Source: Limnohabitans sp. Rim8 (GTDB taxonomy: Bacteria; Pseudomonadota; Gammaproteobacteria; Burkholderiales; Burkholderiaceae_C). From it: DNA of 64,000 nucleotides. The position numbers and the translations under genes are program-made. Location of the stretch: contig NZ_CAMDLM010000016.1 of NCBI RefSeq assembly GCF_945901735.1, positions 1 to 64,000 of the forward strand, given 5' to 3'. The notes under the pieces were generated by a model. The model was not told the DNA's origin. It ran no database searches and saw only the letters and a program-made list of their open reading frames with translations. Shown piece after piece: positions 1 through 64,000 of this stretch; the stretch's first letter is position 1; each line of letters starts with the position of its first letter.

Positions 1-1315
1 TGAGGGGCATGACAAGTCCTGTACCCATCTGCACCAAGTTCATGATGTTGTTGTTGGCCATTTGTGCTGTCATGATGGCCCTGATCTGTGCAGCTTCACC
101 ACTGGTGGCGTAGGGATCTATAACGCCAGCGAATTGCTTGGCCTTCATCAATGGCGTTAAGTGGCTGTAGTGCTTGGTGATCATCAACACTGACGTGCCC
201 ATCTGCTCCGCCAAGTCGTGAATTGGAATTCCTTCTAACAAGCGCTGGGTGGCGTAGTAGTGGCGCAAGCTGTACAAGCTGCGTTCCTTGCCCGTAACAG
301 GGCAGTTGAGTAGATCTGAGTCCTCAAGCCACTGACGGAAAGGTTTGTTCCAGTTGTCTGGCACTGAGCCATCACTCAAACGGAACAGCAGCTTGGGGAT
401 CTTTTTCTTTAAAACTTCCTCAAGCGTCATGTGGCTCAAGTCCGGACTGAGCTGACGTAGGCGCTCTAGCAGCAGCCAACAGCTGTTGTGGGCTACAAAG
501 TTGCGTGCACCGCGTTTGCCGCGTTGTAGACGGAAATGCAGGATGGGCTGCCCATCGCGCACTTCCACATCAATGTGCCGCCATTCCAAGTATTCAGCTT
601 CAGTTCCGGGGCGCATACCAGTAGCAGCCATGAAGGGCACGTAGATAGCCAGCAGTTCACGGATAATTTTTGTACGAGCGGTGCGCCCATCGTCAATGAA
701 CTTGGCCGCATACTTCATCATTGCTTCCAGCTCTTCATGGCTGAACTCAGCACGGCGATCACTTTCAACTCCAGTGTTCTTGGTAAGAGGGCGATCGTAT
801 GCAGTGAGATAGCCACGCTCAATGGCTTCATCAAAGATGAGGTTCAGCGCAGCGTTGTGATTGTTCTGTGCACTGCCTGAGAGCTCACGCCCCACCTTGT
901 CGCGACGCCACACATGGAATTCAGAAATCACGGCTGGCTTGATGCCATCCACGTTGTACAAGCCGTAGAAGGGGATTAAGTACAACTTAATAGCTGAAAC
1001 ATAGTCCCGAAAGCTAGGTTTGGCGGTACCTGCGGCAATTTCAGCTTCCAAGCGGTGCAGGACGATTTCAGCCACTGGCTTGAACTTTCTGCTGGTGACA
1101 GGGCGACCTTCTTCCAAGTCAAACGTTGCCTTCATCCACATACGCTCAGCAATCTTGGCAGCTTCCTTGACGTTTGCTGTGTCAGTGCTGCGGCGGAACC
1201 AAGTTTTGAGATTATCCAGCTTGTAATGCGCTTGCCATTTTTTGCTGTCGTCACGACGCACAAGCCTAATCAATTCAGGCTTGACTATGACGGTTTCGCT
1301 TGCTGGTACACGCAT
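1..1315 (-). CDS. tyrosine recombinase / phage-type integrase (3' end outside window)
   Basis: Open without a stop from an ATG at 1315 to the window edge, at least 438 codons. The C-terminal catalytic domain shows the tyrosine-recombinase signature: the first arginine in ATGMRPGTEAEYLEW, the H-x-x-R box in YSLRHYYATQR, and the nucleophile tyrosine in MITKHYSHL. The N-terminal half is predicted to be the core-binding/SAM-like part. It starts 125 bp from the 3' end of tRNA-Asn and reads away from it, the standard arrangement of an island integrase at its tRNA attachment site. Base composition is visibly more AT-rich than in the neighbouring genes, which supports horizontal origin. The gene probably catalyses integration and excision of an element lying to the left of the window. 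The family is certain; the particular element is unknown. Confidence 0.92.
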   Translation of the reverse strand, partial: MRVPASETVIVKPELIRLVRRDDSKKWQAHYKLDNLKTWFRRSTDTANVKEAAKIAERMWMKATFDLEEGRPVTSRKFKPVAEIVLHRLEAEIAAGTAKPSFRDYVSAIKLYLIPFYGLYNVDGIKPAVISEFHVWRRDKVGRELSGSAQNNHNAALNLIFDEAIERGYLTAYDRPLTKNTGVESDRRAEFSHEELEAMMKYAAKFIDDGRTARTKIIRELLAIYVPFMAATGMRPGTEAEYLEWRHIDVEVRDGQPILHFRLQRGKRGARNFVAHNSCWLLLERLRQLSPDLSHMTLEEVLKKKIPKLLFRLSDGSVPDNWNKPFRQWLEDSDLLNCPVTGKERSLYSLRHYYATQRLLEGIPIHDLAEQMGTSVLMITKHYSHLTPLMKAKQFAGVIDPYATSGEAAQIRAIMTAQMANNNIMNLVQMGTGLVMPL

Positions 1316-1401
1316 GTCAGCACTTTACAACGACTTTTCAGAAAAAGCAACCAACGGCAGATTAATTATTCGTGTAATAACCGTGTAATTAACAAATCAA
1401 A

Positions 1402-1431
1402 TAAAAACAACGAGGTAAGTCGTTGTTTTTA
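1402..1431. terminator. bidirectional hairpin terminator between integrase and tRNA-Asn
   Basis: A perfect 12-bp inverted repeat (arms TAAAAACAACGA and its complement) with a 6-nt loop, GGTAAG. It has A/T tracts on both sides, so it could stop transcription from either direction. It lies 10 bp beyond the 3' end of tRNA-Asn and about 90 bp upstream of the integrase start. It probably terminates the tRNA transcript and insulates the integrase. Confidence 0.6.
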
Positions 1432-1440
1432 AAGGGATTT

Positions 1441-1516
1441 TGGCTCCTCAACCTGGGCTCGAACCAGGGACCTACGGATTAACAGTCCGGCGCTCTACCG
1501 ACTGAGCTATTGAGGA
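1441..1516 (-). tRNA. tRNA-Asn (anticodon GTT)
   Basis: 76 nt including an encoded CCA end (TGG at 1441-1443 on the plus strand). The acceptor stem TCCTCAA pairs with TTGAGGA. The anticodon loop reads CTGTTAATC, giving anticodon GTT (Asn). The T arm contains GGTTCGAGCC. The integrase of the preceding feature points away from its 3' end, so the 3' half is the likely attB/attL core of the element. Confidence 0.97.
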
Positions 1517-1595
1517 ACAGCTCTGGATTATAGGTCGATTTTTAGTCTGTTTTGAGAGGGGCAATAGATTTTTCGCAAATCTTGCCACCCTGGTT

Positions 1596-3806
1596 TCAGA
1601 AGCTGGCCTTGACCACCAAACGCACCGTGCGGGGTGCACCGGGGTACAGGTAGTAGTGGCCGTATTGCTTGGGGGATTCACGCCAGTAACGGCGGTCGGC
1701 CAGGTTGTCGATGGCCAGTGTCCATTGCGTGCGCGTGCCCTGGATGCGCGTGTCGTAATGCGTGGCCAGATCGAGCGTGGTCCATGCGGGCAGCAGGAGG
1801 GCACCATCCTCGGTCACGCGGCGCGTGCCTTCGTGGTTCAGTCGCAAACTGCTGCGCAAACCTGGGGTGCCTGCGAAGCGGTATTGCGCCATGGCGCGCA
1901 AGCTCATGCGTGGCACGTTCAGGGCGCGTTGGCCGTTGATGCTGGGGTCAATCTCAGCTTCTTGACGCTTGGCATCTGTCCAGGTGGTGGCGATGTCCCA
2001 TTGCCATTGCGCTTGGGTCAGGCCCGCCGACAACTCCAGTCCCCGGTGGCGGGCTTGTCCGTCGATTTTTCGGGTGCAGGTGTTGGCCTCGTCGCAGGTG
2101 CCTTCGTCGCCCGCCACGGGGCGGGTGATGTCAAACCAGCTCGCTTGCCAGCGCGTGCGGACCCATTGGCCTTTGACACCGATCTCGAACTGCTCGCTGC
2201 GCAACGCGGGCAGGGCTTGACCGGCGTTGGTGTAGCGGTTGCGGTTGGGCGCAACATCGGTTTCAATGCCTTCGCCGTAGCTGCCATAGACAAGGTAGGC
2301 GGGCGTGATCTGGTGCGTCAGGGCCAGCCAGGGTGTGTTGAAGCTGCGCTCGTCCTGCACAGCGCGGCTGCCGTCGGTGCGCTCGCTGGCGCGGTTCAGG
2401 CGCGTGTGACGCAGGCCCAGCCACAGGGCGGTTTGCGCGCTCAATGCAATGCGGTCACGCAGCGCGATTTCAGTGGTGTATTCGCTGCGGTTGGTGTTCA
2501 GGTCGTTCGGGGTGGGTTGGGCTTCGGGGCTGTCCGAGGTGCCGTCAATATTGCCTGTGCCGGCCCAGTTGTAGGCTTGCATGCTGGATAGGCGATCGAG
2601 CAAGCGGTGGCGCATCAAGCTCACGCCCACATCGTGGCGCAAGCCTGCCAGGCGCATTTGGCCATTGATTTCGGTTTGCAGGGCGTCGCTGGTGCGGCGT
2701 TCGTTGTCGCTGCGGTAGTCGTAGAGATCGAAGTTGCCGTTGCTGCAGTATTTGTCGCCAATCCAGTCGCCACTGGGCAAGGTGCAGCCAAACGCGTAGC
2801 TCAGTCGGTCATGGGAGCGCAGACGTTGAGCGCCGTATTGCGTGGTCCACAGCCAGCCGCCGTCCAGGTTTTGTTTGAAGCGGATGGTGCCTGTGGTGCC
2901 TGCAAACACGCCGGGCACTGACCAGGCCTGGCGCGTGATGTTGCGTGTGCCGTCCACGGTGGGGGGGAGGGTGGGCACGCCATTGAAGGGGTCGTTCGCA
3001 TTGGCCAGCAGGCTGTAGGCATTCACCCCCATTTGCTGGCGTTCGCTGCGCTCGATCTCCCACTCCAGGCGGCTGTCGGGCGTGAGCCGCCAGTCCATGG
3101 CCAAGGCCATCAGGTGGCGGTGGCCTTGCGTGTTTTTGATGTAAGGATTGAGGTCTTCATAGGCCGCATTGAAGCGGTAGCCCAGGGCCTGGTCTTGGCC
3201 AAAACGGCCGCCCAAGTCCAGCGCGATGCTGCTGTTGTGGGCTGGGCCGAAACTGGCGCTGACGTCGCGCACGGTGGTGTTTTGGGCCGAGGGCGGGCGT
3301 TTGACCACGTAGTTGACCAAGCCGCCCGGGGCGCTGGTGCCGGCTTGGATGCCGCTGGTGCCCTTGAACAACTCGATTCGTTCCTTGTTGTCCATGCCGA
3401 TCATGGTTTCGGCCGAGATGGGCAGGCCTTCGCGGCGGTAGTTGTAGCGGTTGTCCAGGGTGTAGCCGCGCACACTCAGCATGTCCCAGTAGGCGGGTGA
3501 GTTGTAGCTGTCGGCCACACTGGCATCGAGGCGCAAGGCGTCGGAGACGCGTTTCGCGCCGATGTCTTGCAGGGTTTTCTGGTCGATGGTGACGGCACTG
3601 AACGGTGCTTTGCTCAGGGGCACATCGCCAAAGCCGCTGACCTGCGAGGGTGCGGCATCGGTGATGGTGATTTCGGTCAGGCTTTGTGCCGCAAGCCCGG
3701 TGGCCGTCAACAAGGCGATGGCGCTGGCGACATGGGTGGCGCGAAAAGCAAAGCGGCCGGCAGACCGGCGCGGACGAGACGAAAAGAATGGCGAAAAAAA
3801 TGCCAT
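1596..3806 (-). CDS. TonB-dependent outer-membrane receptor under TPP-riboswitch control
   Basis: 736 residues. An N-terminal signal sequence (hydrophobic stretch around residues 27-42) is followed by a TonB-box-like segment, a plug domain (about 50-170; SVRGYTLDNRYNYRREGLP, GTSGIQAGTSAPGGLVNYV) and a long beta-barrel ending in the aromatic C-terminus KASF typical of barrel proteins. By sequence style it belongs to the group usually labelled TonB-dependent siderophore receptors. However, its 5' leader carries a clear thiamine-pyrophosphate aptamer, so its substrate is more likely thiamine, a thiamine phosphate or a thiamine precursor taken up across the outer membrane with TonB-ExbBD energy. 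The start is set by the ATG at 3806 preceded by GAAGG. No thiamine biosynthesis gene is next to it. Receptor class is confident; substrate is inferred from the riboswitch. Confidence 0.92.
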   Translation of the reverse strand: MAFFSPFFSSRPRRSAGRFAFRATHVASAIALLTATGLAAQSLTEITITDAAPSQVSGFGDVPLSKAPFSAVTIDQKTLQDIGAKRVSDALRLDASVADSYNSPAYWDMLSVRGYTLDNRYNYRREGLPISAETMIGMDNKERIELFKGTSGIQAGTSAPGGLVNYVVKRPPSAQNTTVRDVSASFGPAHNSSIALDLGGRFGQDQALGYRFNAAYEDLNPYIKNTQGHRHLMALAMDWRLTPDSRLEWEIERSERQQMGVNAYSLLANANDPFNGVPTLPPTVDGTRNITRQAWSVPGVFAGTTGTIRFKQNLDGGWLWTTQYGAQRLRSHDRLSYAFGCTLPSGDWIGDKYCSNGNFDLYDYRSDNERRTSDALQTEINGQMRLAGLRHDVGVSLMRHRLLDRLSSMQAYNWAGTGNIDGTSDSPEAQPTPNDLNTNRSEYTTEIALRDRIALSAQTALWLGLRHTRLNRASERTDGSRAVQDERSFNTPWLALTHQITPAYLVYGSYGEGIETDVAPNRNRYTNAGQALPALRSEQFEIGVKGQWVRTRWQASWFDITRPVAGDEGTCDEANTCTRKIDGQARHRGLELSAGLTQAQWQWDIATTWTDAKRQEAEIDPSINGQRALNVPRMSLRAMAQYRFAGTPGLRSSLRLNHEGTRRVTEDGALLLPAWTTLDLATHYDTRIQGTRTQWTLAIDNLADRRYWRESPKQYGHYYLYPGAPRTVRLVVKASF

Positions 3807-3887
3807 GACGTTTTTCCTTCAACGTAATGGCAGGTCGGCTGGCTGGGAACGTCATGCGCCCGAAACCGGACGCCGTTCTTTTGACGA

Positions 3888-3969
3888 GCTTCCCTGCGCG
3901 AGGATTACCTCAATCAGGTTCAAAGGGACTTTCTCAGTCGATGGCTTTGCAGCCACCAACACCCCTAGC
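3888..3969 (-). promoter_or_regulatory. TPP riboswitch (THI element)
   Basis: Read on the minus strand, the element has the conserved aptamer blocks in order: GGGGTG, then CTGAGA, CCCTTTGAACCTGA, GGTAATCC and GCGCAGGGAAGC, closing a P1 stem (GCT with AGC). These are the CUGAGA and ACCUGA ligand-pocket motifs of TPP aptamers. It lies about 80 nt upstream of the TonB receptor start. In between, AACGTC just before the ATG (3807-3812) can pair with GACGTT at 3848-3853, or its AACGT part with ACGTT at 3821-3825. This could hide or expose the GAAGG ribosome-binding site, so a translational OFF switch is plausible. The aptamer is seen directly; the expression platform is inference. Confidence 0.9.
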
Positions 3970-4057
3970 GGATGCGCCGCAGGATTGCAGCGCGGTGTGG
4001 ATTTTAGGCGATCCGAGCCAGGCATGCTTTGAGCAGACACGCAGGGGCTGGGGTTTT

Positions 4058-4163
4058 GCAGGTCGGGCCTTCAGGTCCGACGGGGATCAGTTGTCGGACC
4101 CGAAGGGCCCGACCTACGGGTTATCGGCGTAGATCTTTTGCAGGTCGGGCCTTCAGGTCCGAC
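4058..4163. repeat. three family-A palindromic repeat units
   Basis: Two direct copies of a 24-bp unit with core GTCGGGCCTTCAGGTCCGAC (4058-4081 and 4140-4163) flank an inverted variant (4093-4117). Each unit can form a hairpin with a very short loop. They fill the gap between the ferredoxin-NADP reductase gene and the TPP leader, both on the minus strand. Confidence 0.85.
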
Positions 4164-4173
4164 GGGGTTGTGT

Positions 4174-5211
4174 TCAGGCGATTCCCAGACGCTGGTGCAG
4201 CAGCGTGGAGGTGGTCGTGTACTGCAGCAGGGTTTTTTCTTCCGGGCGCAGCAGGGCCACGGCACCAAAAGCGGCCAGCGTGGCTTCGTGGAAGCCGCAC
4301 AGGATCAGCTTCTTTTTGCCCGGGTAGGTGTTGATGTCACCCACCGCAAAAATGCCCGGCTCAGAGGTGCCGAAGTTTTCGGTGTTGACCACCAGCTGCT
4401 TGCGTTCCATGGCCAGGCCCCATTGCGCTACGGGCCCCAATTTGGGCGACAGGCCCAGACAGGTTTGCAGCACATCCAAGCTCAGCCACTCGGTGTCGCC
4501 TTGCGGGTTGAGCAGTTCCAGTGCTTGCAAGCGGCCAGCTTCGGTGCGCAGGCCTGTGGGCTGACCGGCCACAAAGCGCATGCGGCCTTCGGTGCAGGCT
4601 TGGCGCATTTGGGCGATCAAGGTCGGGTCGGCGGTAAAGGCGTCGCGGCGGTGCAGCAGCGTCACGCTGGCAGCGGCTTGTGGGCCTTGACCTGCATCCA
4701 GGCCAGTTTGCAAGGCGGTGTCGCCGTCGCCCGCCACCACCAGGTGTTGGCCTGCCCAGCGCTCGGGCGCGGGTTGCTCGGCAAAGACTTGCGTGCCTTC
4801 AAAATCCGCCAGGCCGCCCAAGGCCATGCGGCGCGCGACAAAAGCGCCGACGCCCGCTGCGATGAACAGGGTGTGGGTGCGAAAGGTCTGGCCCGTGCTG
4901 GTGATCACCAGCAGGCGCTGGTCGGGCAGGCGCTCGACGCTGCCCACATGCTGGCTCAGGTGCAGGGTGGGTTTGAAGGGGGCGATTTGCTGCTGCAGGC
5001 GCTCGATCAGTTCGAGGCCGGTGCAATAGGGAATGCCCGGAATGTCGTAGATGGGTTTGGCGCCATACAGCTCGGCGCATTGGCCGCCCACATGCGGCAG
5101 GGCGTCGATCACGTGGCAGTGCACGCCCTGCAGCCCGAGCTGGAAAACCTGAAACAGGCCCACGGGGCCTGCGCCAATGACCAGCGCTTCGGTGTCGATG
5201 GGGGCGGTCAT
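4174..5211 (-). CDS. thioredoxin-reductase-like ferredoxin--NADP reductase
   Basis: 345 residues, the usual length of the TrxR-type (YumC-like) ferredoxin/flavodoxin-NADP reductases. It has an N-terminal FAD-binding GxGxxG region (VIGAGPVGLFQVFQ), GGQC about 40 residues in, an NADP-domain dinucleotide fold (VVAGDGDTALQTGL) and the C-terminal FAD motif GIFAVGDIN. The C-x-x-C of thioredoxin reductases is absent, as expected for FNRs. It is encoded 64 bp downstream of the ferredoxin gene on the same strand, which suggests that this ferredoxin is its partner. It would move electrons between NADPH and the FeS protein in the cytosol. A second, unrelated plant-type FNR occurs at 17.5 kb. Confidence 0.9.
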   Translation of the reverse strand: MTAPIDTEALVIGAGPVGLFQVFQLGLQGVHCHVIDALPHVGGQCAELYGAKPIYDIPGIPYCTGLELIERLQQQIAPFKPTLHLSQHVGSVERLPDQRLLVITSTGQTFRTHTLFIAAGVGAFVARRMALGGLADFEGTQVFAEQPAPERWAGQHLVVAGDGDTALQTGLDAGQGPQAAASVTLLHRRDAFTADPTLIAQMRQACTEGRMRFVAGQPTGLRTEAGRLQALELLNPQGDTEWLSLDVLQTCLGLSPKLGPVAQWGLAMERKQLVVNTENFGTSEPGIFAVGDINTYPGKKKLILCGFHEATLAAFGAVALLRPEEKTLLQYTTTSTLLHQRLGIA

Positions 5212-5226
5212 GGGGTGAAGCTTGCG

Positions 5227-5263
5227 AAAAAAAGGCCGAAATAAAAAGGCCGAAAATTTCGGC
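5227..5263 (-). terminator. intrinsic terminator after fdxA
   Basis: On the minus strand a short hairpin GCCGAAATTTTCGGC is followed directly by CTTTTT and then a second pyrimidine tract (TTTTTTT). It sits between the ferredoxin stop and the reductase start, so it may attenuate rather than block read-through to the reductase. Confidence 0.6.
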
Positions 5264-5275
5264 TCTTCAAAAAGT

Positions 5276-5605
5276 TCAGCGGATCAACTCGGACAACTTG
5301 CCGGTCTTGTCTTTCCACTCGTCAGCGGTGGCCAACGGCGTTTTGCGCTTGGTGATGCTCCTCCAGCCGGGCAATACGGCCAACTGGGCATTGAGTTGGG
5401 TCATGTGCTGCTGGTCGGCGGGCAGGTCTTCTTCGGCAAAGATGGCATTCACGGGGCATTCTGGGATGCACACAGCGCAGTCGATGCACTCATCGGGGTC
5501 GATGGTCAGGAAGTTGGGGCCTTCGCGAAAGCAATCCACGGGGCAAACGTCCACACAGTCGGTGTATTTGCACTGGATACAGGATTCGGAAACAACGTGG
5601 GTCAT
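5276..5605 (-). CDS. fdxA: FdxA-type 7Fe ferredoxin
   Basis: 109 residues from the ATG at 5605, matching the standard length of the proteobacterial [3Fe-4S][4Fe-4S] ferredoxin. The start [20 protein letters not shown] and the second cluster motif [16 protein letters not shown] show the characteristic cysteine spacing. The C-terminal tail with W-x-x-I-T-x-x-K is typical of FdxA. A longer in-frame start at 5704 would add a basic, non-conserved leader and was rejected. The protein is a soluble electron carrier. It lies between the sulfur-assimilation operon and a ferredoxin-NADP reductase, so it may feed the reductase CysI, which has no CysJ partner here (inference). Confidence 0.95.
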
Positions 5606-5751
5606 GATGGACTCGGAAAATGGAGCAGCGCTGTAGGATTGGCGCGGGAATTTGGATTTTAAAGGAGATCGTTCGCCTCCCGATGGAGGCGAACCCCTGC
5701 TCACGACAGGGATGATGGTGAATCATACGCATGGGTCAGAGTGGCCCATTT

Positions 5752-6000
5752 GTCGGGGCTAAAGCCGCCGACCTACAAATCGATGTGTCACTCGGTGGCA
5801 TCTGCCCCGACATGAAATGAACCCGTAGGTCGGTGGCTTCAGCCCCAACATGAAATGAACCCGGTCGGTGGCATCCGCCCCGACATGAAATGAACCCGTA
5901 GGTCGGTGGCTTCAGCCCCAACATGAAATGAACCCGTAGGTCGGTGGCTTCAGCCCCAACATGAAATGAACCCGTAGGTCGGTGGCTTCAGCCCCGACAT
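5752..6000. repeat. family-A tandem array, about six units, 38-bp period
   Basis: Units of the form GTAGGTCGGTGGCTTCAGCC followed by CCAACATGAAATGAACCC begin near 5825, 5863, 5898, 5936 and 5974 (spacings 38, 35, 38 and 38), with a divergent unit at about 5792 and an inverted one at 5752-5775. Spacers are near-identical, so this is a true tandem repeat and not a CRISPR. It separates cysN from the fdxA promoter region and accounts for most of the 400 bp between those genes. Confidence 0.92.
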
Positions 6001-6006
6001 GCCGGC

Positions 6007-7287
6007 TCAGTTCACCAGCACCGCCCCCGAGGTCTTGTGGCTGGCGGTGTCCACCAGCACCAGCGCGCCCAAAATGCGCGACTGGGCAAAGGGCCGGGTG
6101 GCCAGAGGCTCTTGCAGGGTCAAGGTCACATGGCCGATGGCGTTGGGGGGCAGTTCGCTGGCTTCTTCTTCGGCCAGGGTGTTCACGTTCAGGCGGTGTA
6201 CCACGCGCTGCACTTTCACTTTGACCCAGCGGTGGCCGTGCAGCGCCCAGTAAGTGCGCCCGGCCACCAGGGGCTCGTCGTCCATCCAGGCGATGGTGGT
6301 GCTCAGCTGGCGCTGGCCTTCGGGGCTGCCGTGTTCTGCCAGCAGCCAGTCGCCGCGCGACACGTCCACCTCGCGGTCGAGCACAAGGCCTGCGCTGTGG
6401 CCAGCGGCCTTGTTTTGCGCTTGGCGGGTGGCGCTGAGCACCTGCGCCACCACGGCGGTTTGGCCACTGGGGAAAACCTGGACGGTCTGGCCCGGCTCAA
6501 CGCTGCCCGTGGCCACGCGGCCCCAAAACACCCGGCGGCCCTGGGTGGTCACGCCCGAATCGTGAAACTTCTCCACCCACTGCACCGGGAAGCTGAACGC
6601 CACACCGGTCTCGGCAGGTGTGACGGGCAGGTCTTCCAGGATGCTGAGCAAGCTGGGGCCGGTGTAGCCGCACCAGTCGGCTTGGTCGGCGTTGTGGGTG
6701 TCCACCACATTCCAGCCCTTGAGGGCCGATACGGGCACCATGGCCGCGATGGTGATGCCGGCTGCTTGGGCGAACTTTTCCAAAGCCCCTGCGATGTTTT
6801 TGTAAGCCAGGGCAGGGTCGGCCACGGCGTCCAGTTTGTTGATGGCGAACACGACAGACGGCACCCGCAGCAGGTTCACTAGCAGCGCGTGGCGGCGGGT
6901 TTGCGGCAGCAGTGGCAGGTCGGGGTGGGCCCAGTCGAGCTTGATGGCGTCGACCAGCACCACGGCGGCGTCGGCGCTGGATGCGGCGGTGACCATGTTG
7001 CGGGTGTATTGCTCGTGGCCCGGTGCGTCGCCAATGATGAACTTGCGCGATTCGGTGTTGAAGTAGCGGTAGGCCACGTCGATGGTGATGCCTTGCTCGC
7101 GCTCGGCACTCAGGCCGTCGGTCAGCAGAGCCAGGTCAGTTTCGCCTGAGCGCTGCACGCCCGCCAAGTGGTCTTGCAGCACGGCCTTGGTGTCCACCAG
7201 CAGGCGGCCAATCAGTGTGCTCTTGCCATCGTCGACCGAGCCGCAGGTGATGAATTTGAGGGCTGAGAAATGTTTGTCGTTGTGCAT
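6007..7287 (-). CDS. cysN: sulfate adenylyltransferase GTPase subunit
   Basis: 426 residues, the EF-Tu-like regulatory subunit of ATP sulfurylase that couples GTP hydrolysis to APS formation with CysD. The GTPase motifs are clear: G1 GSVDDGKSTLIGRLL, switch II DAPGHEQYTRNM, and G4 NKLDAV, followed by beta-barrel domains. There is no C-terminal APS kinase (CysC) extension. That fits an APS-reducing pathway, because the neighbouring CysH is of the APS-reductase type. It starts 17 bp after cysD on the same strand, so the two are co-transcribed. It is slightly shorter than E. coli CysN at the C-terminus. Confidence 0.96.
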   Translation of the reverse strand: MHNDKHFSALKFITCGSVDDGKSTLIGRLLVDTKAVLQDHLAGVQRSGETDLALLTDGLSAEREQGITIDVAYRYFNTESRKFIIGDAPGHEQYTRNMVTAASSADAAVVLVDAIKLDWAHPDLPLLPQTRRHALLVNLLRVPSVVFAINKLDAVADPALAYKNIAGALEKFAQAAGITIAAMVPVSALKGWNVVDTHNADQADWCGYTGPSLLSILEDLPVTPAETGVAFSFPVQWVEKFHDSGVTTQGRRVFWGRVATGSVEPGQTVQVFPSGQTAVVAQVLSATRQAQNKAAGHSAGLVLDREVDVSRGDWLLAEHGSPEGQRQLSTTIAWMDDEPLVAGRTYWALHGHRWVKVKVQRVVHRLNVNTLAEEEASELPPNAIGHVTLTLQEPLATRPFAQSRILGALVLVDTASHKTSGAVLVN

Positions 7288-7304
7288 ATGTGGTTCCCCC
7301 GTGA

Positions 7305-8255
7305 TTAGAAATAGCCGTCTTTTTTGCGCTTCTCCATCGAAGCCTCGGACGTCTTGTCGTCCATGCGCGTGGCGCCGCGCTCGCTCACATCGGCGGCCAG
7401 CGTCTCGATCACGATCTGCTCAGGTGTAGAGGCCGTGCTTTCCACCGGGCAGGTGCAGGTGATGTCGCCCACAGTGCGAAAACGCACGTCGCGCACCACC
7501 ACCGTTTCGCCGTCTTTAGGCGCGGTCAGCGTGGTCACCGGCACCAAGAGGCCCCGGCGGTCGACCACCTCGCGTTTGTGGGTGTAGTAGATCGAGGGCA
7601 AGGCAATGCGTTCGCGGGCAATGTATTGCCACACGTCCAGCTCGGTCCAGTTGCTGATCGGGAAAACGCGAAAGTGCTCACCGGGTTGCAGCTTGTGGTT
7701 GAACAGGGTCCACAGTTCGGGGCGCTGCGCCTTGGGCTGCCACTGGCCAAAGCTGTCGCGGTGACTGAAGATGCGCTCCTTGGCGCGGGCTTTTTCTTCG
7801 TCTCGGCGGGCGCCACCGATCAGCGCGTCAAAGCCGAACTCTTCAATCGCTTCGAGCAGGGTCACCGACTGGTGCACGTTGCGGCTCTCGCCGGGGTGGG
7901 CCAGGCGCACGGTGCCGCGCTTCATCGAGTCTTCGACGCTGCGCACGATCAGTTCGGCACCCAGCTCCTGGGCGCGCGCGTCTCGGAAGTCGGTCACTTC
8001 GGTGAAGTTGTGGCCGGTGTCGATCATGAGCAGCGGGTAGGGGATGCGGCCGCTGCCGGCGGGGCTTGTTTTGCCTCCAAAAGCCTTCTCTGCGCACTTG
8101 AGCATGACCAGCGAATCCTTGCCACCGGAAAACAGCAGGGTGGGGCGCTCGAAAGCGGCGGCAACTTCGCGCAGGATGAAGATGGTTTCTTCTTCCAACG
8201 CGTCGAGGTGGGCGTTGCTCAGGGTGTGCAGTTCGGTGGGTGTGGTGGCGGTCAT
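7305..8255 (-). CDS. cysD: sulfate adenylyltransferase catalytic subunit
   Basis: 316 residues from the ATG at 8255. Contains the PP-loop ATP-binding motif LFSGGKDSLVML, then GGARRDEEKARAKERIFS and WTELDVWQYI of the PAPS-reductase/ATP-sulfurylase fold. It makes APS from sulfate and ATP together with CysN. The frame is open upstream to 8342, but that part is translated from the repeat array, so the start at MTATTPTELHTLSN was chosen. A repeat block separates it from cysH, yet strand and order keep it in the same putative operon. Confidence 0.96.
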   Translation of the reverse strand: MTATTPTELHTLSNAHLDALEEETIFILREVAAAFERPTLLFSGGKDSLVMLKCAEKAFGGKTSPAGSGRIPYPLLMIDTGHNFTEVTDFRDARAQELGAELIVRSVEDSMKRGTVRLAHPGESRNVHQSVTLLEAIEEFGFDALIGGARRDEEKARAKERIFSHRDSFGQWQPKAQRPELWTLFNHKLQPGEHFRVFPISNWTELDVWQYIARERIALPSIYYTHKREVVDRRGLLVPVTTLTAPKDGETVVVRDVRFRTVGDITCTCPVESTASTPEQIVIETLAADVSERGATRMDDKTSEASMEKRKKDGYF

Positions 8256-8279
8256 GTTGAGATCTTCGCAGGGGTTTTT

Positions 8280-8427
8280 GTAGGTCGGTGGCTTTAGCTC
8301 CGACATCTGTCTTTTCGGGCTCAATGTCGGGGCTGAAGCCACCGACCTACGAGGTCAATGCATGTCGGGGCTGAAGCTGCCGACCTACGAGGTCAATGCA
8401 TGTCGGAGCTGAAGCTGCCGACCTGCG
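8280..8427. repeat. family-A tandem units between cysH and cysD
   Basis: One forward unit (8280-8304) followed by three units in the opposite orientation starting at 8325, 8363 and 8401, again with an exact 38-bp period and GAGGTCAATGCA between cores. The period matches that of the array at 5.8 kb, but the units are inverted and the spacer differs. Confidence 0.9.
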
Positions 8428-8432
8428 GGGAT

Positions 8433-9188
8433 TCATTGTTTGACGTGCAGTCCGCATTCCTTGGCGGCTTCGTCCTCCCACCACCAGCGGCCGGCGCGGA
8501 ACGCTTCGCCCAGGCTGATGGCACGGGTGCAAGGGGCGCAGCCGATGCTCGGAAAAAACTGGTCGTGCAGCGGGTTGTAGTCGACCTGGTGGGTGGCGAT
8601 GTGGTGCCACACGTCGCCCCAAGTCCACCTGGCCAGTGGGTTGAACTTGTACAAAGCTTTGCTGGCCACTTCGCTCTCGTCCAGCAAAGGCACTTCGGCG
8701 CGGGCATTGGATTGCTCTTGGCGCAGACCGGTGATCCAGGCACGTTGGCCCGTCAAGGCGCGGGCCAGCGGCTCCATCTTGCGCACACCGCAGCAGGCTT
8801 TGCGCAGCTCCGTGCTGTGGTAGATCGCGTCTTGGCCTTTGTCGCGCACAAACTGAATGACCGAATCTTGCACCGGGCGGAACACGTGGATCGGCGCACG
8901 CGAATGCGCCTGGGTGCGCTCCAGCAGCGCCAGGGTTTCGGTGTGCAGCGCACCGGTTTCCAGCACGAAGACCGGGATGTCCAGCTGCAAGCGGTTGATG
9001 AGGTGGGTGATCACCACGTCTTCCGCGCCCAGGCTGGAGGCCTGGGTCACGGGCGCAAATTCGGCGGCAGCGCGTTGCAGCAGGGCTTGGGTTTCGGCCA
9101 GCTTGGCGGCAAAGTCAGGGCTGGCTTGGGCATGCAGATCTGTGGCTTTGAGCGGCGTGTTGCGAGAAGAAATCAGATTGGAAGTCAT
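8433..9188 (-). CDS. cysH: adenylyl-sulfate (APS) reductase, CysH family
   Basis: 251 residues from the ATG at 9188. Reduces activated sulfate to sulfite. It carries a CC pair at about 132-133 (KACCGVRK), CxxC at 217-220 (GCAPCTRA) and the catalytic KECGLH near the C-terminus. The CC...CxxC set binds the 4Fe-4S cluster that distinguishes APS reductases from PAPS reductases. APS specificity is therefore likely and explains the absence of an APS kinase in this locus. A GTG eight codons upstream is possible but non-conserved and falls in a repeat (9204-9230). Confidence 0.94.
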   Translation of the reverse strand: MTSNLISSRNTPLKATDLHAQASPDFAAKLAETQALLQRAAAEFAPVTQASSLGAEDVVITHLINRLQLDIPVFVLETGALHTETLALLERTQAHSRAPIHVFRPVQDSVIQFVRDKGQDAIYHSTELRKACCGVRKMEPLARALTGQRAWITGLRQEQSNARAEVPLLDESEVASKALYKFNPLARWTWGDVWHHIATHQVDYNPLHDQFFPSIGCAPCTRAISLGEAFRAGRWWWEDEAAKECGLHVKQ

Positions 9189-9227
9189 GGTGTGTCTTTT
9201 GTAGGAGCCCACCCCGCGGGCGATGCT

Positions 9228-9605
9228 TTAGGCTGCTTTCGCGAATGGGGGTTGTGTCCCCACAGCAGAGCCTTGGTAGAACCCGGCAAAGCGCTCAAAC
9301 TGGCGTTGCGCCGCCGAGGCGTCTACGCCTTCGCGCAGCACGGCCACGTCAAAACCGGTGCGCTGCATCTGCACCAGTTGGTCGATCAGCACGTCGCCGG
9401 TGGCGCGCAATTCGCCCGCAAAGCCCAGGCGGCGGCGCAGTAAAAAGGCTTGGCTGTAAGCGCGCCCATCGGTGAATTTGGGGAACTGCAGATCAATGCG
9501 TGTCACGCCGCTCAGGTCGAGCGTGCGAGGGTCGGCGTCGTTGGCCAGTGTGATGACGGCTGGTGAATCAACGGTCTGGTGTTCTTGGGCGGAAATGATG
9601 TTCAT
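9228..9605 (-). CDS. DUF934 family protein of the sulfite-reduction operon
   Basis: 125 residues. Recognisable as DUF934 by the core FPKFTDGRAYSQAFLLRRRL and GDVLIDQLVQMQRTGFD. Family members sit beside cysI in many proteobacteria that lack a CysJ flavoprotein and are thought to help sulfite reduction, but their biochemical role is not established. Here it lies between cysI and cysH, separated from both by palindromic repeats. The start ATG at 9605 gives a protein of normal family length. Cytosolic; no cofactor motif is evident. Confidence 0.9.
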   Translation of the reverse strand: MNIISAQEHQTVDSPAVITLANDADPRTLDLSGVTRIDLQFPKFTDGRAYSQAFLLRRRLGFAGELRATGDVLIDQLVQMQRTGFDVAVLREGVDASAAQRQFERFAGFYQGSAVGTQPPFAKAA

Positions 9606-9623
9606 GGCTGTTTTTTCTGTTGC

Positions 9624-9776
9624 AGGAGCGGCGTCCTCGCCGCGATTTGCAATTCATCTCCGTGAGGGTGTGGCTCCCAAAGGTGCATGCTGTGCAAGTT
9701 GGAGGAGCCCCGCCCTCGAGGCGATGTTGGGTGGTTTGCGCGGATTGATCGCGACGAGGACGTCGCTCCTACAAGG
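9624..9776. repeat. family-B palindromic repeats in the cysI-DUF934 gap
   Basis: Three variants of a GTAGGAGC...GCGA element: AGGAGCGGCGTCCTCGCCGC near 9625, a GGAGGAGCCCC...GGCGATG unit near 9700-9725, and an inverted ATCGCGACGAGGACGTCGCT unit near 9748-9772. Another variant overlaps the cysH leader at 9204-9230. The same family recurs inside recC and recD. Confidence 0.8.
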
Positions 9777-9780
9777 GGAT

Positions 9781-11586
9781 TCAGGCGGTGCTTTCTTCGG
9801 TCACATGGCGTGCCGCATTGGCCGCCGCCTTGAATGGGTCTTGGCCCACGCGGCGCAAGGTGTCGATGAAGTATTCGTGGCGGCCTTGGGCGGGCTGGCG
9901 CAATGCCTTGTAGGTTTCCAAAATCGCCTCGATCACATCCGGCACTTCAAACGACGAGAACGAAGGGCCGACCACTTTGCCAGGGGTGGTGGGGCCTGAG
10001 AGGTTCTTGCCGTCCGAGCCGCCCAGCGTGACCTGGTACCACTCTTTGCCGTCTTTATCCACACCCAAAATGCCGATGTGGCCCGAGTGGTGGTGGCCGC
10101 AGGAGTTGATGCAGCCGCTGATGTGAAAGTCGATGTGGCCCAGGTCGTTCAGCTCGTCCAGGTCTTGGTAGCGCTCAGTGATGGCGGCCGCCAAAGGCAA
10201 AGAGCGGGCATTGGCCAGCGCGCAATAGTCGCCGCCGGGGCAGGCGATCATGTCGGTCAGCAGACCAATGTTCGGTTGGGCCAAGCCCAGGGCCTTGGCT
10301 TGGAGCCACAGGGCGTGCAGTTGGTCCAGGCGAACCCAGGGCAGCACCAGGTTTTGGGTGTGCGTCACGCGGGCTTCGCCTGCGGAATAGTGGGCCACCA
10401 GCGCAGCGGCAGCGTCCAGCTGGTCGGCCGTGGCGTCACCGGGGGCCTGGCCCACACGCTTGAACGACAGGCTCACGGCGCGCAGTGCAGGGTTTTGGTG
10501 GGGCTTGACGTTTTGCGCGATCCAGCGGGCAAAGGCGGGTGTTTTGGCCGCTTCGATGCTGACATCGGCTTCGGCTTTGGCCACCCATTCATCCAGGTCT
10601 GCAGGCAGGTTCAGCGCAGGCGCGGCAAAGCAGGCGGCCACGCGGTCGAACTCAGCCTGCGGGATGGTGTGCAGTCCGCCGTCCTTGACCAAGATGTCTT
10701 GGTACTCGGCTTCGACTTCGTAGAAGTAACGCTGGCCTTCGGCCTTGACCAAAATTTTGATGCGGGCCTTGTACAGGTTGTCGCGGCGGCCCCAGCGGTT
10801 GTAGACGCGGATCACGGCTTCGAGGTAATTCATGATCTGGTTCCAGGGCAAGAACTCGCGGATTGAAGTGCCCACCACCGGGGTGCGGCCCATGCCACCA
10901 CCCACCAGCACCTTGAAGCCCACTTCGCCCGCCGCGTTCTTGAGCATCTGCAGGCCCACGTCGTGCCAACCAATGGCGGCGCGGTCCTCAAGAGCCCCGG
11001 TGATGGCGATCTTGAACTTGCGGGGCAAGAAGGCGAATTCGGGGTGCAGCGTGCTCCACTGTCTGATCAGCTCGGCATAGGGACGGGGATCGACCACTTC
11101 GTCGACGGCCACACCGGCCAGTTCGTCGGTGGTGGTGTTGCGGATGCAGTTGCCGCTGGTCTGGATACCGTGCAGGTTCACGCTGGCCAAGAGGTCCATC
11201 ACGTCGGCCGATTTGGACAGGGGAATCCAGTTGAACTGCACGTTTTGGCGGGTGGTGAAGTGGCCGTAGTTGGTGGTCAGCTTCGGGGCCAAGCCCGCAA
11301 TTTTGTCTTGCGTGGCCTGGGCCTCGGCCAGCAAGGCGGCGTCGGGTGTGTCGTAGTCGCGGGCAATTTTCGCCAGAACGCTGAGTTGTGCCGCCGAGAT
11401 TTCGCCGTAAGGCACGGCCACGCGCAGCATGGGGGCGTAGCGCTGCACGTACCAGCCGTTTTGCAGGCGCAGGGGCTTGAACTGGTCGCCCGTGAGTTGC
11501 CCGGCTTGAAAGCGCTCGAGCTGGTCGCGGTGCTGTGCGGCGCGGGCGCGCACGAACTGTTTGTCAAATTCGGTGTAGTGGTACAT
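9781..11586 (-). CDS. cysI: sulfite reductase hemoprotein subunit
   Basis: 601 residues. Six-electron reduction of sulfite to sulfide at a coupled siroheme/4Fe-4S centre. The cluster ligands are visible as ACPGGDYC (C-x5-C) and GCINSCGHH (C-x3-C). The substrate-side region includes NYGHFTTRQNVQFNWI. The start was set at the ATG at 11586 (MYHYTEFD); a GTG three codons upstream overlaps the stop of the exporter gene. No CysJ flavoprotein is in the window, while a ferredoxin and a ferredoxin reductase are encoded downstream, so a ferredoxin-linked electron supply is plausible (inference). Confidence 0.95.
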   Translation of the reverse strand: MYHYTEFDKQFVRARAAQHRDQLERFQAGQLTGDQFKPLRLQNGWYVQRYAPMLRVAVPYGEISAAQLSVLAKIARDYDTPDAALLAEAQATQDKIAGLAPKLTTNYGHFTTRQNVQFNWIPLSKSADVMDLLASVNLHGIQTSGNCIRNTTTDELAGVAVDEVVDPRPYAELIRQWSTLHPEFAFLPRKFKIAITGALEDRAAIGWHDVGLQMLKNAAGEVGFKVLVGGGMGRTPVVGTSIREFLPWNQIMNYLEAVIRVYNRWGRRDNLYKARIKILVKAEGQRYFYEVEAEYQDILVKDGGLHTIPQAEFDRVAACFAAPALNLPADLDEWVAKAEADVSIEAAKTPAFARWIAQNVKPHQNPALRAVSLSFKRVGQAPGDATADQLDAAAALVAHYSAGEARVTHTQNLVLPWVRLDQLHALWLQAKALGLAQPNIGLLTDMIACPGGDYCALANARSLPLAAAITERYQDLDELNDLGHIDFHISGCINSCGHHHSGHIGILGVDKDGKEWYQVTLGGSDGKNLSGPTTPGKVVGPSFSSFEVPDVIEAILETYKALRQPAQGRHEYFIDTLRRVGQDPFKAAANAARHVTEESTA

Positions 11587-11595
11587 GGGAATCAC

Positions 11596-12387
11596 TCAGA
11601 TCAAAACCAGTTTGGTGCCAGCCCAAGCCAGCAGGACGGAAAGCAAGGAGCGGATCACGCGATCCGGCGTGTGTTGGGTCAGGCGCGAACCCAGCCAGAT
11701 GCCGGGCAGCGAGCCCGCCAGCAACTTGGCCAGCAAGGCCCAGTCCACCGAGCCCATCGACGCGTGGCCCAGGCCCGCCACCATGGTCAGGGGCACGGCA
11801 TAAGCGATGTCGGCCGCTACGATGCGCGGCAGCGGCAGCAGGGGGTAGAGCAAGAGCAACACGGTGACGCCAATGGCGCCCGCGCCCACCGAGGTGAGGG
11901 TGACCATGATGCCGATCAGCGCGCCAAACAGCACCGGCAGGCTCCAGTGGCGCGGCGTGCTGGCGCGGGCTTCGTCGGCGGCGGCCAGGTGGCGGGGCAG
12001 TTGTTGGCCGCGAATGGCCTTGTAGAGCATGGCCGCCGCCGTCAGCAGCAAGGCCACACCCAAAGTGGTGGTCATCAGCGACTGCACCTCTGGGGAGGCC
12101 GGGCCCACCCAGTGCAAAAAGCCCAGCGTCAACAAGCAGGCCGGAATGCTGCCCGCACTCAGCAAGCCCACCACACGCCAAGGCACGATGCGCTGTCGGG
12201 CAAAGCTGATGGTGCCGCCCATCTTGGTGAAAGCCGCAAACAGCAAGTCGGTGCCCACGGCCATGTAGGGCTTGACGCCAAAGAAAAAGATCAGCAGCGG
12301 CGTCATCAAGGAGCCGCCACCCACCCCCGTCAAGCCCACGATGGTGCCCACGAAGAAACCTGCAAAGACATAAGCCAAATCAACCAT
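11596..12387 (-). CDS. TauE/SafE family sulfite or sulfonate-type exporter
   Basis: 263 residues, strongly hydrophobic with about eight predicted membrane segments. It has the family's N-terminal glycine motif GLTGVGGGSLMTPLL and a second-half repeat TSVGAGAIGVTVLLLL. As the first gene of the sulfur-assimilation operon, with its stop almost touching the cysI start, it probably exports or imports a sulfur oxyanion (sulfite or sulfate are usual guesses) across the inner membrane. The substrate cannot be read from the sequence. Confidence 0.9.
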   Translation of the reverse strand: MVDLAYVFAGFFVGTIVGLTGVGGGSLMTPLLIFFFGVKPYMAVGTDLLFAAFTKMGGTISFARQRIVPWRVVGLLSAGSIPACLLTLGFLHWVGPASPEVQSLMTTTLGVALLLTAAAMLYKAIRGQQLPRHLAAADEARASTPRHWSLPVLFGALIGIMVTLTSVGAGAIGVTVLLLLYPLLPLPRIVAADIAYAVPLTMVAGLGHASMGSVDWALLAKLLAGSLPGIWLGSRLTQHTPDRVIRSLLSVLLAWAGTKLVLI

Positions 12388-12420
12388 GGAGGCGACTGTA
12401 AGGGGGCTTTATGCCTAAAC

Positions 12421-12465
12421 AAACGATTTTTTAGTTGGGCTTATATTCTTTTGACTTATAAGAGT
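12421..12465. promoter_or_regulatory. candidate promoter/operator of the sulfur operon
   Basis: AT-rich stretch immediately upstream of the exporter gene in an otherwise GC-rich region. It holds an inverted pair CTTATA (12440-12445) and TATAAG (12457-12462), reminiscent of CysB-type half-sites. The operon start makes this the natural control region. Binding by CysB is a guess. Confidence 0.35.
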
Positions 12466-12481
12466 GGTGTCGGACCCTGGC

Positions 12482-12630
12482 TCAGTGCCTGCTGCGTTGG
12501 AAGGCTCGAAAGGGGTTGAACCCGGTGAGCCATGCCGAGGCGATCAAGATGAGCAGCACACCAGGCAGCAGGCCGGGGGTGAGGGGTTCGTCCAAAAACA
12601 AGGCCGCCCACCAACCTCCAGCGGTCTGGC
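12482..12630 (-). pseudogene. C-terminal remnant of an EamA/DMT-family transporter
   Basis: The last ~48 codons read WWAALFLDEPLTPGLLPGVL and continue with a hydrophobic helix and a short basic tail to a TGA at 12482. This matches the final helices of drug/metabolite transporters (LGEPLTP...GALLILAG). Upstream of it the frame runs straight into the end of the SPOR gene with no transporter sequence, so only the 3' end survives. It probably marks an old deletion or rearrangement between the SPOR gene and the sulfur operon. Confidence 0.5.
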
Positions 12631-12648
12631 ATGAGGGGCATGGGCTTT

Positions 12649-13788
12649 TCAAGAGCCGGACGGGGCTGTCCTCGCACTGTCCTCCAAGACATCGGAGACC
12701 CTGCGCACCGGAGTCTGGGGCGCAAGGTTTGCCCGATCCTTGTAGTTTTGCGCCCGTTCCTGCGATCGGAAGGGTCCTGTGATCACCACAAACCGGCCAC
12801 CCGGGTTGGCGGTTTTGCGCATGAGCACGCGGGCATTGGCCAGTTCGTCTTTCGAGCGGATCAGGCTTTGGGCCTGCGCGGCGGTTTGAAACGCGCCATG
12901 TTCCACGACAAAGAACTCGGGCGACTGCAGGGTCAGCCACTGCAGGCCCCGCAGGGCGATTTCCGGCACGTCGTTGCGGGTGTCTGCGGCAGCAGGCACT
13001 TGTGGCAGGGCCGCGGGTTCTGCCGGAGCGGCGGACGCGACAGGGTTTGGGGTTGGGCTTGGCGGTGCTTCAAGAGAAGGCGCTGAAGCTGCTGGCGTGG
13101 GCGTTGTAGCCGCAGACGCAGCCGCAGACCGCGTGTCCGCCCGCAAGGGGACTGGGTGGGGGTCCGACAAGTGGAGCGCCGTGCCCCATGCGCCCAAGCC
13201 CAACAGGGCGGCCAAGCTCAGCCAGGCCAGACGCTTGGGTGCTTGTTTGGATGCGGGGCTGGCGGCCGCTTCGGACGTTGGGCTGGGCGATGCCAGGGTG
13301 CGGGGCTCAGCCATCCACTGGGGATCCAGGCCCAGCAGAACCCAGCGCCAACGCAGGCCGGGCAGGTGCTGCGAGAGGTCTTGCAACAGCTGAACATCTG
13401 AAGCGGACAGCTGTTCGGCGTGGGTGACGAGGGAAATTTGCCTCGGCAAAGCGGTGGGCGATGGCGTTTGCATCGCCTGTGTCAACCCCAGCTGGGCAAT
13501 GCCTTGGTTGATGTGACCGAGCCAAGCCAGGCGTTGTTGACCTGTGAAGTGCTCTACCGCAACAGCCGGGGCCGCTGTGCGCCACAAGCTTTGCAAGGCG
13601 TGCGCTGCACGCCACATGGCCTCGCTGTCTTGACGCCAAATGACCAGGTTTTGATCATCCTTCAAAACGGCGTGGCCCAGCGCTTCCAATGCAGACGCTG
13701 GTTCTTTCGGCTGGGAAGAGGCTGGTGGGGTGGCGTGAGACGGACCAGGGCGCATTGGAAACTGAATGTTGCGAAATTGGTGGCTCAT
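12649..13788 (-). CDS. SPOR-domain protein, DamX-like
   Basis: 379 residues from the ATG at 13788. Layout: a cytosolic N-terminal part (about 1-180), one membrane segment (LAWLSLAALLGLGAWGTALH), a long Ala/Pro/Ser-rich periplasmic linker (about 215-270), and a C-terminal SPOR domain starting near PEFFVVEHGAFQTAAQAQSL and ending with FVVITGPFRSQERAQNYKDR. SPOR domains bind denuded septal peptidoglycan, so a role in cell division is likely. It follows the glutamate-synthase-like gene on the same strand with an 86-bp gap. The N-terminal part was not assigned to a family. Confidence 0.85.
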   Translation of the reverse strand: MSHQFRNIQFPMRPGPSHATPPASSQPKEPASALEALGHAVLKDDQNLVIWRQDSEAMWRAAHALQSLWRTAAPAVAVEHFTGQQRLAWLGHINQGIAQLGLTQAMQTPSPTALPRQISLVTHAEQLSASDVQLLQDLSQHLPGLRWRWVLLGLDPQWMAEPRTLASPSPTSEAAASPASKQAPKRLAWLSLAALLGLGAWGTALHLSDPHPVPLRADTRSAAASAATTPTPAASAPSLEAPPSPTPNPVASAAPAEPAALPQVPAAADTRNDVPEIALRGLQWLTLQSPEFFVVEHGAFQTAAQAQSLIRSKDELANARVLMRKTANPGGRFVVITGPFRSQERAQNYKDRANLAPQTPVRRVSDVLEDSARTAPSGS

Positions 13789-13874
13789 TAGACACCAAGC
13801 AAGCCCACAGTTTTTTCGCCAAAGGGGTGGGCTTGCCACCCAAGACGGCGCACACCGAGCACCTGGGCGCTGGT

Positions 13875-15497
13875 TCAGGCGGGCTGGGGGTCAGCGCCTG
13901 TGGGCACGCCCCAATGCCCCGCCTGGCTGGCATGCCAGAACTCGGCAAAGGGACTGGGCAGGGTGTGTGGCCCTGACGGCTCACGCAAGAGTTGTCCGGG
14001 TGCCAGCGTGTCGATGCTCGAAGCCAGGGTTCGGGCCTGTCCTTCGGCATTGCGCCCCATGAGGTGATGGGCCGTGATGTCGCCTGGTTTTTGCAGGCCT
14101 GCCGCGCCCACCAGGTCGGCCAGCGCATGCAAGGTGTTGGCATGAAAGTAATACACCCGCTCGGCCTTGTCGGTTACCACGATGGCGCGTTGGCGCACCG
14201 GGTCTTGCGTGGCCACGCCCGTGGGGCAGTGGTCGGTGTGGCAGCTGCGTGATTGGATGCAGCCCAGGGCAAACATGAACCCCCGTGCCGAATTGCACCA
14301 ATCGGCCCCCAGCGCCAGGCAACGCGCGATGTCAAAAGCTGAAATCACTTTGCCCGAGGCGCCTATCTTGATGCGATCGCGCAGGCCCGCGCCCACCAAA
14401 CTGTTGTGCACCAAGCGCAGCCCATCGCGCAGCGGCATGCCCACATGGTCGGCAAACTCGATGGGCGCTGCGCCCGTGCCGCCTTCGGCACCATCGACCA
14501 CGATGAAGTCCGGTGTTTGACCGGTTTGCACCATGGCTTTGACCACCGAAAACCATTCGGCCGGATGCCCCACACACAGCTTGATGCCCACGGGCTTGCC
14601 ACCCGAGAGTTCGCGCAGTTGCGCGATGAAAGCCAGCATCTCCAAAGGTGTGCTGAAGGCCGAGTGCCGGGCCGGTGACACGCAGTCCTGGCCCATGGGC
14701 ACGCCGCGCGCTTCGGCAATCTCTGCGCTGACTTTGGCCTTGGGCAAGACGCCGCCATGGCCGGGCTTGGCCCCTTGCGAGAGTTTCAACTCGATCATCT
14801 TGACTTGGGGGGAGCGGGCTTGCTCGGCAAAGCGCACCGGGTCAAAACGGCCTTCCGGTGTGCGGCAGCCAAAATAACCCGAGGCTATTTGCCAGATCAG
14901 ATCGCCCCCGGGCTCGCGGTGGTGCCGGGAGATGCTGCCCTCGCCGGTGTCGTGCGCGAATTGCCCCATGGCCGCGCCCTTGTTGAGGGCCTTGACCGCG
15001 TTGGGCGACAAGGCTCCGAAGCTCATGCCGGAAATGTTCAGCAGCGACAGCGCATAAGGCTGCTGGCATTGGTGCGCGCCCACCGTGACCCTGAAGCCGG
15101 CCGGGTCCAGCTGTGTCGGTTGCAGCGAGTGGGTGATCCAATCGGATTGCGCTTGGTACATGTCTTTGATGCTGCCAAAGCCCCGCTTGTCGTTTTGCAC
15201 CTTGGAGCGGGCATAGACCATGGCACGTTGGCTGCGTGAGAAGGGGAGTTTTTCCTCGTCGTTTTCCAGAAAATACTGCCGAATTTCCGGGCGGATGTAT
15301 TCCAAACCGTATCGGAGGCGACCCGTGAGCGGGTAGTTGCGTCGCACCGCCTGCCGGGTTTGGGCGTAATCGATGCAGCCCAGCACAAACAGCAGTCCAA
15401 ACCCGCCGCTGGCCCAGATCGAATAGGGCAGTGCCACCAGCGCAGCGGGTGCCATCACCAACCAAGGCAGATACCTGGAAAAAGAGGGTTGGGTCAT
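13875..15497 (-). CDS. FMN-binding glutamate synthase family protein
   Basis: 540 residues, with an AGGAGTTCCC ribosome-binding site fixing the ATG at 15497. An N-terminal hydrophobic stretch (two short membrane segments, residues ~8-40) precedes the (beta/alpha)8 synthase domain, with NISGMSFGALSPNAVKALNKG, GEGSISRHH, IELKLSQGAKPGHGG and VDGAEGGTGAAP; FMN binding is inferred from the family. Cysteines in CIQSRSCHTDHCPTG resemble the 3Fe-4S ligands of glutamate synthase. There is no amidotransferase domain. Related single-domain proteins are widespread and their substrate is not settled; membrane association is suggested by the N-terminus. Confidence 0.9.
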   Translation of the reverse strand: MTQPSFSRYLPWLVMAPAALVALPYSIWASGGFGLLFVLGCIDYAQTRQAVRRNYPLTGRLRYGLEYIRPEIRQYFLENDEEKLPFSRSQRAMVYARSKVQNDKRGFGSIKDMYQAQSDWITHSLQPTQLDPAGFRVTVGAHQCQQPYALSLLNISGMSFGALSPNAVKALNKGAAMGQFAHDTGEGSISRHHREPGGDLIWQIASGYFGCRTPEGRFDPVRFAEQARSPQVKMIELKLSQGAKPGHGGVLPKAKVSAEIAEARGVPMGQDCVSPARHSAFSTPLEMLAFIAQLRELSGGKPVGIKLCVGHPAEWFSVVKAMVQTGQTPDFIVVDGAEGGTGAAPIEFADHVGMPLRDGLRLVHNSLVGAGLRDRIKIGASGKVISAFDIARCLALGADWCNSARGFMFALGCIQSRSCHTDHCPTGVATQDPVRQRAIVVTDKAERVYYFHANTLHALADLVGAAGLQKPGDITAHHLMGRNAEGQARTLASSIDTLAPGQLLREPSGPHTLPSPFAEFWHASQAGHWGVPTGADPQPA

Positions 15498-15724
15498 GGG
15501 AACTCCTGAAAAAGTTAGCCGTTCGCCACATTTGTCAAGGTCAGTGGACGCAGTGATGAGCGCTGATGTTGAAGGGTATGGCTGATTTTTACAAGGTAAT
15601 GCTACAAATGATTTGAAAGTTGAATTTAAATCAAATCGAAAAATGCGTGGAATTCGACTTTGCGCCTTACGGGCGAGAGCCAAGGCGGACAGGTGCAAGC
15701 CACAGCCGCATGAAATCCAGCCCC

Positions 15725-16903
15725 TCAAGCGGACGCAAAGCGCTCGGCCGCCAGGTGTTTCAACAAGGCGGCCGGCAAGGGCAGGGCTTCTTGGCTCAAC
15801 CAGGCGGCGGTGAGCTCACCGCACAGCACGGCCAGGCTGATGCCGCGTGCGCCCATGCCTGTGCTCAGACACAGGCCCGGCAGTCGCAGGGCGTCGATGG
15901 GGCCGACCGCCGGCAAGCGGTTGGGCAAGCTGCAGCGCAAACCAGCCCAGCCATGGACCCGGTCCGGCCCGAATTGGGTGGCCATGGCTTCGCCCAAGGC
16001 CGGCAACAGCGTGGCCAAGCGCAGCTGGTTGGCGTGGTGGTCCTCAACCCGCACGGGCGTTTGCGTGCAGTCGCGCTCAAAAGTGGCTCCCATGAACCAG
16101 CCCGGCGGCCCCTCGGGCGTGGGCACGCCGCTGATGAAGCTGCCGTGGCCGTTGACTGGAAACGGCGGCAGCCGCTGGCGTTGGGCGTCCGTCAAGTCGG
16201 CCAGGCGGCCAAAGCTGACCTGCCCGCGCAAAGGGTTGAGTGGCACGGCAAAGCCGGGCAGGGGCCGCAACAAAGCCAGGCTGTCAAAGGCGCTGGCCAC
16301 CACCAGAAAGGGGGCTTGGCCCAGCGTTTGGCCTTGGGCATCGGTCACGGCCCATTCATCGCCGCGCCGCTCAATGCCCTGCACCTGCTGACCCCAGCGC
16401 ACCTGCACGCCCGGCGTTTGCAACTGCGCGGCCACCAGTTGCCGAGGGCGAATCCAGCCCGCCTGTGCGTGCCAGAGCGCGGGTGTGCCCGGTGGCAGGC
16501 CTGCGGCGGCAATTTGTGCCGCGCTGGCCGGGGCGCTGTGTTGATCGGGCGGGTCTGCAGGCAGTTTGCGTTTGCCCGCCAGCTTGTGCTCCAGAACACC
16601 GGTCAGCGCCCAATCGGTGCCGCTTTGCAGCAGCACCTGGGCGCGCTGCAGCGTGGCCTGCACCCCCGCACGCGTGATGCGCGAGAGCACGTTGTCGTCC
16701 GGTGAAACATGGGGCGCGGCCAAACCCGCAGGCAGGCCCGATGCGCCAGCCCCGACCCCTGGCGCCTGGTCGAGCACGGTGACCGACCAGCCGCGCACGG
16801 CCAAGCTGTGCGCCACGGCCGAGCCCGACAGCCCCGCACCAATCACCAGGGCTTGGCGCGTTGCGGGTGGCGAACTCTGGCTTGAAGCGGATGAAGGGTG
16901 CAA
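15725..16903 (-). CDS. FAD-dependent MnmC2-type tRNA-U34 oxidoreductase, without methyltransferase domain
   Basis: 392 residues. N-terminal FAD motif VIGAGLSGSAVAHSLAVRGW, then GVGAGASGLPAGLAAPHVSP, the hallmark of the C-terminal half of bifunctional MnmC, and a late GWAGLRCSLPNRLPAVG substrate/FAD region. The usual N-terminal SAM-dependent MnmD methyltransferase domain is missing, so this protein would catalyse only removal of the carboxymethyl group from cmnm5(s2)U34. The start is uncertain: the best-placed codon is a TTG at 16903 with no strong ribosome-binding site. A general DAO-family oxidase is the alternative call. Confidence 0.8.
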   Translation of the reverse strand: MHPSSASSQSSPPATRQALVIGAGLSGSAVAHSLAVRGWSVTVLDQAPGVGAGASGLPAGLAAPHVSPDDNVLSRITRAGVQATLQRAQVLLQSGTDWALTGVLEHKLAGKRKLPADPPDQHSAPASAAQIAAAGLPPGTPALWHAQAGWIRPRQLVAAQLQTPGVQVRWGQQVQGIERRGDEWAVTDAQGQTLGQAPFLVVASAFDSLALLRPLPGFAVPLNPLRGQVSFGRLADLTDAQRQRLPPFPVNGHGSFISGVPTPEGPPGWFMGATFERDCTQTPVRVEDHHANQLRLATLLPALGEAMATQFGPDRVHGWAGLRCSLPNRLPAVGPIDALRLPGLCLSTGMGARGISLAVLCGELTAAWLSQEALPLPAALLKHLAAERFASA

Positions 16904-16930
16904 GCAAGACTCGCTGGAGGGGAGGTTGGC

Positions 16931-17037
16931 TGTTCAGCGTTGGGCGTTGAGCGTTGCGCGCCTTGCCTTTGCATTTCACGCTGAACGCTGAACGCTGAAC
17001 ACCAAACGCCCAACGCCCAACGCCCAACGCCCAACCC
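16931..17037. repeat. heptad tandem repeats with inverted symmetry
   Basis: The right part has three CGCTGAA-type heptads (16980-17000) followed by four or more CGCCCAA heptads (17007-17034). The left part (16931-16956, GTTCAGCGTTGGGCGTTGAG and on) is its approximate reverse complement, so the block can fold into a long hairpin. It directly abuts the yggX stop codon. Confidence 0.85.
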
Positions 17038-17313
17038 TTAACTGGCTGCAGGGGGCACGTAGCCTTGGGCGGCGTCTGCGCCATCGCCAAAGAAATGGTT
17101 TTCCATTTGGCGTGCCAGGTATTGGCGGGCGCGCAAATCGGCCAGGTTCAAGCGGTTTTCATTGACCAGCATGGTTTGGTGCTTCAGCCAGTCGGCCCAG
17201 GCCTGCTTGCTCACGCCTTCCCAGATGCGCTTGCCCAGCTCGCCTGGGTAGGGCGGAAAATCCAGACCCTCGGCTTCTTTGCCGAGTTTGATGCATTGAA
17301 CGTTGCGTGCCAT
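17038..17313 (-). CDS. yggX: YggX-type Fe(2+)-trafficking / oxidative damage protection protein
   Basis: 91 residues, the standard family length. The start [20 protein letters not shown] with the conserved Cys7, and the core W[13 protein letters not shown], identify the family. It is a small cytosolic protein implicated in protecting FeS clusters and handling iron. It is usually paired with mutY, which is absent here. The stop codon coincides with the end of the heptad repeat block. Confidence 0.95.
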
Positions 17314-17526
17314 GGTGTTTGTCAGCCTTGATGTATCTTAAGAAGCGCTGGTGATACAGATATAAAATTTCTGTATTTCCAGTTGGAAGCGGTTCGCACG
17401 AGAATAAGCGTTGTCGGTGCAACAACACCGTCTTTTCTGTGGTCTTGCAGGCAGCAACTGTAGCAAGCTTTCAGCATCCTCCATTGGCATTGGGTCTCTC
17501 TCCCAGCCAAAACCCAGACACATCAC

Positions 17527-18303
17527 ATGAGTGCATTTCTCGAAGAACGCGTTTTGAGCGTTCACCACTGGACCGACCGCCTGTTCAGCTTCACCACCAC
17601 CCGTGACCAGGCCCTGCGCTTTTCGAATGGGCACTTCACCATGATCGGTCTGCGCGGCGACAACGGCAAACCGCTTTTAAGGGCCTATTCCATTGCCAGT
17701 GCCAACTACGAAGAGCATTTGGAGTTTTTGAGCATCAAGGTGCCCGATGGCCCGCTGACCTCCAAGCTGCAGCACATCCAGGTGGACGACACCATCGTGG
17801 TCGGCCGCAAGCCCACCGGCACCTTGCTCATCGACTATTTGTTGCCCGGCAAGCACCTGTATCTCATGGGCACAGGCACCGGTCTGGCCCCGTTCATGAG
17901 CATCATCCGTGACCCCGAGACCTATGAGCGCTTTGAAAAAGTGATCCTGGTGCACGGTGTTCGTCAGGTCAATGAACTGGCTTACCACGACTACATCACG
18001 AAAGAGTTGCCTGCCCACGAGTTTTTGGGCGAGATGGTGAGCCAACAATTGCTGTACTACCCCACGGTGACCCGCGAGCCCCACCTACACCAGGGCCGCG
18101 TGACCGACCTGATGGAAAGCGGCCAGCTGTTTGCCGACTTGGGTCTGCCCCCGCTCAACCCTGAGACCGACCGCGTCATGATTTGCGGTTCGCCTGAAAT
18201 GCTCAAGGACCTCAAGCGCATTTGCGAAGCGCATGGCCTTAAAGAGGGCAACACCAGCACGCCCGGCGCTTTCGTTATCGAGCGGGCTTTTGCAGACGCC
18301 TGA
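17527..18303 (+). CDS. fpr: plant-type ferredoxin--NADP reductase
   Basis: 258 residues, the usual size of bacterial subclass-I Fpr. FAD-binding RAYSIASANYEEHLEF (RxYS motif), NADP-binding GTGTGLAPFMSIIRD, CGSP near the C-terminus (MICGSPEMLKDL), and a C-terminal extension ending VIERAFADA. It transfers electrons between NADPH and ferredoxin/flavodoxin. It is structurally unrelated to the TrxR-like reductase at 4.2 kb. The 213-bp leader shared with divergent yggX holds both promoters; I see no clear operator. Confidence 0.96.
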   Translation: MSAFLEERVLSVHHWTDRLFSFTTTRDQALRFSNGHFTMIGLRGDNGKPLLRAYSIASANYEEHLEFLSIKVPDGPLTSKLQHIQVDDTIVVGRKPTGTLLIDYLLPGKHLYLMGTGTGLAPFMSIIRDPETYERFEKVILVHGVRQVNELAYHDYITKELPAHEFLGEMVSQQLLYYPTVTREPHLHQGRVTDLMESGQLFADLGLPPLNPETDRVMICGSPEMLKDLKRICEAHGLKEGNTSTPGAFVIERAFADA

Positions 18304-18347
18304 AGTCCTCAGGGCTTTGTTCAACCAATCGCTGACACCTGTACCGA

Positions 18348-18376
18348 CAAGGGGGCACAATGCCCCCTTGTTTTTT
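18348..18376 (+). terminator. rho-independent terminator after fpr
   Basis: Perfect 10-bp stem CAAGGGGGCA / TGCCCCCTTG with a 3-nt loop, followed by six T residues. It ends 12 bp before the dsbB start, so dsbB is either transcribed from read-through or from a promoter overlapping the hairpin. Confidence 0.9.
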
Positions 18377-18387
18377 GAAGAGACCCC

Positions 18388-18891
18388 ATGAAACTGTCCG
18401 TTGTATCTCCCCAGCGCTGGATGCTGATGACCGCCCTCTCGGGCATCGGCATGCTGGTGTTTGGCTTGTATTTGCAACATGTTGTGGGTCTGAACCCTTG
18501 CCCCATGTGCATCGTGCAGCGCTACGCCTTGATTGGCGTGGTGCTGCTGGCTTTGATCGGCTGGCGTTGGCGGGGCTGGGGCTTGGCGGTGACCGGTGTG
18601 ATGCTGGCGCTCTGCGCGGGTTTTGGGGCCTTCACCGCCGCCCGCCAAAGCTGGCTGCAGTGGTACCCACCCGAGGTGGTCAACTGCGGTCGCGATTTTT
18701 ATGGCATGGTCGAAAACTTTCCCCTCAACCGCGCCATCCCCATGATCTTCAAAGGCAGCGGTGACTGCAGCAAGATCGACTGGACCTTTTTGGGCGGCTC
18801 GATCGCCAATTGGTCCTTCGTCTGCTTTGTGCTGTTTGGCTTGCTGGGGCTGTGGGTGGCCCTGCAGTCCCGCTCGGCTCAGGCCGCATAA
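18388..18891 (+). CDS. dsbB: disulfide bond formation protein B
   Basis: 167 residues with four membrane segments. The first redox pair is in NPCPMCIVQRYALIG (CxxC of the first periplasmic loop). The second pair lies in the loop between VVNCGRDFYG and GSGDCSKIDW. It reoxidises periplasmic DsbA and passes electrons to quinone. The length and Q-R after CxxC are typical. Its 3' end overlaps the convergent Lrp-type regulator gene by 13 bp. Confidence 0.95.
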   Translation: MKLSVVSPQRWMLMTALSGIGMLVFGLYLQHVVGLNPCPMCIVQRYALIGVVLLALIGWRWRGWGLAVTGVMLALCAGFGAFTAARQSWLQWYPPEVVNCGRDFYGMVENFPLNRAIPMIFKGSGDCSKIDWTFLGGSIANWSFVCFVLFGLLGLWVALQSRSAQAA

Positions 18892-19352
18892 CTGAGCGGC
18901 ACCGCCGTGGTGAATTTGAGCTCCTCCATGGCAAAACTGGAGCTCACATCGGACAGCGGCACCTGCTCGATGAGCCGCTTGTACACCTGGTCATAAGCGG
19001 CAATGTCGGGCACCACCACCTTCAGCAGGTAATCCACATCGCCGCTCATGCGGTGGGCCTCGACGATTTCGGCAATGCCTTGCACCGCGGCGCGAAATTT
19101 GTCCAGCCACGGCACATCGTGCTGGCGGGTGCGCACCGACACGAACACCGTGACGCCCAGGTTCACCTGGTGCCGGTCCACCAGGGCCACTTGCCGGGCC
19201 AAAATGCCCAGCTCCTTGAGCCGTTGCACCCGCCGCCAGCATGGCGTGGGTGTCAGGTTCACAGCGGCGGCCAAATCGCTGATGGGCCAGTCGCTGCGCG
19301 CCTGCAAGAGCTCGAGGATTTTGCGGTCAATGGCATCAATTTTCTGCTTCAT
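18879..19352 (-). CDS. Lrp/AsnC family transcriptional regulator
   Basis: 157 residues from the ATG at 19352: an N-terminal winged helix-turn-helix (DRKILELLQARSDWPISDLA, then PTPCWRRVQRLKELGIL) and a C-terminal RAM/ligand-binding domain with SGDVDYLLKVVVPDIAAYDQ. Feast/famine regulators of this type bind amino acids. It is divergently oriented to an amino-acid-racemase-like gene with an inverted repeat between them, so that gene and itself are its likely targets (inference). Confidence 0.94.
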   Translation of the reverse strand: MKQKIDAIDRKILELLQARSDWPISDLAAAVNLTPTPCWRRVQRLKELGILARQVALVDRHQVNLGVTVFVSVRTRQHDVPWLDKFRAAVQGIAEIVEAHRMSGDVDYLLKVVVPDIAAYDQVYKRLIEQVPLSDVSSSFAMEELKFTTAVPLSYAA

Positions 19353-19399
19353 GGCCGGATTGTAGAAAAGCATTCCAAAAAATCCATATTTAGGGGCAG

Positions 19400-19425
19400 A
19401 AAAAGCAATTTCATGCTGCTTTTTT
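19400..19425. promoter_or_regulatory. inverted repeat between Lrp regulator and racemase genes
   Basis: AAAAAGCA (19400-19407) and TGCTTTTTT (19417-19425) form an 8-bp inverted repeat in the only AT-rich stretch of the divergent intergenic region. It is a candidate operator for the Lrp-type regulator; binding is not demonstrated. Confidence 0.4.
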
Positions 19426-19465
19426 GATGGCAAACTTCTGTTTTCAATCGACAAAGATGGATGGC

Positions 19466-20155
19466 ATGAAAAAAATCGGTCTGATCGGGGGCATGAGTTG
19501 GGAGTCCACCGCCCTGTATTACCAGCACATCAACCGCGAAGTGGCGCGACGCCGGGGCGGACTGCACTCGGCCCCCCTGCAACTGGTCAGCCTGAATTTT
19601 CAGGACATTGCCGACCTGCAAAAGCAGGGCGATTGGGACCGCATGACCGAGATTTTGCAAACGGCGGCCCGCCAGTTGGCGCACAGCGGGGCCGAGGCTT
19701 TGCTCATTTGCACCAACACCATGCACCTCATCGCGCCGCAAGTGCAGGCGAGCACGGATGTGCCCTTGCTGCACATTGCCGATGCCACCGCCGATGCCGT
19801 CTTGGCCGCCGGTTTCAGCCAAGTGGCCTTGTTGGGCACCCGTTTCACCATGGAGCAAGCCTTCATGCGCGACCACTTGGCCGCACGCGGCATCCAGTGT
19901 CTGGTGCCCGAGGCGTCCGGGCGAGCCGAAGTGCACCGCATCATTTTTGAGGAACTGTGCCGGGGCCAGGTGCTGGAGGGATCGCGCCAGAACCTGATCG
20001 CGCAGGTGCAGCAGCTGGCAGCACTTGGGGCGCAAGGCGTCATTCTGGGTTGCACCGAGTTGACCATGAGCTTGCGGCCCGGCGATGGCGGCGTGCCGGG
20101 CTTTGACACCACGGCCCTGCACGCCATGGCCGCTGTGGATTTTTGCTTGTCCTGA
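19466..20155 (+). CDS. aspartate/glutamate racemase family protein
   Basis: 229 residues from the ATG at 19466, which follows GGATGG; an ATG at 19457 is an alternative. It starts MKKIGLIGGMSWESTALYY. Both catalytic cysteines are present: CTNTMH in the first half and GCTELTMSL in the second. These enzymes racemise aspartate or a related amino acid by a two-base, cofactor-independent mechanism. The divergent Lrp-type regulator suggests amino-acid-responsive control. The specific substrate is not readable. Confidence 0.9.
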   Translation: MKKIGLIGGMSWESTALYYQHINREVARRRGGLHSAPLQLVSLNFQDIADLQKQGDWDRMTEILQTAARQLAHSGAEALLICTNTMHLIAPQVQASTDVPLLHIADATADAVLAAGFSQVALLGTRFTMEQAFMRDHLAARGIQCLVPEASGRAEVHRIIFEELCRGQVLEGSRQNLIAQVQQLAALGAQGVILGCTELTMSLRPGDGGVPGFDTTALHAMAAVDFCLS

Positions 20156-20167
20156 AAGGGCCTCTCG

Positions 20168-21016
20168 ATGTGCCAGCTGATGGGCATGAGCTGCAACAAA
20201 CCTGCGGCCACCACCTTTTCTTTCACCGGTTTTTCGGCGCGTGGGGGCTTGACTTCGGACCACGTTGACGGCTGGGGCATCGCTTTTTATGACGGCAAAG
20301 GCTGCCGGGTTTTTCAGGACGACCAACCGGCCAGTCATTCGCCGCTGGCCGAATACGTGCGGCAGCACCCCATCAAGTCCAACGTGGTGGTGGCGCATGT
20401 GCGCAAAGCCACGCAAGGGGATGTGCAGTCGGCCAACTGCCACCCGTTTCAACGCGAATGGCTGGGACGCACCTGGGTGTTTGCGCACAACGGCGACCTG
20501 CGCGATTTCCAGGCCCCCAATGGTTGTCAGGACAAGCCCGTGGGTGGCACCGACAGCGAGCGTGCGTTTTGCGCCCTCATGAGCCACTTGCGCAGCCACT
20601 TCAAGGACCGCGTGCAGCCCCCCGAATGGCCCGAGCTGGCCCCTGTGCTGGCCTGCATCGCCGCTGAGCTGGCTGGGCATGGCAACTTCAACATGCTGCT
20701 CAGCGATGGTCAGGCCCTGTATGCCCATTGCTCCACGAACCTGCATTTGCTGACCCGGCGTCACCCCTTTCCCCATGCGCGCTTGGTGGACCGCGACATG
20801 AGCCTGGACCTGGGGCCGCTCAATGCCGAGGGCGACATCATGAGCTTGCTGGCCACCGAGCCCCTCACGCTGGACGAGCCCTGGCAAGCCTTGCGCACGG
20901 GCGAGTTTGTGGTGATGGTCGGTGGCCAGGTGGTTTGGCAAGAGCTTCACCCCGGCACGCAAGCTTTTCCCGTGGCCTTGCCGATCAGCGGCCAGCGGGA
21001 GCCGAACCCCGCTTGA
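20168..21016 (+). CDS. class II glutamine amidotransferase (YafJ-like)
   Basis: 282 residues. Catalytic Cys2 after the initiator Met (MCQLMGMSCNKP), followed by VDGWGIAFYDG, VVAHVRKAT and WVFAHNGDL, typical of Ntn-hydrolase amidotransferase domains. There is no synthase partner domain, as in the YafJ group, whose physiological function is unclear. It starts 12 bp after the racemase stop and probably shares its transcript. It ends 80 bp before the glycan cluster. Confidence 0.9.
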   Translation: MCQLMGMSCNKPAATTFSFTGFSARGGLTSDHVDGWGIAFYDGKGCRVFQDDQPASHSPLAEYVRQHPIKSNVVVAHVRKATQGDVQSANCHPFQREWLGRTWVFAHNGDLRDFQAPNGCQDKPVGGTDSERAFCALMSHLRSHFKDRVQPPEWPELAPVLACIAAELAGHGNFNMLLSDGQALYAHCSTNLHLLTRRHPFPHARLVDRDMSLDLGPLNAEGDIMSLLATEPLTLDEPWQALRTGEFVVMVGGQVVWQELHPGTQAFPVALPISGQREPNPA

Positions 21017-21096
21017 AGGGCTGGCGAGCGGGGAGGTCGGCCGGTGACCCGGTGGTCATTCGCGGTGACAATACCGGCACTTCCTGTTGCCCCAGA

Positions 21097-23598
21097 ATGT
21101 CTGCCCCTGTTCACCCCCCCGTTAACCCTTCGGTTGACTCACCCATTGCCCCGCCCGTGCCCCATGTGGTGTTGGTCATCACCAAAGGCGAAGCCGGTGG
21201 GGCGCAGACGCATGTGTTGGAGTTGAGTCGTGCCCTGCAAGGCCGGGTGCGCTTCACGGTGGCGATTGGCGGCGACGACACGCACAGCGTGCTGGGTCAA
21301 GCCCTGAGTGATTTGGGCATCGCGGTGCTGGCGCTGCCAAGCCTGCAAAACTCGCTCAACCCCCTCAAAGTGATCACTTCGGTGCGGGCCTTGCTGGCGC
21401 ATGTGCGGGTGCTGCAGCCCGATGTCATCCACGCCCACAGCGCCGTGGCCGGGGTGATCGCACGTCTGGCGGGCAAGCTGCGGCAAATTCCGGTGGTCTA
21501 CACCGTGCACGGCTTTGGCTTCAAGCCGCAAGCGCCTTGGCTGATCCGCACCAACGCCTGGCTGGCCGAGGCCGTTCTGGCGGCTTGGACCACGCGCATG
21601 GTCTGCGTCTCGGCCCACGAAAAAGAATTGGCCGCGCGTTTGCCCATGCCGCCCGAGCGGGTGAGTGTGGTGCACAACGCCTTGGCCGATGTGCCCTGGC
21701 GCAGCGACATGGCGACCCAGCCGCCAAGCCTGGTGATGGTGGCCCGCATGGCCGCGCCCAAGCGGCCCGATGTGTTGATCGAGGCCCTGGCTTTGCTGGC
21801 CCATCTTGGCCTGCAGCCCCTCACCCGGATGTTGGGCGGCGGGCCCGACCTGGCCCGCCACCAACAGGCCGCCGCCCCGATGCCACACATCCAACTGGAG
21901 GGCGACGTGAGCGATGTGGCCCAGCGCCTGGCCCAGCACCAGATTTTTGTGCTCTTGTCCGACCACGAGGGCCTGCCCATTTCCATTTTGGAAGCCATGC
22001 GCGCGGGCATGGCGATTGTGGCTACGCGCTTGCCGGGCATCGAAGAAATGCTCACGCATGAGGAGAGCGCCTGGCTGGTGCCCAACAGCCCGCAGGCGGT
22101 GGCCCAGGCGCTGCAGACCCTGCATGCCGATGCCTCCTTGCGCCAACGGCTGGGCCGCGCCGCACGCGCGCGCTACGAGGCGCAGTTCCAGCCTCAGGCC
22201 ATGGCCGAGCCGGTGCTGGCGATCTACCAGCAAGCCCCCTTGATGCCCACCGCCCGTTGGCCCATGACGCGCCCGCGCCGCCACACCCAGCAACTGGCCT
22301 CGCAGCAGGCGCACCGCCAAAGTGCCCACCTGGTCTGGAGCCTGCTGGGCTTGGCGATGATCGGCCTGGCCTACGCCATCAGCCAGGCCCTGATGGCCAG
22401 CGGCCATGCCACCGTGGACTTTGGCCGGACCGTGCTGGCCAGCCTGGTGCCCTATGCGCTGGCGGCGCACTTGTTGTACCGGGGCGCGCACATGCCTGCG
22501 GCCGAACGCGGCCCGTTGTTGCTGGTCACCACCGGCTTGCCGTTTTGGCTGACACCCTTGGCCTTTGCCTTGCTGCAGCAGCCGTATTCGCGCGGCGCTC
22601 TGCTTTTGACCTATGTGCTGTGCACCTTCTGGTTTTGGCTGGCCGACCAGTGGTTTTTGCGGCATCGGCCTTGGCGGCTGGTGTACCAAGACCCGCGTGT
22701 GCCCGACCTGCTGGCCCGCTGGTTGACCGAGCCCAACGGCCAGGGCCTGCCGCGCATCCGCTTGCTGCATTGGCCTGCTCAGGGCATGCCGCCTGGCGCA
22801 GCACTGGCATGCGACGGCGCGGTTGTGCTGCCTGCCGTCACCTCTGCCACCTCTGCTGCATCCGCACCCACCGGCCCCGAGCGCCAACGTTTTCTGACCG
22901 CGCTCAAGCTGCAGCACATCCGCCTGTACAGCCCCGAGACTTTGCAGCAAAACCTGACCGGGCGCATGGCGGCCGAGACCCTGCAAAACGAGCTGTGGCA
23001 AACCGATGGCAACCCGGCTTACGACCTGGCCAAGCGCCTCATCGATGTGAGCGTGGTGCTGGCCTTGTTGCCGCTGTGGCTGCCGCTGGCGATCGCAGTG
23101 GCCTGCGGTGTCAAGATCGACTCGCCCGGCCCGGCCCTGTTCAGCCAGCGGCGCACCGGCATGCACGGCCAAAATTTTCGGATCTGGAAGTTCCGCAGCA
23201 TGCGCCATGAAACGCCACTTCACCCCCAGTTCGCCCAGGCCAACGACCCGCGCATCACCCGCTTCGGACACTGGATTCGCCGCACCCGGCTTGATGAAAT
23301 TCCGCAGCTGTTCAACGTGCTCATGGGCCACATGAGCCTGATCGGTCCGCGCCCCGAGCAAGACGGCTTTGTGCGACAGTTTGCCGAACAAATGCCCAGC
23401 TACCCCTACCGCCACCTGGTGCGACCTGGTTTGACGGGGTGGGCTCAGGTGCAGCAAGGCTATGCGGCCAGCGCCGATGAAACCGCCATCAAGCTCAGCT
23501 ACGACCTGTACTACATCACGCACTACAGTCTGGCCATGGACTTGCTGATCGTCTTCAAAACCATTCAGACCGTGCTGACCGGGCGAGGCGCGCGCTGA
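21097..23598 (+). CDS. fusion: GT4 glycosyltransferase + membrane region + polyprenyl-phosphate sugar-1-P transferase
   Basis: 833 residues from the ATG at 21097. Residues ~22-395: GT-B glycosyltransferase 4 domain (TKGEAGGAQTHVLELSRAL; acceptor-side VIHAHSAVAGVIARL; donor-side LLSDHEGLPISILEAMRAG with the E-x7-E motif). Residues ~410-530: four or so membrane helices. Residues ~640-833: bacterial sugar transferase domain with one helix, DSPGPALFSQRRTG, WKFRSM, TRLDEIPQLFNVLMG and SLIGPRPEQ, which is the priming enzyme that loads sugar-1-P onto undecaprenyl phosphate. One polypeptide therefore carries both the priming step and a later glycosyl transfer. It is first in a tight operon with two glycosyltransferases and a flippase. 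The frame is open upstream to 20728, but that part is antisense-like to no known domain and overlaps the amidotransferase. Confidence 0.93.
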   Translation: MSAPVHPPVNPSVDSPIAPPVPHVVLVITKGEAGGAQTHVLELSRALQGRVRFTVAIGGDDTHSVLGQALSDLGIAVLALPSLQNSLNPLKVITSVRALLAHVRVLQPDVIHAHSAVAGVIARLAGKLRQIPVVYTVHGFGFKPQAPWLIRTNAWLAEAVLAAWTTRMVCVSAHEKELAARLPMPPERVSVVHNALADVPWRSDMATQPPSLVMVARMAAPKRPDVLIEALALLAHLGLQPLTRMLGGGPDLARHQQAAAPMPHIQLEGDVSDVAQRLAQHQIFVLLSDHEGLPISILEAMRAGMAIVATRLPGIEEMLTHEESAWLVPNSPQAVAQALQTLHADASLRQRLGRAARARYEAQFQPQAMAEPVLAIYQQAPLMPTARWPMTRPRRHTQQLASQQAHRQSAHLVWSLLGLAMIGLAYAISQALMASGHATVDFGRTVLASLVPYALAAHLLYRGAHMPAAERGPLLLVTTGLPFWLTPLAFALLQQPYSRGALLLTYVLCTFWFWLADQWFLRHRPWRLVYQDPRVPDLLARWLTEPNGQGLPRIRLLHWPAQGMPPGAALACDGAVVLPAVTSATSAASAPTGPERQRFLTALKLQHIRLYSPETLQQNLTGRMAAETLQNELWQTDGNPAYDLAKRLIDVSVVLALLPLWLPLAIAVACGVKIDSPGPALFSQRRTGMHGQNFRIWKFRSMRHETPLHPQFAQANDPRITRFGHWIRRTRLDEIPQLFNVLMGHMSLIGPRPEQDGFVRQFAEQMPSYPYRHLVRPGLTGWAQVQQGYAASADETAIKLSYDLYYITHYSLAMDLLIVFKTIQTVLTGRGAR

Positions 23599-23600
23599 CC

Positions 23601-24716
23601 ATGCCCCTGCCCCTGAATTCTCCCTGCCAAATCCTGTTGCTGACCGAAGAGTCTGGCGTGGGCGGGGTGCAGACCACGCTGCACTGGCTCGAATCGGGCC
23701 TGGCCGAGCGCGGCTGGCAAGTCTCGCGGCTGCCGGTGCGCCAAGGCCGCCCCTCGCTGTGGGCCTGCTGGCAGGCGGCGCGGCGGGCGCAGGTGCTGGT
23801 GGCCTCCAACAACTTCTGGCCAGCCTATGTGGCGGTGGTGCTGGCTGGGTTGGCCCGCCGGCCCAGCGTGGTCTGGGTGCACGGCCCTGTGCATGAGGTG
23901 CTGCAGCAAGCTGGGGCTTCGCGCCTGAAAACCGGCTGGCTGCGCAGGGTGTACCGCGGGGCCAGCGAGCTGGTGTGCGCCTCACAAGCCTCGTGCGACA
24001 GCCTGCTGCGCGTGATGTCCGGTGCCGGGGGTGCAGCCCCTGAAAACGTGCGCGTGATCCGCAACCCGGCGGTGTTGCCCGGTGCAGGCCCAGAGGACGC
24101 TGCCCTGCCCGCCACCGAGGGGCTGGTGCTGGGTTTTGTCGGCCGTTTGTCCCCGGAGAAACAGCCCTTGCAATTGCTGTCCATGCTGCGCCTTTTGCCG
24201 GCCGCTTGCCAACTGCATGTGGTGGGCGACGGCGAGCTGATGGGCGCGATGCGCAGCGCCGGGCAAGACCTGCTGGCCCAAGGCCGCTTGCAGCTGCTCG
24301 GTCAGCAAACGGTGACCGCGCAGACCTACCGGGCCTGGCGGGCCACGGTGCTGTGCTCGCGCTACGAGGGCTACCCCATGACGGCGCTGGAGTCGCTGGC
24401 CTGCGGCGTGCCCTGCGTGAGCACACCCATCCCCGCGATGCAGGAAATGCTGGGCACGCAGGCCCCGCTCTGGCTGGCGCGCGATGACAGCCCCACCGCG
24501 CTGGCCGAGGCGGTGCAGCGCTGCCTGGCGCAAGCGCCGGCCGATCGGCAAACGGCCATCGACCGCTTGCAGGGCCAGCACCGGCTGGAGACCTTTGTGC
24601 AGGCTTGGGACGAACTGCTCAAGCGGCTGCTGCACAAAGCGGGGCAGGGGCCCAAAAAGCACGCTGTGAAGCTGGAGGCTTCGCGCGATGACCCCCCTGC
24701 GGGAGGGCGGTCGTGA
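23601..24716 (+). CDS. glycosyltransferase family 4
   Basis: 371 residues, starting 2 bp after the fusion gene. GT-B fold: N-terminal LLLTEESGVGGVQTTLHWLE, middle VWVHGPVHEV, and donor domain VLGFVGRLSPEKQPLQLLSM, VVGDGELM, and CSRYEGYPMTALESLACGVP with the conserved E-x7-E. It adds a sugar from a nucleotide-sugar donor to a lipid-linked oligosaccharide on the cytosolic face of the membrane. Its 3' end overlaps the next gene by 4 bp (GTGA). Confidence 0.92.
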   Translation: MPLPLNSPCQILLLTEESGVGGVQTTLHWLESGLAERGWQVSRLPVRQGRPSLWACWQAARRAQVLVASNNFWPAYVAVVLAGLARRPSVVWVHGPVHEVLQQAGASRLKTGWLRRVYRGASELVCASQASCDSLLRVMSGAGGAAPENVRVIRNPAVLPGAGPEDAALPATEGLVLGFVGRLSPEKQPLQLLSMLRLLPAACQLHVVGDGELMGAMRSAGQDLLAQGRLQLLGQQTVTAQTYRAWRATVLCSRYEGYPMTALESLACGVPCVSTPIPAMQEMLGTQAPLWLARDDSPTALAEAVQRCLAQAPADRQTAIDRLQGQHRLETFVQAWDELLKRLLHKAGQGPKKHAVKLEASRDDPPAGGRS

Positions 24717-25645
24717 TCACCGTTCATTTTGTGCAGGGCACACGTTCTTATTTGCCCGAGCTGGCCGCTTACCAGGCCCACATCGAAGGCTTGGGCCATG
24801 CGGTGCAGCTGCACACCCAGGCCCACACCGTGCCCGATGGCGCTCAGGCCGTGTGGTGGATTTGCGGCCGCGTGCCCCCAGGCCAAGCAAGGCGTTTGAA
24901 AGGCGCGGTGCAGGTGCACGAATACGCCTCGGCCAGTGTGGCCCCGCTGGCCTGGCTCAAGGACCGCATCAAGCGGTGGCAGCAGCCGGTGCCCCACTTT
25001 CGGGTGTTCCAAAGCGAATGGGTGCGCCAGCGCATGGGCTTTGGCGACACCGTGCCTGAAGCGGTTCCCTATGCCTTGCGCGATATGGGCGTGCCCGACG
25101 CATTTTTGACGGCGCAGGCCCTGCAGCCGCCCGAGTTTGACCTGGTCTATCTGGGCGAGATGCGCCGCTTGCGGCACTTTGTGCCGCTTTTGCGCACCTT
25201 GGGGCAGGCGGGATTGCGCCTGTTGCTGGTGGGCGATGTACCCCCGGCCTTGCAACAGCGCTTGGCTGCTTTGGGCCACATCCAAAACACCGGGCGTGTG
25301 CCGCAAAGCCAGGTGCCTGCGCAATTGCTGCGGGCACGCGCAGGCCTGAATCTGATGCCCGATGTGTTGCCTGTGAGCGAGCAAACGTCCACCAAGCTGC
25401 TGGAGTACCTGGCGCTGGGCCTGCCCGTCATCAGCAACCCCTATGCCTGGGCGCAGCGCACGGCGCTGGCCCATGCCGGGCGGGTGCAGCTGCTGGGCGT
25501 GCAGGCCAGCGCAGCGCAATGGCAAGCAGCGGTGCAGCGCCTGCCCTTGCGCCAGACCGATCGCCAGCACCTGCAGTCCTTGCGCTGGTCGCATCAGCTG
25601 CAAGGGCTGCCGGTGTGGGCTGCCTTGTTCGGGGCTGACAGATGA
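24713..25645 (+). CDS. glycosyltransferase, GT1/GT4-like (short)
   Basis: 310 residues from a GTG at 24713 preceded by GGGAGGGCGG, overlapping the previous stop by 4 bp. The N-terminal half is weakly conserved. The C-terminal half has donor-domain features (FDLVYLGEMRRLRHFVPLL, LLLVGDVPPALQQRL, and EQTSTKLLEYLALGLPVISN, the sugar-nucleotide-binding element). No other domain is seen. Position between a GT4 gene and a flippase supports a role in assembling the same glycan. Confidence 0.82.
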   Translation: MITVHFVQGTRSYLPELAAYQAHIEGLGHAVQLHTQAHTVPDGAQAVWWICGRVPPGQARRLKGAVQVHEYASASVAPLAWLKDRIKRWQQPVPHFRVFQSEWVRQRMGFGDTVPEAVPYALRDMGVPDAFLTAQALQPPEFDLVYLGEMRRLRHFVPLLRTLGQAGLRLLLVGDVPPALQQRLAALGHIQNTGRVPQSQVPAQLLRARAGLNLMPDVLPVSEQTSTKLLEYLALGLPVISNPYAWAQRTALAHAGRVQLLGVQASAAQWQAAVQRLPLRQTDRQHLQSLRWSHQLQGLPVWAALFGADR

Positions 25646-26889
25646 AGCCTTGGAAGTTGTTGCAGACCTTGCCCCGCGCCACGGCGCCCGCTGCCCTGGG
25701 CAGCCTGGTGTCGCTGGCGGCGCAGGGCTTTTTGGCGCTGGTGTTGTTTCGCCTGTTCAGCCCCGAAGAGGTGGGGCTGTTTTCTGCCACCAGCCAACTG
25801 GCTTTTTTTTGGGCCAGCTTGGCGCTGGCGCAAAGCCCCTTGAGCCTGCTGGCCGAGCGCCACCAGGAGCCGCGCGCGGCCGCACGCCGCGCCTGGCGGC
25901 AAAGCGCCTGGCGCATGTTGTGGCTGGGCCCGCTGGCGGCGCTGGGGGCGGTCTGGTCGGGTTTGGGGCAAGCAGCGCAGGTCTGGGCCTGGGCCGCCGC
26001 CTTGGGCCTGACGCAGCTCAGTTGGCTGCTGGCGCAAAGCCTGACATTGCGGGTGGGCAGCCTTGGGTCCATGGGCTTGGTGCGGATGGTGCCGCCCGTG
26101 CTGGCGGCGACGGTGGCGGTGCTGGGGGCGGTGCTTTTTCCCGTGCGTGGCGAGGGCCTTGAGCTGCCCGTGCTCTTGGTCTCGGCCTGCTTGGGCTATC
26201 TGGCCGGGGCCCTGTGGATGCGGCTGGCTTTTCAACCGGCGTCACCTGCTGGCGTGGCTTTGGCGGCCGTTGCAGGCAGCGACTTGCCTTGCGCCATGAA
26301 CGAGACACCCACCGCTTCAGACCCGCGCAGCGCGCGGCTCAAGATGCTGCACACCCTCACCGACGGCCTGGCCGCCACGGCGTTGGCGCTGAGCTGGCCA
26401 GCGCACTACGGCGTGCAAGAAGCGGGCTTGATGCTGGCGCTGCTGCGCATCTTGAGCTTCATCCCGGCGCTGGTGCACACGGCCTGGGCGCAGGTGGTGC
26501 TCAGCAGCGCGACTCAGGTGCGGCTGCGTCCGCTGCAAGTGGCCTGGGCCGCGTCGGCGCTGGTGCTGGGCGTGGGGGCTTTGGCCCAGCTGGCGCTGGC
26601 ACTGGGCTGGCTCGATGTGCGTTGGCAAGGCCTGTCGACCTATGTCTGGCCCTTGGTGCTGTGGCAAACGGCTGCGTGTTTTGTGGCCGCGCACGCGCAC
26701 CTGCCATTCCAAAAAGGCCTGGCCGCCAAGCACTCTTGGCTGTGTGTGGGCATGAACGCGGGCTTCATCGCTTTGTGCTTGATCTTGCCCTGGTCCAGCA
26801 CCTTGAGTGCCAGCACGCACATGGCCTGGCTGTCGGCCTACATGCTGCTGAGCCTGGCGGCTTTGACGCTGTGGGTGGCCAAGCGCTGA
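25642..26889 (+). CDS. Wzx-like polysaccharide flippase / MATE-superfamily membrane protein
   Basis: 415 residues, very hydrophobic, with about 11-12 membrane segments and few charges. N-terminal LGSLVSLAAQGFLALVLFRL and FSPEEVGLFSATSQLAFF fit the first helices of polysaccharide biosynthesis proteins of the Wzx type. It overlaps the upstream glycosyltransferase by 4 bp (ATGA), so translation is coupled. It would flip the undecaprenyl-linked oligosaccharide to the periplasm. No Wzy polymerase or Wzz regulator is in the cluster, so polymerisation genes are elsewhere or the glycan is short. Confidence 0.78.
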   Translation: MKPWKLLQTLPRATAPAALGSLVSLAAQGFLALVLFRLFSPEEVGLFSATSQLAFFWASLALAQSPLSLLAERHQEPRAAARRAWRQSAWRMLWLGPLAALGAVWSGLGQAAQVWAWAAALGLTQLSWLLAQSLTLRVGSLGSMGLVRMVPPVLAATVAVLGAVLFPVRGEGLELPVLLVSACLGYLAGALWMRLAFQPASPAGVALAAVAGSDLPCAMNETPTASDPRSARLKMLHTLTDGLAATALALSWPAHYGVQEAGLMLALLRILSFIPALVHTAWAQVVLSSATQVRLRPLQVAWAASALVLGVGALAQLALALGWLDVRWQGLSTYVWPLVLWQTAACFVAAHAHLPFQKGLAAKHSWLCVGMNAGFIALCLILPWSSTLSASTHMAWLSAYMLLSLAALTLWVAKR

Positions 26890-26923
26890 ACGCGACCGGC
26901 ACAAAAATTCTGCAGACCGTCCC

Positions 26924-27874
26924 ATGACCACCACCTTGAACATCCTGGGCATCACTGTCCCGATTTACCTGACCATTGCCTTGGGCTATGTGTGCACCCG
27001 CATGGGGCTGTTTGCCAAGGCCGAGATGCAGGTGTTTGGGCGGTTCACGCTGCAGCTGGCTTTGCCTGCGCTACTGTTCAACGCGCTGTCGCAGCGCAGC
27101 GTGGCCGAGATCTTGAACCTGAACTATTTGTTGGCCTATGCCCTGGGGTCTTTGCTGGTGATGGGCTTGGGCCTGTGGTGGGCGCGCAAGGTGCTGGGCC
27201 AGAGCCTGAGTTACAGCAGCATGATGGCCATGGGCATGGCGTGCCCGAACAGCGGGTTTGTGGGTTACCCCATCATTTTGTTGTCGTTGGGCCCGGTGGC
27301 CGGGGTGGCACTGGCTTTGAACATGGTGGTCGAAAACTTTTTGCTGTTGCCTTTGCTGCTGGCCATTGCTGACGCGCAGGGGCGGCCCGGGCAGTGGAAA
27401 AGCGTGTTGCTGCAGACCGTGAAGAACGTGCTGCGCAACCCCATGATTTGGGGCGTGGTAGCGGGTTTTGCGTTCGCGCTGTCTGGCCTGCAAATGCCTG
27501 CGCCTGTGGGGCGCACCATCGACTTGTTTGCGCAATCCAGCGCAGTGCTGGCGCTGTTTGTGATTGGGGGCGCTTTGGTGGGCTTGCAGGCGCGGGGGCT
27601 GCAGGGCACGGTGCTGCCGATTGCGCTGGGCAAGCTGGTGTTGCATCCTCTGGCCATGTGGGTGGTGCTGGTTTGGCTGGTCCCGATTGAAGACCCGGCT
27701 TTGCGCGCCGCCGCATTGCTCACCGGGGCCATGCCCATGCTGGGTATTTTCACCATCTTGTACCAGCGACACGGCCACGGCACGGTGAGCGCTGCGGCTT
27801 TGCTGGTGACGACAGTGCTGTCGTTTTTCACACTCAGTGCGCTGTTGTGGTTGTTGCAGTGGCACCCTGTGTGA
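26924..27874 (+). CDS. AEC family transporter
   Basis: 316 residues with about ten membrane segments in two halves. Typical features: an early LGYVCTRMGLFAKAEMQVFG, the helix with ACPNSGFVGYPI, and a C-terminal GAMPMLGIFTILYQRHG. The family (auxin efflux carrier superfamily) exports small organic acids such as malonate or malate, but the substrate cannot be told. It follows the flippase by 34 bp and precedes the Stealth gene. Whether it belongs functionally to the glycan cluster is unclear. Confidence 0.9.
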   Translation: MTTTLNILGITVPIYLTIALGYVCTRMGLFAKAEMQVFGRFTLQLALPALLFNALSQRSVAEILNLNYLLAYALGSLLVMGLGLWWARKVLGQSLSYSSMMAMGMACPNSGFVGYPIILLSLGPVAGVALALNMVVENFLLLPLLLAIADAQGRPGQWKSVLLQTVKNVLRNPMIWGVVAGFAFALSGLQMPAPVGRTIDLFAQSSAVLALFVIGGALVGLQARGLQGTVLPIALGKLVLHPLAMWVVLVWLVPIEDPALRAAALLTGAMPMLGIFTILYQRHGHGTVSAAALLVTTVLSFFTLSALLWLLQWHPV

Positions 27875-28058
27875 TGGGCTTGCAGGCATTTTTGGGGCTT
27901 ATGGGGTGTGCGCGCCAAGGGTGAGCAGTGGCCCTGACCCCGGGGCGGGTATTGAAAATGCCTGTGTGGCCCGCTGATAGACTTGCTGCTTGAAAAATTC
28001 CAGACCCTCCACTGTCCGCACCATCGCCCTGGTGCACGCAGAACCCGCGCTAGCGGGC

Positions 28059-29147
28059 ATGCACCACTTCCAAGACGAACCGATTGATGTGGTGTATTTG
28101 TGGGTGGACGGCAACGATTCGAGCTGGCGGGCCAAGCGCCAGGCGGCTTTGGCGCAATTGCCTGGCGATACGGGCGCGGCCATGGCGCGTTACAGCAACG
28201 TGGAGGGCCGCTTTCGCGACAACCACGAGCTGCGCTACAGCTTGCGGGCGCTGGAGAAATTTTTCCCGCAGCACGGTCATGTGTACATCGTGACCGATGC
28301 GCAAGCGCCGGACTGGTTGCGTCCCTCGGACCGGTTGACGCTGGTGGACCACCGCGAGCTGATGCCCGAGGCCGCTTTGCCCACCTTCGATTCGGGCCAC
28401 ATTGAATCGTGGATTCACCACATCCCGGGTTTGTCTGAGCGCTATTTTTATTTCAACGACGATGTGTTTTTGGGTGCGCCTTTGAATCCGGCCGACTGGT
28501 TCACGCCCGATGGTTTTTACCTGACCTGGTCAGACGAGCCACACGTCACCGACGAGGCCATGCGCATGGACGCGACTTCGCTGGAGAACGCTTGCCGTTT
28601 GTCGATCGAGTGGTTGAGGGCGCAAGACCCACTTTACCCAAGCACCTTCCGCACCTTTGCCCATTCACCCCGGCCCATGCGGCGCTCTTTGCTGCGGGCG
28701 TTGGAGGGGGCGGCTCCCGAGTTGTTTGCCGGTGTGCGTTCAACCGTGTTCCGCAGTTGGGACAAGCCGACCATCGTGTCGGACTTTGTGCTGCGTTGGG
28801 CGCTGGCGCAGGGTTTGGCACAGATGCGCACTTACCGTCACCGCCATGTGTCCACGGGTGACGCCGATCAGCAGGCCCAGCTGCGGGCCTTGGCGGCCGA
28901 GTTCGGGGCGCTTGATTTCTTTTGCATCAACGACACCACCGACGATGCCCACCCCCAAGACCCGCGTTTGCGCCAGGTGCAGTCGGTGCTGCAGGCCATG
29001 CTGCCGCAGGCTTCGGGCTTTGAGCAGTTGCAGGGCGTTGCGGTGAGCGGATCGGCCGTGCTGGCCGGGGCCGCCGAGATTCAGCAAGGGGTGCAAGCGG
29101 CAGCGGCCCACCAGAGCCTGGTGTCGGGGTCGCGCCGCCGGGCTTGA
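28059..29147 (+). CDS. Stealth-family sugar-phosphate transferase
   Basis: 362 residues from the ATG at 28059; an in-frame TTG at 27990 would add 23 residues. All four conserved Stealth regions can be recognised: CR1 IDVVYLWVDGNDSSWRAKRQ, CR2 with RFRDNHELRYSLRALEKFFP and HVYIVTDAQAPDWL, the FNDDVFLG block, CR3-like TFAHSPRPMRRSLL, and CR4-like FFCINDTTDD. Stealth proteins transfer hexose-1-phosphate to make phosphodiester-linked surface polysaccharides. It lies next to the lipid-linked glycan cluster and may add phosphodiester units to, or decorate, the same surface polymer (inference). Confidence 0.9.
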   Translation: MHHFQDEPIDVVYLWVDGNDSSWRAKRQAALAQLPGDTGAAMARYSNVEGRFRDNHELRYSLRALEKFFPQHGHVYIVTDAQAPDWLRPSDRLTLVDHRELMPEAALPTFDSGHIESWIHHIPGLSERYFYFNDDVFLGAPLNPADWFTPDGFYLTWSDEPHVTDEAMRMDATSLENACRLSIEWLRAQDPLYPSTFRTFAHSPRPMRRSLLRALEGAAPELFAGVRSTVFRSWDKPTIVSDFVLRWALAQGLAQMRTYRHRHVSTGDADQQAQLRALAAEFGALDFFCINDTTDDAHPQDPRLRQVQSVLQAMLPQASGFEQLQGVAVSGSAVLAGAAEIQQGVQAAAAHQSLVSGSRRRA

Positions 29148-29150
29148 GGG

Positions 29151-29483
29151 TCAGCGCAAAGAGGCCGCGGTGACCCCTGAGCGCGGCAAGGTCAAGGGTT
29201 CGGATTCGCTCTGAAACGGCTGTTTGTAGGGTTCCAGCAGGGCAAGGGTGTGCGCCGTATCCGCTGATGTTGCACGGCTTCGGGCATGTTGCAAAGCTTG
29301 GTGTTTGGTGGCGCGGCCGCGCACCCGCATGCGCCAGACCCGGAAAGACCGGGCTTTGAGGTGCGCGCGCATCAAGGCAATGACCTGGTCCTCACTCAAA
29401 CCGAACTGCAGGGCCATGGCTTCGAAAGGGGTGTCGTCTTGCCACGCCATGCCGATGACAGCGGACACGTCGGCCGCGCTCAT
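29151..29483 (-). CDS. DUF2805 / TIGR03643 family protein
   Basis: 110 residues from the ATG at 29483. Recognised by MAWQDDTPFEAMALQFGLSE, VIALMRAHLKARSFRVWRMR and VRGRATKHQA, which make a compact helical, positively charged N-terminal domain that looks DNA-binding-like (helix-turn-helix spacing). The function is unknown. In other proteobacteria the family tends to sit near photolyase/cryptochrome genes (from general knowledge). Here it is encoded 46 bp downstream of a cobalamin-binding-domain protein on the same strand, suggesting co-transcription. Confidence 0.82.
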   Translation of the reverse strand: MSAADVSAVIGMAWQDDTPFEAMALQFGLSEDQVIALMRAHLKARSFRVWRMRVRGRATKHQALQHARSRATSADTAHTLALLEPYKQPFQSESEPLTLPRSGVTAASLR

Positions 29484-29529
29484 GCCGGTGCTGGGGTCTG
29501 CGGGCAAGAGCGGGCTCGCAGTCCAGCGC

Positions 29530-30456
29530 TCAGGCGTTGGCCACCGGGCTGGGGCCTTCGCGAAACGAAGCCGCCAACGCCACGGCTTCTTTCACGTCAA
29601 TGCAAATGCCGTCAGCGCCCAAGCTACGGGCGTCATGTTTTTGCAGGGTGAAGATGGGGCCACCCAGCAGCACACCGGGCTCGGGGTTGCCCGATGCGGC
29701 CTTGAGGGCGCGGATCAGGCCGGGCAGGGCCTTGAGTTGCGCTTCGGTGGCGCACGAGATGCCAATCACGTCAAACCACTCGTTGTTGACCGCGTGCACC
29801 AGCTCTTTTTCGGAGACCGAGATTTCGATGACGACGTCCCAGTCGGCTTTGCGGAAAAAGTCGGACACGATGGTCATGCCCAAAAAATGCTGCGAGCCTG
29901 GGGCAGAGGCCAACATGATGCGCTTGACGTCGCCGCCCAGTTGCGGACCGTTTTGGTATTCGAAGCCCAAGCGGTGAGTGATCTCGTGCATGCGCACCAG
30001 GCCACAGGTGACTTCGGTGAAGTCGCACAGGTCTTGATCCCACATTTGGCCCAGCTGCCGTGCAGCAGGGGCGATCAGGTCCAGGAAAATCCGGTCGGTG
30101 GTGACGCCCTGGTGCAGCAGCTCGTCGATGAATTGGGTGGTCTCACTGGCCTGACTGGATTTGCTCAGGGCTACAAATGTGGCCAGCTGTTTGGGCGAGA
30201 TGCCAGGCCCCAGTGCGGCGGTGTCAGCTTCGGGCAACGACACCCGGTGCGCTTGCACCAAGCGCGGAATGATCTGGGTCTCGATGGCCTCGGTCAAAGA
30301 CCTTTTGCACTCTTCCTGTGCATTCAAGGCGTCGGCGTTGTTGGGCTGCGACCGAAAGTCGCTCAGTCGTTGCCCCAGGGACGACATGAGCGTGAGCCAT
30401 GCGCTTGTGTGTGCCTTCAGCGGGTTGAAGTGGAGGCCCGGTAAATTGAGGTACAT
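29530..30456 (-). CDS. cobalamin (B12)-binding-domain regulatory protein, possibly AerR/PpaA-like
   Basis: 308 residues from the ATG at 30456. The C-terminal half is a Rossmann-like B12-binding domain: VKRIMLASAPGSQHFLGMTI contains an H-x-x-G remnant of the DxHxxG base-off motif, followed by VSDFFRKADWDVVIEI, WFDVIGISCATEAQLKALPG and GVLLGGPIF. Upstream is a helical cap region (about 110-165; GQMWDQDLCDFTEVTCG). There is no DNA-binding domain and no methyltransferase or mutase partner, so a sensory role is likely. This architecture resembles photoregulators such as AerR/PpaA and the sensor half of CarH. The assignment to a specific subfamily is uncertain. Confidence 0.8.
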   Translation of the reverse strand: MYLNLPGLHFNPLKAHTSAWLTLMSSLGQRLSDFRSQPNNADALNAQEECKRSLTEAIETQIIPRLVQAHRVSLPEADTAALGPGISPKQLATFVALSKSSQASETTQFIDELLHQGVTTDRIFLDLIAPAARQLGQMWDQDLCDFTEVTCGLVRMHEITHRLGFEYQNGPQLGGDVKRIMLASAPGSQHFLGMTIVSDFFRKADWDVVIEISVSEKELVHAVNNEWFDVIGISCATEAQLKALPGLIRALKAASGNPEPGVLLGGPIFTLQKHDARSLGADGICIDVKEAVALAASFREGPSPVANA

Positions 30457-30685
30457 GGCAAAGTCCAAAAGTAAGTTTTGACCATAACCCTTTCAATAGT
30501 TCCTCGCAAGGCTTTAGGCAGCAGCTTGACTAGGGGTTATCACCTGTAAAACGTGTCCATTGAGGTCTTTTTGGGCCTATTCCAGTCTCTCTCGCACAGG
30601 ACGAGCCTGGCGCGAAGTAATGTGGCCGACAAGGGGGCCAGGCAGCAGGTCTGGCGTTTTCGCCCTAAGCGTTCATGCCCGTGGC

Positions 30686-31666
30686 TCACCAGCGGATGCC
30701 GCGCACCTTGAGCAGTTCGATGGCGATGTCTGGGCGGTCGGTCACCAGGCCGTCCACCCCGAGGTCCAGCATCTGGCCCATGGTTTCGCGGTCGTTCACG
30801 GTCCAAGCCAGCACTTTCAGGCCCAGGCTTTGGGCCTCGCGTACTTTTGGGGCATCCAGTTCACGCCAGAACGATGACCAGTGCGTGCCACCCGCAGCCT
30901 TGATCATTTTGGGCACCGAGCCGTGTTGCGCATGCTGAAATCCCGCGGTCCAGGCCGAGGGCTGGCCTGACTTGATGCCCAGGTTGTCCAGTGCCGCCAG
31001 TTGCGCCGTGAGGTAAACCGTGGGCATGCCGGGGGCGGTTTTTTGCACGGCCTGCAAAGTGCGCCAGTCGAACGACAAAATTTGAACCCGATCGCTCATG
31101 CCGTGGTCCTTGATGTCCTGCAGCAGCAGTTGCACAAAGCGCTCGGGGTCGGGCGTTTGGTCGGGGCGCTGTGGCGTGATCTTGGTTTCGATGGCGAATT
31201 TGACTTGCGTGTTGCCCTGGGCCTGGATGAGGTCGAACAGGTCTTTCAGACGGGGAATGCGCACGCCGTCTTGGCCCTTTTGCGCTGAAAAAGTCTGGCT
31301 GTAGCGCGATGTCGGGTTGATGCGCCCGACATCGTAGCTTTGCAGCTGTTCAAAGGTCAGCCGCCGTATGTCAGGGCCTTTGCTGCTGAGAAAGCGGCCT
31401 TGCGCGTCGCGGGTGATGTCGGGGTTCAGTGCCGGGTCGTGGCTGATCACCAGCACATCGTCTTGGGTGACCACCACGTCCAGCTCCAGGGTGGTCACAC
31501 CCATTTGCAGCGCCAAGGCCAATGAGGGCAGGGTGTTTTCGGCCAGCAGGCCGCGTGCGCCCCGGTGGCCTTGCAGGTCTATGGTGGGTTGTGCCAAGCA
31601 GGGCAAACCCGTCAGCAGCAAGGCCCAGCACATGAGTGCTCGGGGCCCGAATCGTTTGAAATGCAT
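30686..31666 (-). CDS. periplasmic glycerophosphodiester phosphodiesterase
   Basis: 326 residues with a signal peptide (cleavage after about GLPCLAQP). The GDPD TIM barrel shows the catalytic GHRGARGLLAENTLPSL (HRGA with E-N-T), LELDVVVTQDDVLVISHDP (E-x-D and catalytic His) and late LKVLAWTVND. It hydrolyses glycerophosphodiesters to glycerol-3-phosphate and an alcohol, a GlpQ-like role in the periplasm. It is followed on the opposite-ordered side by an acyltransferase gene 31 bp away on the same strand, consistent with phospholipid turnover. Confidence 0.94.
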   Translation of the reverse strand: MHFKRFGPRALMCWALLLTGLPCLAQPTIDLQGHRGARGLLAENTLPSLALALQMGVTTLELDVVVTQDDVLVISHDPALNPDITRDAQGRFLSSKGPDIRRLTFEQLQSYDVGRINPTSRYSQTFSAQKGQDGVRIPRLKDLFDLIQAQGNTQVKFAIETKITPQRPDQTPDPERFVQLLLQDIKDHGMSDRVQILSFDWRTLQAVQKTAPGMPTVYLTAQLAALDNLGIKSGQPSAWTAGFQHAQHGSVPKMIKAAGGTHWSSFWRELDAPKVREAQSLGLKVLAWTVNDRETMGQMLDLGVDGLVTDRPDIAIELLKVRGIRW

Positions 31667-31697
31667 GGCCAGTCCTGGTGTTTTCAGAGAGGCGGGT

Positions 31698-32291
31698 TCA
31701 CGCCTGGGTTTGAAATTGGTCGGCGTTTTTGCCTTTGAATGGGGCGTAGAAACTTTTGATGGCGGCCATGTCGGCGTCTATATCGCCTGTGGGCGTGAAC
31801 ACCGGGCCCAGGCCGCTGCGGCGGGTGCTGTAGTCCATGTAGGCCAGCACGATGGGAACTTGGGCTTGCTGGGCGATGTAATAAAAACCGGTTTTCCAGG
31901 TGCGCGTTTTGCTGCGCGTGCCTTCGGGTGGCACGATCAATTGCACCGGGCCTTGTGCTTGCGCCAGTGCTTGCGCAGAAGCTGCGACCAGGTTGGTCGA
32001 TTGTTCGCGGTTGACCGCAATGCCGCCCAGCCAGCGCATCAGGGGGCCAAACGGGAATTTGAAAATGCTTTGCTTGCCCATCCAGTAAGGCGTCAGCTGC
32101 AGGGCAAAGGCCACCATCAAGGTGTAGGGCAGGTCCCAGTTGCTGGTGTGTGGCGCGGCAATCAACACGCTTTTGTGTCCGGCGGGGGGCAAGGCCCCTT
32201 CGACGCGCCAGCCTTTGAGGCGCAAGAAAGCGATGGAAAACCAGCGCAGCGAGGTGTTGACGACCGGGGTGGTGAAGATGGTGCGGTGCAT
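31698..32291 (-). CDS. 1-acyl-glycerol-3-phosphate acyltransferase family protein
   Basis: 197 residues. The acyltransferase HX4D motif appears as PHTSNWDLP, with the later block GGIAVNRE and the PEGTRSKTRTWKTGF motif that binds the glycerol-phosphate headgroup. It is shorter than PlsC of E. coli and lacks an obvious N-terminal membrane helix beyond WFSIAFLRL. It acylates a lysophospholipid-type acceptor at the membrane. It is upstream of and probably co-transcribed with the phosphodiesterase gene. Confidence 0.88.
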   Translation of the reverse strand: MHRTIFTTPVVNTSLRWFSIAFLRLKGWRVEGALPPAGHKSVLIAAPHTSNWDLPYTLMVAFALQLTPYWMGKQSIFKFPFGPLMRWLGGIAVNREQSTNLVAASAQALAQAQGPVQLIVPPEGTRSKTRTWKTGFYYIAQQAQVPIVLAYMDYSTRRSGLGPVFTPTGDIDADMAAIKSFYAPFKGKNADQFQTQA

Positions 32292-32448
32292 GAAATGGGC
32301 GTTTGGCGCATGCAGCTGGATGGCTGCTGGTCTGCGAAGGGATGATGAGGTTTTTGTGGCGTGTCGCAGCGGATTATGGCGCTGTGGGCGACACCTGGCC
32401 GTGCCAGCGGTACCGATAATTCACGCCTGAGCCGCGAAGGAGAGCAGC

Positions 32449-33648
32449 ATGGCTGGTGCGTTGAGTGGATTGCGGGTACTGGATTTGACCAGTGTCCTGA
32501 TGGGCCCGTTTGCCACGCAGCTGATGGCGGACATGGGGGCGGACGTGATCAAGATCGAGTCGCCTGGCGGGGACACGGTGCGCGGGATTGGTCCGATGCG
32601 GCACGCGGGCATGGGGTCGATTTTTTTGCACGTCAACCGCAACAAACGCAGCCTGGTGTTGGACCTGAAAAAGCCTGATGGCCTGAATGCTTTTTTCAAG
32701 GTGGTGGAGACGGCCGATGTGGTGGTCTACAACATCCGGCCACAGTCCATGCGGCGCTTGGGCATCGATTACGAGCGGCTCCAAGCCCTCAACCCGCGCA
32801 TCATTTATGCAGGCCTGTATGGCTACAGCGAGAAGGGGCCTTACGCGGGCAAACCCGCTTACGACGACTTGATTCAGGGCGCTGCAGCCGTGCCCAGCCT
32901 GATGAGCCGCGCCAGTGGCGGCGAGCCGCGCTATGTGCCCCTGACCCTGGCCGACCGCACGGTGGGCCTGATGGCGTCGAATGCCATCTTGGCAGCGGTG
33001 ATTGCGCGCCACCAGACCGGCGTGGGCCAGGCGGTGGAGGTGCCCATGTTCGAGACCATGGCGCAATGCGTGCTGGGCGAGCACATGGCCGGTGCCACTT
33101 TCGAGCCGCCCATGGGCGAGACCGGGTATCCGCGCTTGCTGGTGCAAGAGCGCAGGCCTTATCCGACCATAGATGGCCATTTGTGCGTGCTGATTTACAC
33201 CGACCGGCACTGGGAAAAGTTTCTGGGGCTGATTGGCCAAGGGCAATTGTTTGAACAAGACCCGCGTTTTGCCAGCATTGGCGCGCGGACCCGGCACATC
33301 AACGACTTGTACCGCCTGGTGGCGCAGGCCATGGCCACGCAAAGCACCGAAGTTTGGATGGCCCGGTTGAACGAGGCCGACATCCCCTGCATGCCGATGC
33401 ACGACATCGACAGTTTGTTGCAAGACCCGCACCTGTTGGCAGTGGGCATGCTGCAAGATGTGCAGCACCCCAGCGAGGGCCATGTGCGCGAGATCGGTGT
33501 GCCCGTCAGCTTTTCTGGCACACCGGGTTTGACCGTGCAAAAACCGGCACCGCGTTTGGGCCAGCACAGCGCCGAGGTGCTGCGCGAAGCGGGCCTGAGC
33601 GATGCCGACATTGAAGGTCTGCACAAGCGCGGCGTGAGCCACGGTTGA
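32449..33648 (+). CDS. CaiB/BaiF family (class III) CoA transferase
   Basis: 399 residues, the usual length. N-terminal LRVLDLTSVLMGPFATQLMADMGADVIKIE (split here into known blocks VLDLTSVLMGPFATQ and ADMGADVIKIESP), then NRNKRSLVLDLK, the catalytic-loop region YDDLIQGAAAV, and VEVPMFETMAQ. Family III enzymes move CoA between acyl-CoA and a free acid without a ping-pong mixed anhydride leaving the enzyme. It is divergent from the acyltransferase and convergent with a Bug binding-protein gene; acyl-CoA dehydrogenase genes lie 3 kb on. Substrate unknown. Confidence 0.93.
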   Translation: MAGALSGLRVLDLTSVLMGPFATQLMADMGADVIKIESPGGDTVRGIGPMRHAGMGSIFLHVNRNKRSLVLDLKKPDGLNAFFKVVETADVVVYNIRPQSMRRLGIDYERLQALNPRIIYAGLYGYSEKGPYAGKPAYDDLIQGAAAVPSLMSRASGGEPRYVPLTLADRTVGLMASNAILAAVIARHQTGVGQAVEVPMFETMAQCVLGEHMAGATFEPPMGETGYPRLLVQERRPYPTIDGHLCVLIYTDRHWEKFLGLIGQGQLFEQDPRFASIGARTRHINDLYRLVAQAMATQSTEVWMARLNEADIPCMPMHDIDSLLQDPHLLAVGMLQDVQHPSEGHVREIGVPVSFSGTPGLTVQKPAPRLGQHSAEVLREAGLSDADIEGLHKRGVSHG

Positions 33649-33696
33649 AGCTCAGGCCTCGCCACGCCAAGCGGCGCAGGCACCAGCTTCAATGCG

Positions 33697-34662
33697 TCAC
33701 TCGGCTTTGGCGCCCGAGTCTTTGACCGCTTTGGCCCAGCGCGGTATTTCGGTGCGCAGGTGGGCCGCGTATTCGGCCGGTGTGCCGCCTAAAATCTCAG
33801 CGCCTTGTGCGGCCAGGCGGGCGCGCAAATCGGGGTGGGCCAGCGCTTTGTTCACTTCGGTGTTGAGCTTTTGTACGATGTCAGCCGAGGTGCCGGTGGG
33901 CACCACGATGCCTTGCCATGCGGCGGCATCAAAACCGGGCATGCCCGATTCGGCCAGGGTCGGCAGGTCAGGCAAAAGGGTGGATCGCTTGATGCTGGTC
34001 ACCGCCAGACCGCGCAGGCGGTTGTCACGCACATAAGGCAAGACCGTGTTGATGGTGTCGATCATGAACTGGGTTTGACCTGCTGCCAGATCCACCAGGC
34101 CCGGCGCACTGCCTTTGTAGGGGATGTGCTGGGTCTGCACGCCGGTCTGCGCCGACATCATGGCGCTGGCCAAATGCGTGATGGTGCCGGTGCCCGATGA
34201 GCTGTAGTTGAGTGCACCGGGGCGCGACTTGGCCAGGTCCAAAAATTCTTTGACGCTGCGCGCGGGCAGCTGCGGGTTGACCACCAGCACCATGGGCACG
34301 CTGGCCGTCAGAGCCACGGGCGCGAAGTCTTTCAGGGTGTCGTAATTCACCTTGCCGTAGAGCGCCGGGCCAATCACGATGGCCGATGTGTTGTAAAAAA
34401 TCGTGTAGCCATCGGGCGTGGCTCTGGCGGCCAGCTCGGCGGCCAGGTTGCCCCCCGCGCCGGGTTTGTTGTCAACGATGACTTGTTGCCCCAGTTGTTC
34501 GGACAAGCGTTGCGCCAGCACCCGCGAGACCAAGTCGGTGGGGCCGCCGGGCGGGAAGGCGATGATCATGCGCACTGGGCGCGTGGGCCAGCTTTGCGCC
34601 CACACGCTGGTGGCCATGAAAGCCAGCAAAAGGCCGGTCAAGAAACGACGGTGGATGGACAT
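33697..34662 (-). CDS. Bug/TctC family extracytoplasmic solute-binding protein
   Basis: 321 residues from the ATG at 34662 with a good TAAGGAG site. A signal peptide (RRFLTGLLLAFMATSVWAQ) is followed by the Bug signature WPTRPVRMIIAFPPGGPTD and VDNKPGAGGNLAAELAARA. It binds a small carboxylate in the periplasm. It directly follows the D-aminoacylase-like gene (11 bp) and is probably co-transcribed, suggesting uptake of a related substrate. No TctA/TctB membrane partners are present. Confidence 0.93.
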   Translation of the reverse strand: MSIHRRFLTGLLLAFMATSVWAQSWPTRPVRMIIAFPPGGPTDLVSRVLAQRLSEQLGQQVIVDNKPGAGGNLAAELAARATPDGYTIFYNTSAIVIGPALYGKVNYDTLKDFAPVALTASVPMVLVVNPQLPARSVKEFLDLAKSRPGALNYSSSGTGTITHLASAMMSAQTGVQTQHIPYKGSAPGLVDLAAGQTQFMIDTINTVLPYVRDNRLRGLAVTSIKRSTLLPDLPTLAESGMPGFDAAAWQGIVVPTGTSADIVQKLNTEVNKALAHPDLRARLAAQGAEILGGTPAEYAAHLRTEIPRWAKAVKDSGAKAE

Positions 34663-34673
34663 GAACACACTCC

Positions 34674-36362
34674 TTAGGAATTGAATTGGTCGAGCACTTG
34701 GCCTGGCCCGTGGGGATGGTCCACATAGTCCTGACCGTCGTGCACTTTCACGCCATTGACCCAGACGCCATGGACGCCGGTGGCTTCGCGCACCATGCGC
34801 GTGCCACCGCCAGGCAAGTCTTGGCGTGGCAATGGTTTGGAGATGCCCACGCAGGCTGGGTCGAACAGCAGCAGGTCGGCGGGCAGGCCCACTTGCAGGC
34901 GACCCCGGTTGGGGATGCGAAAGCGGTCGGCAGGCTCGCTGGTCAGGCGGCGCACGCCTTCGGCTAGTGTGAAGTGGCCGGTGTCACGCACCCAGTGCGC
35001 TAAAAAGTACAGGCCAAAGCCTGCATCGCACATGTAGGTGAGGTGGGCACCCGCATCCGACAGCGTGATGACGCTGGCCGGGTGCTTGAGCGAGGGGGCC
35101 ACGCCGTCGTCGTTGTTGTTGAAAAACTTGCCCACGAAATGGGTGCCCAGGTCTTCCGACAGGGCCAGGTCAAAGAACACATCCACCGGGTCCAGCCCGC
35201 GTTGGTCGGCCAGCGCCTGGATGCTCACGCCTTCCAGCACCTGGTTGTCCGGACGCATGGTGTGTCCGACTTCGATGTGCCGCCAGTTGCCCAGAAACAA
35301 TATGCCCGCCTTGGGCTGGCGCAGGTTCTGGCGGAAGGCTTCGCGGAATTCGGCCGAGCGGTACAAGCCGGGCAGGGCGTCCGCCGTGGCGGTTTTGACC
35401 GCATCAAAGGCCGCATGGCTGAGCAGCACATAGGGGTCGGTCAAGGTGAAGTCAAAGGACAGCGGCTGGCAACTGGTCAGCACATACAGCTCGTGGCCGC
35501 GGGCCAGGGCCTGGGCACAGCGTTCATAGTAGGTGGCCCCCAGGCCCGGGTTGCCCTCGTTGTACATGGTCAGCACAGTGGAGATGTAGCCGGGCCGGCC
35601 GGTGTCTTGCACGATGGACTCCATCACGTCGGGGTTGGCGCGGCTGCCGGTGGCCATCATGAAGACGCCCTTGTTTTTCTCGCCCAGCACCCCGGCCAAG
35701 GCCCGCAACTCGCTTTCGGAGGCGATGGTGGACGGCATGGGGATGCCGCCATAGCCGCTGTGGTTGGGCGAGAAAGACGACGCAAAACCAATGGCACCGT
35801 GGTCCATGGCGTCGCGCACCAGGGCTTTCATGGTCTGCATTTGTTCGGGTGTGGGATCGACCTGGGCAGAGCCATCTGCGCCCATCACGGCGGTGCGGAT
35901 GACCGAGTGGCCTGCGAAGACGGCGGTGTTGACATAGGGGCCGATGCGGCGCAATTGGTCCATGTATTGGCCAAAAGACTCAAACTGCCAGTCCACGCCC
36001 GTCAGCAAGGATTGCAAGTCCATGCCTTCCACCACCGACAGGTTTTTCAGCATGGTCTCGCGCAGGTGCGCCGGGCAGGGCGCGATGCCAAAACCGCAAT
36101 TGCCAATCACCGCCGTGGTCACGCCCAGGGCAGGAGATGGCGACAGGGTGCGGTCCCAAGTGACTTGCGCGTCGTAGTGGGTGTGCAGGTCCACGATGCC
36201 CGGCATGAGGGCCAAACCCTGGGCATCGATGTTGTCGCGGGCGGGGCCGTCCACGGGGCCGATGTGGGTGATGCAGCCTTGCGAGACAGCGACATCGGCC
36301 ATGAGGGGTGGGCCACCCAAGCCGTCGTAAACCTGCGCATTGCGGATGATCAAGTCATGCAT
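34674..36362 (-). CDS. N-acyl-D-amino-acid deacylase / D-aminoacylase-like amidohydrolase
   Basis: 562 residues from the ATG at 36362. Amidohydrolase-superfamily barrel: MHDLIIRNAQVYDGLGGPP, then metal ligands in GIVDLHTHYDAQVTWD, VIGNCGFGIAPC (the Cys typical of D-aminoacylases), later GHSVIRTAVMG, and the distal DAGAHLTYMCDAGF with the catalytic Asp; a C-terminal beta-sandwich follows. It hydrolyses N-acyl-D-amino acids or a related cyclic amide in the cytosol. The Bug protein gene downstream suggests an imported substrate. The frame continues upstream to 36635 without conserved sequence. Confidence 0.9.
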   Translation of the reverse strand: MHDLIIRNAQVYDGLGGPPLMADVAVSQGCITHIGPVDGPARDNIDAQGLALMPGIVDLHTHYDAQVTWDRTLSPSPALGVTTAVIGNCGFGIAPCPAHLRETMLKNLSVVEGMDLQSLLTGVDWQFESFGQYMDQLRRIGPYVNTAVFAGHSVIRTAVMGADGSAQVDPTPEQMQTMKALVRDAMDHGAIGFASSFSPNHSGYGGIPMPSTIASESELRALAGVLGEKNKGVFMMATGSRANPDVMESIVQDTGRPGYISTVLTMYNEGNPGLGATYYERCAQALARGHELYVLTSCQPLSFDFTLTDPYVLLSHAAFDAVKTATADALPGLYRSAEFREAFRQNLRQPKAGILFLGNWRHIEVGHTMRPDNQVLEGVSIQALADQRGLDPVDVFFDLALSEDLGTHFVGKFFNNNDDGVAPSLKHPASVITLSDAGAHLTYMCDAGFGLYFLAHWVRDTGHFTLAEGVRRLTSEPADRFRIPNRGRLQVGLPADLLLFDPACVGISKPLPRQDLPGGGTRMVREATGVHGVWVNGVKVHDGQDYVDHPHGPGQVLDQFNS

Positions 36363-36674
36363 CTGTCTGAAGCCTTGCTGCTGTGAAAGTCGAGCGCGGG
36401 GGACATGCCCAACGATTTTTCGGACTATAGGCAGTTGCCTGCTGCAGGCTGTCGCGCAGTGGATATCAGGGTTTTCCAGACCCGCCAGGGTTTCCATGGC
36501 GCTGCACCGCCAGGCGCGCCCAGTGCGGCAGCAGGTGCTTGAGCATGAACAGCGCGTGGGTGTCGCGCAAAGCAAAGCAAGCATTAGGTGAAAACACAAA
36601 CCATCGAAATAATGCGCTGCACCAGGGGCCTCCATGGGTGGCTGGGCGGTCTGTTGGCCCTGACGGGAGAGATC
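36363..36674. other. divergent intergenic region, no gene supported
   Basis: Separates the D-aminoacylase gene from the acyl-CoA dehydrogenase genes and must hold promoters for both directions. I see no clear operator, RNA or repeat. A minus-strand open stretch around 36480-36590 has protein-like codon use but no recognisable family, and I do not call it. Confidence 0.4.
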
Positions 36675-36710
36675 ATGAAGACGTTGTTTTTAAAAGGGGT
36701 GTTGGCATGA
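36675..36710 (+). CDS. possible 11-residue leader peptide coupled to acyl-CoA dehydrogenase
   Basis: ATG at 36675 preceded by a strong GGGAGAGATC site; the frame encodes MKTLFLKGVLA and stops at 36708-36710. The stop overlaps the ATG of the acyl-CoA dehydrogenase as ATGA. The leader has the better ribosome-binding site, so it could serve to deliver ribosomes to the dehydrogenase start. Too short for coding statistics. Confidence 0.35.
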   Translation: MKTLFLKGVLA

Positions 36711-37864
36711 GCCAGCTGGATTCGTTGAACCCGTCGGCCATTCCTGCGCAAGACGAAGCCTTGCGCCAAGAGGTGCGGATTTTTTTGACCGAAGCCATGC
36801 GCGGTGTGCCGGCCCATGTGCGCGCCCGCTCCTGGATGGGTTATGACCCCGCCTTCAGCCGCGAGCTGGGCCGCCGGGGTTGGTTGGGCATCACGTTTGC
36901 GCCGGCCTATGGCGGTGCAGGGCGCAGCGCGTTTGCGCGTTATGTGCTGGTCGAAGAATTTTTGAACTTTGGCGCGCCCGTGGGTTCGCACTGGATCGCT
37001 GACCGCCAAAGCGGCCCCTTGCTGCTCAAGTACGGCACCGAAGCGCAAAAGCAGCGCTACCTTCCCCCCATCTGCCGGGGCGAAGCTTTTTACTGCATTG
37101 GCATGAGCGAGCCCGGTGCAGGTTCGGACCTGGCCAGCGTGCGCACCCGCGCTTTGCCCAATGAATCGGGTTGGCTGTTGAACGGCCAAAAAATCTGGAC
37201 CACCAATGCCCACAACTGCCACTTCATGATCGCGCTGGTGCGCACCCGTGGCGAGGCGGGTGACCGCCAAAAGGGCTTGTCGCAGGTGATCGTCGACTTG
37301 TCCTTGCCGGGCGTCACGGTGCGGCCCATCGTGGACCAGTCGGGCGACAGCCATTTTTGTGAAGTGTTTTTTGAGAATGTGCAGTTGGGGCCTGACGCTT
37401 TGGTGGGCGACGAAGGCGGGGGTTGGGACCAAGTCACGGCCGAGCTGGCCTTTGAGCGCAGCGGGCCGGAGCGCTTGTTCTCCAGCATCGCCTTGTTCGA
37501 CGAATGGCTGGCCTATGTGCGCACGCCGCAAGGCCGCACCCCCCAGGCCCAGCGCCTGGCGGGCAAGATCCTGAGTCAGCTGGCGCCGCTGCGCGCCATG
37601 TCGGTGGCCATCACCGAAAAACTCACGCGGGGCGAAAGCCCGGTGGTCGAGGCGGCCTTGGTCAAAGACCTGGGCACAGGCGTGGAGCAGCTGATCCCGG
37701 CGACGATTGCCGACGACTTGTTCTCGCGCGACGCTGCCAATGTGCCGGCCGAATTGCTCAACACCCTCAACTACACCACGCAAGTGGCGCCCAGCTACTC
37801 GCTGCGCGGCGGCACACGCGACATCCTGCTCGGCATGATCGCCCGTGGGCTGGGTCTGCGCTGA
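36707..37864 (+). CDS. acyl-CoA dehydrogenase (first of a pair)
   Basis: 385 residues from the ATG at 36707. Typical ACAD layout: helical N-domain with GRRGWLGITFAPAYGGAG, middle beta-domain FYCIGMSEPGAGSDLASVRT and LNGQKIWTTNAHNCHFMI (FAD-contacting), and a C-terminal helical domain ending LRGGTRDILLGMIARGLGLR. It oxidises an acyl-CoA to the enoyl-CoA and passes electrons to ETF. A second ACAD starts 12 bp downstream; adjacent non-identical ACADs of this kind can form heterotetramers, as known for steroid degradation (family knowledge). Substrate unknown. Confidence 0.93.
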   Translation: MSQLDSLNPSAIPAQDEALRQEVRIFLTEAMRGVPAHVRARSWMGYDPAFSRELGRRGWLGITFAPAYGGAGRSAFARYVLVEEFLNFGAPVGSHWIADRQSGPLLLKYGTEAQKQRYLPPICRGEAFYCIGMSEPGAGSDLASVRTRALPNESGWLLNGQKIWTTNAHNCHFMIALVRTRGEAGDRQKGLSQVIVDLSLPGVTVRPIVDQSGDSHFCEVFFENVQLGPDALVGDEGGGWDQVTAELAFERSGPERLFSSIALFDEWLAYVRTPQGRTPQAQRLAGKILSQLAPLRAMSVAITEKLTRGESPVVEAALVKDLGTGVEQLIPATIADDLFSRDAANVPAELLNTLNYTTQVAPSYSLRGGTRDILLGMIARGLGLR

Positions 37865-37876
37865 AAAGGACACACC

Positions 37877-38878
37877 ATGGACGATCTTTTTTCTGACGCT
37901 GTGAAAGCGCTGCTGACCGACCATTGCACGCCTGCGGTGGTGCGCGCCATCGAAGCGGGCCAGCCGCGCGCGGCTTTGTGGCAGCAACTGGAGGCCGCGG
38001 GCTTTGCCGATGCGCTGGTGCCCGAGTCTGCGGGCGGATCAGGGCTGACGTTGGCCGATGTGTACCCGGTGCTGGAGTTGTGCGGCAGCTATGCCGTGCC
38101 CCTGCCGTTGGGCGAGACCTTGCTGGCGCGGGGCCTCTTGGCCCATGCGGGCGTGTCCGCGCCAAAAGGCTCGGTGGTCTTCGGTACGGGGCAGTTGGCC
38201 AGCGATGGCCGTCTGCACTGCGCGCAGGTGCGCTGCGGTACACAAGCCGACTGGGTGCTGGTGTCGTGTGGCGGCGTTTGCCGATTGCTGCCCGTGGCTT
38301 GTGCCCAAATGCAAGTGGCCGGGTTTTGCCTGGACGCACAAATCAGCTGGCCGCAAGCGGCTTGGGACGCTGCACAGGCAGTGCCTGGAACGCATGATCT
38401 GGTGACCTTGCAGGCGGCCCTGTATGCCGCCCAGTTGGCTGGGGCGCTGATGGCCGTGTTCAGCCGCACGCTGCAATACGCCAACGACCGGCAGCAGTTT
38501 GGCAAGCCCATTGGCAAGTTCCAAGCGATCCAGCACCAGCTGAGCGTCATGTCCGAGCACGCCTTTGCCGCCCGCATGGCGGCCCAGTTGGGGCTGTCCG
38601 CTGCGGGCCCGGTGCCCGACCGTTTGCGCGTGGCGATGGCCAAGGCCCGCACCAGCGAGGCGGCGCTCGAAGTGGCGGGCCTGAGCCACGCCATCCACGG
38701 GGCGATCGGCTTCACGCGAGAGTTTGACCTGCAGCTGTACACCCGCAGGCTGCATGCTTGGCGGCAAGCGGCCGGGTCAGAGTCTTACTGGCACGATGTC
38801 TTGGGCCAGGCCTTGCTGGACAGCCCCGAGCCGCTCAGCCTGGACCTGATGCGCACACTCACCGATGCGGTGGATTGA
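37877..38878 (+). CDS. acyl-CoA dehydrogenase (second, shorter subunit)
   Basis: 333 residues, shorter than a canonical ACAD (about 380). N-terminal LEAAGFADALVPESAGGSGL and C-terminal YANDRQQFGKPIGKFQAIQH, then SHAIHGAIGFTREFDLQLYT, are conserved. The middle beta-domain is reduced and lacks the usual SEPGAGSD-type FAD loop. This suggests a partner subunit that supplies some cofactor contacts to the preceding ACAD rather than a self-sufficient enzyme (inference). Co-directional and tightly spaced with its neighbours. Confidence 0.9.
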   Translation: MDDLFSDAVKALLTDHCTPAVVRAIEAGQPRAALWQQLEAAGFADALVPESAGGSGLTLADVYPVLELCGSYAVPLPLGETLLARGLLAHAGVSAPKGSVVFGTGQLASDGRLHCAQVRCGTQADWVLVSCGGVCRLLPVACAQMQVAGFCLDAQISWPQAAWDAAQAVPGTHDLVTLQAALYAAQLAGALMAVFSRTLQYANDRQQFGKPIGKFQAIQHQLSVMSEHAFAARMAAQLGLSAAGPVPDRLRVAMAKARTSEAALEVAGLSHAIHGAIGFTREFDLQLYTRRLHAWRQAAGSESYWHDVLGQALLDSPEPLSLDLMRTLTDAVD

Positions 38879-38899
38879 TTTTTTTATTCAGGAAGTTTC

Positions 38900-39694
38900 A
38901 TGAGCCATTTTCTCAACATCACCCGTGAGGGCACCATCGTCATCCTCACCATGAGCCATCCCGAGACCCGCAACGCCCTGACCGGCAACACGGCGGTTGA
39001 AGAGTTTGTGCAGGCTTGTGCCGACATCACCAAGGACACCAGCGTCCGCGCGGTGATCCTGACGGCCGAAGGCCCGGTCTTCAGCTCGGGTGGCAACGTG
39101 AAGGACATGCTGCGCTACCAAACCCAGCAGCTCAAGCCCGATGTGATCCGTGAGGAGTACCGCAACGGCATCCAGCGCCTGCCCAAGGCGCTGTACAACC
39201 TCGATGTGCCGGTGATCGCCGCCATCAACGGCCCGGCCATTGGCGCGGGGCTCGACTTGACCTGCATGTGCGACATCCGCATCGCCTCGGACAAAGCCAC
39301 CTTTGCCGAGAGTTTTGTGAAAGTGGGCATCGTGCCGGGTGATGGCGGGGCCTGGCTTTTGCCGCGCGCGGTGGGCGCGTCCAAGGCGGCCGAGATGGCC
39401 TTCACGGGCGAGGCCCTGACGGCCCAGCAGGCGCTGGCCTGTGGTTTGGTGTCGCGGGTGGTGGCGCCTGAACAGTTGCTGCCCGAAGCCATGGCGCTGG
39501 CCCGCAAGATCGCGGCCAACCCGGGCGCGGTGCTGCGCATGACCAAGCGTTTGCTGCGCGAAGGTGAGCGCAGTTCATTGGAGTCCTTGCTGGAGTTGTC
39601 GGCGGGCTACCAAGCCATTGCCCACATGACCACCGATCACCACGAGGCGGTGAACGCCTTCATCGAAAAGCGCCCGCCCCAATTTTCGGCCTGA
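38900..39694 (+). CDS. enoyl-CoA hydratase/isomerase (crotonase) family protein
   Basis: 264 residues. Oxyanion-hole regions are clear: EGPVFSSGGNVKDML and NGPAIGAGLDLTCMCDIRIA. In the catalytic segment FAESFVKVGIVPGDGGAWLL the positions of the two glutamates of classical hydratases are not Glu (Asp in GAGLDL, Phe at the second site), while an Asp is present in PGDGG. This points to an isomerase or another crotonase reaction and not to simple hydration. It follows the two ACADs by 21 bp and likely acts on their product. Confidence 0.9.
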   Translation: MSHFLNITREGTIVILTMSHPETRNALTGNTAVEEFVQACADITKDTSVRAVILTAEGPVFSSGGNVKDMLRYQTQQLKPDVIREEYRNGIQRLPKALYNLDVPVIAAINGPAIGAGLDLTCMCDIRIASDKATFAESFVKVGIVPGDGGAWLLPRAVGASKAAEMAFTGEALTAQQALACGLVSRVVAPEQLLPEAMALARKIAANPGAVLRMTKRLLREGERSSLESLLELSAGYQAIAHMTTDHHEAVNAFIEKRPPQFSA

Positions 39695-39736
39695 AGGCGC
39701 GTGCCACGCCGATCGCCCACGGGGTGGGCCCTTGCT

Positions 39737-39999
39737 GCATGTCGGGGCTGAAGCCACCGAAGATGTCGGACCTGAAGGCACCGACCTACAAATGCCAATC
39801 TCATCGCGGGGGCGCGACATGCCTCTCGTAGGTCGGGCCTTGATGGTCCGACAGCCATCCCTTCGCGGAGCGACATTTTCAAGGGGTGCTGGTGCACCGA
39901 AGATGTCGGACATGAAGGCACCGACCTGCAAATGCCAATCCCCCGTAGGTCGGGCCTTGATGGTCCGACGTGGGTCTATTCGCAAAGCGACATTTCAAA
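39737..39999. repeat. family-A composite elements (one full ~169-bp copy plus partial copies)
   Basis: The full copy runs about 39762-39930: an inverted core, a linker containing GGGGGCGCGACAT, a direct core GTAGGTCGGGCCTTGATGGT, a conserved middle (CCATCCCTTCGCGGAGCGAC) and a final inverted core ending CCGACCTGCAAA. A 39-bp stretch (39762-39800) recurs at 39902-39940, followed by a truncated copy (39945-39999). The block fills the convergent space between the crotonase and the HtrA-like gene. Confidence 0.9.
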
Positions 40000-41023
40000 T
40001 CCCGCTGGGCCTTTTTAATGCCGTTGCGCGGTCGGTGCTCAGCAGCTCAACCTCGCGGCTTTGGCCTTGGCTGCGCACGGTCAGGGTCAAGCGGCTGCCG
40101 GCAGGCCCCAAGGCCCGCAGGCGGCGGTAAAAGTCGGGCAGGTCCTGCAGTATTTGGCCTTGCAGGGCGATCAAGGTGTCGCCCACGGCGATGCCTGCCT
40201 GTGCTGCGGGGCTGCCAGGCGATACACGCAATACGGCCAAACCGCCACTGGGCAGGCGCTGGCTGGTGATGCCCAGCCAGGGCGTGGCCGGGCCGGTGCG
40301 CTTGCCGCTGCGCACCAAGTCAGACAGAGGGTCTTTGACGAGGTTCACGGGCACAAACAAATTGCCCGGCAGTGGCACTTGGTCGCCAAACACGTCTTGC
40401 ACCAACAAAGAGCCGATGCCGACCAAGTGGCCTTGGTCGTCGAACAAGCCCGCGCCACTCCAGTTGTTAACCGCGGGCAGCGTCATCAGGGGGGCTTCCA
40501 ACAGGTATTCCCAAGTGCCTGCGAAGACTTTTCTGGAGACCAACTCCAGCTGTGTGGGGGCGGCCTCACTTTGACCCAGCGTCCAGAGTTTGCCGGGTGT
40601 GGGCAAGGTGTCCGAGTCGCCCAGTGGCACGGACTCCAGGCGCAAGGGGATCAGGGTGCGAATCAGCCCCAGGCCACTGAGGTTGTCCACGGCCCGCACT
40701 TGGCCTGGAATGCGGCGGCCTTGGTGGTCGATCAGGTCCACGCTTTCGGCTTCGAGCAGCAGGTAACCAATGGTCAGCACCAGGTCGGGGCCAATCACCA
40801 CGCCCGTGCCTTCGCGGCGCTGGCCCAGGGTGCGGCTGGTGCTGGCCTGCGCGTCGCTGCGGCTTTGCACCGTGACCACGGACTGCATGACCCTTTGCAG
40901 AGGCTCTGGCGGCAAGGTGATGGGGACGTCTGGCTTGGCTTCAAGCGGGGTGACAGGCTGTGCCCAAGCCAGCGTGAAAGACAACAAGCCGGTGCATAAA
41001 GCGGTCAAAAATCGGTGCTGCAT
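39995..41023 (-). CDS. HtrA/DegQ-like exported protein with degenerate protease triad
   Basis: 342 residues from the ATG at 41023, preceded by AGGGA (ATG at 41029 also possible). Signal peptide to about LAWAQ; then a trypsin-like domain and one PDZ domain (TPWLGITSQRLPSGGLAVLR and SPAAQAGIAVGDTLIALQGQ). At the triad positions the His segment reads VLTIGYLLLEAESV where HtrA proteins have TNxHV, the Asp segment reads DNLSGLGLIR, and only the Ser remains (NNWSGAGLFDDQG). It is therefore probably proteolytically inactive and acts as a periplasmic binding or chaperone protein. Confidence 0.88.
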   Translation of the reverse strand: MQHRFLTALCTGLLSFTLAWAQPVTPLEAKPDVPITLPPEPLQRVMQSVVTVQSRSDAQASTSRTLGQRREGTGVVIGPDLVLTIGYLLLEAESVDLIDHQGRRIPGQVRAVDNLSGLGLIRTLIPLRLESVPLGDSDTLPTPGKLWTLGQSEAAPTQLELVSRKVFAGTWEYLLEAPLMTLPAVNNWSGAGLFDDQGHLVGIGSLLVQDVFGDQVPLPGNLFVPVNLVKDPLSDLVRSGKRTGPATPWLGITSQRLPSGGLAVLRVSPGSPAAQAGIAVGDTLIALQGQILQDLPDFYRRLRALGPAGSRLTLTVRSQGQSREVELLSTDRATALKRPSGI

Positions 41024-41151
41024 GCCCATTCCCTAGAAAAATTGGCGCTCTAGCAGCGCAAATCTATTTTGTGCCTTGCCTCTTAACCCCATGCCCGGAA
41101 AGCCTAATGATTCGGCCCTGCGACGTTTTCAAATGTCGGCCCAAGGGGATG

Positions 41152-41175
41152 GACCCCGGGTCTTCGCCCGGGGTC
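41152..41175. terminator. 9-bp hairpin between acyl-CoA synthetase and HtrA-like genes
   Basis: GACCCCGGG and CCCGGGGTC with a 6-nt loop TCTTCG (a stable tetraloop-like turn). No T-tract follows on either strand, so termination is uncertain. It lies downstream of the acyl-CoA synthetase gene and could instead stabilise its mRNA 3' end. Confidence 0.4.
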
Positions 41176-41210
41176 ACAGCCGCAGGGGCTGCGCTCGCCA
41201 TTCAACTTCA

Positions 41211-42884
41211 TCAGGCCGGAAAGCGCTCGCGCAGTTTGAGTTTGTAAAACTTGCCGGTGGAGGTGCGGGGCACGGCGTCGATGAACTCGTAGCGATCGGG
41301 CACCTGCCACTTGGCAAAGCCGTGCTGCAGCAGGTGCGCGGCAAAGTCTTCGGGCCGGGGCGCCTGACCTTGTGCGTGACCGAGTTTGAGCACGATGCAG
41401 GCCAGCGGCCGCTCGCTCCATTTGGGGTCGGGGATGGCGATCACCGCCGCTTCGGCCACGTCGGGGTGGGCCATCAGGGCGTTTTCCAGATCCACCGAGC
41501 TGATCCACTCGCCGCCGGACTTGATCAGGTCTTTGGTGCGGTCGGTGATGCGCACAAAACCCAGGGCGTCCACGCTGGCCACATCGCCGGTGCGCAGCCA
41601 GCCGTCGGCGCTGAACTTGTCTTCGCTCACGGGCACCTGGTGGTAGCTGCCGGTGATGAAGGGGCCGCGCACCTGGATTTCACCCACATGCTGGCCGTCC
41701 CAATGGGCATCGAGTCCGTCTTCGCCCCGGATGCGCAATTCGGTCAAGGGCACCGGCACGCCTGCCATGGCGGCGCGGCGGTAGCGCTCGTCGGGCGATG
41801 CGTCTTTCAGCTCCGACTTGGGGTAAGACACGGTGCACAAAGGCGAGGTTTCGGTCATGCCCCAGCCTTGCATAATCCAGATGCCGTGCCGGTCAAAGGC
41901 GCGGATCATCGTCTCTGGCACGGCCGCGCCGCCCACCAAAGAGCGCATGCCAGCGGGCAGCTTCCAGCGGCCCGGCTGGGTGCTTTGCGCAGCCTCAAAA
42001 GCCTGGATCAGCCCCATCCAAATGGTGGGCACGCCCAGCGACAGCGTGGGGGGCTCGGCCGTCATCAGGTCCAGCAAATCCTCCGGGTGCAGGTGCGGCC
42101 CAGGAAACACGAGCTTGACGCCCATCATCACCGCGCCGTAGGGGATGCCCCAGCTGTTGGCATGGAACATGGGCGTCACAGGCAAGATCACATCGCTGCC
42201 CTTGAGGCCCCAAAAGTCACCCAAACAGCCCACCAGGGTGTGCAAGAGGGTGGAGCGGTGCGAGTACACCACGCCTTTGGGGCGACCCGTGGTGCCCGAG
42301 GTGTAGCACATCGACACCGCATCGTCTTCGGCATGCGGGGCGTATTGAAAGCCCTGTGCATCGGTGCTGGCCAGCAGCTGTTCGTAGTCGGTGAAGGGCG
42401 CGGGCACGGCGGCACCGGAGAAGGGAAAGACGATCACGCGTTCAAAGTGGTACAGGTGCGCAAACTGCTGGTACAGCGGCAGCAACACGTCGTCGATGAT
42501 CAGTACCCTGTCTTGCGCGTCGCCCGCGATCCAGGCGATCTCTTCGGGCGACAGGCGCAAGTTGAGCGTGTGCATCACCCCGCCTGCGGCCGGGATGCCG
42601 AAATAGCACTCCAGGTGCGCGTGGTGGTTCCAGCACAGCGTGGCCACGCGTTCGCCTTTTTGCAGCCCCAGGTTTTGCAGGGCCTGCGCCAGCTGGCGCG
42701 TGCGTTGGTAAAACTCGCCATAGCGGTGCCTGCGCAGCGACTTGTCGGGCAGGCGCGAGACGATCTCGTTGCTGGCAAACAAAGTGCCCGCACGCTCGAG
42801 CAAATGGTTCAGCGACAAGGGCATCTGCATCATGGTGCTGCAGATGGGCGACGGGGCAGCGGATTCAGAAGAAGCTGTGGTCAT
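41211..42884 (-). CDS. long/medium-chain acyl-CoA synthetase (AMP-binding)
   Basis: 557 residues from the ATG at 42884. ANL-family motifs in order: A3 [21 protein letters not shown]5 [10 protein letters not shown]7 [12 protein letters not shown]8 [19 protein letters not shown], and A10 [10 protein letters not shown] with the catalytic lysine. It activates a carboxylic acid to acyl-CoA through an acyl-AMP. The absence of a membrane segment fits a cytosolic enzyme. It sits with ACADs, a crotonase and a CoA transferase, forming a plausible beta-oxidation-like set, although orientation differs. Confidence 0.94.
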
Positions 42885-43002
42885 GAAGGGCGAGGGTTGA
42901 ACTTGACAGCCCAAATCATGCTGCCCGCACCGCACGCCGTACGCTAGGGAAAACCCAAGGACCGTGACACTTATTGATTCTGACCGTAAAAGTCTGAATT
43001 TT

Positions 43003-43107
43003 GTAGGTCGGTGCCTTCAGGTCTGACATGGCGGGTGGTGCACCGTTGCCGTTTGACATGTCGCTTCGCGAGAAGATGAAATGTCGGACCATAAAGGCCC
43101 GACCTAC
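43003..43107. repeat. family-A composite element, 105 bp
   Basis: Begins GTAGGTCGGTGCCTTCAGGT and ends ATAAAGGCCCGACCTAC, so the two cores are inverted relative to each other. The centre contains TGGTGCACCG and TCGCTTCGCGAGAAGATGAA, homologous to the other composite copies. It lies between the acyl-CoA synthetase and flavin-reductase genes, both on the minus strand. Confidence 0.88.
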
Positions 43108-43167
43108 GAGGGATGACCGACTTGCACCGCGTGACTTCAAACATCATGGGGCCGGATCGATGGCAAC

Positions 43168-43803
43168 TCACTTGGGCAAATCGCGGGCACCGCTTTCGGG
43201 GCGGTGCATCTTGAACAGTTGCTCAGGTCCGATGCTGAAGTAATCGGCCGGGCCGCCCCCGCGCAAAATGTGCCCGGCATTGGCCGTGTCGTAGACCCCG
43301 TTGGCAATCAAGCGCTGGTCGATGTGCACCCCAATCACCTGGCCAAACACCATCCAGGTCTCGATCTTTTTGCCGTCCAGATTTTCGAGTTGCAAAATTT
43401 GCGTGCAGCGGCACTCAAAGCTCACCGGGCTTTGTGCCACGCGCGGCACGCCCACGATGCGAGAGGGCTCGGGGCTCAAGCCCGCCAGGTCGAACTCGTT
43501 CACCTCGGGCGGCACCGCCTCGCAGGTCTGGTTCATCCCCTCAGCCAAGTCACGCGTGACCAGGTTCCAGACAAACTCGCCCGTGGCTTCGATGTTGTTG
43601 AGCGAGTCCTTGCGCCCGACACTGGAAAACCCGATCAGCGGCGGCACGTAATTGAAGGCGTTGAAAAAACTGTACGGTGCCAGATTGAGCACACCGCTGG
43701 CGCTGCGGCTGGACACCCAACCGATGGGCCGGGGACCCACGATGGCGTTGAACGGGTCGTGCTTGAGGCCGTGGCCCAGGTGGGGTTCGTAGAAGTGCAT
43801 CAT
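43168..43803 (-). CDS. flavin reductase family protein (FMN-binding split barrel)
   Basis: 211 residues. N-terminal FNAIVGPRPIGWVSSRSASG, then LAPYSFFNAFNYVPPLIGFS, typical of the flavin-reductase-like/FMN split-barrel domain. Mid part VWNLVTRDLAEGMNQTCEAV. It binds FMN and may supply reduced flavin to a monooxygenase or act as an oxidoreductase. No monooxygenase gene is adjacent. The first two codons are both ATG; the exact start is not decided. Confidence 0.9.
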   Translation of the reverse strand: MMHFYEPHLGHGLKHDPFNAIVGPRPIGWVSSRSASGVLNLAPYSFFNAFNYVPPLIGFSSVGRKDSLNNIEATGEFVWNLVTRDLAEGMNQTCEAVPPEVNEFDLAGLSPEPSRIVGVPRVAQSPVSFECRCTQILQLENLDGKKIETWMVFGQVIGVHIDQRLIANGVYDTANAGHILRGGGPADYFSIGPEQLFKMHRPESGARDLPK

Positions 43804-43906
43804 GTTGGCACTTTAATGTGAGGCTGGGGTCAAACCAGTCATGTGCATGACAAAGCGACAGTTGACCTGGGTGTGGGACGAACTGTCGTTGGGCCTTGGT
43901 GTTCGC

Positions 43907-44329
43907 TTAGGGCTTAAGGGCTGGCCTGTCGTCGTGCCAGTTGATCCACTGCAGGCCCGGTACCCGAGAAAACTCGCGCACATTGCGCGTGATGAGTGTG
44001 GCCTGATGGCGCGTGGCTGTGGCCGCTATCAAGGTGTCGTGCGGGCCGATGGGCGTACCTGCCGCTTCCAAAGCGATGCGAATTTTGGCGGCCTGTAAGG
44101 CACATTCATCGTCAAAGGGCAGCATTTGCATGGGTCGAAGAAATTGTGCCAAGGCGGCCAAGCGCGGTTCGGCCGCTTCTTGGGGTAAGCGCATGAGTCC
44201 GTAGCGCAACTCGTACGCCACAATGGCCGGAACACCCAGCGTGCCCGGCCTTATCGCTTGCATGCGAGGCACCACCTGTGGGTCGCCTCTGAAGTAATAG
44301 CTGATGGTGTTGCTGTCGAGGATCAACAT
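43907..44329 (-). CDS. vapC: VapC-type PIN-domain toxin
   Basis: 140 residues, typical VapC size. Acidic PIN residues are placed as expected: D5 in MLILDSNTISYYF, E near 41 in AIVAYELRYGL, and D near 98 in GPHDTLIAATA. Such toxins cleave specific RNAs, often initiator tRNA. The gene starts 9 bp after the antitoxin gene in the same direction. Together they make a type II toxin-antitoxin module. Confidence 0.93.
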   Translation of the reverse strand: MLILDSNTISYYFRGDPQVVPRMQAIRPGTLGVPAIVAYELRYGLMRLPQEAAEPRLAALAQFLRPMQMLPFDDECALQAAKIRIALEAAGTPIGPHDTLIAATATRHQATLITRNVREFSRVPGLQWINWHDDRPALKP

Positions 44330-44338
44330 GGCCGGGCA

Positions 44339-44569
44339 TCAATAAATCAGGCGCGGCACATCGGCAGGCTGGGTGCAGGGTGCACCTTGCTTCAGGGGAA
44401 AGTCTGTGAAACGGCCCGCCAGCGCCAAGCAGTCTTGCGGCCAATCGTGCGCCGCATAAGTGCGGATGATGTCCGCCACCCATCGGCTCTTGGACACCCC
44501 ATTGGCTTTGGCGGCTTCATCGACCAGGGCTTGCGTGGCGTCGTCCAAATACAGCGTGATTTGTGCCAT
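44339..44569 (-). CDS. vapB: VapB-type ribbon-helix-helix antitoxin
   Basis: 76 residues from the ATG at 44569. N-terminal MAQITLYLDDATQALVDEAA gives the beta strand and first helix of a CopG/RHH fold, and KANGVSKSRWVADIIR the second helix. The C-terminal tail (with FPLKQGAPC) would wrap the toxin. The RHH dimer likely binds the palindrome just upstream and represses the operon. Confidence 0.88.
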   Translation of the reverse strand: MAQITLYLDDATQALVDEAAKANGVSKSRWVADIIRTYAAHDWPQDCLALAGRFTDFPLKQGAPCTQPADVPRLIY

Positions 44570-44587
44570 GTTCAACTCCAGTGCAAA

Positions 44588-44615
44588 AAAGTATATGTGG
44601 GAGTATACGTACTTT
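44588..44615. promoter_or_regulatory. palindromic operator of vapBC
   Basis: An AT-rich inverted repeat, AAAGTATA...TATAC..TACTTT, immediately upstream of the vapB start in GC-rich surroundings; nested symmetry GTATA / TATAC. Position and symmetry fit autoregulation by the RHH antitoxin. Confidence 0.55.
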
Positions 44616-44805
44616 GGGCCAGAGTCCCAACTTTCAGCCGACAGACAAGGGCAAACAGGGTGCCCAAGCCCTTGAGCCTGTCACCACCGACCTGTCCGAA
44701 CGGGTGGTCCGAAGGACCGTAAAGCTGCTAAATTCCGATCGCCCAAACTTTTCTTTCACCCGTGCGACACCGATGGCGATCTGTGCCGACAACCCTTGAA
44801 ACTCC

Positions 44806-45240
44806 ATGGCCACGAAAATACCCCCCCACCTCGATGCCCCAGCTTTGAAAGCTTTGGCTCAGGCCACTGCGCCCCAAAAATGCCAATGCGCCTTGGGGCC
44901 TTGTGCTGGCTGGGAAAGCATGACGGAAGACCGTTGGCCCGGGCCACAAATGACCGGCGTAGGCAGCCTGCGCGCAGCACCCGCTGAGGGCGAACAAGCG
45001 GCGGCCAGCGAGCCCACGTTTGAAGAGTTCCACCCTCAGGGCACCCGATACGACAGCCCGCTTGCGCCCTTTGCGCCGCAATTTTTCCCCTGCAACCGGA
45101 GCGATGTCTTTTCTTGCAACCGCTGCCAACGGGTTTTGCTCCGGTACACCGAGTTTGGCGGCTACTACGTCGACCACCGGGTGCGCGCCCTCAACGCTGA
45201 TTTGGTGGTCGACGCGCCGCTGCCGGAAGCGGCGGCTTGA
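44806..45240 (+). CDS. conserved hypothetical protein with Cys-rich C-terminal motif
   Basis: 144 residues. No known family is recognised. Noticeable cysteines: KCQCALGPC near residue 28 and FFPCNRSDVFSCNRCQRVLL at about 92-111, followed by RYTEFGGYYVDHRVRALN. The CNRC-type cluster with an upstream Cys could bind zinc. The middle is low-complexity, Ala/Pro/Glu-rich. The C-terminal block looks the most constrained. A minus-strand frame over the same bases is less protein-like. It is convergent with a Bug gene 2 bp away. Confidence 0.65.
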   Translation: MATKIPPHLDAPALKALAQATAPQKCQCALGPCAGWESMTEDRWPGPQMTGVGSLRAAPAEGEQAAASEPTFEEFHPQGTRYDSPLAPFAPQFFPCNRSDVFSCNRCQRVLLRYTEFGGYYVDHRVRALNADLVVDAPLPEAAA

Positions 45241-45242
45241 AC

Positions 45243-46223
45243 TCAGTCGGGTTTGATGCCGTTGTCGCGCACCACTTTGGCCCAGGTGTCGATCTGACCG
45301 TCGATGAAAGTCTTGGCTTTTTCAACACTGCCGCCTGAAATTTCAATGCCCTGGGCCACCAAGCGCTTGGAGACGTCCGGGTTGGCCAGCGCCTTGTTCA
45401 GCTCTTCGTTCATGCGGCGGATGATGTCCGGGGGTGTTTTGGATGACGCCAGCAGCGCCCACCAGGCGGGGGCTTCGAAGCCTGCAAAGCCCGCTTCGGC
45501 AATGGTGGGGACGTCAGGAAAATCGGCGACACGTTTGGCCGATGTGACGGCCAGAGGCCTCAAGCGCTTGCTGTCGATGTGCGGTTTGTTCAAAAAGACA
45601 GTGGCCATCGACAGGGGGATGTGTCCTGCAATGGCATCGTTCATCAAAGGGCCGCCGCCTTTGAAAGGGACATGGTTGAACTCCATGCCGCCACTTTTGC
45701 CCAACAAAGACATGGCCAAATGCGCCAGACTGCCATTGCCAATGGAGCCATAAGAGACGTTCTTTTTGGCCTTGGCCGCGGCCACCACGTCGGCAAATGT
45801 TTTGTATTCGGTGTTGGCGTGCGTGGTCAGCATCATGGCCGAAGTGCCCACCAGGATCAGAGGCGTCAAGTCTCTTTTGCTGTCATAAGGCATGTTGGGC
45901 ATCAGGCTTTGGTTGACGCCATGCGTGTCGAACACCACGGCGAAGGTGTAGCCATCGGCGGGGGCGCTGAGCACGCCTGCCGTGCCGATCACGCCCGATG
46001 CGCCGCCTTTGTTTTCGACCACCACGCTTTGGCCCAGTTGCTGAGACAGGGGCCCCGACAAAATGCGTGCCACTTGGTCCACCGATCCTCCCGGCGGGAA
46101 CACGGCCACCAATTTGATGGGCTGTTTGCTGGGCCAGGCTTGGGCCCAAGCGCCCAGGGGCATGCCGAAGGCCAGTATTGCGCCCGTGACGCAAGCCGTG
46201 CGCCTTATCCAGGAGGCTGTCAT
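45243..46223 (-). CDS. Bug/TctC family extracytoplasmic solute-binding protein
   Basis: 326 residues from the ATG at 46223 with AAGGAACCCCAC upstream. Signal peptide ending GAWAQ; signature WPSKQPIKLVAVFPPGGSVD and ENKGGASGVIGTAG. A periplasmic binding protein for a small organic acid. It is an orphan: no transporter or catabolic gene on its strand is adjacent. The frame extends upstream to 46487 without family sequence. Confidence 0.93.
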   Translation of the reverse strand: MTASWIRRTACVTGAILAFGMPLGAWAQAWPSKQPIKLVAVFPPGGSVDQVARILSGPLSQQLGQSVVVENKGGASGVIGTAGVLSAPADGYTFAVVFDTHGVNQSLMPNMPYDSKRDLTPLILVGTSAMMLTTHANTEYKTFADVVAAAKAKKNVSYGSIGNGSLAHLAMSLLGKSGGMEFNHVPFKGGGPLMNDAIAGHIPLSMATVFLNKPHIDSKRLRPLAVTSAKRVADFPDVPTIAEAGFAGFEAPAWWALLASSKTPPDIIRRMNEELNKALANPDVSKRLVAQGIEISGGSVEKAKTFIDGQIDTWAKVVRDNGIKPD

Positions 46224-46591
46224 GTGGGGTTCCTTATTTGTTGATCGAAGTTGATCAGCAAAGTATCTGCTGGATGTCTGCTTTTTTCCTTCAGCGTATT
46301 CCCTTAATCCAAAAGGGCGGTTTTTTGCGGGTGCTCGGAGGGGCCAGTGCAGAGGTGCACTGTTGTCCCCGCACGGGTTTGGCCCCTTTGGGTCAATAGT
46401 GGATCTTTTTATTCTTTGAGGGATTTGCCCCCAAACCCCGTGCCCAAAGGTGTGGATAAGTCTTTGCACAACTGCGCCAAGCCGCATCTTGATTGGCGTG
46501 GCGGCGGGTGCTTAAAAATTAGGCAATGTGGGGCGCTTGCCATGAGCCTGGTGGCGGGCACGATTGCGGCTATTCTTATCCCTTCGCTTCC
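46224..46591. other. divergent intergenic region upstream of recC
   Basis: 368 bp holding promoters for the Bug gene (left) and recC (right). I see a small perfect hairpin GTGCAGAGGTGCAC near 46337 and some AT-rich stretches, but no recognisable RNA, riboswitch or repeat-family unit. Confidence 0.4.
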
Positions 46592-49500
46592 ATGTCTGCA
46601 CTTGTTCACCGCATGCCTGTCTCCAACATCGCCCCCGGTTTCATCGCCCTGCACAGCCACCGCTCCGAGCGGCTGGCCGACACCCTGACGGGCTGGTTGC
46701 GTGCGCACCCGCTGCACCCGCTCGAGAGTGAAGTGGTGCTGGTGCAAAGCAACGGCATGGCCGAGTGGATCAAGATCGAGCTGGCGCGCCAGACTGGCGT
46801 GTGCGCGGCCACGCGGGTGGAGCTGCCTTCGCGGTTTTTGTGGCGCACTTACCGGCAGGTGCTGGGCGCGCAGAATGTGCCGCCCGACTCGCCGCTGGAC
46901 AAACTGCCCATGACCTGGCGGCTGATGGCTTTGCTGCCGGGCTGTTTGGGGGACCCCGTCTTCAAGCCCGTGGCGGGTTTTTTGCGGGGCGACGAGCCCG
47001 ACCGCCTGCTGCAGCTGGCCAGCCGATTGGCGGATTTGTTTGACCAGTACCAAATTTACCGCCCCGATTGGCTGCAAGACTGGGCCGCCGGGCGCGATGT
47101 GTTGCGCAAATCGGCAGGTTCTGACGCGTTGGCCAAAGACCAACTTTGGCAAGCTGAACTCTGGCGGCGCGTGTTGGCCACACTCGATGACAAGCAGCGC
47201 GAAGCCACTCGCCCGGCTTTGCATGCGCGGGCGTTGGCGCATTTGCAGTCGGGTCAGCCCCTGGCCAGCGCCGTGGCGCGACGCGTGTCGGTGTTTGGCA
47301 TGAGCCACATGCCCGGGCAACTGCTGGAGATGCTGGCGGCGCTGGCCGCGCACAGCCAGGTGATGCTGGCCGTGCCCAACCCGTGCCAGTACCACTGGGG
47401 CGACATCATCGATGGGCGCGAATGGCTGCAGGCCGAGCGCCGTCGCCACGCTGACCGGGGCGAGGCCTTGGCCCATTTGCCGCTGGCGCAGATGCACCTG
47501 CACGCGCCCACGCTCTTGGCCGCTTGGGGGCGGCAGGGGCGCGACTTCATCCGCCAGCTCGACGCCTTTGACGACCTGCAAGCGGCCCAGCAACTCACGC
47601 AGTGGCCACGCCTGGATTTTTTTGACGATGTGCCCGGCGAAGACGGTACGCGCTTGTTGGCGCAGTTGCAGCGGCGTATTCGAGACCTGGAGCCGTCCAG
47701 TAGTGGTGCCCCTGTGGAGTCATGGACCCAGGGCGATCAGTCGCTGGTGTTCAAAATCGCGCACAGCCCTGTGCGCGAGCTGGAGGTGCTGCACGACCAA
47801 CTGCTGCAATGGTTCCACACCCCGCCGGGCGATCAGCCGGTGTCACCCCGCGACGTGGTGGTCATGGTGCCCGACATCGAAGTCATGGCCCCAGCGATCC
47901 GCGCCGTGTTTGGCCAGTACAAGCGCGCCGATGCGCGGTTCATCCCTTTTGACATTGCCGACCTGGGCGCGCAGGCCATCAGCCCGCTGATCCACGCGCA
48001 CGAGTGGTTGCTGGCCTTGCCGCAGCAGCGCAGCCGCATGAGTGAGCTGGTCGAGTTGCTCGAAGTGCCAGCGCTCGCCGCCCGCTTTGGTTTGAACGAA
48101 GACGGCCTGCCCACGCTGCTGCGGTGGATGGCCGGATCGGGCATCCGCTGGGGCCTGTCGGCCGAGCACCGCGCCGGCCTGGGCCTGGGCGTGTGCGGCG
48201 AGGACAACTCGGCGCTCTTTGGTGTGCAGCGCATGCTCATGGGTTACGCCTGCGGGGCGGACCCGGTCGACTCGGTGGACGCCAATGCGCCCGGGGCCAC
48301 GCCTTACCCTGAAGTGGGCGGGCTGGACGCCGAGCTGGCCGGGTCTTTGGCGCACCTGCTGCAGGCCTTGATCGACTGGTGGCAAATCTGCACGCAAGAG
48401 GCCACGCCCGCGCAATGGGCCGAGCGTGGCCGCGCATTGCTGGCTGCGATGTTCAAGCCGCGAGATGACAACGACCGCAACGCGATCGCGGCGCTTGACC
48501 AGGCACTGACCGACTGGGTGCGCGCCTGCGCCGAGGCGGGATTTGCAGAGGCCGTGCCGCTGGCTGTGGCGCGCTCGGCCTGGCTCGAAGCGCTCAAAAC
48601 GCCGCGCCTCGAGCAGCGCTTTCGGGCTGGGGGCGTGACCTTTTGCACGCTCATGCCGATGCGGGCGATTCCGTTCAAGGCGGTGTGCTTGCTGGGCATG
48701 AACGACGGCGACTACCCGCGCCGCAGCCCGCGTGCCGACTTTGACCTGATGGGCCTGCCCGGCATGAGCCGCCCCGGCGACCGCTCGCGCCGTGACGACG
48801 ACCGCCAGCTCATGCTCGAAGCCCTGCTGTCGGCGCGCCAAGTGCTTTATGTCAGCTGGAGCGGCCGCAGCGTGCGCGACAACAGCGAGCAACCCCCCTC
48901 GGTGCTGGTGTCGCAACTGCGCGACGAAATCGACCTGCTGTGGGGCAAGGGCACAGCCGTGCGCCAGACCACGGTGCACCCGCTGCAAGCCTTCAACCGC
49001 GCTTATTTTGAAAAAGGCAGCGGTTTGCAGACCTATGCCAAAGAGTGGCGTGCAGCGCAGAGCAATCTCCCTTTAGGAGCGGTCGCAGGCCGCGAAGCCC
49101 TTGCCGAAAATCTGTCGCGGCCTGCGACCGCTCCTACAGGGGCATCGGTCCCTTGGTTGCCCCCGTTGGAATCCGCGCAGGGCGTGCCCGTCATCACGCT
49201 AACCCAACTCACCCGCTTTCTGCGCAAGCCGGTGGGCGCGTTTTTCCGCGAACGCCTTCAGGTGCATCTGGAGGACGAACGCAGCGAGTTGCACGACCAG
49301 GAACTCTTTGGTCTGGCGGGTCTGGACCTGTACCAGTTGATCGACCGCGAGCTGCAGCATGTGCCGACCGCGCTGAGTGCCGCCACCTTGTCCGCGCATG
49401 TGCAGCAGGTGGTGCAGCGTCTGCGCCAGGCCGGGGCTTTGCCGCTGGCAGGCGTGGGCACGCTCGCCGCAGAACACCTCAAGGCCCGCTTGCAGGCCAT

Positions 49501-50155
49501 GCTGGGCACAGCGCTGCGCGAGCGGCAGGCTTACCCCGATGCGGCCGAGCGCCTGTTGGTGGATATGGCCCACTCCCAAGTGGCCTTGCAGGATACGCTG
49601 GGCGATGTGCTGGTGGGGGAGGGCGGGAAGATGTCCTTGCACCTGCGTGCCAGCGATCTGGCCAGCTTCAAGACCCAAAGGCCGCAGGCCCACCCGGACA
49701 AGCTGATCGACATTTGGCTGCTGTCGCTGGCCGCTGCCGCCATGGGCCAGCCCTTGAAGTGTGTGGTGGTGGGCCGCAACGCTGTGCTGCGCATGGCTGA
49801 GCCAACGCCAGAAGAAGCCCGCGCCCAGTTGACCGCGCTGTTGGCCGTGTGGGCCGAGGGCATGCGTTGGCCGCTGCCGCTGCCGCCCGGTGTGGCGCTG
49901 CAGTGGCTCAAAGACCCGGACAACCCCAACGCGCTGGCCGATGCCTACGAAGGCAGTGACTTCAAACGCGCCGAAAAAGACAAGGACCCGGCGCTGGCAC
50001 GCACCTACCCCGCGATGGAGGACTTGCTGGCCACGGGCGCGTTCGAGCGCCTGACTCAAACCGTTTACGCGCCCTTGAAGGCCTGGGCTGAGCAAGCCGA
50101 GATCGAGGCCTTGCCCGATGCGCCTCATGACAACGAAGAGGGAGAGTTGGCATGA
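46592..50155 (+). CDS. recC: exodeoxyribonuclease V gamma subunit (RecC)
   Basis: 1187 residues from the ATG at 46592 (ATG at 46613 also possible; neither has a strong ribosome-binding site). N-terminal FIALHSHRSERLADTLTGWL and VLVQSNGMAEWIKIELAR are the inactive-helicase start of RecC, and FCTLMPMRAIPFKAVCLLGM with YPRRSPRADFDLMG follow later. RecC holds RecB and RecD together and recognises Chi. An inverted palindromic repeat is embedded in frame at about residues 828-849, giving a Gly/Ala/Arg-rich insert. It overlaps recB by 4 bp (ATGA). Confidence 0.94.
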   Translation: MSALVHRMPVSNIAPGFIALHSHRSERLADTLTGWLRAHPLHPLESEVVLVQSNGMAEWIKIELARQTGVCAATRVELPSRFLWRTYRQVLGAQNVPPDSPLDKLPMTWRLMALLPGCLGDPVFKPVAGFLRGDEPDRLLQLASRLADLFDQYQIYRPDWLQDWAAGRDVLRKSAGSDALAKDQLWQAELWRRVLATLDDKQREATRPALHARALAHLQSGQPLASAVARRVSVFGMSHMPGQLLEMLAALAAHSQVMLAVPNPCQYHWGDIIDGREWLQAERRRHADRGEALAHLPLAQMHLHAPTLLAAWGRQGRDFIRQLDAFDDLQAAQQLTQWPRLDFFDDVPGEDGTRLLAQLQRRIRDLEPSSSGAPVESWTQGDQSLVFKIAHSPVRELEVLHDQLLQWFHTPPGDQPVSPRDVVVMVPDIEVMAPAIRAVFGQYKRADARFIPFDIADLGAQAISPLIHAHEWLLALPQQRSRMSELVELLEVPALAARFGLNEDGLPTLLRWMAGSGIRWGLSAEHRAGLGLGVCGEDNSALFGVQRMLMGYACGADPVDSVDANAPGATPYPEVGGLDAELAGSLAHLLQALIDWWQICTQEATPAQWAERGRALLAAMFKPRDDNDRNAIAALDQALTDWVRACAEAGFAEAVPLAVARSAWLEALKTPRLEQRFRAGGVTFCTLMPMRAIPFKAVCLLGMNDGDYPRRSPRADFDLMGLPGMSRPGDRSRRDDDRQLMLEALLSARQVLYVSWSGRSVRDNSEQPPSVLVSQLRDEIDLLWGKGTAVRQTTVHPLQAFNRAYFEKGSGLQTYAKEWRAAQSNLPLGAVAGREALAENLSRPATAPTGASVPWLPPLESAQGVPVITLTQLTRFLRKPVGAFFRERLQVHLEDERSELHDQELFGLAGLDLYQLIDRELQHVPTALSAATLSAHVQQVVQRLRQAGALPLAGVGTLAAEHLKARLQAMLGTALRERQAYPDAAERLLVDMAHSQVALQDTLGDVLVGEGGKMSLHLRASDLASFKTQRPQAHPDKLIDIWLLSLAAAAMGQPLKCVVVGRNAVLRMAEPTPEEARAQLTALLAVWAEGMRWPLPLPPGVALQWLKDPDNPNALADAYEGSDFKRAEKDKDPALARTYPAMEDLLATGAFERLTQTVYAPLKAWAEQAEIEALPDAPHDNEEGELA
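49074..49136. repeat. family-B inverted repeat pair inside recC
   Basis: Two perfect 22-bp arms (49074-49095 and 49115-49136; left arm TAGGAGCGGTCGCAGGCCGC plus GA) separated by 19 bp. It has the layout of a REPIN (two REP units in inverted orientation). It sits fully within the recC reading frame without stopping it. Confidence 0.95.
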
Positions 50156-53100
50156 GTACCGCCCACGCCCTCAATGCCCACACCTTCCCTCTGTGCGGCA
50201 GCCACTTGATCGAGGCCAGCGCTGGCACGGGCAAGACCTGGACCATTGCCGCGCTGTATGTGCGCCTGGTGCTGGGCCACGGCCACGATGGCACCGCACC
50301 TGTGCGCCCCATGCTGCCGCAAGACGTGTTGGTGATGACCTTCACCCGCGCCGCCACGCGTGAACTGTCCGACCGCATCCGTGCTCGCTTGACCGAGGCG
50401 GCGCAGGTGTTCCGAGGCCTGGCCAAAACCAACGATGAATTCCTGCAACAACTGAAGGACGGGTACCCCGAAGGCGAGCCGCGTGAGCAAGCCGCCCACC
50501 GACTGGCGCTGGCGGCGCAGGCCATGGACGACGCGGCCGTGTACACCATCGACGCCTGGTGCCAGCGCATGCTGCGCGAACACGCGTTTGACAGCGGCTG
50601 CTTGTTTGAAGAAAACCTGGTGGGCGACGAAGCCGCGTTGCGCCTCGAAGCGGTGCAGGACTACTGGCGTCAGCAGCTCTACCCCATGGGCACGGCCTTG
50701 GTCACGCAGGTCTTGGGCGTTTGGCGCGATGTACCCGCGCTCGACCAAGACATGCGCGCCCTGATGGCTGTGCCGCTGGACGATGCCGAACCTGGCACGC
50801 TGGCGCAGGTGTTGGGCCAGGCACTGGCCGAGCGCGATGCTCAGCTGGCGGCCCTCAAGCAGGGCTGGTGCGAGAAGGCCGATAACTTGTTGGGCTGGAT
50901 CGAGGCGCAGTTGGCGGTCAAAAAACACGGCTGGAACGGCGCTCTGCTGCAGGTTGGTCGTTCCCAAAAGTGGCTTGAAGCACTCAAGTCCTGGGCTCAA
51001 AGCGATGGCGACTTCAAAGCATTAAAAGGAGCGATGGGCAAAGGCTGGAACCGTTTCACGCCCGAAGGTCTTTTAGAGTGCCGCAAAGATGGCGATATGG
51101 TGGATTTGCCGCCAGAAAGCCAAACTTATGCGCACCTGTTGGCCGGACTTGAGGCCTTGCCCGAACCGACCCAAGTCGCCCGCCTGCACGCCCGCACCCA
51201 TGTGCTGCAGCGCATGGCCGAGCTCAAGCGGCGCAGCGGCTTGTTTGGCTTTGCCGACATGCTGCAACGCCTTGATGTGGCGCTGGCCGACCCCGACTCG
51301 GGCGAACGCTTGGCCCAGCGCCTGCGCGAGCAGTTCCCGGTGGCGATGATCGACGAGTTCCAAGACACCTCGCCGCTGCAGTTCCGCATCTTTGACCGCA
51401 TTTACCGCACGGCGGACAACCGGCCCGACATCGCGCTGCTGCTGATTGGCGACCCCAAGCAATCGATCTATGGTTTTCGGGGTGCGGACATCCACAGCTA
51501 CTTGGCCGCACGCCGCGCCACCGCCGGCCGCCACCATGTGCTGGGCACCAACTTCCGCTCTACGCAAGCGGTGGTGGCGGTGGTCAACCGCTGGTTCGAC
51601 CTGGCGCCAGACGCCTTTGGCTACCAGCAAGGCAATGAAGACCCGCTGCCGTTCCTGCCGGTGCAAGCTAATGGCCGCCCTGAAGTGTTCACGACGAGTG
51701 CAGGCGATGTGCCAGCCATGACCGTGGTGCACGACGCCTGCTTGCGCAGCACACGCGATGCACAGACGCAGTTGTCGGCCCTGTGCGCCGAGCAAATCGT
51801 GGCCTGGCTGAGCGACCCCCAAGCGAGTTTTACCGATGCGTTGAAAGGCGGCCAACCCTTGCAGCCCAAAGACATTGCCGTGCTGGTGCGCACCGGCAAA
51901 GAAGCCGCGGCCGTGCGCGATGCGCTGCGCGCACGCGGCGTGGCCTCGGTCTATTTGTCGGACCGCGACTCGGTGTTTGCCAGCGACGAAGCGCAAGACC
52001 TGTGCCTGTGGCTGCGCGGCGTGGCCGAGCCGCAAGACATGCGACGCGTGCGCGCCGCATTGGGCACGCGCACGGTGGGCCTGTCGCTGGCCGAACTGTA
52101 CGACCTGGCCACGCAAGACGAATTGCTGGACCAGCGTGCCGAGCAGATGCGCGAGCTGCACCAGACCTGGCAAAGCCAGGGCGTGCTGGCCATGCTGCGC
52201 CAGTCGCTGCATGTGCTGCAGCTGGCGGGGCGCTGGCGTGGCCAGGCCGATGGCGAGCGGCGTTTGACCCATGTGCTGCACCTGGCCGAATTGCTGCAAG
52301 CGGCCAGCGGCCAGATCGATGGCGAGCAGGCCCTGATCCGCTGGCTGGTCCAGCAGATCGACGAAGCGCAGTCGGGCAATTCCAGCGGCAGCGAAGCGCA
52401 AACCGTGCGGCTTGAAAGCGACGAAGACTTGGTCAAGCTCATCACCATCCACGCCAGCAAGGGCCTGGAGTACCCGGTGGTGTGCCTGCCTTTTGCGCAC
52501 AGCCACCGCGTGGTCACGGCCGACAAAGCCGCCGTGCTGCAGTTGGACAGCGGTGAGGGTCAACGACTGTGGACGCTGGACTTTGACAAAGAGGACTCGC
52601 AACTCGCGGACCTCGACCGCCTGCGTGAAGACCTGCGCCTGTGGTACGTGGCGCTGACGCGGGCGCGCCACGCGCTGTGGGTGGGCTGGAGCGCGGTCAA
52701 GCGCGGCAACGGCAAAACCTGCGTGAACCACAGCTGCGCCGCCGGGCATTTGCTGGGCAGCGGTCAAGCACTCGAAGCCGCCGATTGGCTGAACAAGTGG
52801 CAAACCCTGCAGACCAGCAAGCTTGGCCAGGTCTTGTCGGTGCACTTGCACCTCGCCCCCGCCGAAGTGCCGCTCACGCTTTGGCACAAGCCCGTGCAGA
52901 CCACCGCACTGCGCGAGGCCCTGAGCTGCACCGCCCGCATCGACAAGTCGTGGACGATCGCCAGTTTTTCGCGCCTGACGCGTGACCTGTCTTCGCAGTC
53001 CCTGGCGCCCTTGGTGTTGCACTTGAACCCGCCGCGCCCCGCAGACGACGAACCCCCAGAAGATACGGCCATGCCCACGGCCAGGCTGGCCAGCCCCGGT

Positions 53101-53823
53101 GCTTTGGCCCCCTGGCATGGCTTTGCCAAAGGCCCCACAGCGGGCAATTTTTTGCATGACCAACTCGAATGGTTGGCGGCAGAGGCCTTTGCGCTTGATG
53201 CGACCCAGGCCGCGCGCCTGAAGTACCGCTGCGAAAACGCCGGTTACAAGGCCCAGGCCGACGACGTGCTGCAGTGGCTCAGCCGTGTGGTGGCCCAGCC
53301 TTTGCGCGGGCCCAACGCGCCGCTGAACGCGTTGGGCACCTTGTTGCCCGAGATGGAGTTCTGGCTGCCCGCCGAGCGCCTGCATGCACGCCAGGTCGAT
53401 GCCCTGTGCCAGCAGCACCTGTTGCCCGGCGTGAGCCGCCCGCAGCTGCCCGACGCGCAGCTGCACGGCATGCTGATGGGCTTTGCCGACTTGGTGTTTG
53501 CGCACGAAGGCCGCTACTGGGTGCTTGACTACAAATCGAATTACCTGGGGGCCGATGACGCGGCCTACACCGCACAGGCCCTGGATGCGGCCATGGCCCA
53601 GCACCGCTATGAGGTGCAGGCTGCGCTGTACATGCTGGCGCTGCACCGCTTGTTGCGCGCTCGCTTAGGGGATGCCTATGACCCGGCGCAGCAGTTGGGT
53701 GGCGCGGTGTATTTGTTTTTGCGCGGCATCGACGGGCCTGCGGGCGGCTGCTGCACCTTGCCTGCGCCTTTGGCGTTGCTCGACGGCCTGGACGCCATGT
53801 TGAACACCGAGGGGGTGGCATGA
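50152..53823 (+). CDS. recB: exodeoxyribonuclease V beta subunit (RecB)
   Basis: 1223 residues. 3'-5' SF1 helicase with Walker A IEASAGTGKTWTIAALYVRL, Walker B IDEFQDTSPLQF, motif LLIGDPKQSIYGFRGADIHS, motif V/VI region TIHASKGLEYPVVCLP and WYVALTRARHALWVG. The C-terminal RecB nuclease domain has a D-Y-K triad part in WVLDYKSNYLGADD. It is the motor and nuclease of the RecBCD complex for double-strand break repair. 4-bp overlaps with recC and recD imply translational coupling. Confidence 0.96.
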   Translation: MSTAHALNAHTFPLCGSHLIEASAGTGKTWTIAALYVRLVLGHGHDGTAPVRPMLPQDVLVMTFTRAATRELSDRIRARLTEAAQVFRGLAKTNDEFLQQLKDGYPEGEPREQAAHRLALAAQAMDDAAVYTIDAWCQRMLREHAFDSGCLFEENLVGDEAALRLEAVQDYWRQQLYPMGTALVTQVLGVWRDVPALDQDMRALMAVPLDDAEPGTLAQVLGQALAERDAQLAALKQGWCEKADNLLGWIEAQLAVKKHGWNGALLQVGRSQKWLEALKSWAQSDGDFKALKGAMGKGWNRFTPEGLLECRKDGDMVDLPPESQTYAHLLAGLEALPEPTQVARLHARTHVLQRMAELKRRSGLFGFADMLQRLDVALADPDSGERLAQRLREQFPVAMIDEFQDTSPLQFRIFDRIYRTADNRPDIALLLIGDPKQSIYGFRGADIHSYLAARRATAGRHHVLGTNFRSTQAVVAVVNRWFDLAPDAFGYQQGNEDPLPFLPVQANGRPEVFTTSAGDVPAMTVVHDACLRSTRDAQTQLSALCAEQIVAWLSDPQASFTDALKGGQPLQPKDIAVLVRTGKEAAAVRDALRARGVASVYLSDRDSVFASDEAQDLCLWLRGVAEPQDMRRVRAALGTRTVGLSLAELYDLATQDELLDQRAEQMRELHQTWQSQGVLAMLRQSLHVLQLAGRWRGQADGERRLTHVLHLAELLQAASGQIDGEQALIRWLVQQIDEAQSGNSSGSEAQTVRLESDEDLVKLITIHASKGLEYPVVCLPFAHSHRVVTADKAAVLQLDSGEGQRLWTLDFDKEDSQLADLDRLREDLRLWYVALTRARHALWVGWSAVKRGNGKTCVNHSCAAGHLLGSGQALEAADWLNKWQTLQTSKLGQVLSVHLHLAPAEVPLTLWHKPVQTTALREALSCTARIDKSWTIASFSRLTRDLSSQSLAPLVLHLNPPRPADDEPPEDTAMPTARLASPGALAPWHGFAKGPTAGNFLHDQLEWLAAEAFALDATQAARLKYRCENAGYKAQADDVLQWLSRVVAQPLRGPNAPLNALGTLLPEMEFWLPAERLHARQVDALCQQHLLPGVSRPQLPDAQLHGMLMGFADLVFAHEGRYWVLDYKSNYLGADDAAYTAQALDAAMAQHRYEVQAALYMLALHRLLRARLGDAYDPAQQLGGAVYLFLRGIDGPAGGCCTLPAPLALLDGLDAMLNTEGVA

Positions 53824-55991
53824 GTTTGAAAAACCCCCCACGCATCACGACCGTGCCCACCGCGCAAATGGATTGGATCAAGGACCTGCCAGCCCAAGGC
53901 CTGCCCACCCAAGGCCTGTCCGCTGTGCAAACGGTTCAGTGGTTGAACCTGTGGACGGGCCAAGGCCTGCTGCGCCACATCGACAGCGCCTTCGCCGCAC
54001 AAGTGCTGCGCCTCGACGCCGGTGCCCCTGCACCCTGGCTGGTGGCTGCGGCCATGCTCGCGCACATGGAAGGGCGCGGCCACACCTGCTTGTCTTTGGC
54101 CGAGTTGTGCCAGCCGCCAGTGGCCTTGCTGGGCTGGCCTGCTGTAGCCGTGGAAGGCCCGCAGGGCCTGAAGGCCTTGTGGGCACACCTGCCCGCCACG
54201 CTGGCCGACTGGCAAACCGCTTTGCTGGGCACGGTGTCTGGCGCGTGTTGGCGTGGGGTCGATGCCCCCGACCAAGGCCAGCCGCTGGTGCTGGGTGGCC
54301 CGGCCGATGCGCCGCTTTTGTACCTGCGCCGTTATGCGGGCTATGAGCAGCGCGTGGGCCAGAGCCTGCTGCAGCGTGCCAGCGAGCCCCTGGCCGTGCC
54401 CGAAGCGGCGGCACGCGAATGGCTGGACCGTTTCTTTGTGCCCAACCCCGAAGCGCCCAATCCCGAAGCGCACCACCTCACCGACTGGCAAAAGGTGGCC
54501 TGCGCTGTGGCACTGCGCGCGCGCCTGTCGGTCATCACCGGTGGGCCCGGCACCGGCAAGACCTACACCGCGGCCCGCTTGCTGGCCCTGTTGCTGGCGC
54601 TGCACCCCGATGGCACACCGCTGCGCGTGGCGCTGGCCGCGCCCACCGGCAAAGCAGCGGCGCGCCTGAAGCAGTCGATCGACGACGCATTGACCCGCTT
54701 GCCTGTGCCTGTTGACTCGGGGCTGGACCTGGGTGCGCTGATCGCCCGCATGGGCCCGGCGCGCACACTGCATTCGCTGCTCGGGGCGCGGCCCGACACA
54801 CGCCAGTTCCGCCACCACGCGGCCAACCCGCTCGATGTGGATGTGCTGATCGTGGACGAAGCCTCGATGGTGCACCTGGAAATGATGGACGCCCTGCTGC
54901 AGGCCCTGCCGCCCACAGCCCGCTTGGTGTTGTTGGGCGACAAGGATCAACTGGCCTCGGTCGAAGCCGGTGCGGTGTTGGGCGACCTGTGCCAAGACGC
55001 GGCAGCGGGCCGCTACAGCGGGGCCACGGCGCAGTTTGTGCAGCGCGCAGCCGGGCAGACCCTGGCCGCCGAATTTGTGCAGCCCGATCCGGCCCCTGTG
55101 TTGGCCCAGCAAACCGTGATGCTGCGCCAAAGCCGCCGCTTCAAAGGCGCCATCGGCCAGCTGGCCCTGGCCGTGAACCGGGGCGATGCCATTGCAGCCC
55201 GCGACGTTTTTGTAGGACCGGCCTCTGGCCGCGATGGCTTGGCTGGCGATTCCTCGCGGTCGCAGACCGCTCCCACAGGGCCACTTTCTGCCCTGCTGGC
55301 TCTCCAGCCGAGCAGCCCCCAAGCGGTCTGCGCCCTGGCGCTGGGCGCAGCGGGCAAGCCTTCGTATGCCGATTACCTTCGCCTCATGCAAACTGGCCCG
55401 GCAGGGCAGGGTATGGCAGCGCACGCCAGTTGGGTCAGCAGCGTGCTCAAGGCCTTCGAGCGGTTTCGCATTTTGTGCGCGGTGCACCAAGGCGACTGGG
55501 GCACGCAAGCGCTGAATGCAGCGGTGCAAAAAGCCTTGGCCGATGCGGGCTTGCTGCACATCCAGGGCGAGTGGTACGAGGGGCGGCCCGTCATGGTCAC
55601 GCGCAACGACGCACAGTTGGGGGTCTTCAATGGCGACGTGGGCGTGGTGTTGCCGGGCACCGAGGGCAAGCCCAAGGTTTGGTTTTTGGACGGTCAAGCC
55701 CTGCGATCGGTGAGCGTCATGCGCTTGGCCCAGGTCGACACCGCGTTTGTCATGACGGTGCACAAAAGCCAGGGCTCGGAGTTCGAGCACACCGCGCTGG
55801 TGTTGCCACCGGGCGCTGCCGAGGTGCTCAGCCGCGAGCTGGTCTACACCGGCATCACCCGGGCCCGCGAGCAGTTCACCCTGATCGAAGCCGAAGCCGG
55901 TTTGCTCGAAGCGGCCACCCACCGCCCCAGCATGCGCGCCAGTGGTTTGGCCCAGAGGTGGGCCCAGCCGCTTGTGAAGGCCGGTGCCTGA
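53820..55991 (+). CDS. recD: exodeoxyribonuclease V alpha subunit (RecD)
   Basis: 723 residues, longer than E. coli RecD (608). 5'-3' helicase motifs: Walker A ITGGPGTGKTYTAARLLAL, Walker B LIVDEASMVHLEMMDALL, VLLGDKDQLASVEAGAVLGD, and C-terminal FVMTVHKSQGSEFEHTALVL and TGITRAREQF. A family-B repeat lies in frame at about residues 464-486 (VGPASGRDGLAGDS...), which explains part of the excess length. It is the last gene of the recCBD operon. Confidence 0.95.
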   Translation: MSLKNPPRITTVPTAQMDWIKDLPAQGLPTQGLSAVQTVQWLNLWTGQGLLRHIDSAFAAQVLRLDAGAPAPWLVAAAMLAHMEGRGHTCLSLAELCQPPVALLGWPAVAVEGPQGLKALWAHLPATLADWQTALLGTVSGACWRGVDAPDQGQPLVLGGPADAPLLYLRRYAGYEQRVGQSLLQRASEPLAVPEAAAREWLDRFFVPNPEAPNPEAHHLTDWQKVACAVALRARLSVITGGPGTGKTYTAARLLALLLALHPDGTPLRVALAAPTGKAAARLKQSIDDALTRLPVPVDSGLDLGALIARMGPARTLHSLLGARPDTRQFRHHAANPLDVDVLIVDEASMVHLEMMDALLQALPPTARLVLLGDKDQLASVEAGAVLGDLCQDAAAGRYSGATAQFVQRAAGQTLAAEFVQPDPAPVLAQQTVMLRQSRRFKGAIGQLALAVNRGDAIAARDVFVGPASGRDGLAGDSSRSQTAPTGPLSALLALQPSSPQAVCALALGAAGKPSYADYLRLMQTGPAGQGMAAHASWVSSVLKAFERFRILCAVHQGDWGTQALNAAVQKALADAGLLHIQGEWYEGRPVMVTRNDAQLGVFNGDVGVVLPGTEGKPKVWFLDGQALRSVSVMRLAQVDTAFVMTVHKSQGSEFEHTALVLPPGAAEVLSRELVYTGITRAREQFTLIEAEAGLLEAATHRPSMRASGLAQRWAQPLVKAGA
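55211..55277. repeat. family-B imperfect inverted repeat inside recD
   Basis: Left arm TGTAGGACCGGCCTCTGGCC (55211-, continuing GCGA) and right arm starting TCGCGGTCGCAGACCGCTCC near 55254 are imperfect complements of the family-B unit and keep the recD frame open. They are more diverged than the recC copy. Confidence 0.85.
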
Positions 55992-55996
55992 AGCAC

Positions 55997-56263
55997 TCAG
56001 CTGGCGTAGCCCGCGCATGCCCCGGCATTGGGTCGGCCCCGGCATTCGCGCAACAGGCGTTTGTCGCGATCGGCCTTGCTTTCTGCCGAGCCTTTGTCGG
56101 TGGGCGGCTTGGGGGCTTTGGCCTGTTGGGGTTTTTTGGCGGGTTTGTCGGCGGCGGTCACGGCGGTGAAGTTGTCCGTTGCCCCGCTGGCAGGCACGGC
56201 CGCCAGCCATCCCAGTCCCAAAACCACGCTGGCGAGCGTCGACGCTAAATGCCGAGTCTTCAT
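55997..56263 (-). CDS. small exported protein, unknown function
   Basis: 88 residues from the ATG at 56263 with AGGGAGAACGCC upstream. Signal peptide (LASTLASVVLGLGWLAAVPA, cleavage near ASGATDN), then a Lys/Ala/Pro-rich linker and a short end CRGRPNAGACAGYAS with two cysteines that could form a disulfide. No family recognised. Convergent with recD, the two stops 5 bp apart. Confidence 0.75.
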   Translation of the reverse strand: MKTRHLASTLASVVLGLGWLAAVPASGATDNFTAVTAADKPAKKPQQAKAPKPPTDKGSAESKADRDKRLLRECRGRPNAGACAGYAS

Positions 56264-56397
56264 GGCGTTCTCCCTGTCTTTTGTTGTGCTGTGCATCATA
56301 GGCAAGCCCTGCAGATCTGCAAGCATCTGCTGCGTCGAGATGACAAGCTGTGCAAGTGGTGACTCGCTGCGTGCACCTGAGCCTTTACGATGCGGGC

Positions 56398-57597
56398 ATG
56401 AACAAAAACACCACCCCTTTCATGCGCCAGGCCGTCATGGACTTGGAAGAGTCCCGCATCCGTGAAGTCGCCAACGCGGGCATGGGCCGCCCCGATGTGC
56501 TGGCCTTTTGGTTTGGAGAATCTGACGAGGTGACGCCCGACACCGTGCGCCAAGCCGCCATCGATTCGCTGCAAAAAGGCGAAACTTTTTATGCCCACAA
56601 CCTGGGCCTGCCCGAGTTGCGCGAGGCCGTGTCCGATTACATGTCGGCCCTGCATGGCCCCATTGGCGTGGACCGACTGGCCATCACTTCGGGCGGCGTG
56701 AATGCGCTCATGCTGGCGGCGCAAGCCCTGATCGATGCCGGTGACGACGTGGTTGCCGTGACGCCCGTGTGGCCCAACCTGACGGCGCAGGCGCTGGTGA
56801 TGGGCGCGAATTTGAAGTGCGTGCCGCTGCGCCCGGTGAATGGCCAGTGGCAGCTCGACATGGCGGCGCTCAAAGCCGCCATCACACCCGTCACGCGGAT
56901 GCTGATCGTCAACTCACCCAACAACCCGACAGGCTGGACGCTCAGCCGCGCCGAGCAGGCCGACATTCTGGCGCACTGCCGCAGCACCGGCACCTGGGTG
57001 CTGGCCGACGAGGTGTACGAGCGCTTGTATTACGAAACCGATACCGCCAACGGCTGCGCCCCGTCGTTTTTGGATGTGTCCGAGCCCGAGGACCGACTGG
57101 TGGTGGTGCACAGCTTCTCCAAGAGCTTTTTGATGACCGGCTGGCGCTTGGGCTGGCTGGTGATGCCCGCCGCCATGACGCCGCACATGGGCAAACTGAT
57201 CGAGTTCAACACCTCGTGTGCTTCGGTGTTCACCCAAAAGGCGGGGGTGGTGGCTTTGCAAAACACCGCAGACATCACGCCCCGCGTGGTGGCTCACCTC
57301 AAAACCTGCCGCGACACCTTGCTGCCGCTGCTGCAAGCCGTTCCGGGCGTGCAAGTGGCCCCGGCCAAAGGCGGCATGTACGCGTTTTTCAGGCTCGACG
57401 GGCACCCTGATTCGGTGCAGACGGCCAAGCGCCTGGTGGCCGAAGCCGGGTTGGGTCTGGCCCCCGGCGAAGCCTTTGCGCCTGAAGCGGCCGGCTGGCT
57501 GCGCTGGTGCTTCGCGTCCAAAGACCTGGCGCGGCTGGCGCAAGGTGTAGAGCGGCTCAAAACCTGGTTGCGTCTTAACCCATCGGCTGCCGTCTGA
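56398..57597 (+). CDS. PLP-dependent class I/II aminotransferase
   Basis: 399 residues from the ATG at 56398. Fold type I features: ITSGGVNALMLAAQALIDAG, IVNSPNNPTGWTLSRAE (substrate/PLP loop), VLADEVYERL (PLP-ring Asp) and HSFSKSFLMTGWRLGW with the Schiff-base lysine; the C-terminal Arg region is in AAGWLRWCFAS. It transfers amino groups between an amino acid and a 2-oxo acid; AspC-like enzymes are the nearest group. Substrate not readable. Stand-alone gene ending before a convergent repeat block. Confidence 0.92.
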   Translation: MNKNTTPFMRQAVMDLEESRIREVANAGMGRPDVLAFWFGESDEVTPDTVRQAAIDSLQKGETFYAHNLGLPELREAVSDYMSALHGPIGVDRLAITSGGVNALMLAAQALIDAGDDVVAVTPVWPNLTAQALVMGANLKCVPLRPVNGQWQLDMAALKAAITPVTRMLIVNSPNNPTGWTLSRAEQADILAHCRSTGTWVLADEVYERLYYETDTANGCAPSFLDVSEPEDRLVVVHSFSKSFLMTGWRLGWLVMPAAMTPHMGKLIEFNTSCASVFTQKAGVVALQNTADITPRVVAHLKTCRDTLLPLLQAVPGVQVAPAKGGMYAFFRLDGHPDSVQTAKRLVAEAGLGLAPGEAFAPEAAGWLRWCFASKDLARLAQGVERLKTWLRLNPSAAV

Positions 57598-57651
57598 GTC
57601 GGCCATGGCGCAGTTCGATCGGGATGTGCTGACGAGCCAAGACACGGTTTT

Positions 57652-57793
57652 GTAGGTCGGTGCCTTCAGGTCCGACGTCTTGAGTGCGTCACCGCCTCTT
57701 GAAAATGTCGCTCCGCGAAGGGATGGCTGTCGGACCATAAAGGCCCGACCTACAAAAAGAAGGAATGTCGGACCCTCAAGGCTCTGACCGACG
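57652..57793. repeat. family-A composite element (102 bp) plus half unit
   Basis: Starts GTAGGTCGGTGCCTTCAGGT and ends AAAGGCCCGACCTAC at 57753. The centre CTCCGCGAAGGGATGGCTGT is the reverse complement of the middle of the copies at 39.8 and 60.9 kb. A further partial unit follows at 57764-57793. It occupies the convergent gap between the aminotransferase and amiC. Confidence 0.9.
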
Positions 57794-57814
57794 AGCGGCG
57801 TTGCTTTGCGGGGC

Positions 57815-59209
57815 TCACAGGCTACGGTTGCGCGCCAACGGCGGGTTGCGCGAAAAATACGCCAGGATGCCGCGCAGCAGGGCGTCAGTCAGTTGCTTTT
57901 GGTAGGCCTCGCTGCGCAGTTTTTCTTCTTCTTCCGGGTTGCTGATGAAGGCGGTCTCGACCAGCACGCTGGGGATGTCGGGGGCTTTGAGCACCGCAAA
58001 ACCGGCTTGCTCGACACGGGGTTTGTGCAACTTGCCCACGCTGCCGATCTCGCGCAGCAAGCTGTTGCCGAGTGTCAGGCTGTCCTTGATTTGCGCTGCA
58101 GTGCTCATGTCGAGCAAGGCGTGTTGCACCTGGGTATCTTGCCCGCCCAGGTTCACGCCGCCGATGTCGTCGGCCTTGTTTTCTTTTTGCGCCATCCAGC
58201 GCGCCGCTGCGCTCGTGGCCCCACCCTGGCTGAGCGCGAACACGCTGGCACCTTGCGGGCGTGGGGTGTAAAAAGCATCGGCATGGATACTGACAAACAA
58301 GTCAGATTGCACGCGCCGGGCTTTTTGCACGCGCACATGCAGGGGCACAAAAAAGTCGGCATCACGGGTCATGAAGGCCCGCATGGGGCTGCCGCCCACG
58401 CTGCTGGCGTTGATGCGCTCACTCAGCATTTTGGCGATTTTCAGCACCACGTCTTTTTCGCGTGTGCCGCCTGGGCCAATGGCACCCGGGTCCTCGCCGC
58501 CATGGCCCGGGTCCAAGGTGACCACGATCAGCCGTTCGGTGCGGGGCGGCTCGGGTGTCCTGCCCGGGCGGCTCGGGTTGTCCATGAAGGGGCCTTCGCT
58601 GCGGGACGTGTCGGGTCGGCGGGTGGTCGGCGCGGGCAAAGGCAGGGCGCCTGAGCCGGACTGGGTTTGCCGGGCGATCAGATCGCCCAAGGGGTCGTTC
58701 ACCGTGGCCCCGGCCCCGGGCAGGCTGCCCACGGCAGACGGGGTTTTGGCCGAGATGCGCTCTTGGATCAGCTGCTCCAGTGGGTCAATGGCTTGGCTGG
58801 GGTAGAGGTCGAGCACCAAGCGGTGTGCATAAGGGGCCACGGGTTGCAGGCTGAAGACTTGCGGCGCGATGGGGTGTTTGAGGTCGATGACCAGCCGCAC
58901 CACGTTGGCGCTGAACTGGCCCACGCGGATGCCGGCAATGTTCGGGTCAGACGCTTGCACCTTGCCCACCAGCTCGCGCAATGCGGCGTTCAGTTGCATG
59001 CCTTGGATGTCCACCGCCAGGCGTGGTGGTGAGGCGATGAAGGTCTGGGTGCTTTGGATGGGCGCGTCCGATTCGAGCGTGACGCGGCTGTAATCGGCCG
59101 CGGGCCAAATGCGCACCGCCAGCATGTTGGCACCCCGAGCGATCTGTGCGGCGCCCAGGCTCAGCACCAGAAAACCCGCCTGGACCAGGCGACGGCGGTC
59201 ACTGCGCAT
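57815..59209 (-). CDS. amiC: N-acetylmuramoyl-L-alanine amidase (AmiC-type, Tat-exported)
   Basis: 464 residues from the ATG at 59209. Tat-like signal with MRSDRRRLVQAGFLVLSLGA, an AMIN domain (about 30-140; RIWPAADYSRVTLESDAP), a Pro/Ser-rich linker, and an Amidase_3 domain: VTLDPGHGGEDPGAIGPGGT (Zn His), EKDVVLKIAKML, SIHADAFY (second His) and PSVLVETAFISNPEEEEKL (catalytic Glu). It cleaves peptidoglycan cross-bridges at the septum during cell separation. It overlaps tsaE by 11 bp, a common gene pair. Confidence 0.95.
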   Translation of the reverse strand: MRSDRRRLVQAGFLVLSLGAAQIARGANMLAVRIWPAADYSRVTLESDAPIQSTQTFIASPPRLAVDIQGMQLNAALRELVGKVQASDPNIAGIRVGQFSANVVRLVIDLKHPIAPQVFSLQPVAPYAHRLVLDLYPSQAIDPLEQLIQERISAKTPSAVGSLPGAGATVNDPLGDLIARQTQSGSGALPLPAPTTRRPDTSRSEGPFMDNPSRPGRTPEPPRTERLIVVTLDPGHGGEDPGAIGPGGTREKDVVLKIAKMLSERINASSVGGSPMRAFMTRDADFFVPLHVRVQKARRVQSDLFVSIHADAFYTPRPQGASVFALSQGGATSAAARWMAQKENKADDIGGVNLGGQDTQVQHALLDMSTAAQIKDSLTLGNSLLREIGSVGKLHKPRVEQAGFAVLKAPDIPSVLVETAFISNPEEEEKLRSEAYQKQLTDALLRGILAYFSRNPPLARNRSL

Positions 59210-59777
59210 GGGCCGCACCTTGGATCCACGATTGCAGCCACATGCGGCCGCGCTGTGTGCCTGTGCCGATGCGCACCAGGCGCTGGTCTTCGTCGATGGC
59301 ATCGAGCGTGATCACCCAATCGGGCGGGGGCAGTTGCCCGGCCACTTTGTCCGGCCACTCCATGAGTTTGAGGCCCGGTCCGGCAAAGATGTCGCGAAAG
59401 CCCGCGTCTTCCCATTCCTGGGGGTCGTTGAAACGGTAAAAGTCAAAATGCCAGATGGGCCAGGCCATCCCTCCCGCTCCGCCCGTGCCCGCCAGGTTGA
59501 CCGCTTGGTGGGGTTCAACTACAGCGTAAGTCGGGCTTTTGATGCGGCCCGTCACCCCAGCGGCGCGCAGCAGGTGGCGCACCAAGGTGGTCTTGCCCGC
59601 ACCCAGGTTGCCGCGCAGCTCAATGCGCGCATCGCGCCCGCCCGGCCATTGGCCGAGGCCTTGCGCCAATTGCGTGGCAAAGGCCTGCGTGGCGGCCTCG
59701 TTCGGCCACAAGCCCTCCCAATATGCCGGTGCGTCGGGGCTTTCTACAATCGGCGGGTGACTGCTCAACGTACTCAA
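59199..59777 (-). CDS. tsaE: tRNA threonylcarbamoyladenosine biosynthesis ATPase TsaE
   Basis: About 192 residues if started at the TTG at 59777; the true start is uncertain because no ATG lies before the P-loop. Walker A in LRGNLGAGKTTLVRHLLRA, RIKSPTYAVVEPH (switch I-like S-P-T-Y/F), and HFDFYRFNDPQEWEDAGF, all typical of TsaE. With TsaB/TsaD it makes t6A37 on ANN-decoding tRNAs. The C-terminus is longer than usual. The 5' end overlaps the divergent queG start by about 20 bp. Confidence 0.9.
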   Translation of the reverse strand: MSTLSSHPPIVESPDAPAYWEGLWPNEAATQAFATQLAQGLGQWPGGRDARIELRGNLGAGKTTLVRHLLRAAGVTGRIKSPTYAVVEPHQAVNLAGTGGAGGMAWPIWHFDFYRFNDPQEWEDAGFRDIFAGPGLKLMEWPDKVAGQLPPPDWVITLDAIDEDQRLVRIGTGTQRGRMWLQSWIQGAAHAQ

Positions 59778-60887
59778 ATCGACTTTCTTGAACTGTGGCC
59801 CCAGATCCAGGTCTGGGCGCGTGAGTTGGGATTGTCCCAAATTGGCGTGACGGGCATCGATTTGTCCTCGGCAGAGCCCGGATTACAGGCTTGGTTGGCT
59901 GAGGGTTTTCACGGCAGCATGGGCTACATGGCAAGCCATGGCATGAAGCGCGCCCGCCCGGCCGAGCTGGTGCCGGGCACGGTGAGCGTGATCACCGCCC
60001 GAATGGATTACTTGCCGCAGGGCACCCCGCCAGAGTGGTTGGCGCGTGAAACCGCCCGCAGCCTGCAGCCAGCAGAGGCGGTGGTGTCGCTCTATGCCCG
60101 GGGGCGTGACTACCACAAGGTTTTGCGCAGCCGCCTGCAAAAACTGCAGGACCGCATCGCCGAGGCGATTGGCCCCTTTGGCCACCGCGTGTTCACAGAC
60201 TCTGCGCCGGTGCTGGAGGCCGAGCTGGCCACCCGCAGCGGCTTGGGTTGGCGCGGCAAACACACGCTGGTCCTCTCACGCGAGGCCGGGTCGATGTTTT
60301 TTCTGGGCGAGTTGTTTGTGGACTTGGCGCTGCCCGAAACGCCTGCCGCATCGGCGCATTGCGGCCAGTGCACTGCCTGCATGGACCTGTGCCCCACGCA
60401 GGCCATCGTCGGCCCCTACAAGTTGGATGCGCGGCGCTGTATTTCTTATTTGACGATTGAGCACGCCGGGCCGATTGACGAGGCCTTGCGGCCGTTGATT
60501 GGCAACCGAATTTATGGCTGCGACGACTGTCAGCTGGCTTGCCCCTGGAACAAGTTCGCGCAAATCAGCCCTTTGCCCGATTGGCAAGCGCGCGACGGTT
60601 TGGGCGCGGGCAGCATCGCTGAGCTCATGGCCTGGAACGAAGCCGAGTTTTTGCGCCGCACCGAGGGCAGCGCCATCCGCCGAATCGGCCATGCCCGCTG
60701 GTTGCGCAATCTGGCCTTGGCGGCGGGCAATGCGCTGGCCACCTCGGCCTTGCCGGAAGGTGAGCGCCAGGTTTTGCTGCAGGCGTTGGCTGTGCACACT
60801 GCCCACCCAGACCCGGTGGTGCAAGAGCAGGTGGCTTGGTCGCAAGCCCAAAATGCGGACCGCCTTGCGCCAAGAAGTCGGGCCTGA
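59757..60887 (+). CDS. queG: epoxyqueuosine reductase
   Basis: 376 residues from a GTG at 59757. B12/FeS enzyme for the last step of queuosine synthesis. SGLGWRGKHTLVLSREAGSM and the two 4Fe-4S motifs CGQCTACMDLCPTQAI and CDDCQLACPWNKF identify it, with a HEAT-like C-terminus (RRIGHARWLRNLALAAGNAL). The last codons (RSRA and the TGA) are formed by a family-A repeat unit at 60877-60902, so the C-terminal tail is repeat-derived. The frame extends upstream to 59109 antisense to tsaE/amiC without conserved sequence. Confidence 0.94.
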   Translation: MTAQRTQIDFLELWPQIQVWARELGLSQIGVTGIDLSSAEPGLQAWLAEGFHGSMGYMASHGMKRARPAELVPGTVSVITARMDYLPQGTPPEWLARETARSLQPAEAVVSLYARGRDYHKVLRSRLQKLQDRIAEAIGPFGHRVFTDSAPVLEAELATRSGLGWRGKHTLVLSREAGSMFFLGELFVDLALPETPAASAHCGQCTACMDLCPTQAIVGPYKLDARRCISYLTIEHAGPIDEALRPLIGNRIYGCDDCQLACPWNKFAQISPLPDWQARDGLGAGSIAELMAWNEAEFLRRTEGSAIRRIGHARWLRNLALAAGNALATSALPEGERQVLLQALAVHTAHPDPVVQEQVAWSQAQNADRLAPRSRA

Positions 60888-61043
60888 AGGCGCCGACCTA
60901 CGAAGAGCGATTCCATCGGGGGCGCGACATACCTCCCGTAGGTCGGGCCTTTAGGGTCCGACAGCCATCCTTTCGCAAAGCGACATTTTCAAAGGACGGT
61001 GGTGCACCGAAGATGTCGGACCTGAAGGCACCGACCTGCAAAA
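60877..61043. repeat. family-A composite element, ~167 bp
   Basis: Same order of blocks as the 39.8-kb copy: inverted core GTCGGGCCTGAAGGCGCCGA, linker with CATCGGGGGCGCGACATACC, direct core GTAGGTCGGGCCTTTAGGGT, middle AGCCATCCTTTCGCAAAGCG, and a final inverted core ending CCGACCTGCAAA. It begins inside the 3' end of queG and fills the convergent gap to an AEC transporter gene. Confidence 0.92.
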
Positions 61044-61073
61044 CCGAGCTTTGGCTGGTGGCGCAAATTTTGT

Positions 61074-61982
61074 TCAACCCCGCAGCACACCCAGTGCAAA
61101 AGGCAAACTCAGCATGCCGGCCAAGGTGGACAGTGTGACCAGGCCCGCCACGTACGGCCCGTTGTAGCCCATGCGGGCGGCCAGCACATAGCAGGTGGAG
61201 GCGGTGGGCAGCGCTGAAAACGCCAGCAAGATGGTGGTTTGGGCGGGGTTCAGGCCAAACAGCCGCGACAGGCCCAGCGCCATCAGGGGCATCAACACGT
61301 GTTTGACCAACAGCACTGCCGTGCTCAGCAGTTTGCCTTGGCGCAAGCTGCCCAGTTGCATGCCTGCGCCGGCCGCCATCAAACCCAGCGCCAAAGAGGC
61401 TGCACCAATGCGACTGACGCTGGGCTCCAGGACATCGGGCATGCGAAAGCCCAGCAAGTTGGCCACCAGACCCGACACGGTGGCGATGATGAGGGGGTTG
61501 CGCACCATTTCGCGCAAAAAGCCGGTTTGGGCATGTCGGGCCATGGGCCAGATTGCGCTGATGTTGAACAGGGGCACGCAAAAGCCAATCAGCACCGCAA
61601 TCATCAACAAGCCTTCGGACCCGGCCAAGCGCTCGGCCAGCGCCAGGCCAATGAAGGAGTTAAAGCGAAAGCCCACCTGCGACGCCGCAGCATGGTCACG
61701 CCGGTCCAGGTAGCGGCCCAGCACAGGCCAGTAGGGCAGGCTGTAGGTCAGCGCAATGGCCCCCAGCGCCAGGCTCAGGCCCGCGCCGATCAGGCTGGAG
61801 GCGGCCGTCAGGTCCAGCGGGCTTTTCACGATGGAGTGAAACAGCAGCACCGGGAACAGGAAGAAATACACCAGGCTCTCCACCTGTTGCCAGATCGGGC
61901 GGTTCAGGGCCGTGAAGCGGCAAATCAGATAGCCGCACAGGATCAGGGAAAAATCAGGAAAAAGGAGTTGGGCAAAATTCAC
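61074..61982 (-). CDS. AEC family transporter
   Basis: 302 residues from a GTG at 61982, about ten membrane segments. The halves carry LIGAGLSLALGAIALTYSLP and SALPTASTCYVLAARMGYNG; a charged loop RYLDRRDHAAASQVGFRFNS lies between. It belongs to the same superfamily as the carrier at 26.9 kb but is clearly a different subgroup. Predicted inner-membrane exporter of small organic solutes; substrate unknown. Confidence 0.88.
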   Translation of the reverse strand: MNFAQLLFPDFSLILCGYLICRFTALNRPIWQQVESLVYFFLFPVLLFHSIVKSPLDLTAASSLIGAGLSLALGAIALTYSLPYWPVLGRYLDRRDHAAASQVGFRFNSFIGLALAERLAGSEGLLMIAVLIGFCVPLFNISAIWPMARHAQTGFLREMVRNPLIIATVSGLVANLLGFRMPDVLEPSVSRIGAASLALGLMAAGAGMQLGSLRQGKLLSTAVLLVKHVLMPLMALGLSRLFGLNPAQTTILLAFSALPTASTCYVLAARMGYNGPYVAGLVTLSTLAGMLSLPFALGVLRG

Positions 61983-62134
61983 TGGGCTAGGATAACCCAG
62001 TGTGGATGTGTCTTTGAGGAGCGGCTGTCACCTGCACCGCCCTCTTGCACGGTGTTGGGGCTTTGTGGGTTTTCCCCCTCACGCCGGGCCCCATTTTTTG
62101 CCTATCATGTGCGATCTTTTAAGGAGTTTTATCA

Positions 62135-63109
62135 ATGAAGCGTCGTAGTTTGGTTTCTGCAGCCGGTTTGGCTGCCACCGTGTTGGCCAGCGGATCGGTG
62201 TGGGCCCAGGCTTACCCCAGCAAAACCATTCGTCTGCAGGTGCCGTTTGCGCCTGGCGGCACCACCGACATCGTGGCCCGCGTGATTGCCGAGCCGCTGG
62301 GCAAAGCCCTGGGCCAAAGCGTGATCGTCGAGAACAAGGCCGGTGGCGGCGGTGTGGTGGGCGCGACCGAAACCGTGCGCGCTGCACCCGATGGCTACAA
62401 CCTGGGCATGGCCACGGTGTCGACCACGGCGGCCAATCCGGCCATCAACCCCAAGATCCCGTACAACGTGCTGACCGACTTCACCCCCATCATCAACATT
62501 GCGGCCACGCCCAATGTGATCGCGGTGCACCCCAGCTTTCCGGCCAAGGATTACGCGGGTTTTGTGGCCGAGTTGAAGAAGAACCCCGGTAAATACTCCT
62601 ATGCCTCCTCGGGCACAGGCGGCATCGGCCACCTGCAGACCGAGCTGTGGAAGAGCCTGGCGGGCGTGTTCATCACCCACATTCCTTACCGTGGTGCAGG
62701 CCCGGCCTTGAACGACACCGTGGCTGGCCAGGTGCCGATCATTTTTGACAACCTGCCCTCGGCGCTGCCCTTCATCCAGTCGGGCCGTTTGGTGCCCATC
62801 GTGGTGGCCGCGCCCCAGCGCTTATCGCAACTGCCCAATGTGCCCACCTTCAAGGATGTGGGTCTGGAGCCCGTCAACCGCATGGCTTACTACGGCATCC
62901 TGGGCCCCAAGAACCTGCCCAAAGAGGTGGTCGACAAGATCAGCGCGGGCGTGAAAAAAGCCCTGCAAGAGCCGGGCGTGACCAAGCGCATCAACGACAC
63001 CGGCTCTTTGGTGGTGGCCAACACGCCTGAAGAGTTCACGGCCCAGATCAAGGCCGAGTTCGAGGTCTACAAAAAGGTGGTGGACCAGCAAAAACTCAAG
63101 CTGGACTGA
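62135..63109 (+). CDS. Bug/TctC family extracytoplasmic solute-binding protein
   Basis: 324 residues; AAGGAGTTTTATCA gives a strong ribosome-binding site for the ATG at 62135. Signal peptide to SVWAQA; YPSKTIRLQVPFAPGGTTD and ENKAGGGGVVGATETVRAAP are the family hallmarks. Third such gene in the window, again without TctAB genes. The upstream 150 bp holds its promoter; no operator recognised. xerD starts 9 bp after its stop. Confidence 0.94.
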   Translation: MKRRSLVSAAGLAATVLASGSVWAQAYPSKTIRLQVPFAPGGTTDIVARVIAEPLGKALGQSVIVENKAGGGGVVGATETVRAAPDGYNLGMATVSTTAANPAINPKIPYNVLTDFTPIINIAATPNVIAVHPSFPAKDYAGFVAELKKNPGKYSYASSGTGGIGHLQTELWKSLAGVFITHIPYRGAGPALNDTVAGQVPIIFDNLPSALPFIQSGRLVPIVVAAPQRLSQLPNVPTFKDVGLEPVNRMAYYGILGPKNLPKEVVDKISAGVKKALQEPGVTKRINDTGSLVVANTPEEFTAQIKAEFEVYKKVVDQQKLKLD

Positions 63110-63118
63110 TTTCAGTCC

Positions 63119-64000
63119 ATGCACGAGGCCAGCCAGAGCGCCATCGACCGATTTGCCGAGGCCCTCTGGCTGGAGGACGGACTGTCCGACAACACCTTGT
63201 CGGCTTACCGTCGCGATTTGTCTCTCTTCGCCAGCTGGCTGTTTGTAACGCACAGGCTGGCGCTGGAGGCGACCCAAGAACACCACCTGCAGGCTTACTT
63301 TGCCGAGCGCCATGGCCAGACCAAGGCGACATCGGCCAACCGCAGGCTCACCGTGTTCAAGCGGTTTTTCCGTTGGGCGCTGCGCGAACGCTTTGTTCAA
63401 TCCGATCCCACCTTGCGCATGCTGGCCGCCAAACAGGCGCTGCGCGTGCCCAAAACGCTGGGCGAGGCGCAGGTCGATGCGTTGTTGTCTGCGCCCGACA
63501 TCACCACCCCGCTGGGCCTGCGTGACCGCGCCATGCTGGAGCTGATGTACGCCAGTGGCTTGCGTGTCAGCGAGTTGGTGAGCCTCAAAACCCTGCATGT
63601 CTCGCTCAATGAAGGCGTGCTGCGCATCATGGGCAAGGGCAGCAAAGAACGCCTGGTGCCCTTTGGCGAAGAGGCGCGTGAGTGGTTGCAGCGCTACATG
63701 GGCCAGGCCAGACCGGCCATGTTGGGCCAGCGACAAACCCAAGACCTGTTCGTCACCACCAGTGGCACCACACCGGGCACAGCCATGTCACGCGTCATGT
63801 TCTGGAGTTTGGTCAAGCGCTACGCGATCGATGCGGGCATCACCGCGCCGCTGTCACCCCACACGCTGCGCCACGCCTTTGCCACGCACTTGCTCAACCA
63901 CGGGGCCGACTTGCGCGCCGTACAAATGTTGCTGGGCCACGCCGACATCTCCACCACCACCATCTACACCCATGTGGCGCGTGAGCGGCTCAAGACGCTG
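63119..64000 (+). CDS. xerD: site-specific tyrosine recombinase XerD (3' end outside window)
   Basis: 294 codons to the window end, nearly complete. N-terminal core-binding domain (LSAYRRDLSLFASWL, RRLTVFKRFFRWAL) and catalytic residues: Arg in MYASGLRVSELVSL, Lys in IMGKGSKERLVPFG, SPHTLRHAFATHLLNHGA (HxxR), and GHADISTTTIYTHVARERLK with the nucleophile Tyr. With XerC it resolves chromosome dimers at dif. Chromosomal housekeeping member of the same superfamily as the island integrase at the left edge. The start ATG at 63119 gives the usual N-terminus. Confidence 0.94.
   Translation, partial: MHEASQSAIDRFAEALWLEDGLSDNTLSAYRRDLSLFASWLFVTHRLALEATQEHHLQAYFAERHGQTKATSANRRLTVFKRFFRWALRERFVQSDPTLRMLAAKQALRVPKTLGEAQVDALLSAPDITTPLGLRDRAMLELMYASGLRVSELVSLKTLHVSLNEGVLRIMGKGSKERLVPFGEEAREWLQRYMGQARPAMLGQRQTQDLFVTTSGTTPGTAMSRVMFWSLVKRYAIDAGITAPLSPHTLRHAFATHLLNHGADLRAVQMLLGHADISTTTIYTHVARERLKTL

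Follow-up and report, generated by a model that had tools for sequence, protein, structure and literature searches.

In a freshwater clade that includes Limnohabitans sp. Rim8, resident REPs appear to have been inserted in frame, or to have replaced older REPs, within the near-neutral linkers of RecC, RecD and MutL, a reading to which we assign a probability of roughly 0.7. The presence of REPs in repair genes is already known, and what is added here is that three linkers have been occupied repeatedly within a single clade. Such REPs had been recorded in individual species in 2013, without an explanation. Within the clade, natural alleles of RecC, RecD and MutL are available by the dozen, ranging from those without a REP to those with one or several, from different families, so that neutral, adaptive and selfish explanations of the inserts become directly testable by comparison of alleles.

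REPINs within the recBCD locus

The window analyzed here is a stretch of 64,000 nucleotides from contig C16 (NZ_CAMDLM010000016.1, positions 1 to 64,000) of a 3.67 Mb genome in 66 contigs, whose closest RecB relatives in a RecB tree belong to Limnohabitans and to Comamonadaceae or Burkholderiales genomes. It carries recC, recB and recD in head-to-tail order at 46526-55991, with the following features:

46526..50155, plus strand: recC, 1209 aa; REPIN in the linker preceding the RecC_C domain
49074..49136, no strand assigned: recC family-B REPIN, 63 bp; arms 49074-49095 and 49115-49136, 19-nt loop
50152..53823, plus strand: recB, 1223 aa; without REP
53820..55991, plus strand: recD, 723 aa; degenerate REPIN inside
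55213..55275, no strand assigned: recD family-B REPIN, degenerate; arms 55213-55234 and 55254-55275

The recC product matches Exonuc_V_gamma (E=4.9e-91), RecC_C (890-1129, E=3.5e-39) and E. coli RecC 1w36_C (E=1.7e-146), and the recD product contains RecD_N and AAA helicase domains and matches E. coli RecD 1w36_D (E=1.9e-107).

The perfect inverted pair previously described in recC was recovered with all 22 arm positions complementary, and its tag reads TTAG, which is changed from the GTRG tag of the family. The pair in recD is degenerate, as was also described, its arms lying 2 and 1 mismatches from the family pattern. Both genes are open across the palindrome, in agreement with the earlier claim that the reading frame is kept. 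That claim extended to an addition of 21-23 residues; residues are indeed added, but the net gain is slightly smaller, namely 17 codons per gene. Between fixed anchors, 47 residues are present in recC versus 30 in the insert-free L037, and the same numbers (47 versus 30) were obtained for recD against the insert-free L035 and others. The E. coli counterparts are approximately residues 805-825 of RecC for the recC linker and approximately residues 387-402 of RecD for the recD insert. The recD insert site is also filled in L033, L037 and L070, so this copy is shared and hence not recent. In a low-quality AlphaFold model of a RecC fragment based on a 40-row alignment (pLDDT 60.0), the insert region (pLDDT 41-46) was mostly without helix or strand, and the model made without an alignment (pLDDT 36.7) was too poor for use.

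Four matches to the family pattern were present in the window against 0.07 expected, and none of 100 shuffles reached four, which practically rules out a chance origin of the palindromes in GC-rich coding sequence, as does the presence of the same repeat at 20 other sites of the genome. When up to 3 mismatches were allowed, family-B matches in the window consisted of the four recC and recD arms and 3 unpaired matches, each with 3 mismatches.

Family B in the genome and its putative RAYT

The genome-wide count of family B that the preliminary description had called for revealed a genuine multicopy family (all family letters were assigned in this analysis). The pattern AGGAGCGGNCNNNGNCCGCGA gave 46 half-sites genome-wide versus 13 for the reversed control, and 22 sites were distinguished, comprising 20 in 17 retrieved stretches together with those in recC and recD. 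In most copies, a GTRG tag precedes an imperfect palindrome of approximately 20 nt (GTAGGAGCGGTC... and GTGGGAGCGG...). Inverted pairs in REPIN orientation were found at 13 of the 22 sites, the rest being single, in opposite order or clustered.

A RAYT, for which a search had likewise been suggested, was represented by a RAYT-like Y1_Tnp gene on contig C29 (147 aa, E=1.6e-9), with a Pfam match spanning model positions 5-83 of 121. Family-B REPs lie on both sides of it, which is the arrangement of a RAYT with its REPs, and its translation contains HLHW, which we take to be the HUH motif. On the basis of their sequences, the repeats can be considered genuine GTAG-type REPINs, and the RAYT-like protein may have moved REPs into the linkers.

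Distribution of REPs within and between genes

REPs were expected to be excluded from genes as a rule, and this expectation held for both families examined in the genome of the window. Family A (GTAGGTCGG...CCGACA) is more abundant than family B, with 134 half-sites versus 1 for the control, and its 65 clusters among the matches listed were distributed as 60 intergenic, 5 touching gene ends and 0 within genes. The repeat family of recC and recD had also been reported from the gaps of the cys operon; this was not confirmed, the intergenic palindromes identified in the window belonging to the different family A:

5751..5999, no strand assigned: family A REP cluster, intergenic
8280..8388, no strand assigned: family A REPs, intergenic
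39764..39929, no strand assigned: family A REPs, intergenic
43003..43107, no strand assigned: family A repeat pair, intergenic; palindrome at 43003-43028
57648..57757, no strand assigned: family A repeat pair, intergenic; palindrome at 57652-57677
60876..61039, no strand assigned: family A REPs, with a 12-nt overlap at the 3' end of an open frame

For family B, 4 of the 22 sites lie in genes (recC, recD, mutL and an rmlB-like dehydratase gene), 15 are intergenic, 2 are at gene ends and 1 is in a doubtful 5' extension of ureF, as judged by a codon-usage ORF caller made for this analysis. The arms at all four in-gene sites are read in one frame, giving residues like VGAVSDRD and SRSETAPT. Repair genes account for three of these four sites, and in each of recC, recD and mutL the REP is in frame and wholly within an intact gene. 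The earlier view that two tolerated copies in one repair complex are unusual was supported, and mutL is a third repair gene likewise carrying REPs, which sit between the DNA_mis_repair (220-336) and MutL_C (490-635) domains of its product. The copy in the rmlB-like dehydratase gene (L105:2668-3774) is a degenerate family-B REPIN in frame, with related copies in G037 (L244) and G071 (L232).

A similar distribution was observed in other genomes. In the L064 genome (G091), 61 of 64 family-E clusters among the matches listed were intergenic and 3 were in open frames, two of which were read as 5' extensions, while the third, judged a real in-gene case, probably lies in the linker of a fused ABC permease; this sample follows the order of the listed half-sites (157 in total), and the contig with recC, recD and mutL lies outside it. 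A family-B peptide search of 90 genomes gave matches in 12 genomes, and 16 regions, a subset of the matches, were retrieved. Paired in-gene copies in these regions were those of recD (2 regions) and rmlB (2 regions); four regions touch gene ends, one of them also entering the 5' part of ureF, one gene has a single weak half-site, and the remainder are intergenic. The mutL cluster was missed by this search, its units being arranged differently.

REPs in the RecC, RecD and MutL linkers of the clade

A genome scan yielded 66 RecC loci, in which the segment from EWRAAQ to the RecC_C domain is hypervariable and often built of REPs from different families, namely B, D, E, F and a CGTC type. With rows not covering the linker left out (L073, L077 and L096 in the case of RecC), a REP was found in 27 of 45 clade RecC rows (B 10, CGTC 9, D 4 with L039 being doubtful, E 3 and F 1) and in 9 of 34 clade RecD rows (B 4, D 2 and E 3). 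The REP classifier tolerates as many as 4 mismatches and called a REP in 14 of 1240 random 140-nt segments drawn from these loci; true intergenic REPs may be among them. Outside the clade, 19 RecC and 14 RecD rows showed no match to the tested REP families, so these segments do not represent old conserved protein, the outcome that would have spoken against the preliminary description.

REPs were also detected in 15 of 30 MutL linkers, some with more than one family, the 30 loci being those most similar to the MutL of the window and therefore biased toward family-B relatives. RecC, RecD and MutL share family B in the window, L070 and L033, and share family E in L045, L053 and L064, the MutL copies of L033 and L053 being weak matches with 2-3 mismatches. 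Family D is present in both RecC and RecD of L040 and L042, where by eye MutL has an E-type REP in L040 and none in L042. The pattern GGAGCGN{9,10}CGCGA gave 74 half-sites against 10 for the control in L053, 157 against 11 in L064, 150 against 5 in L045, 84 against 11 in L040, 32 against 10 in L042 and 20 against 3 in L041. These values indicate that the resident families are multicopy in the genomes checked.

On the RecB tree, a quick one-gene tree with long outgroup branches, the REP state changed at least 14 times in RecC (53 rows, with L039 set to none) and at least 8 times in RecD (48 rows). Presence or absence of a REP changed at least 7 times in RecC and at least 7 times in RecD, counts whose independence could be lowered by local hopping, as recC and recD are 6 kb apart.

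Several individual loci show additional features. Long RecC linkers of approximately 100-120 residues between anchors occur in L061, L064 and L093 and consist of stacked REPs, of the CGTC type in L061 and L093 and of the E type in L064. In a MAG (L092:1-2030), the recC linker, which holds a family-D hairpin in relatives, is where the gene breaks into two overlapping open frames; either part of the hairpin has really been deleted or the assembly has collapsed there. Another contig stops within the recC linker at the hairpin (L060:12604), as if the palindrome had broken the assembly. The contig of L036 is titled Akkermansia muciniphila, but both its RecC and its RecB are placed within the Limnohabitans clade; it is probably a mislabelled or contaminated MAG.

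Control genes

No REPs were found in the best matches to the Pfam models of DnaX, FtsK, InfB, TonB and MutS (0/30 loci each, 0/150 together), nor in clade RecB (0/43 loci). MutS and RecB also belong to repair genes, which implies that being a repair gene is not by itself the rule. DnaX, FtsK and TonB provide better controls than InfB and MutS, because most loci of the latter two belong to genomes with a RecC less than about 50% identical to that of the window. Unlike recC, recD and mutL, the genes for DnaX, FtsK and InfB are essential in other bacteria. A scan of 892 kb round recBCD (46 loci and the window) placed strong palindromes 34 times between genes, 3 times at gene edges and 9 times in the recC frame, of which 6 were at the linker; none was found in any gene but recC, the score cut-off being too strict for any recD copy and for the weaker recC ones.

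Age, possible arm correction and selection

The preliminary description considered the recC copy recent since it is near perfect, and asked whether it might be strain-specific. Neither suggestion survived the comparison with relatives, because the loop (AAGCCCTyGCCGAAAA) and the position are common to seven other genomes (L033, L038, L043, L044, L067, L074 and the more diverged L035). The copy is therefore probably older than these species, unless alleles have been exchanged. A perfect palindrome alone is no evidence of recent insertion. Of the 22 arm positions, 13-18 are paired in the seven relatives and all 22 in the window, and relative to the majority of the seven, the arms of the window carry 7 differences, 6 of which form three mirrored pairs. 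The chance of three such pairs among 7 random changes in 44 positions is approximately 0.0015 (by hand arithmetic, with complementarity of the letters not required). The mirrored changes suggest that the perfect arms reflect correction or conversion rather than youth, and they may have been kept perfect by templated hairpin correction or by conversion. None of the family-B pairs compared carries the GCAGG form in both of its arms, so that no full donor was seen among them. Compensatory changes across the REPIN hairpin are described as common in the relevant part of an earlier study (PMC3116915).

Different selective regimes were indicated by dN/dS for the linker and the cores. Versus L033, values of 0.11, 0.17 and 1.15 were obtained for the recC core, the recD core and the recC linker, and versus L044 they were 0.11, 0.13 and 0.56; versus L053 the recC and recD cores gave 0.16 and 0.13, the linker value being not computable. 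Judging from these ratios, which rest on 34 codons for the linker, the recC linker seems to evolve near neutrally and the cores under purifying selection.

Possible explanations for REPs in the linkers

The REPs of the clade are nearly confined to intergenic space, with the RecC, RecD and MutL linkers as a standing exception. In several lineages, the resident REP family may have entered these linkers, or replaced an older REP in them, in a stop-free frame, and the inserts would persist because the linker is near neutral, the remainder of the protein being under purifying selection. Retention may then result from linker tolerance, perhaps together with dispensability of the repair genes, rather than from a benefit. 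Such renewal of near-neutral linkers would explain the retention, frame and variety of the inserts but not the choice of recC, recD and mutL. In particular, tolerance fails to explain why three of the four family-B in-gene sites are in repair genes while DnaX and TonB, also variable in length, have none in the sampled loci. Dispensability, selection for altered repair and a selfish advantage are not separated by the present data. That the Rec complex is connected with the spread of these elements, as was raised initially, is a speculation.

A tentative alternative is that each linker received one old REP, whose sequence then tracked the resident family through gene conversion between REPs or templated hairpin correction. 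The RecD copies of families B, D and E share the same site, orientation and frame, a constancy that would fit replacement as well as new insertion, and both the three mirrored change pairs in the recC arms of the window and the remains of one family beside another in some MutL linkers point in the same direction. However, the RecC inserts of different families vary in position, length, orientation and number, the repeated changes between presence and absence in both RecC and RecD are not expected from single old copies, and RecC of L070 has two tandem family-B units, the second of which shares its loop with L036 and not with the window.

It is unlikely that a few insertions spread between species through exchanged recBCD alleles and thereby inflated the change counts on the tree. 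RecB of L070 does lie outside the group of the window, yet the insert in its recC is similar to the one in L036. Several arrivals would nevertheless still be required to bring several families into the same linkers, and the same pattern is shown by comparable MutL loci, which in most genomes are on other contigs or far from recBCD.

An adaptive role of REPs in repair genes was suggested by Di Nocera et al. (PMC3733652), and the concentration in repair genes, seen here and in the part of that article concerned, agrees with inserts that change the activity of RecBCD or MutL and thereby increase mutation or recombination. We regard this as rather improbable in the present case, because the recC linker is near neutral and the cores are conserved, insert sequence and length vary widely, and MutS and RecB are without REPs in the sampled loci. 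We know of no phenotype of the inserts.

A further and very doubtful proposal concerns the genes themselves. RecBCD acts at broken ends, and MutL takes part in heteroduplex rejection. REPs might preferentially be kept in, or directed to, genes acting against palindromes and diverged-repeat recombination, and the slightly weakened proteins would aid the persistence of the resident REP family, so that each new family recolonizes the three linkers. If this were true, an intragenomic arms race would be recorded in RecC, RecD and MutL.

Relationship to previously described elements

The closest precedent is the work of Di Nocera and colleagues in 2013 (PMC3733652), the relevant part of which reports in-frame REPs within genes, many with functions in replication and repair and with recBCD proteins among them, as well as two Xanthomonas species that have different REPs at roughly one position in recB. 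Flexible linkers were considered there as tolerant sites, and mutators were speculated on. The intragenic GTAG- and CGTC-tagged REPs of that study resemble the present ones in lying in frame within repair genes, whereas recC, recD and Limnohabitans are unnamed in the portion of its main text considered (PMC3733652). Relative to that portion, the present analysis differs in finding several families, from both super-families, in the same RecC, RecD and MutL linkers of one clade, and in adding shared old copies and gene controls. In our literature search, to which subscription journals were largely external, no report of REPs in Limnohabitans RecC, RecD and MutL was recognized.

Rickettsia palindromic elements (RPE) also add in-frame residues to proteins, a likeness in kind only; their sequence is not known to match that of the REPs described here. 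The QMITEs of Coxiella (PMC5896051) are likewise miniature palindromic elements that sometimes add in-frame residues; they are other elements, and repair genes are not singled out in the part of the article concerned. The REPINs and RAYTs of Bertels and Rainey (2011, PMC3116915) are similar in the paired inverted REP hairpin, the linked tyrosine transposase and the compensatory arm changes, but the relevant part of that article describes REPINs as extragenic, whereas the recC and recD copies are intragenic.

Additional repeats and transposase genes

Short direct and inverted repeats of GTTGGGCGTT/GCTGAAC units occur in the window at 16924-17042 and have no relation to REPs. A second Y1 transposase (G000:C11) was considered as a mover of family B and rejected, a scan of its surroundings (L115) showing no family-B REP. 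This region (L115, G000:C11:89000-95400) has an inverted repeat, TTAATTGGGGTCAGATCCCAATTAA, with copies approximately 765 nt apart, and resembles the TIR-flanked tyrosine transposases mentioned in part of PMC3733652. Arrays of family-B REPs are present in Limnohabitans sp. Bal53, at L237:1078-1599 (11 half-sites within 520 bp) and L233:255-1682.
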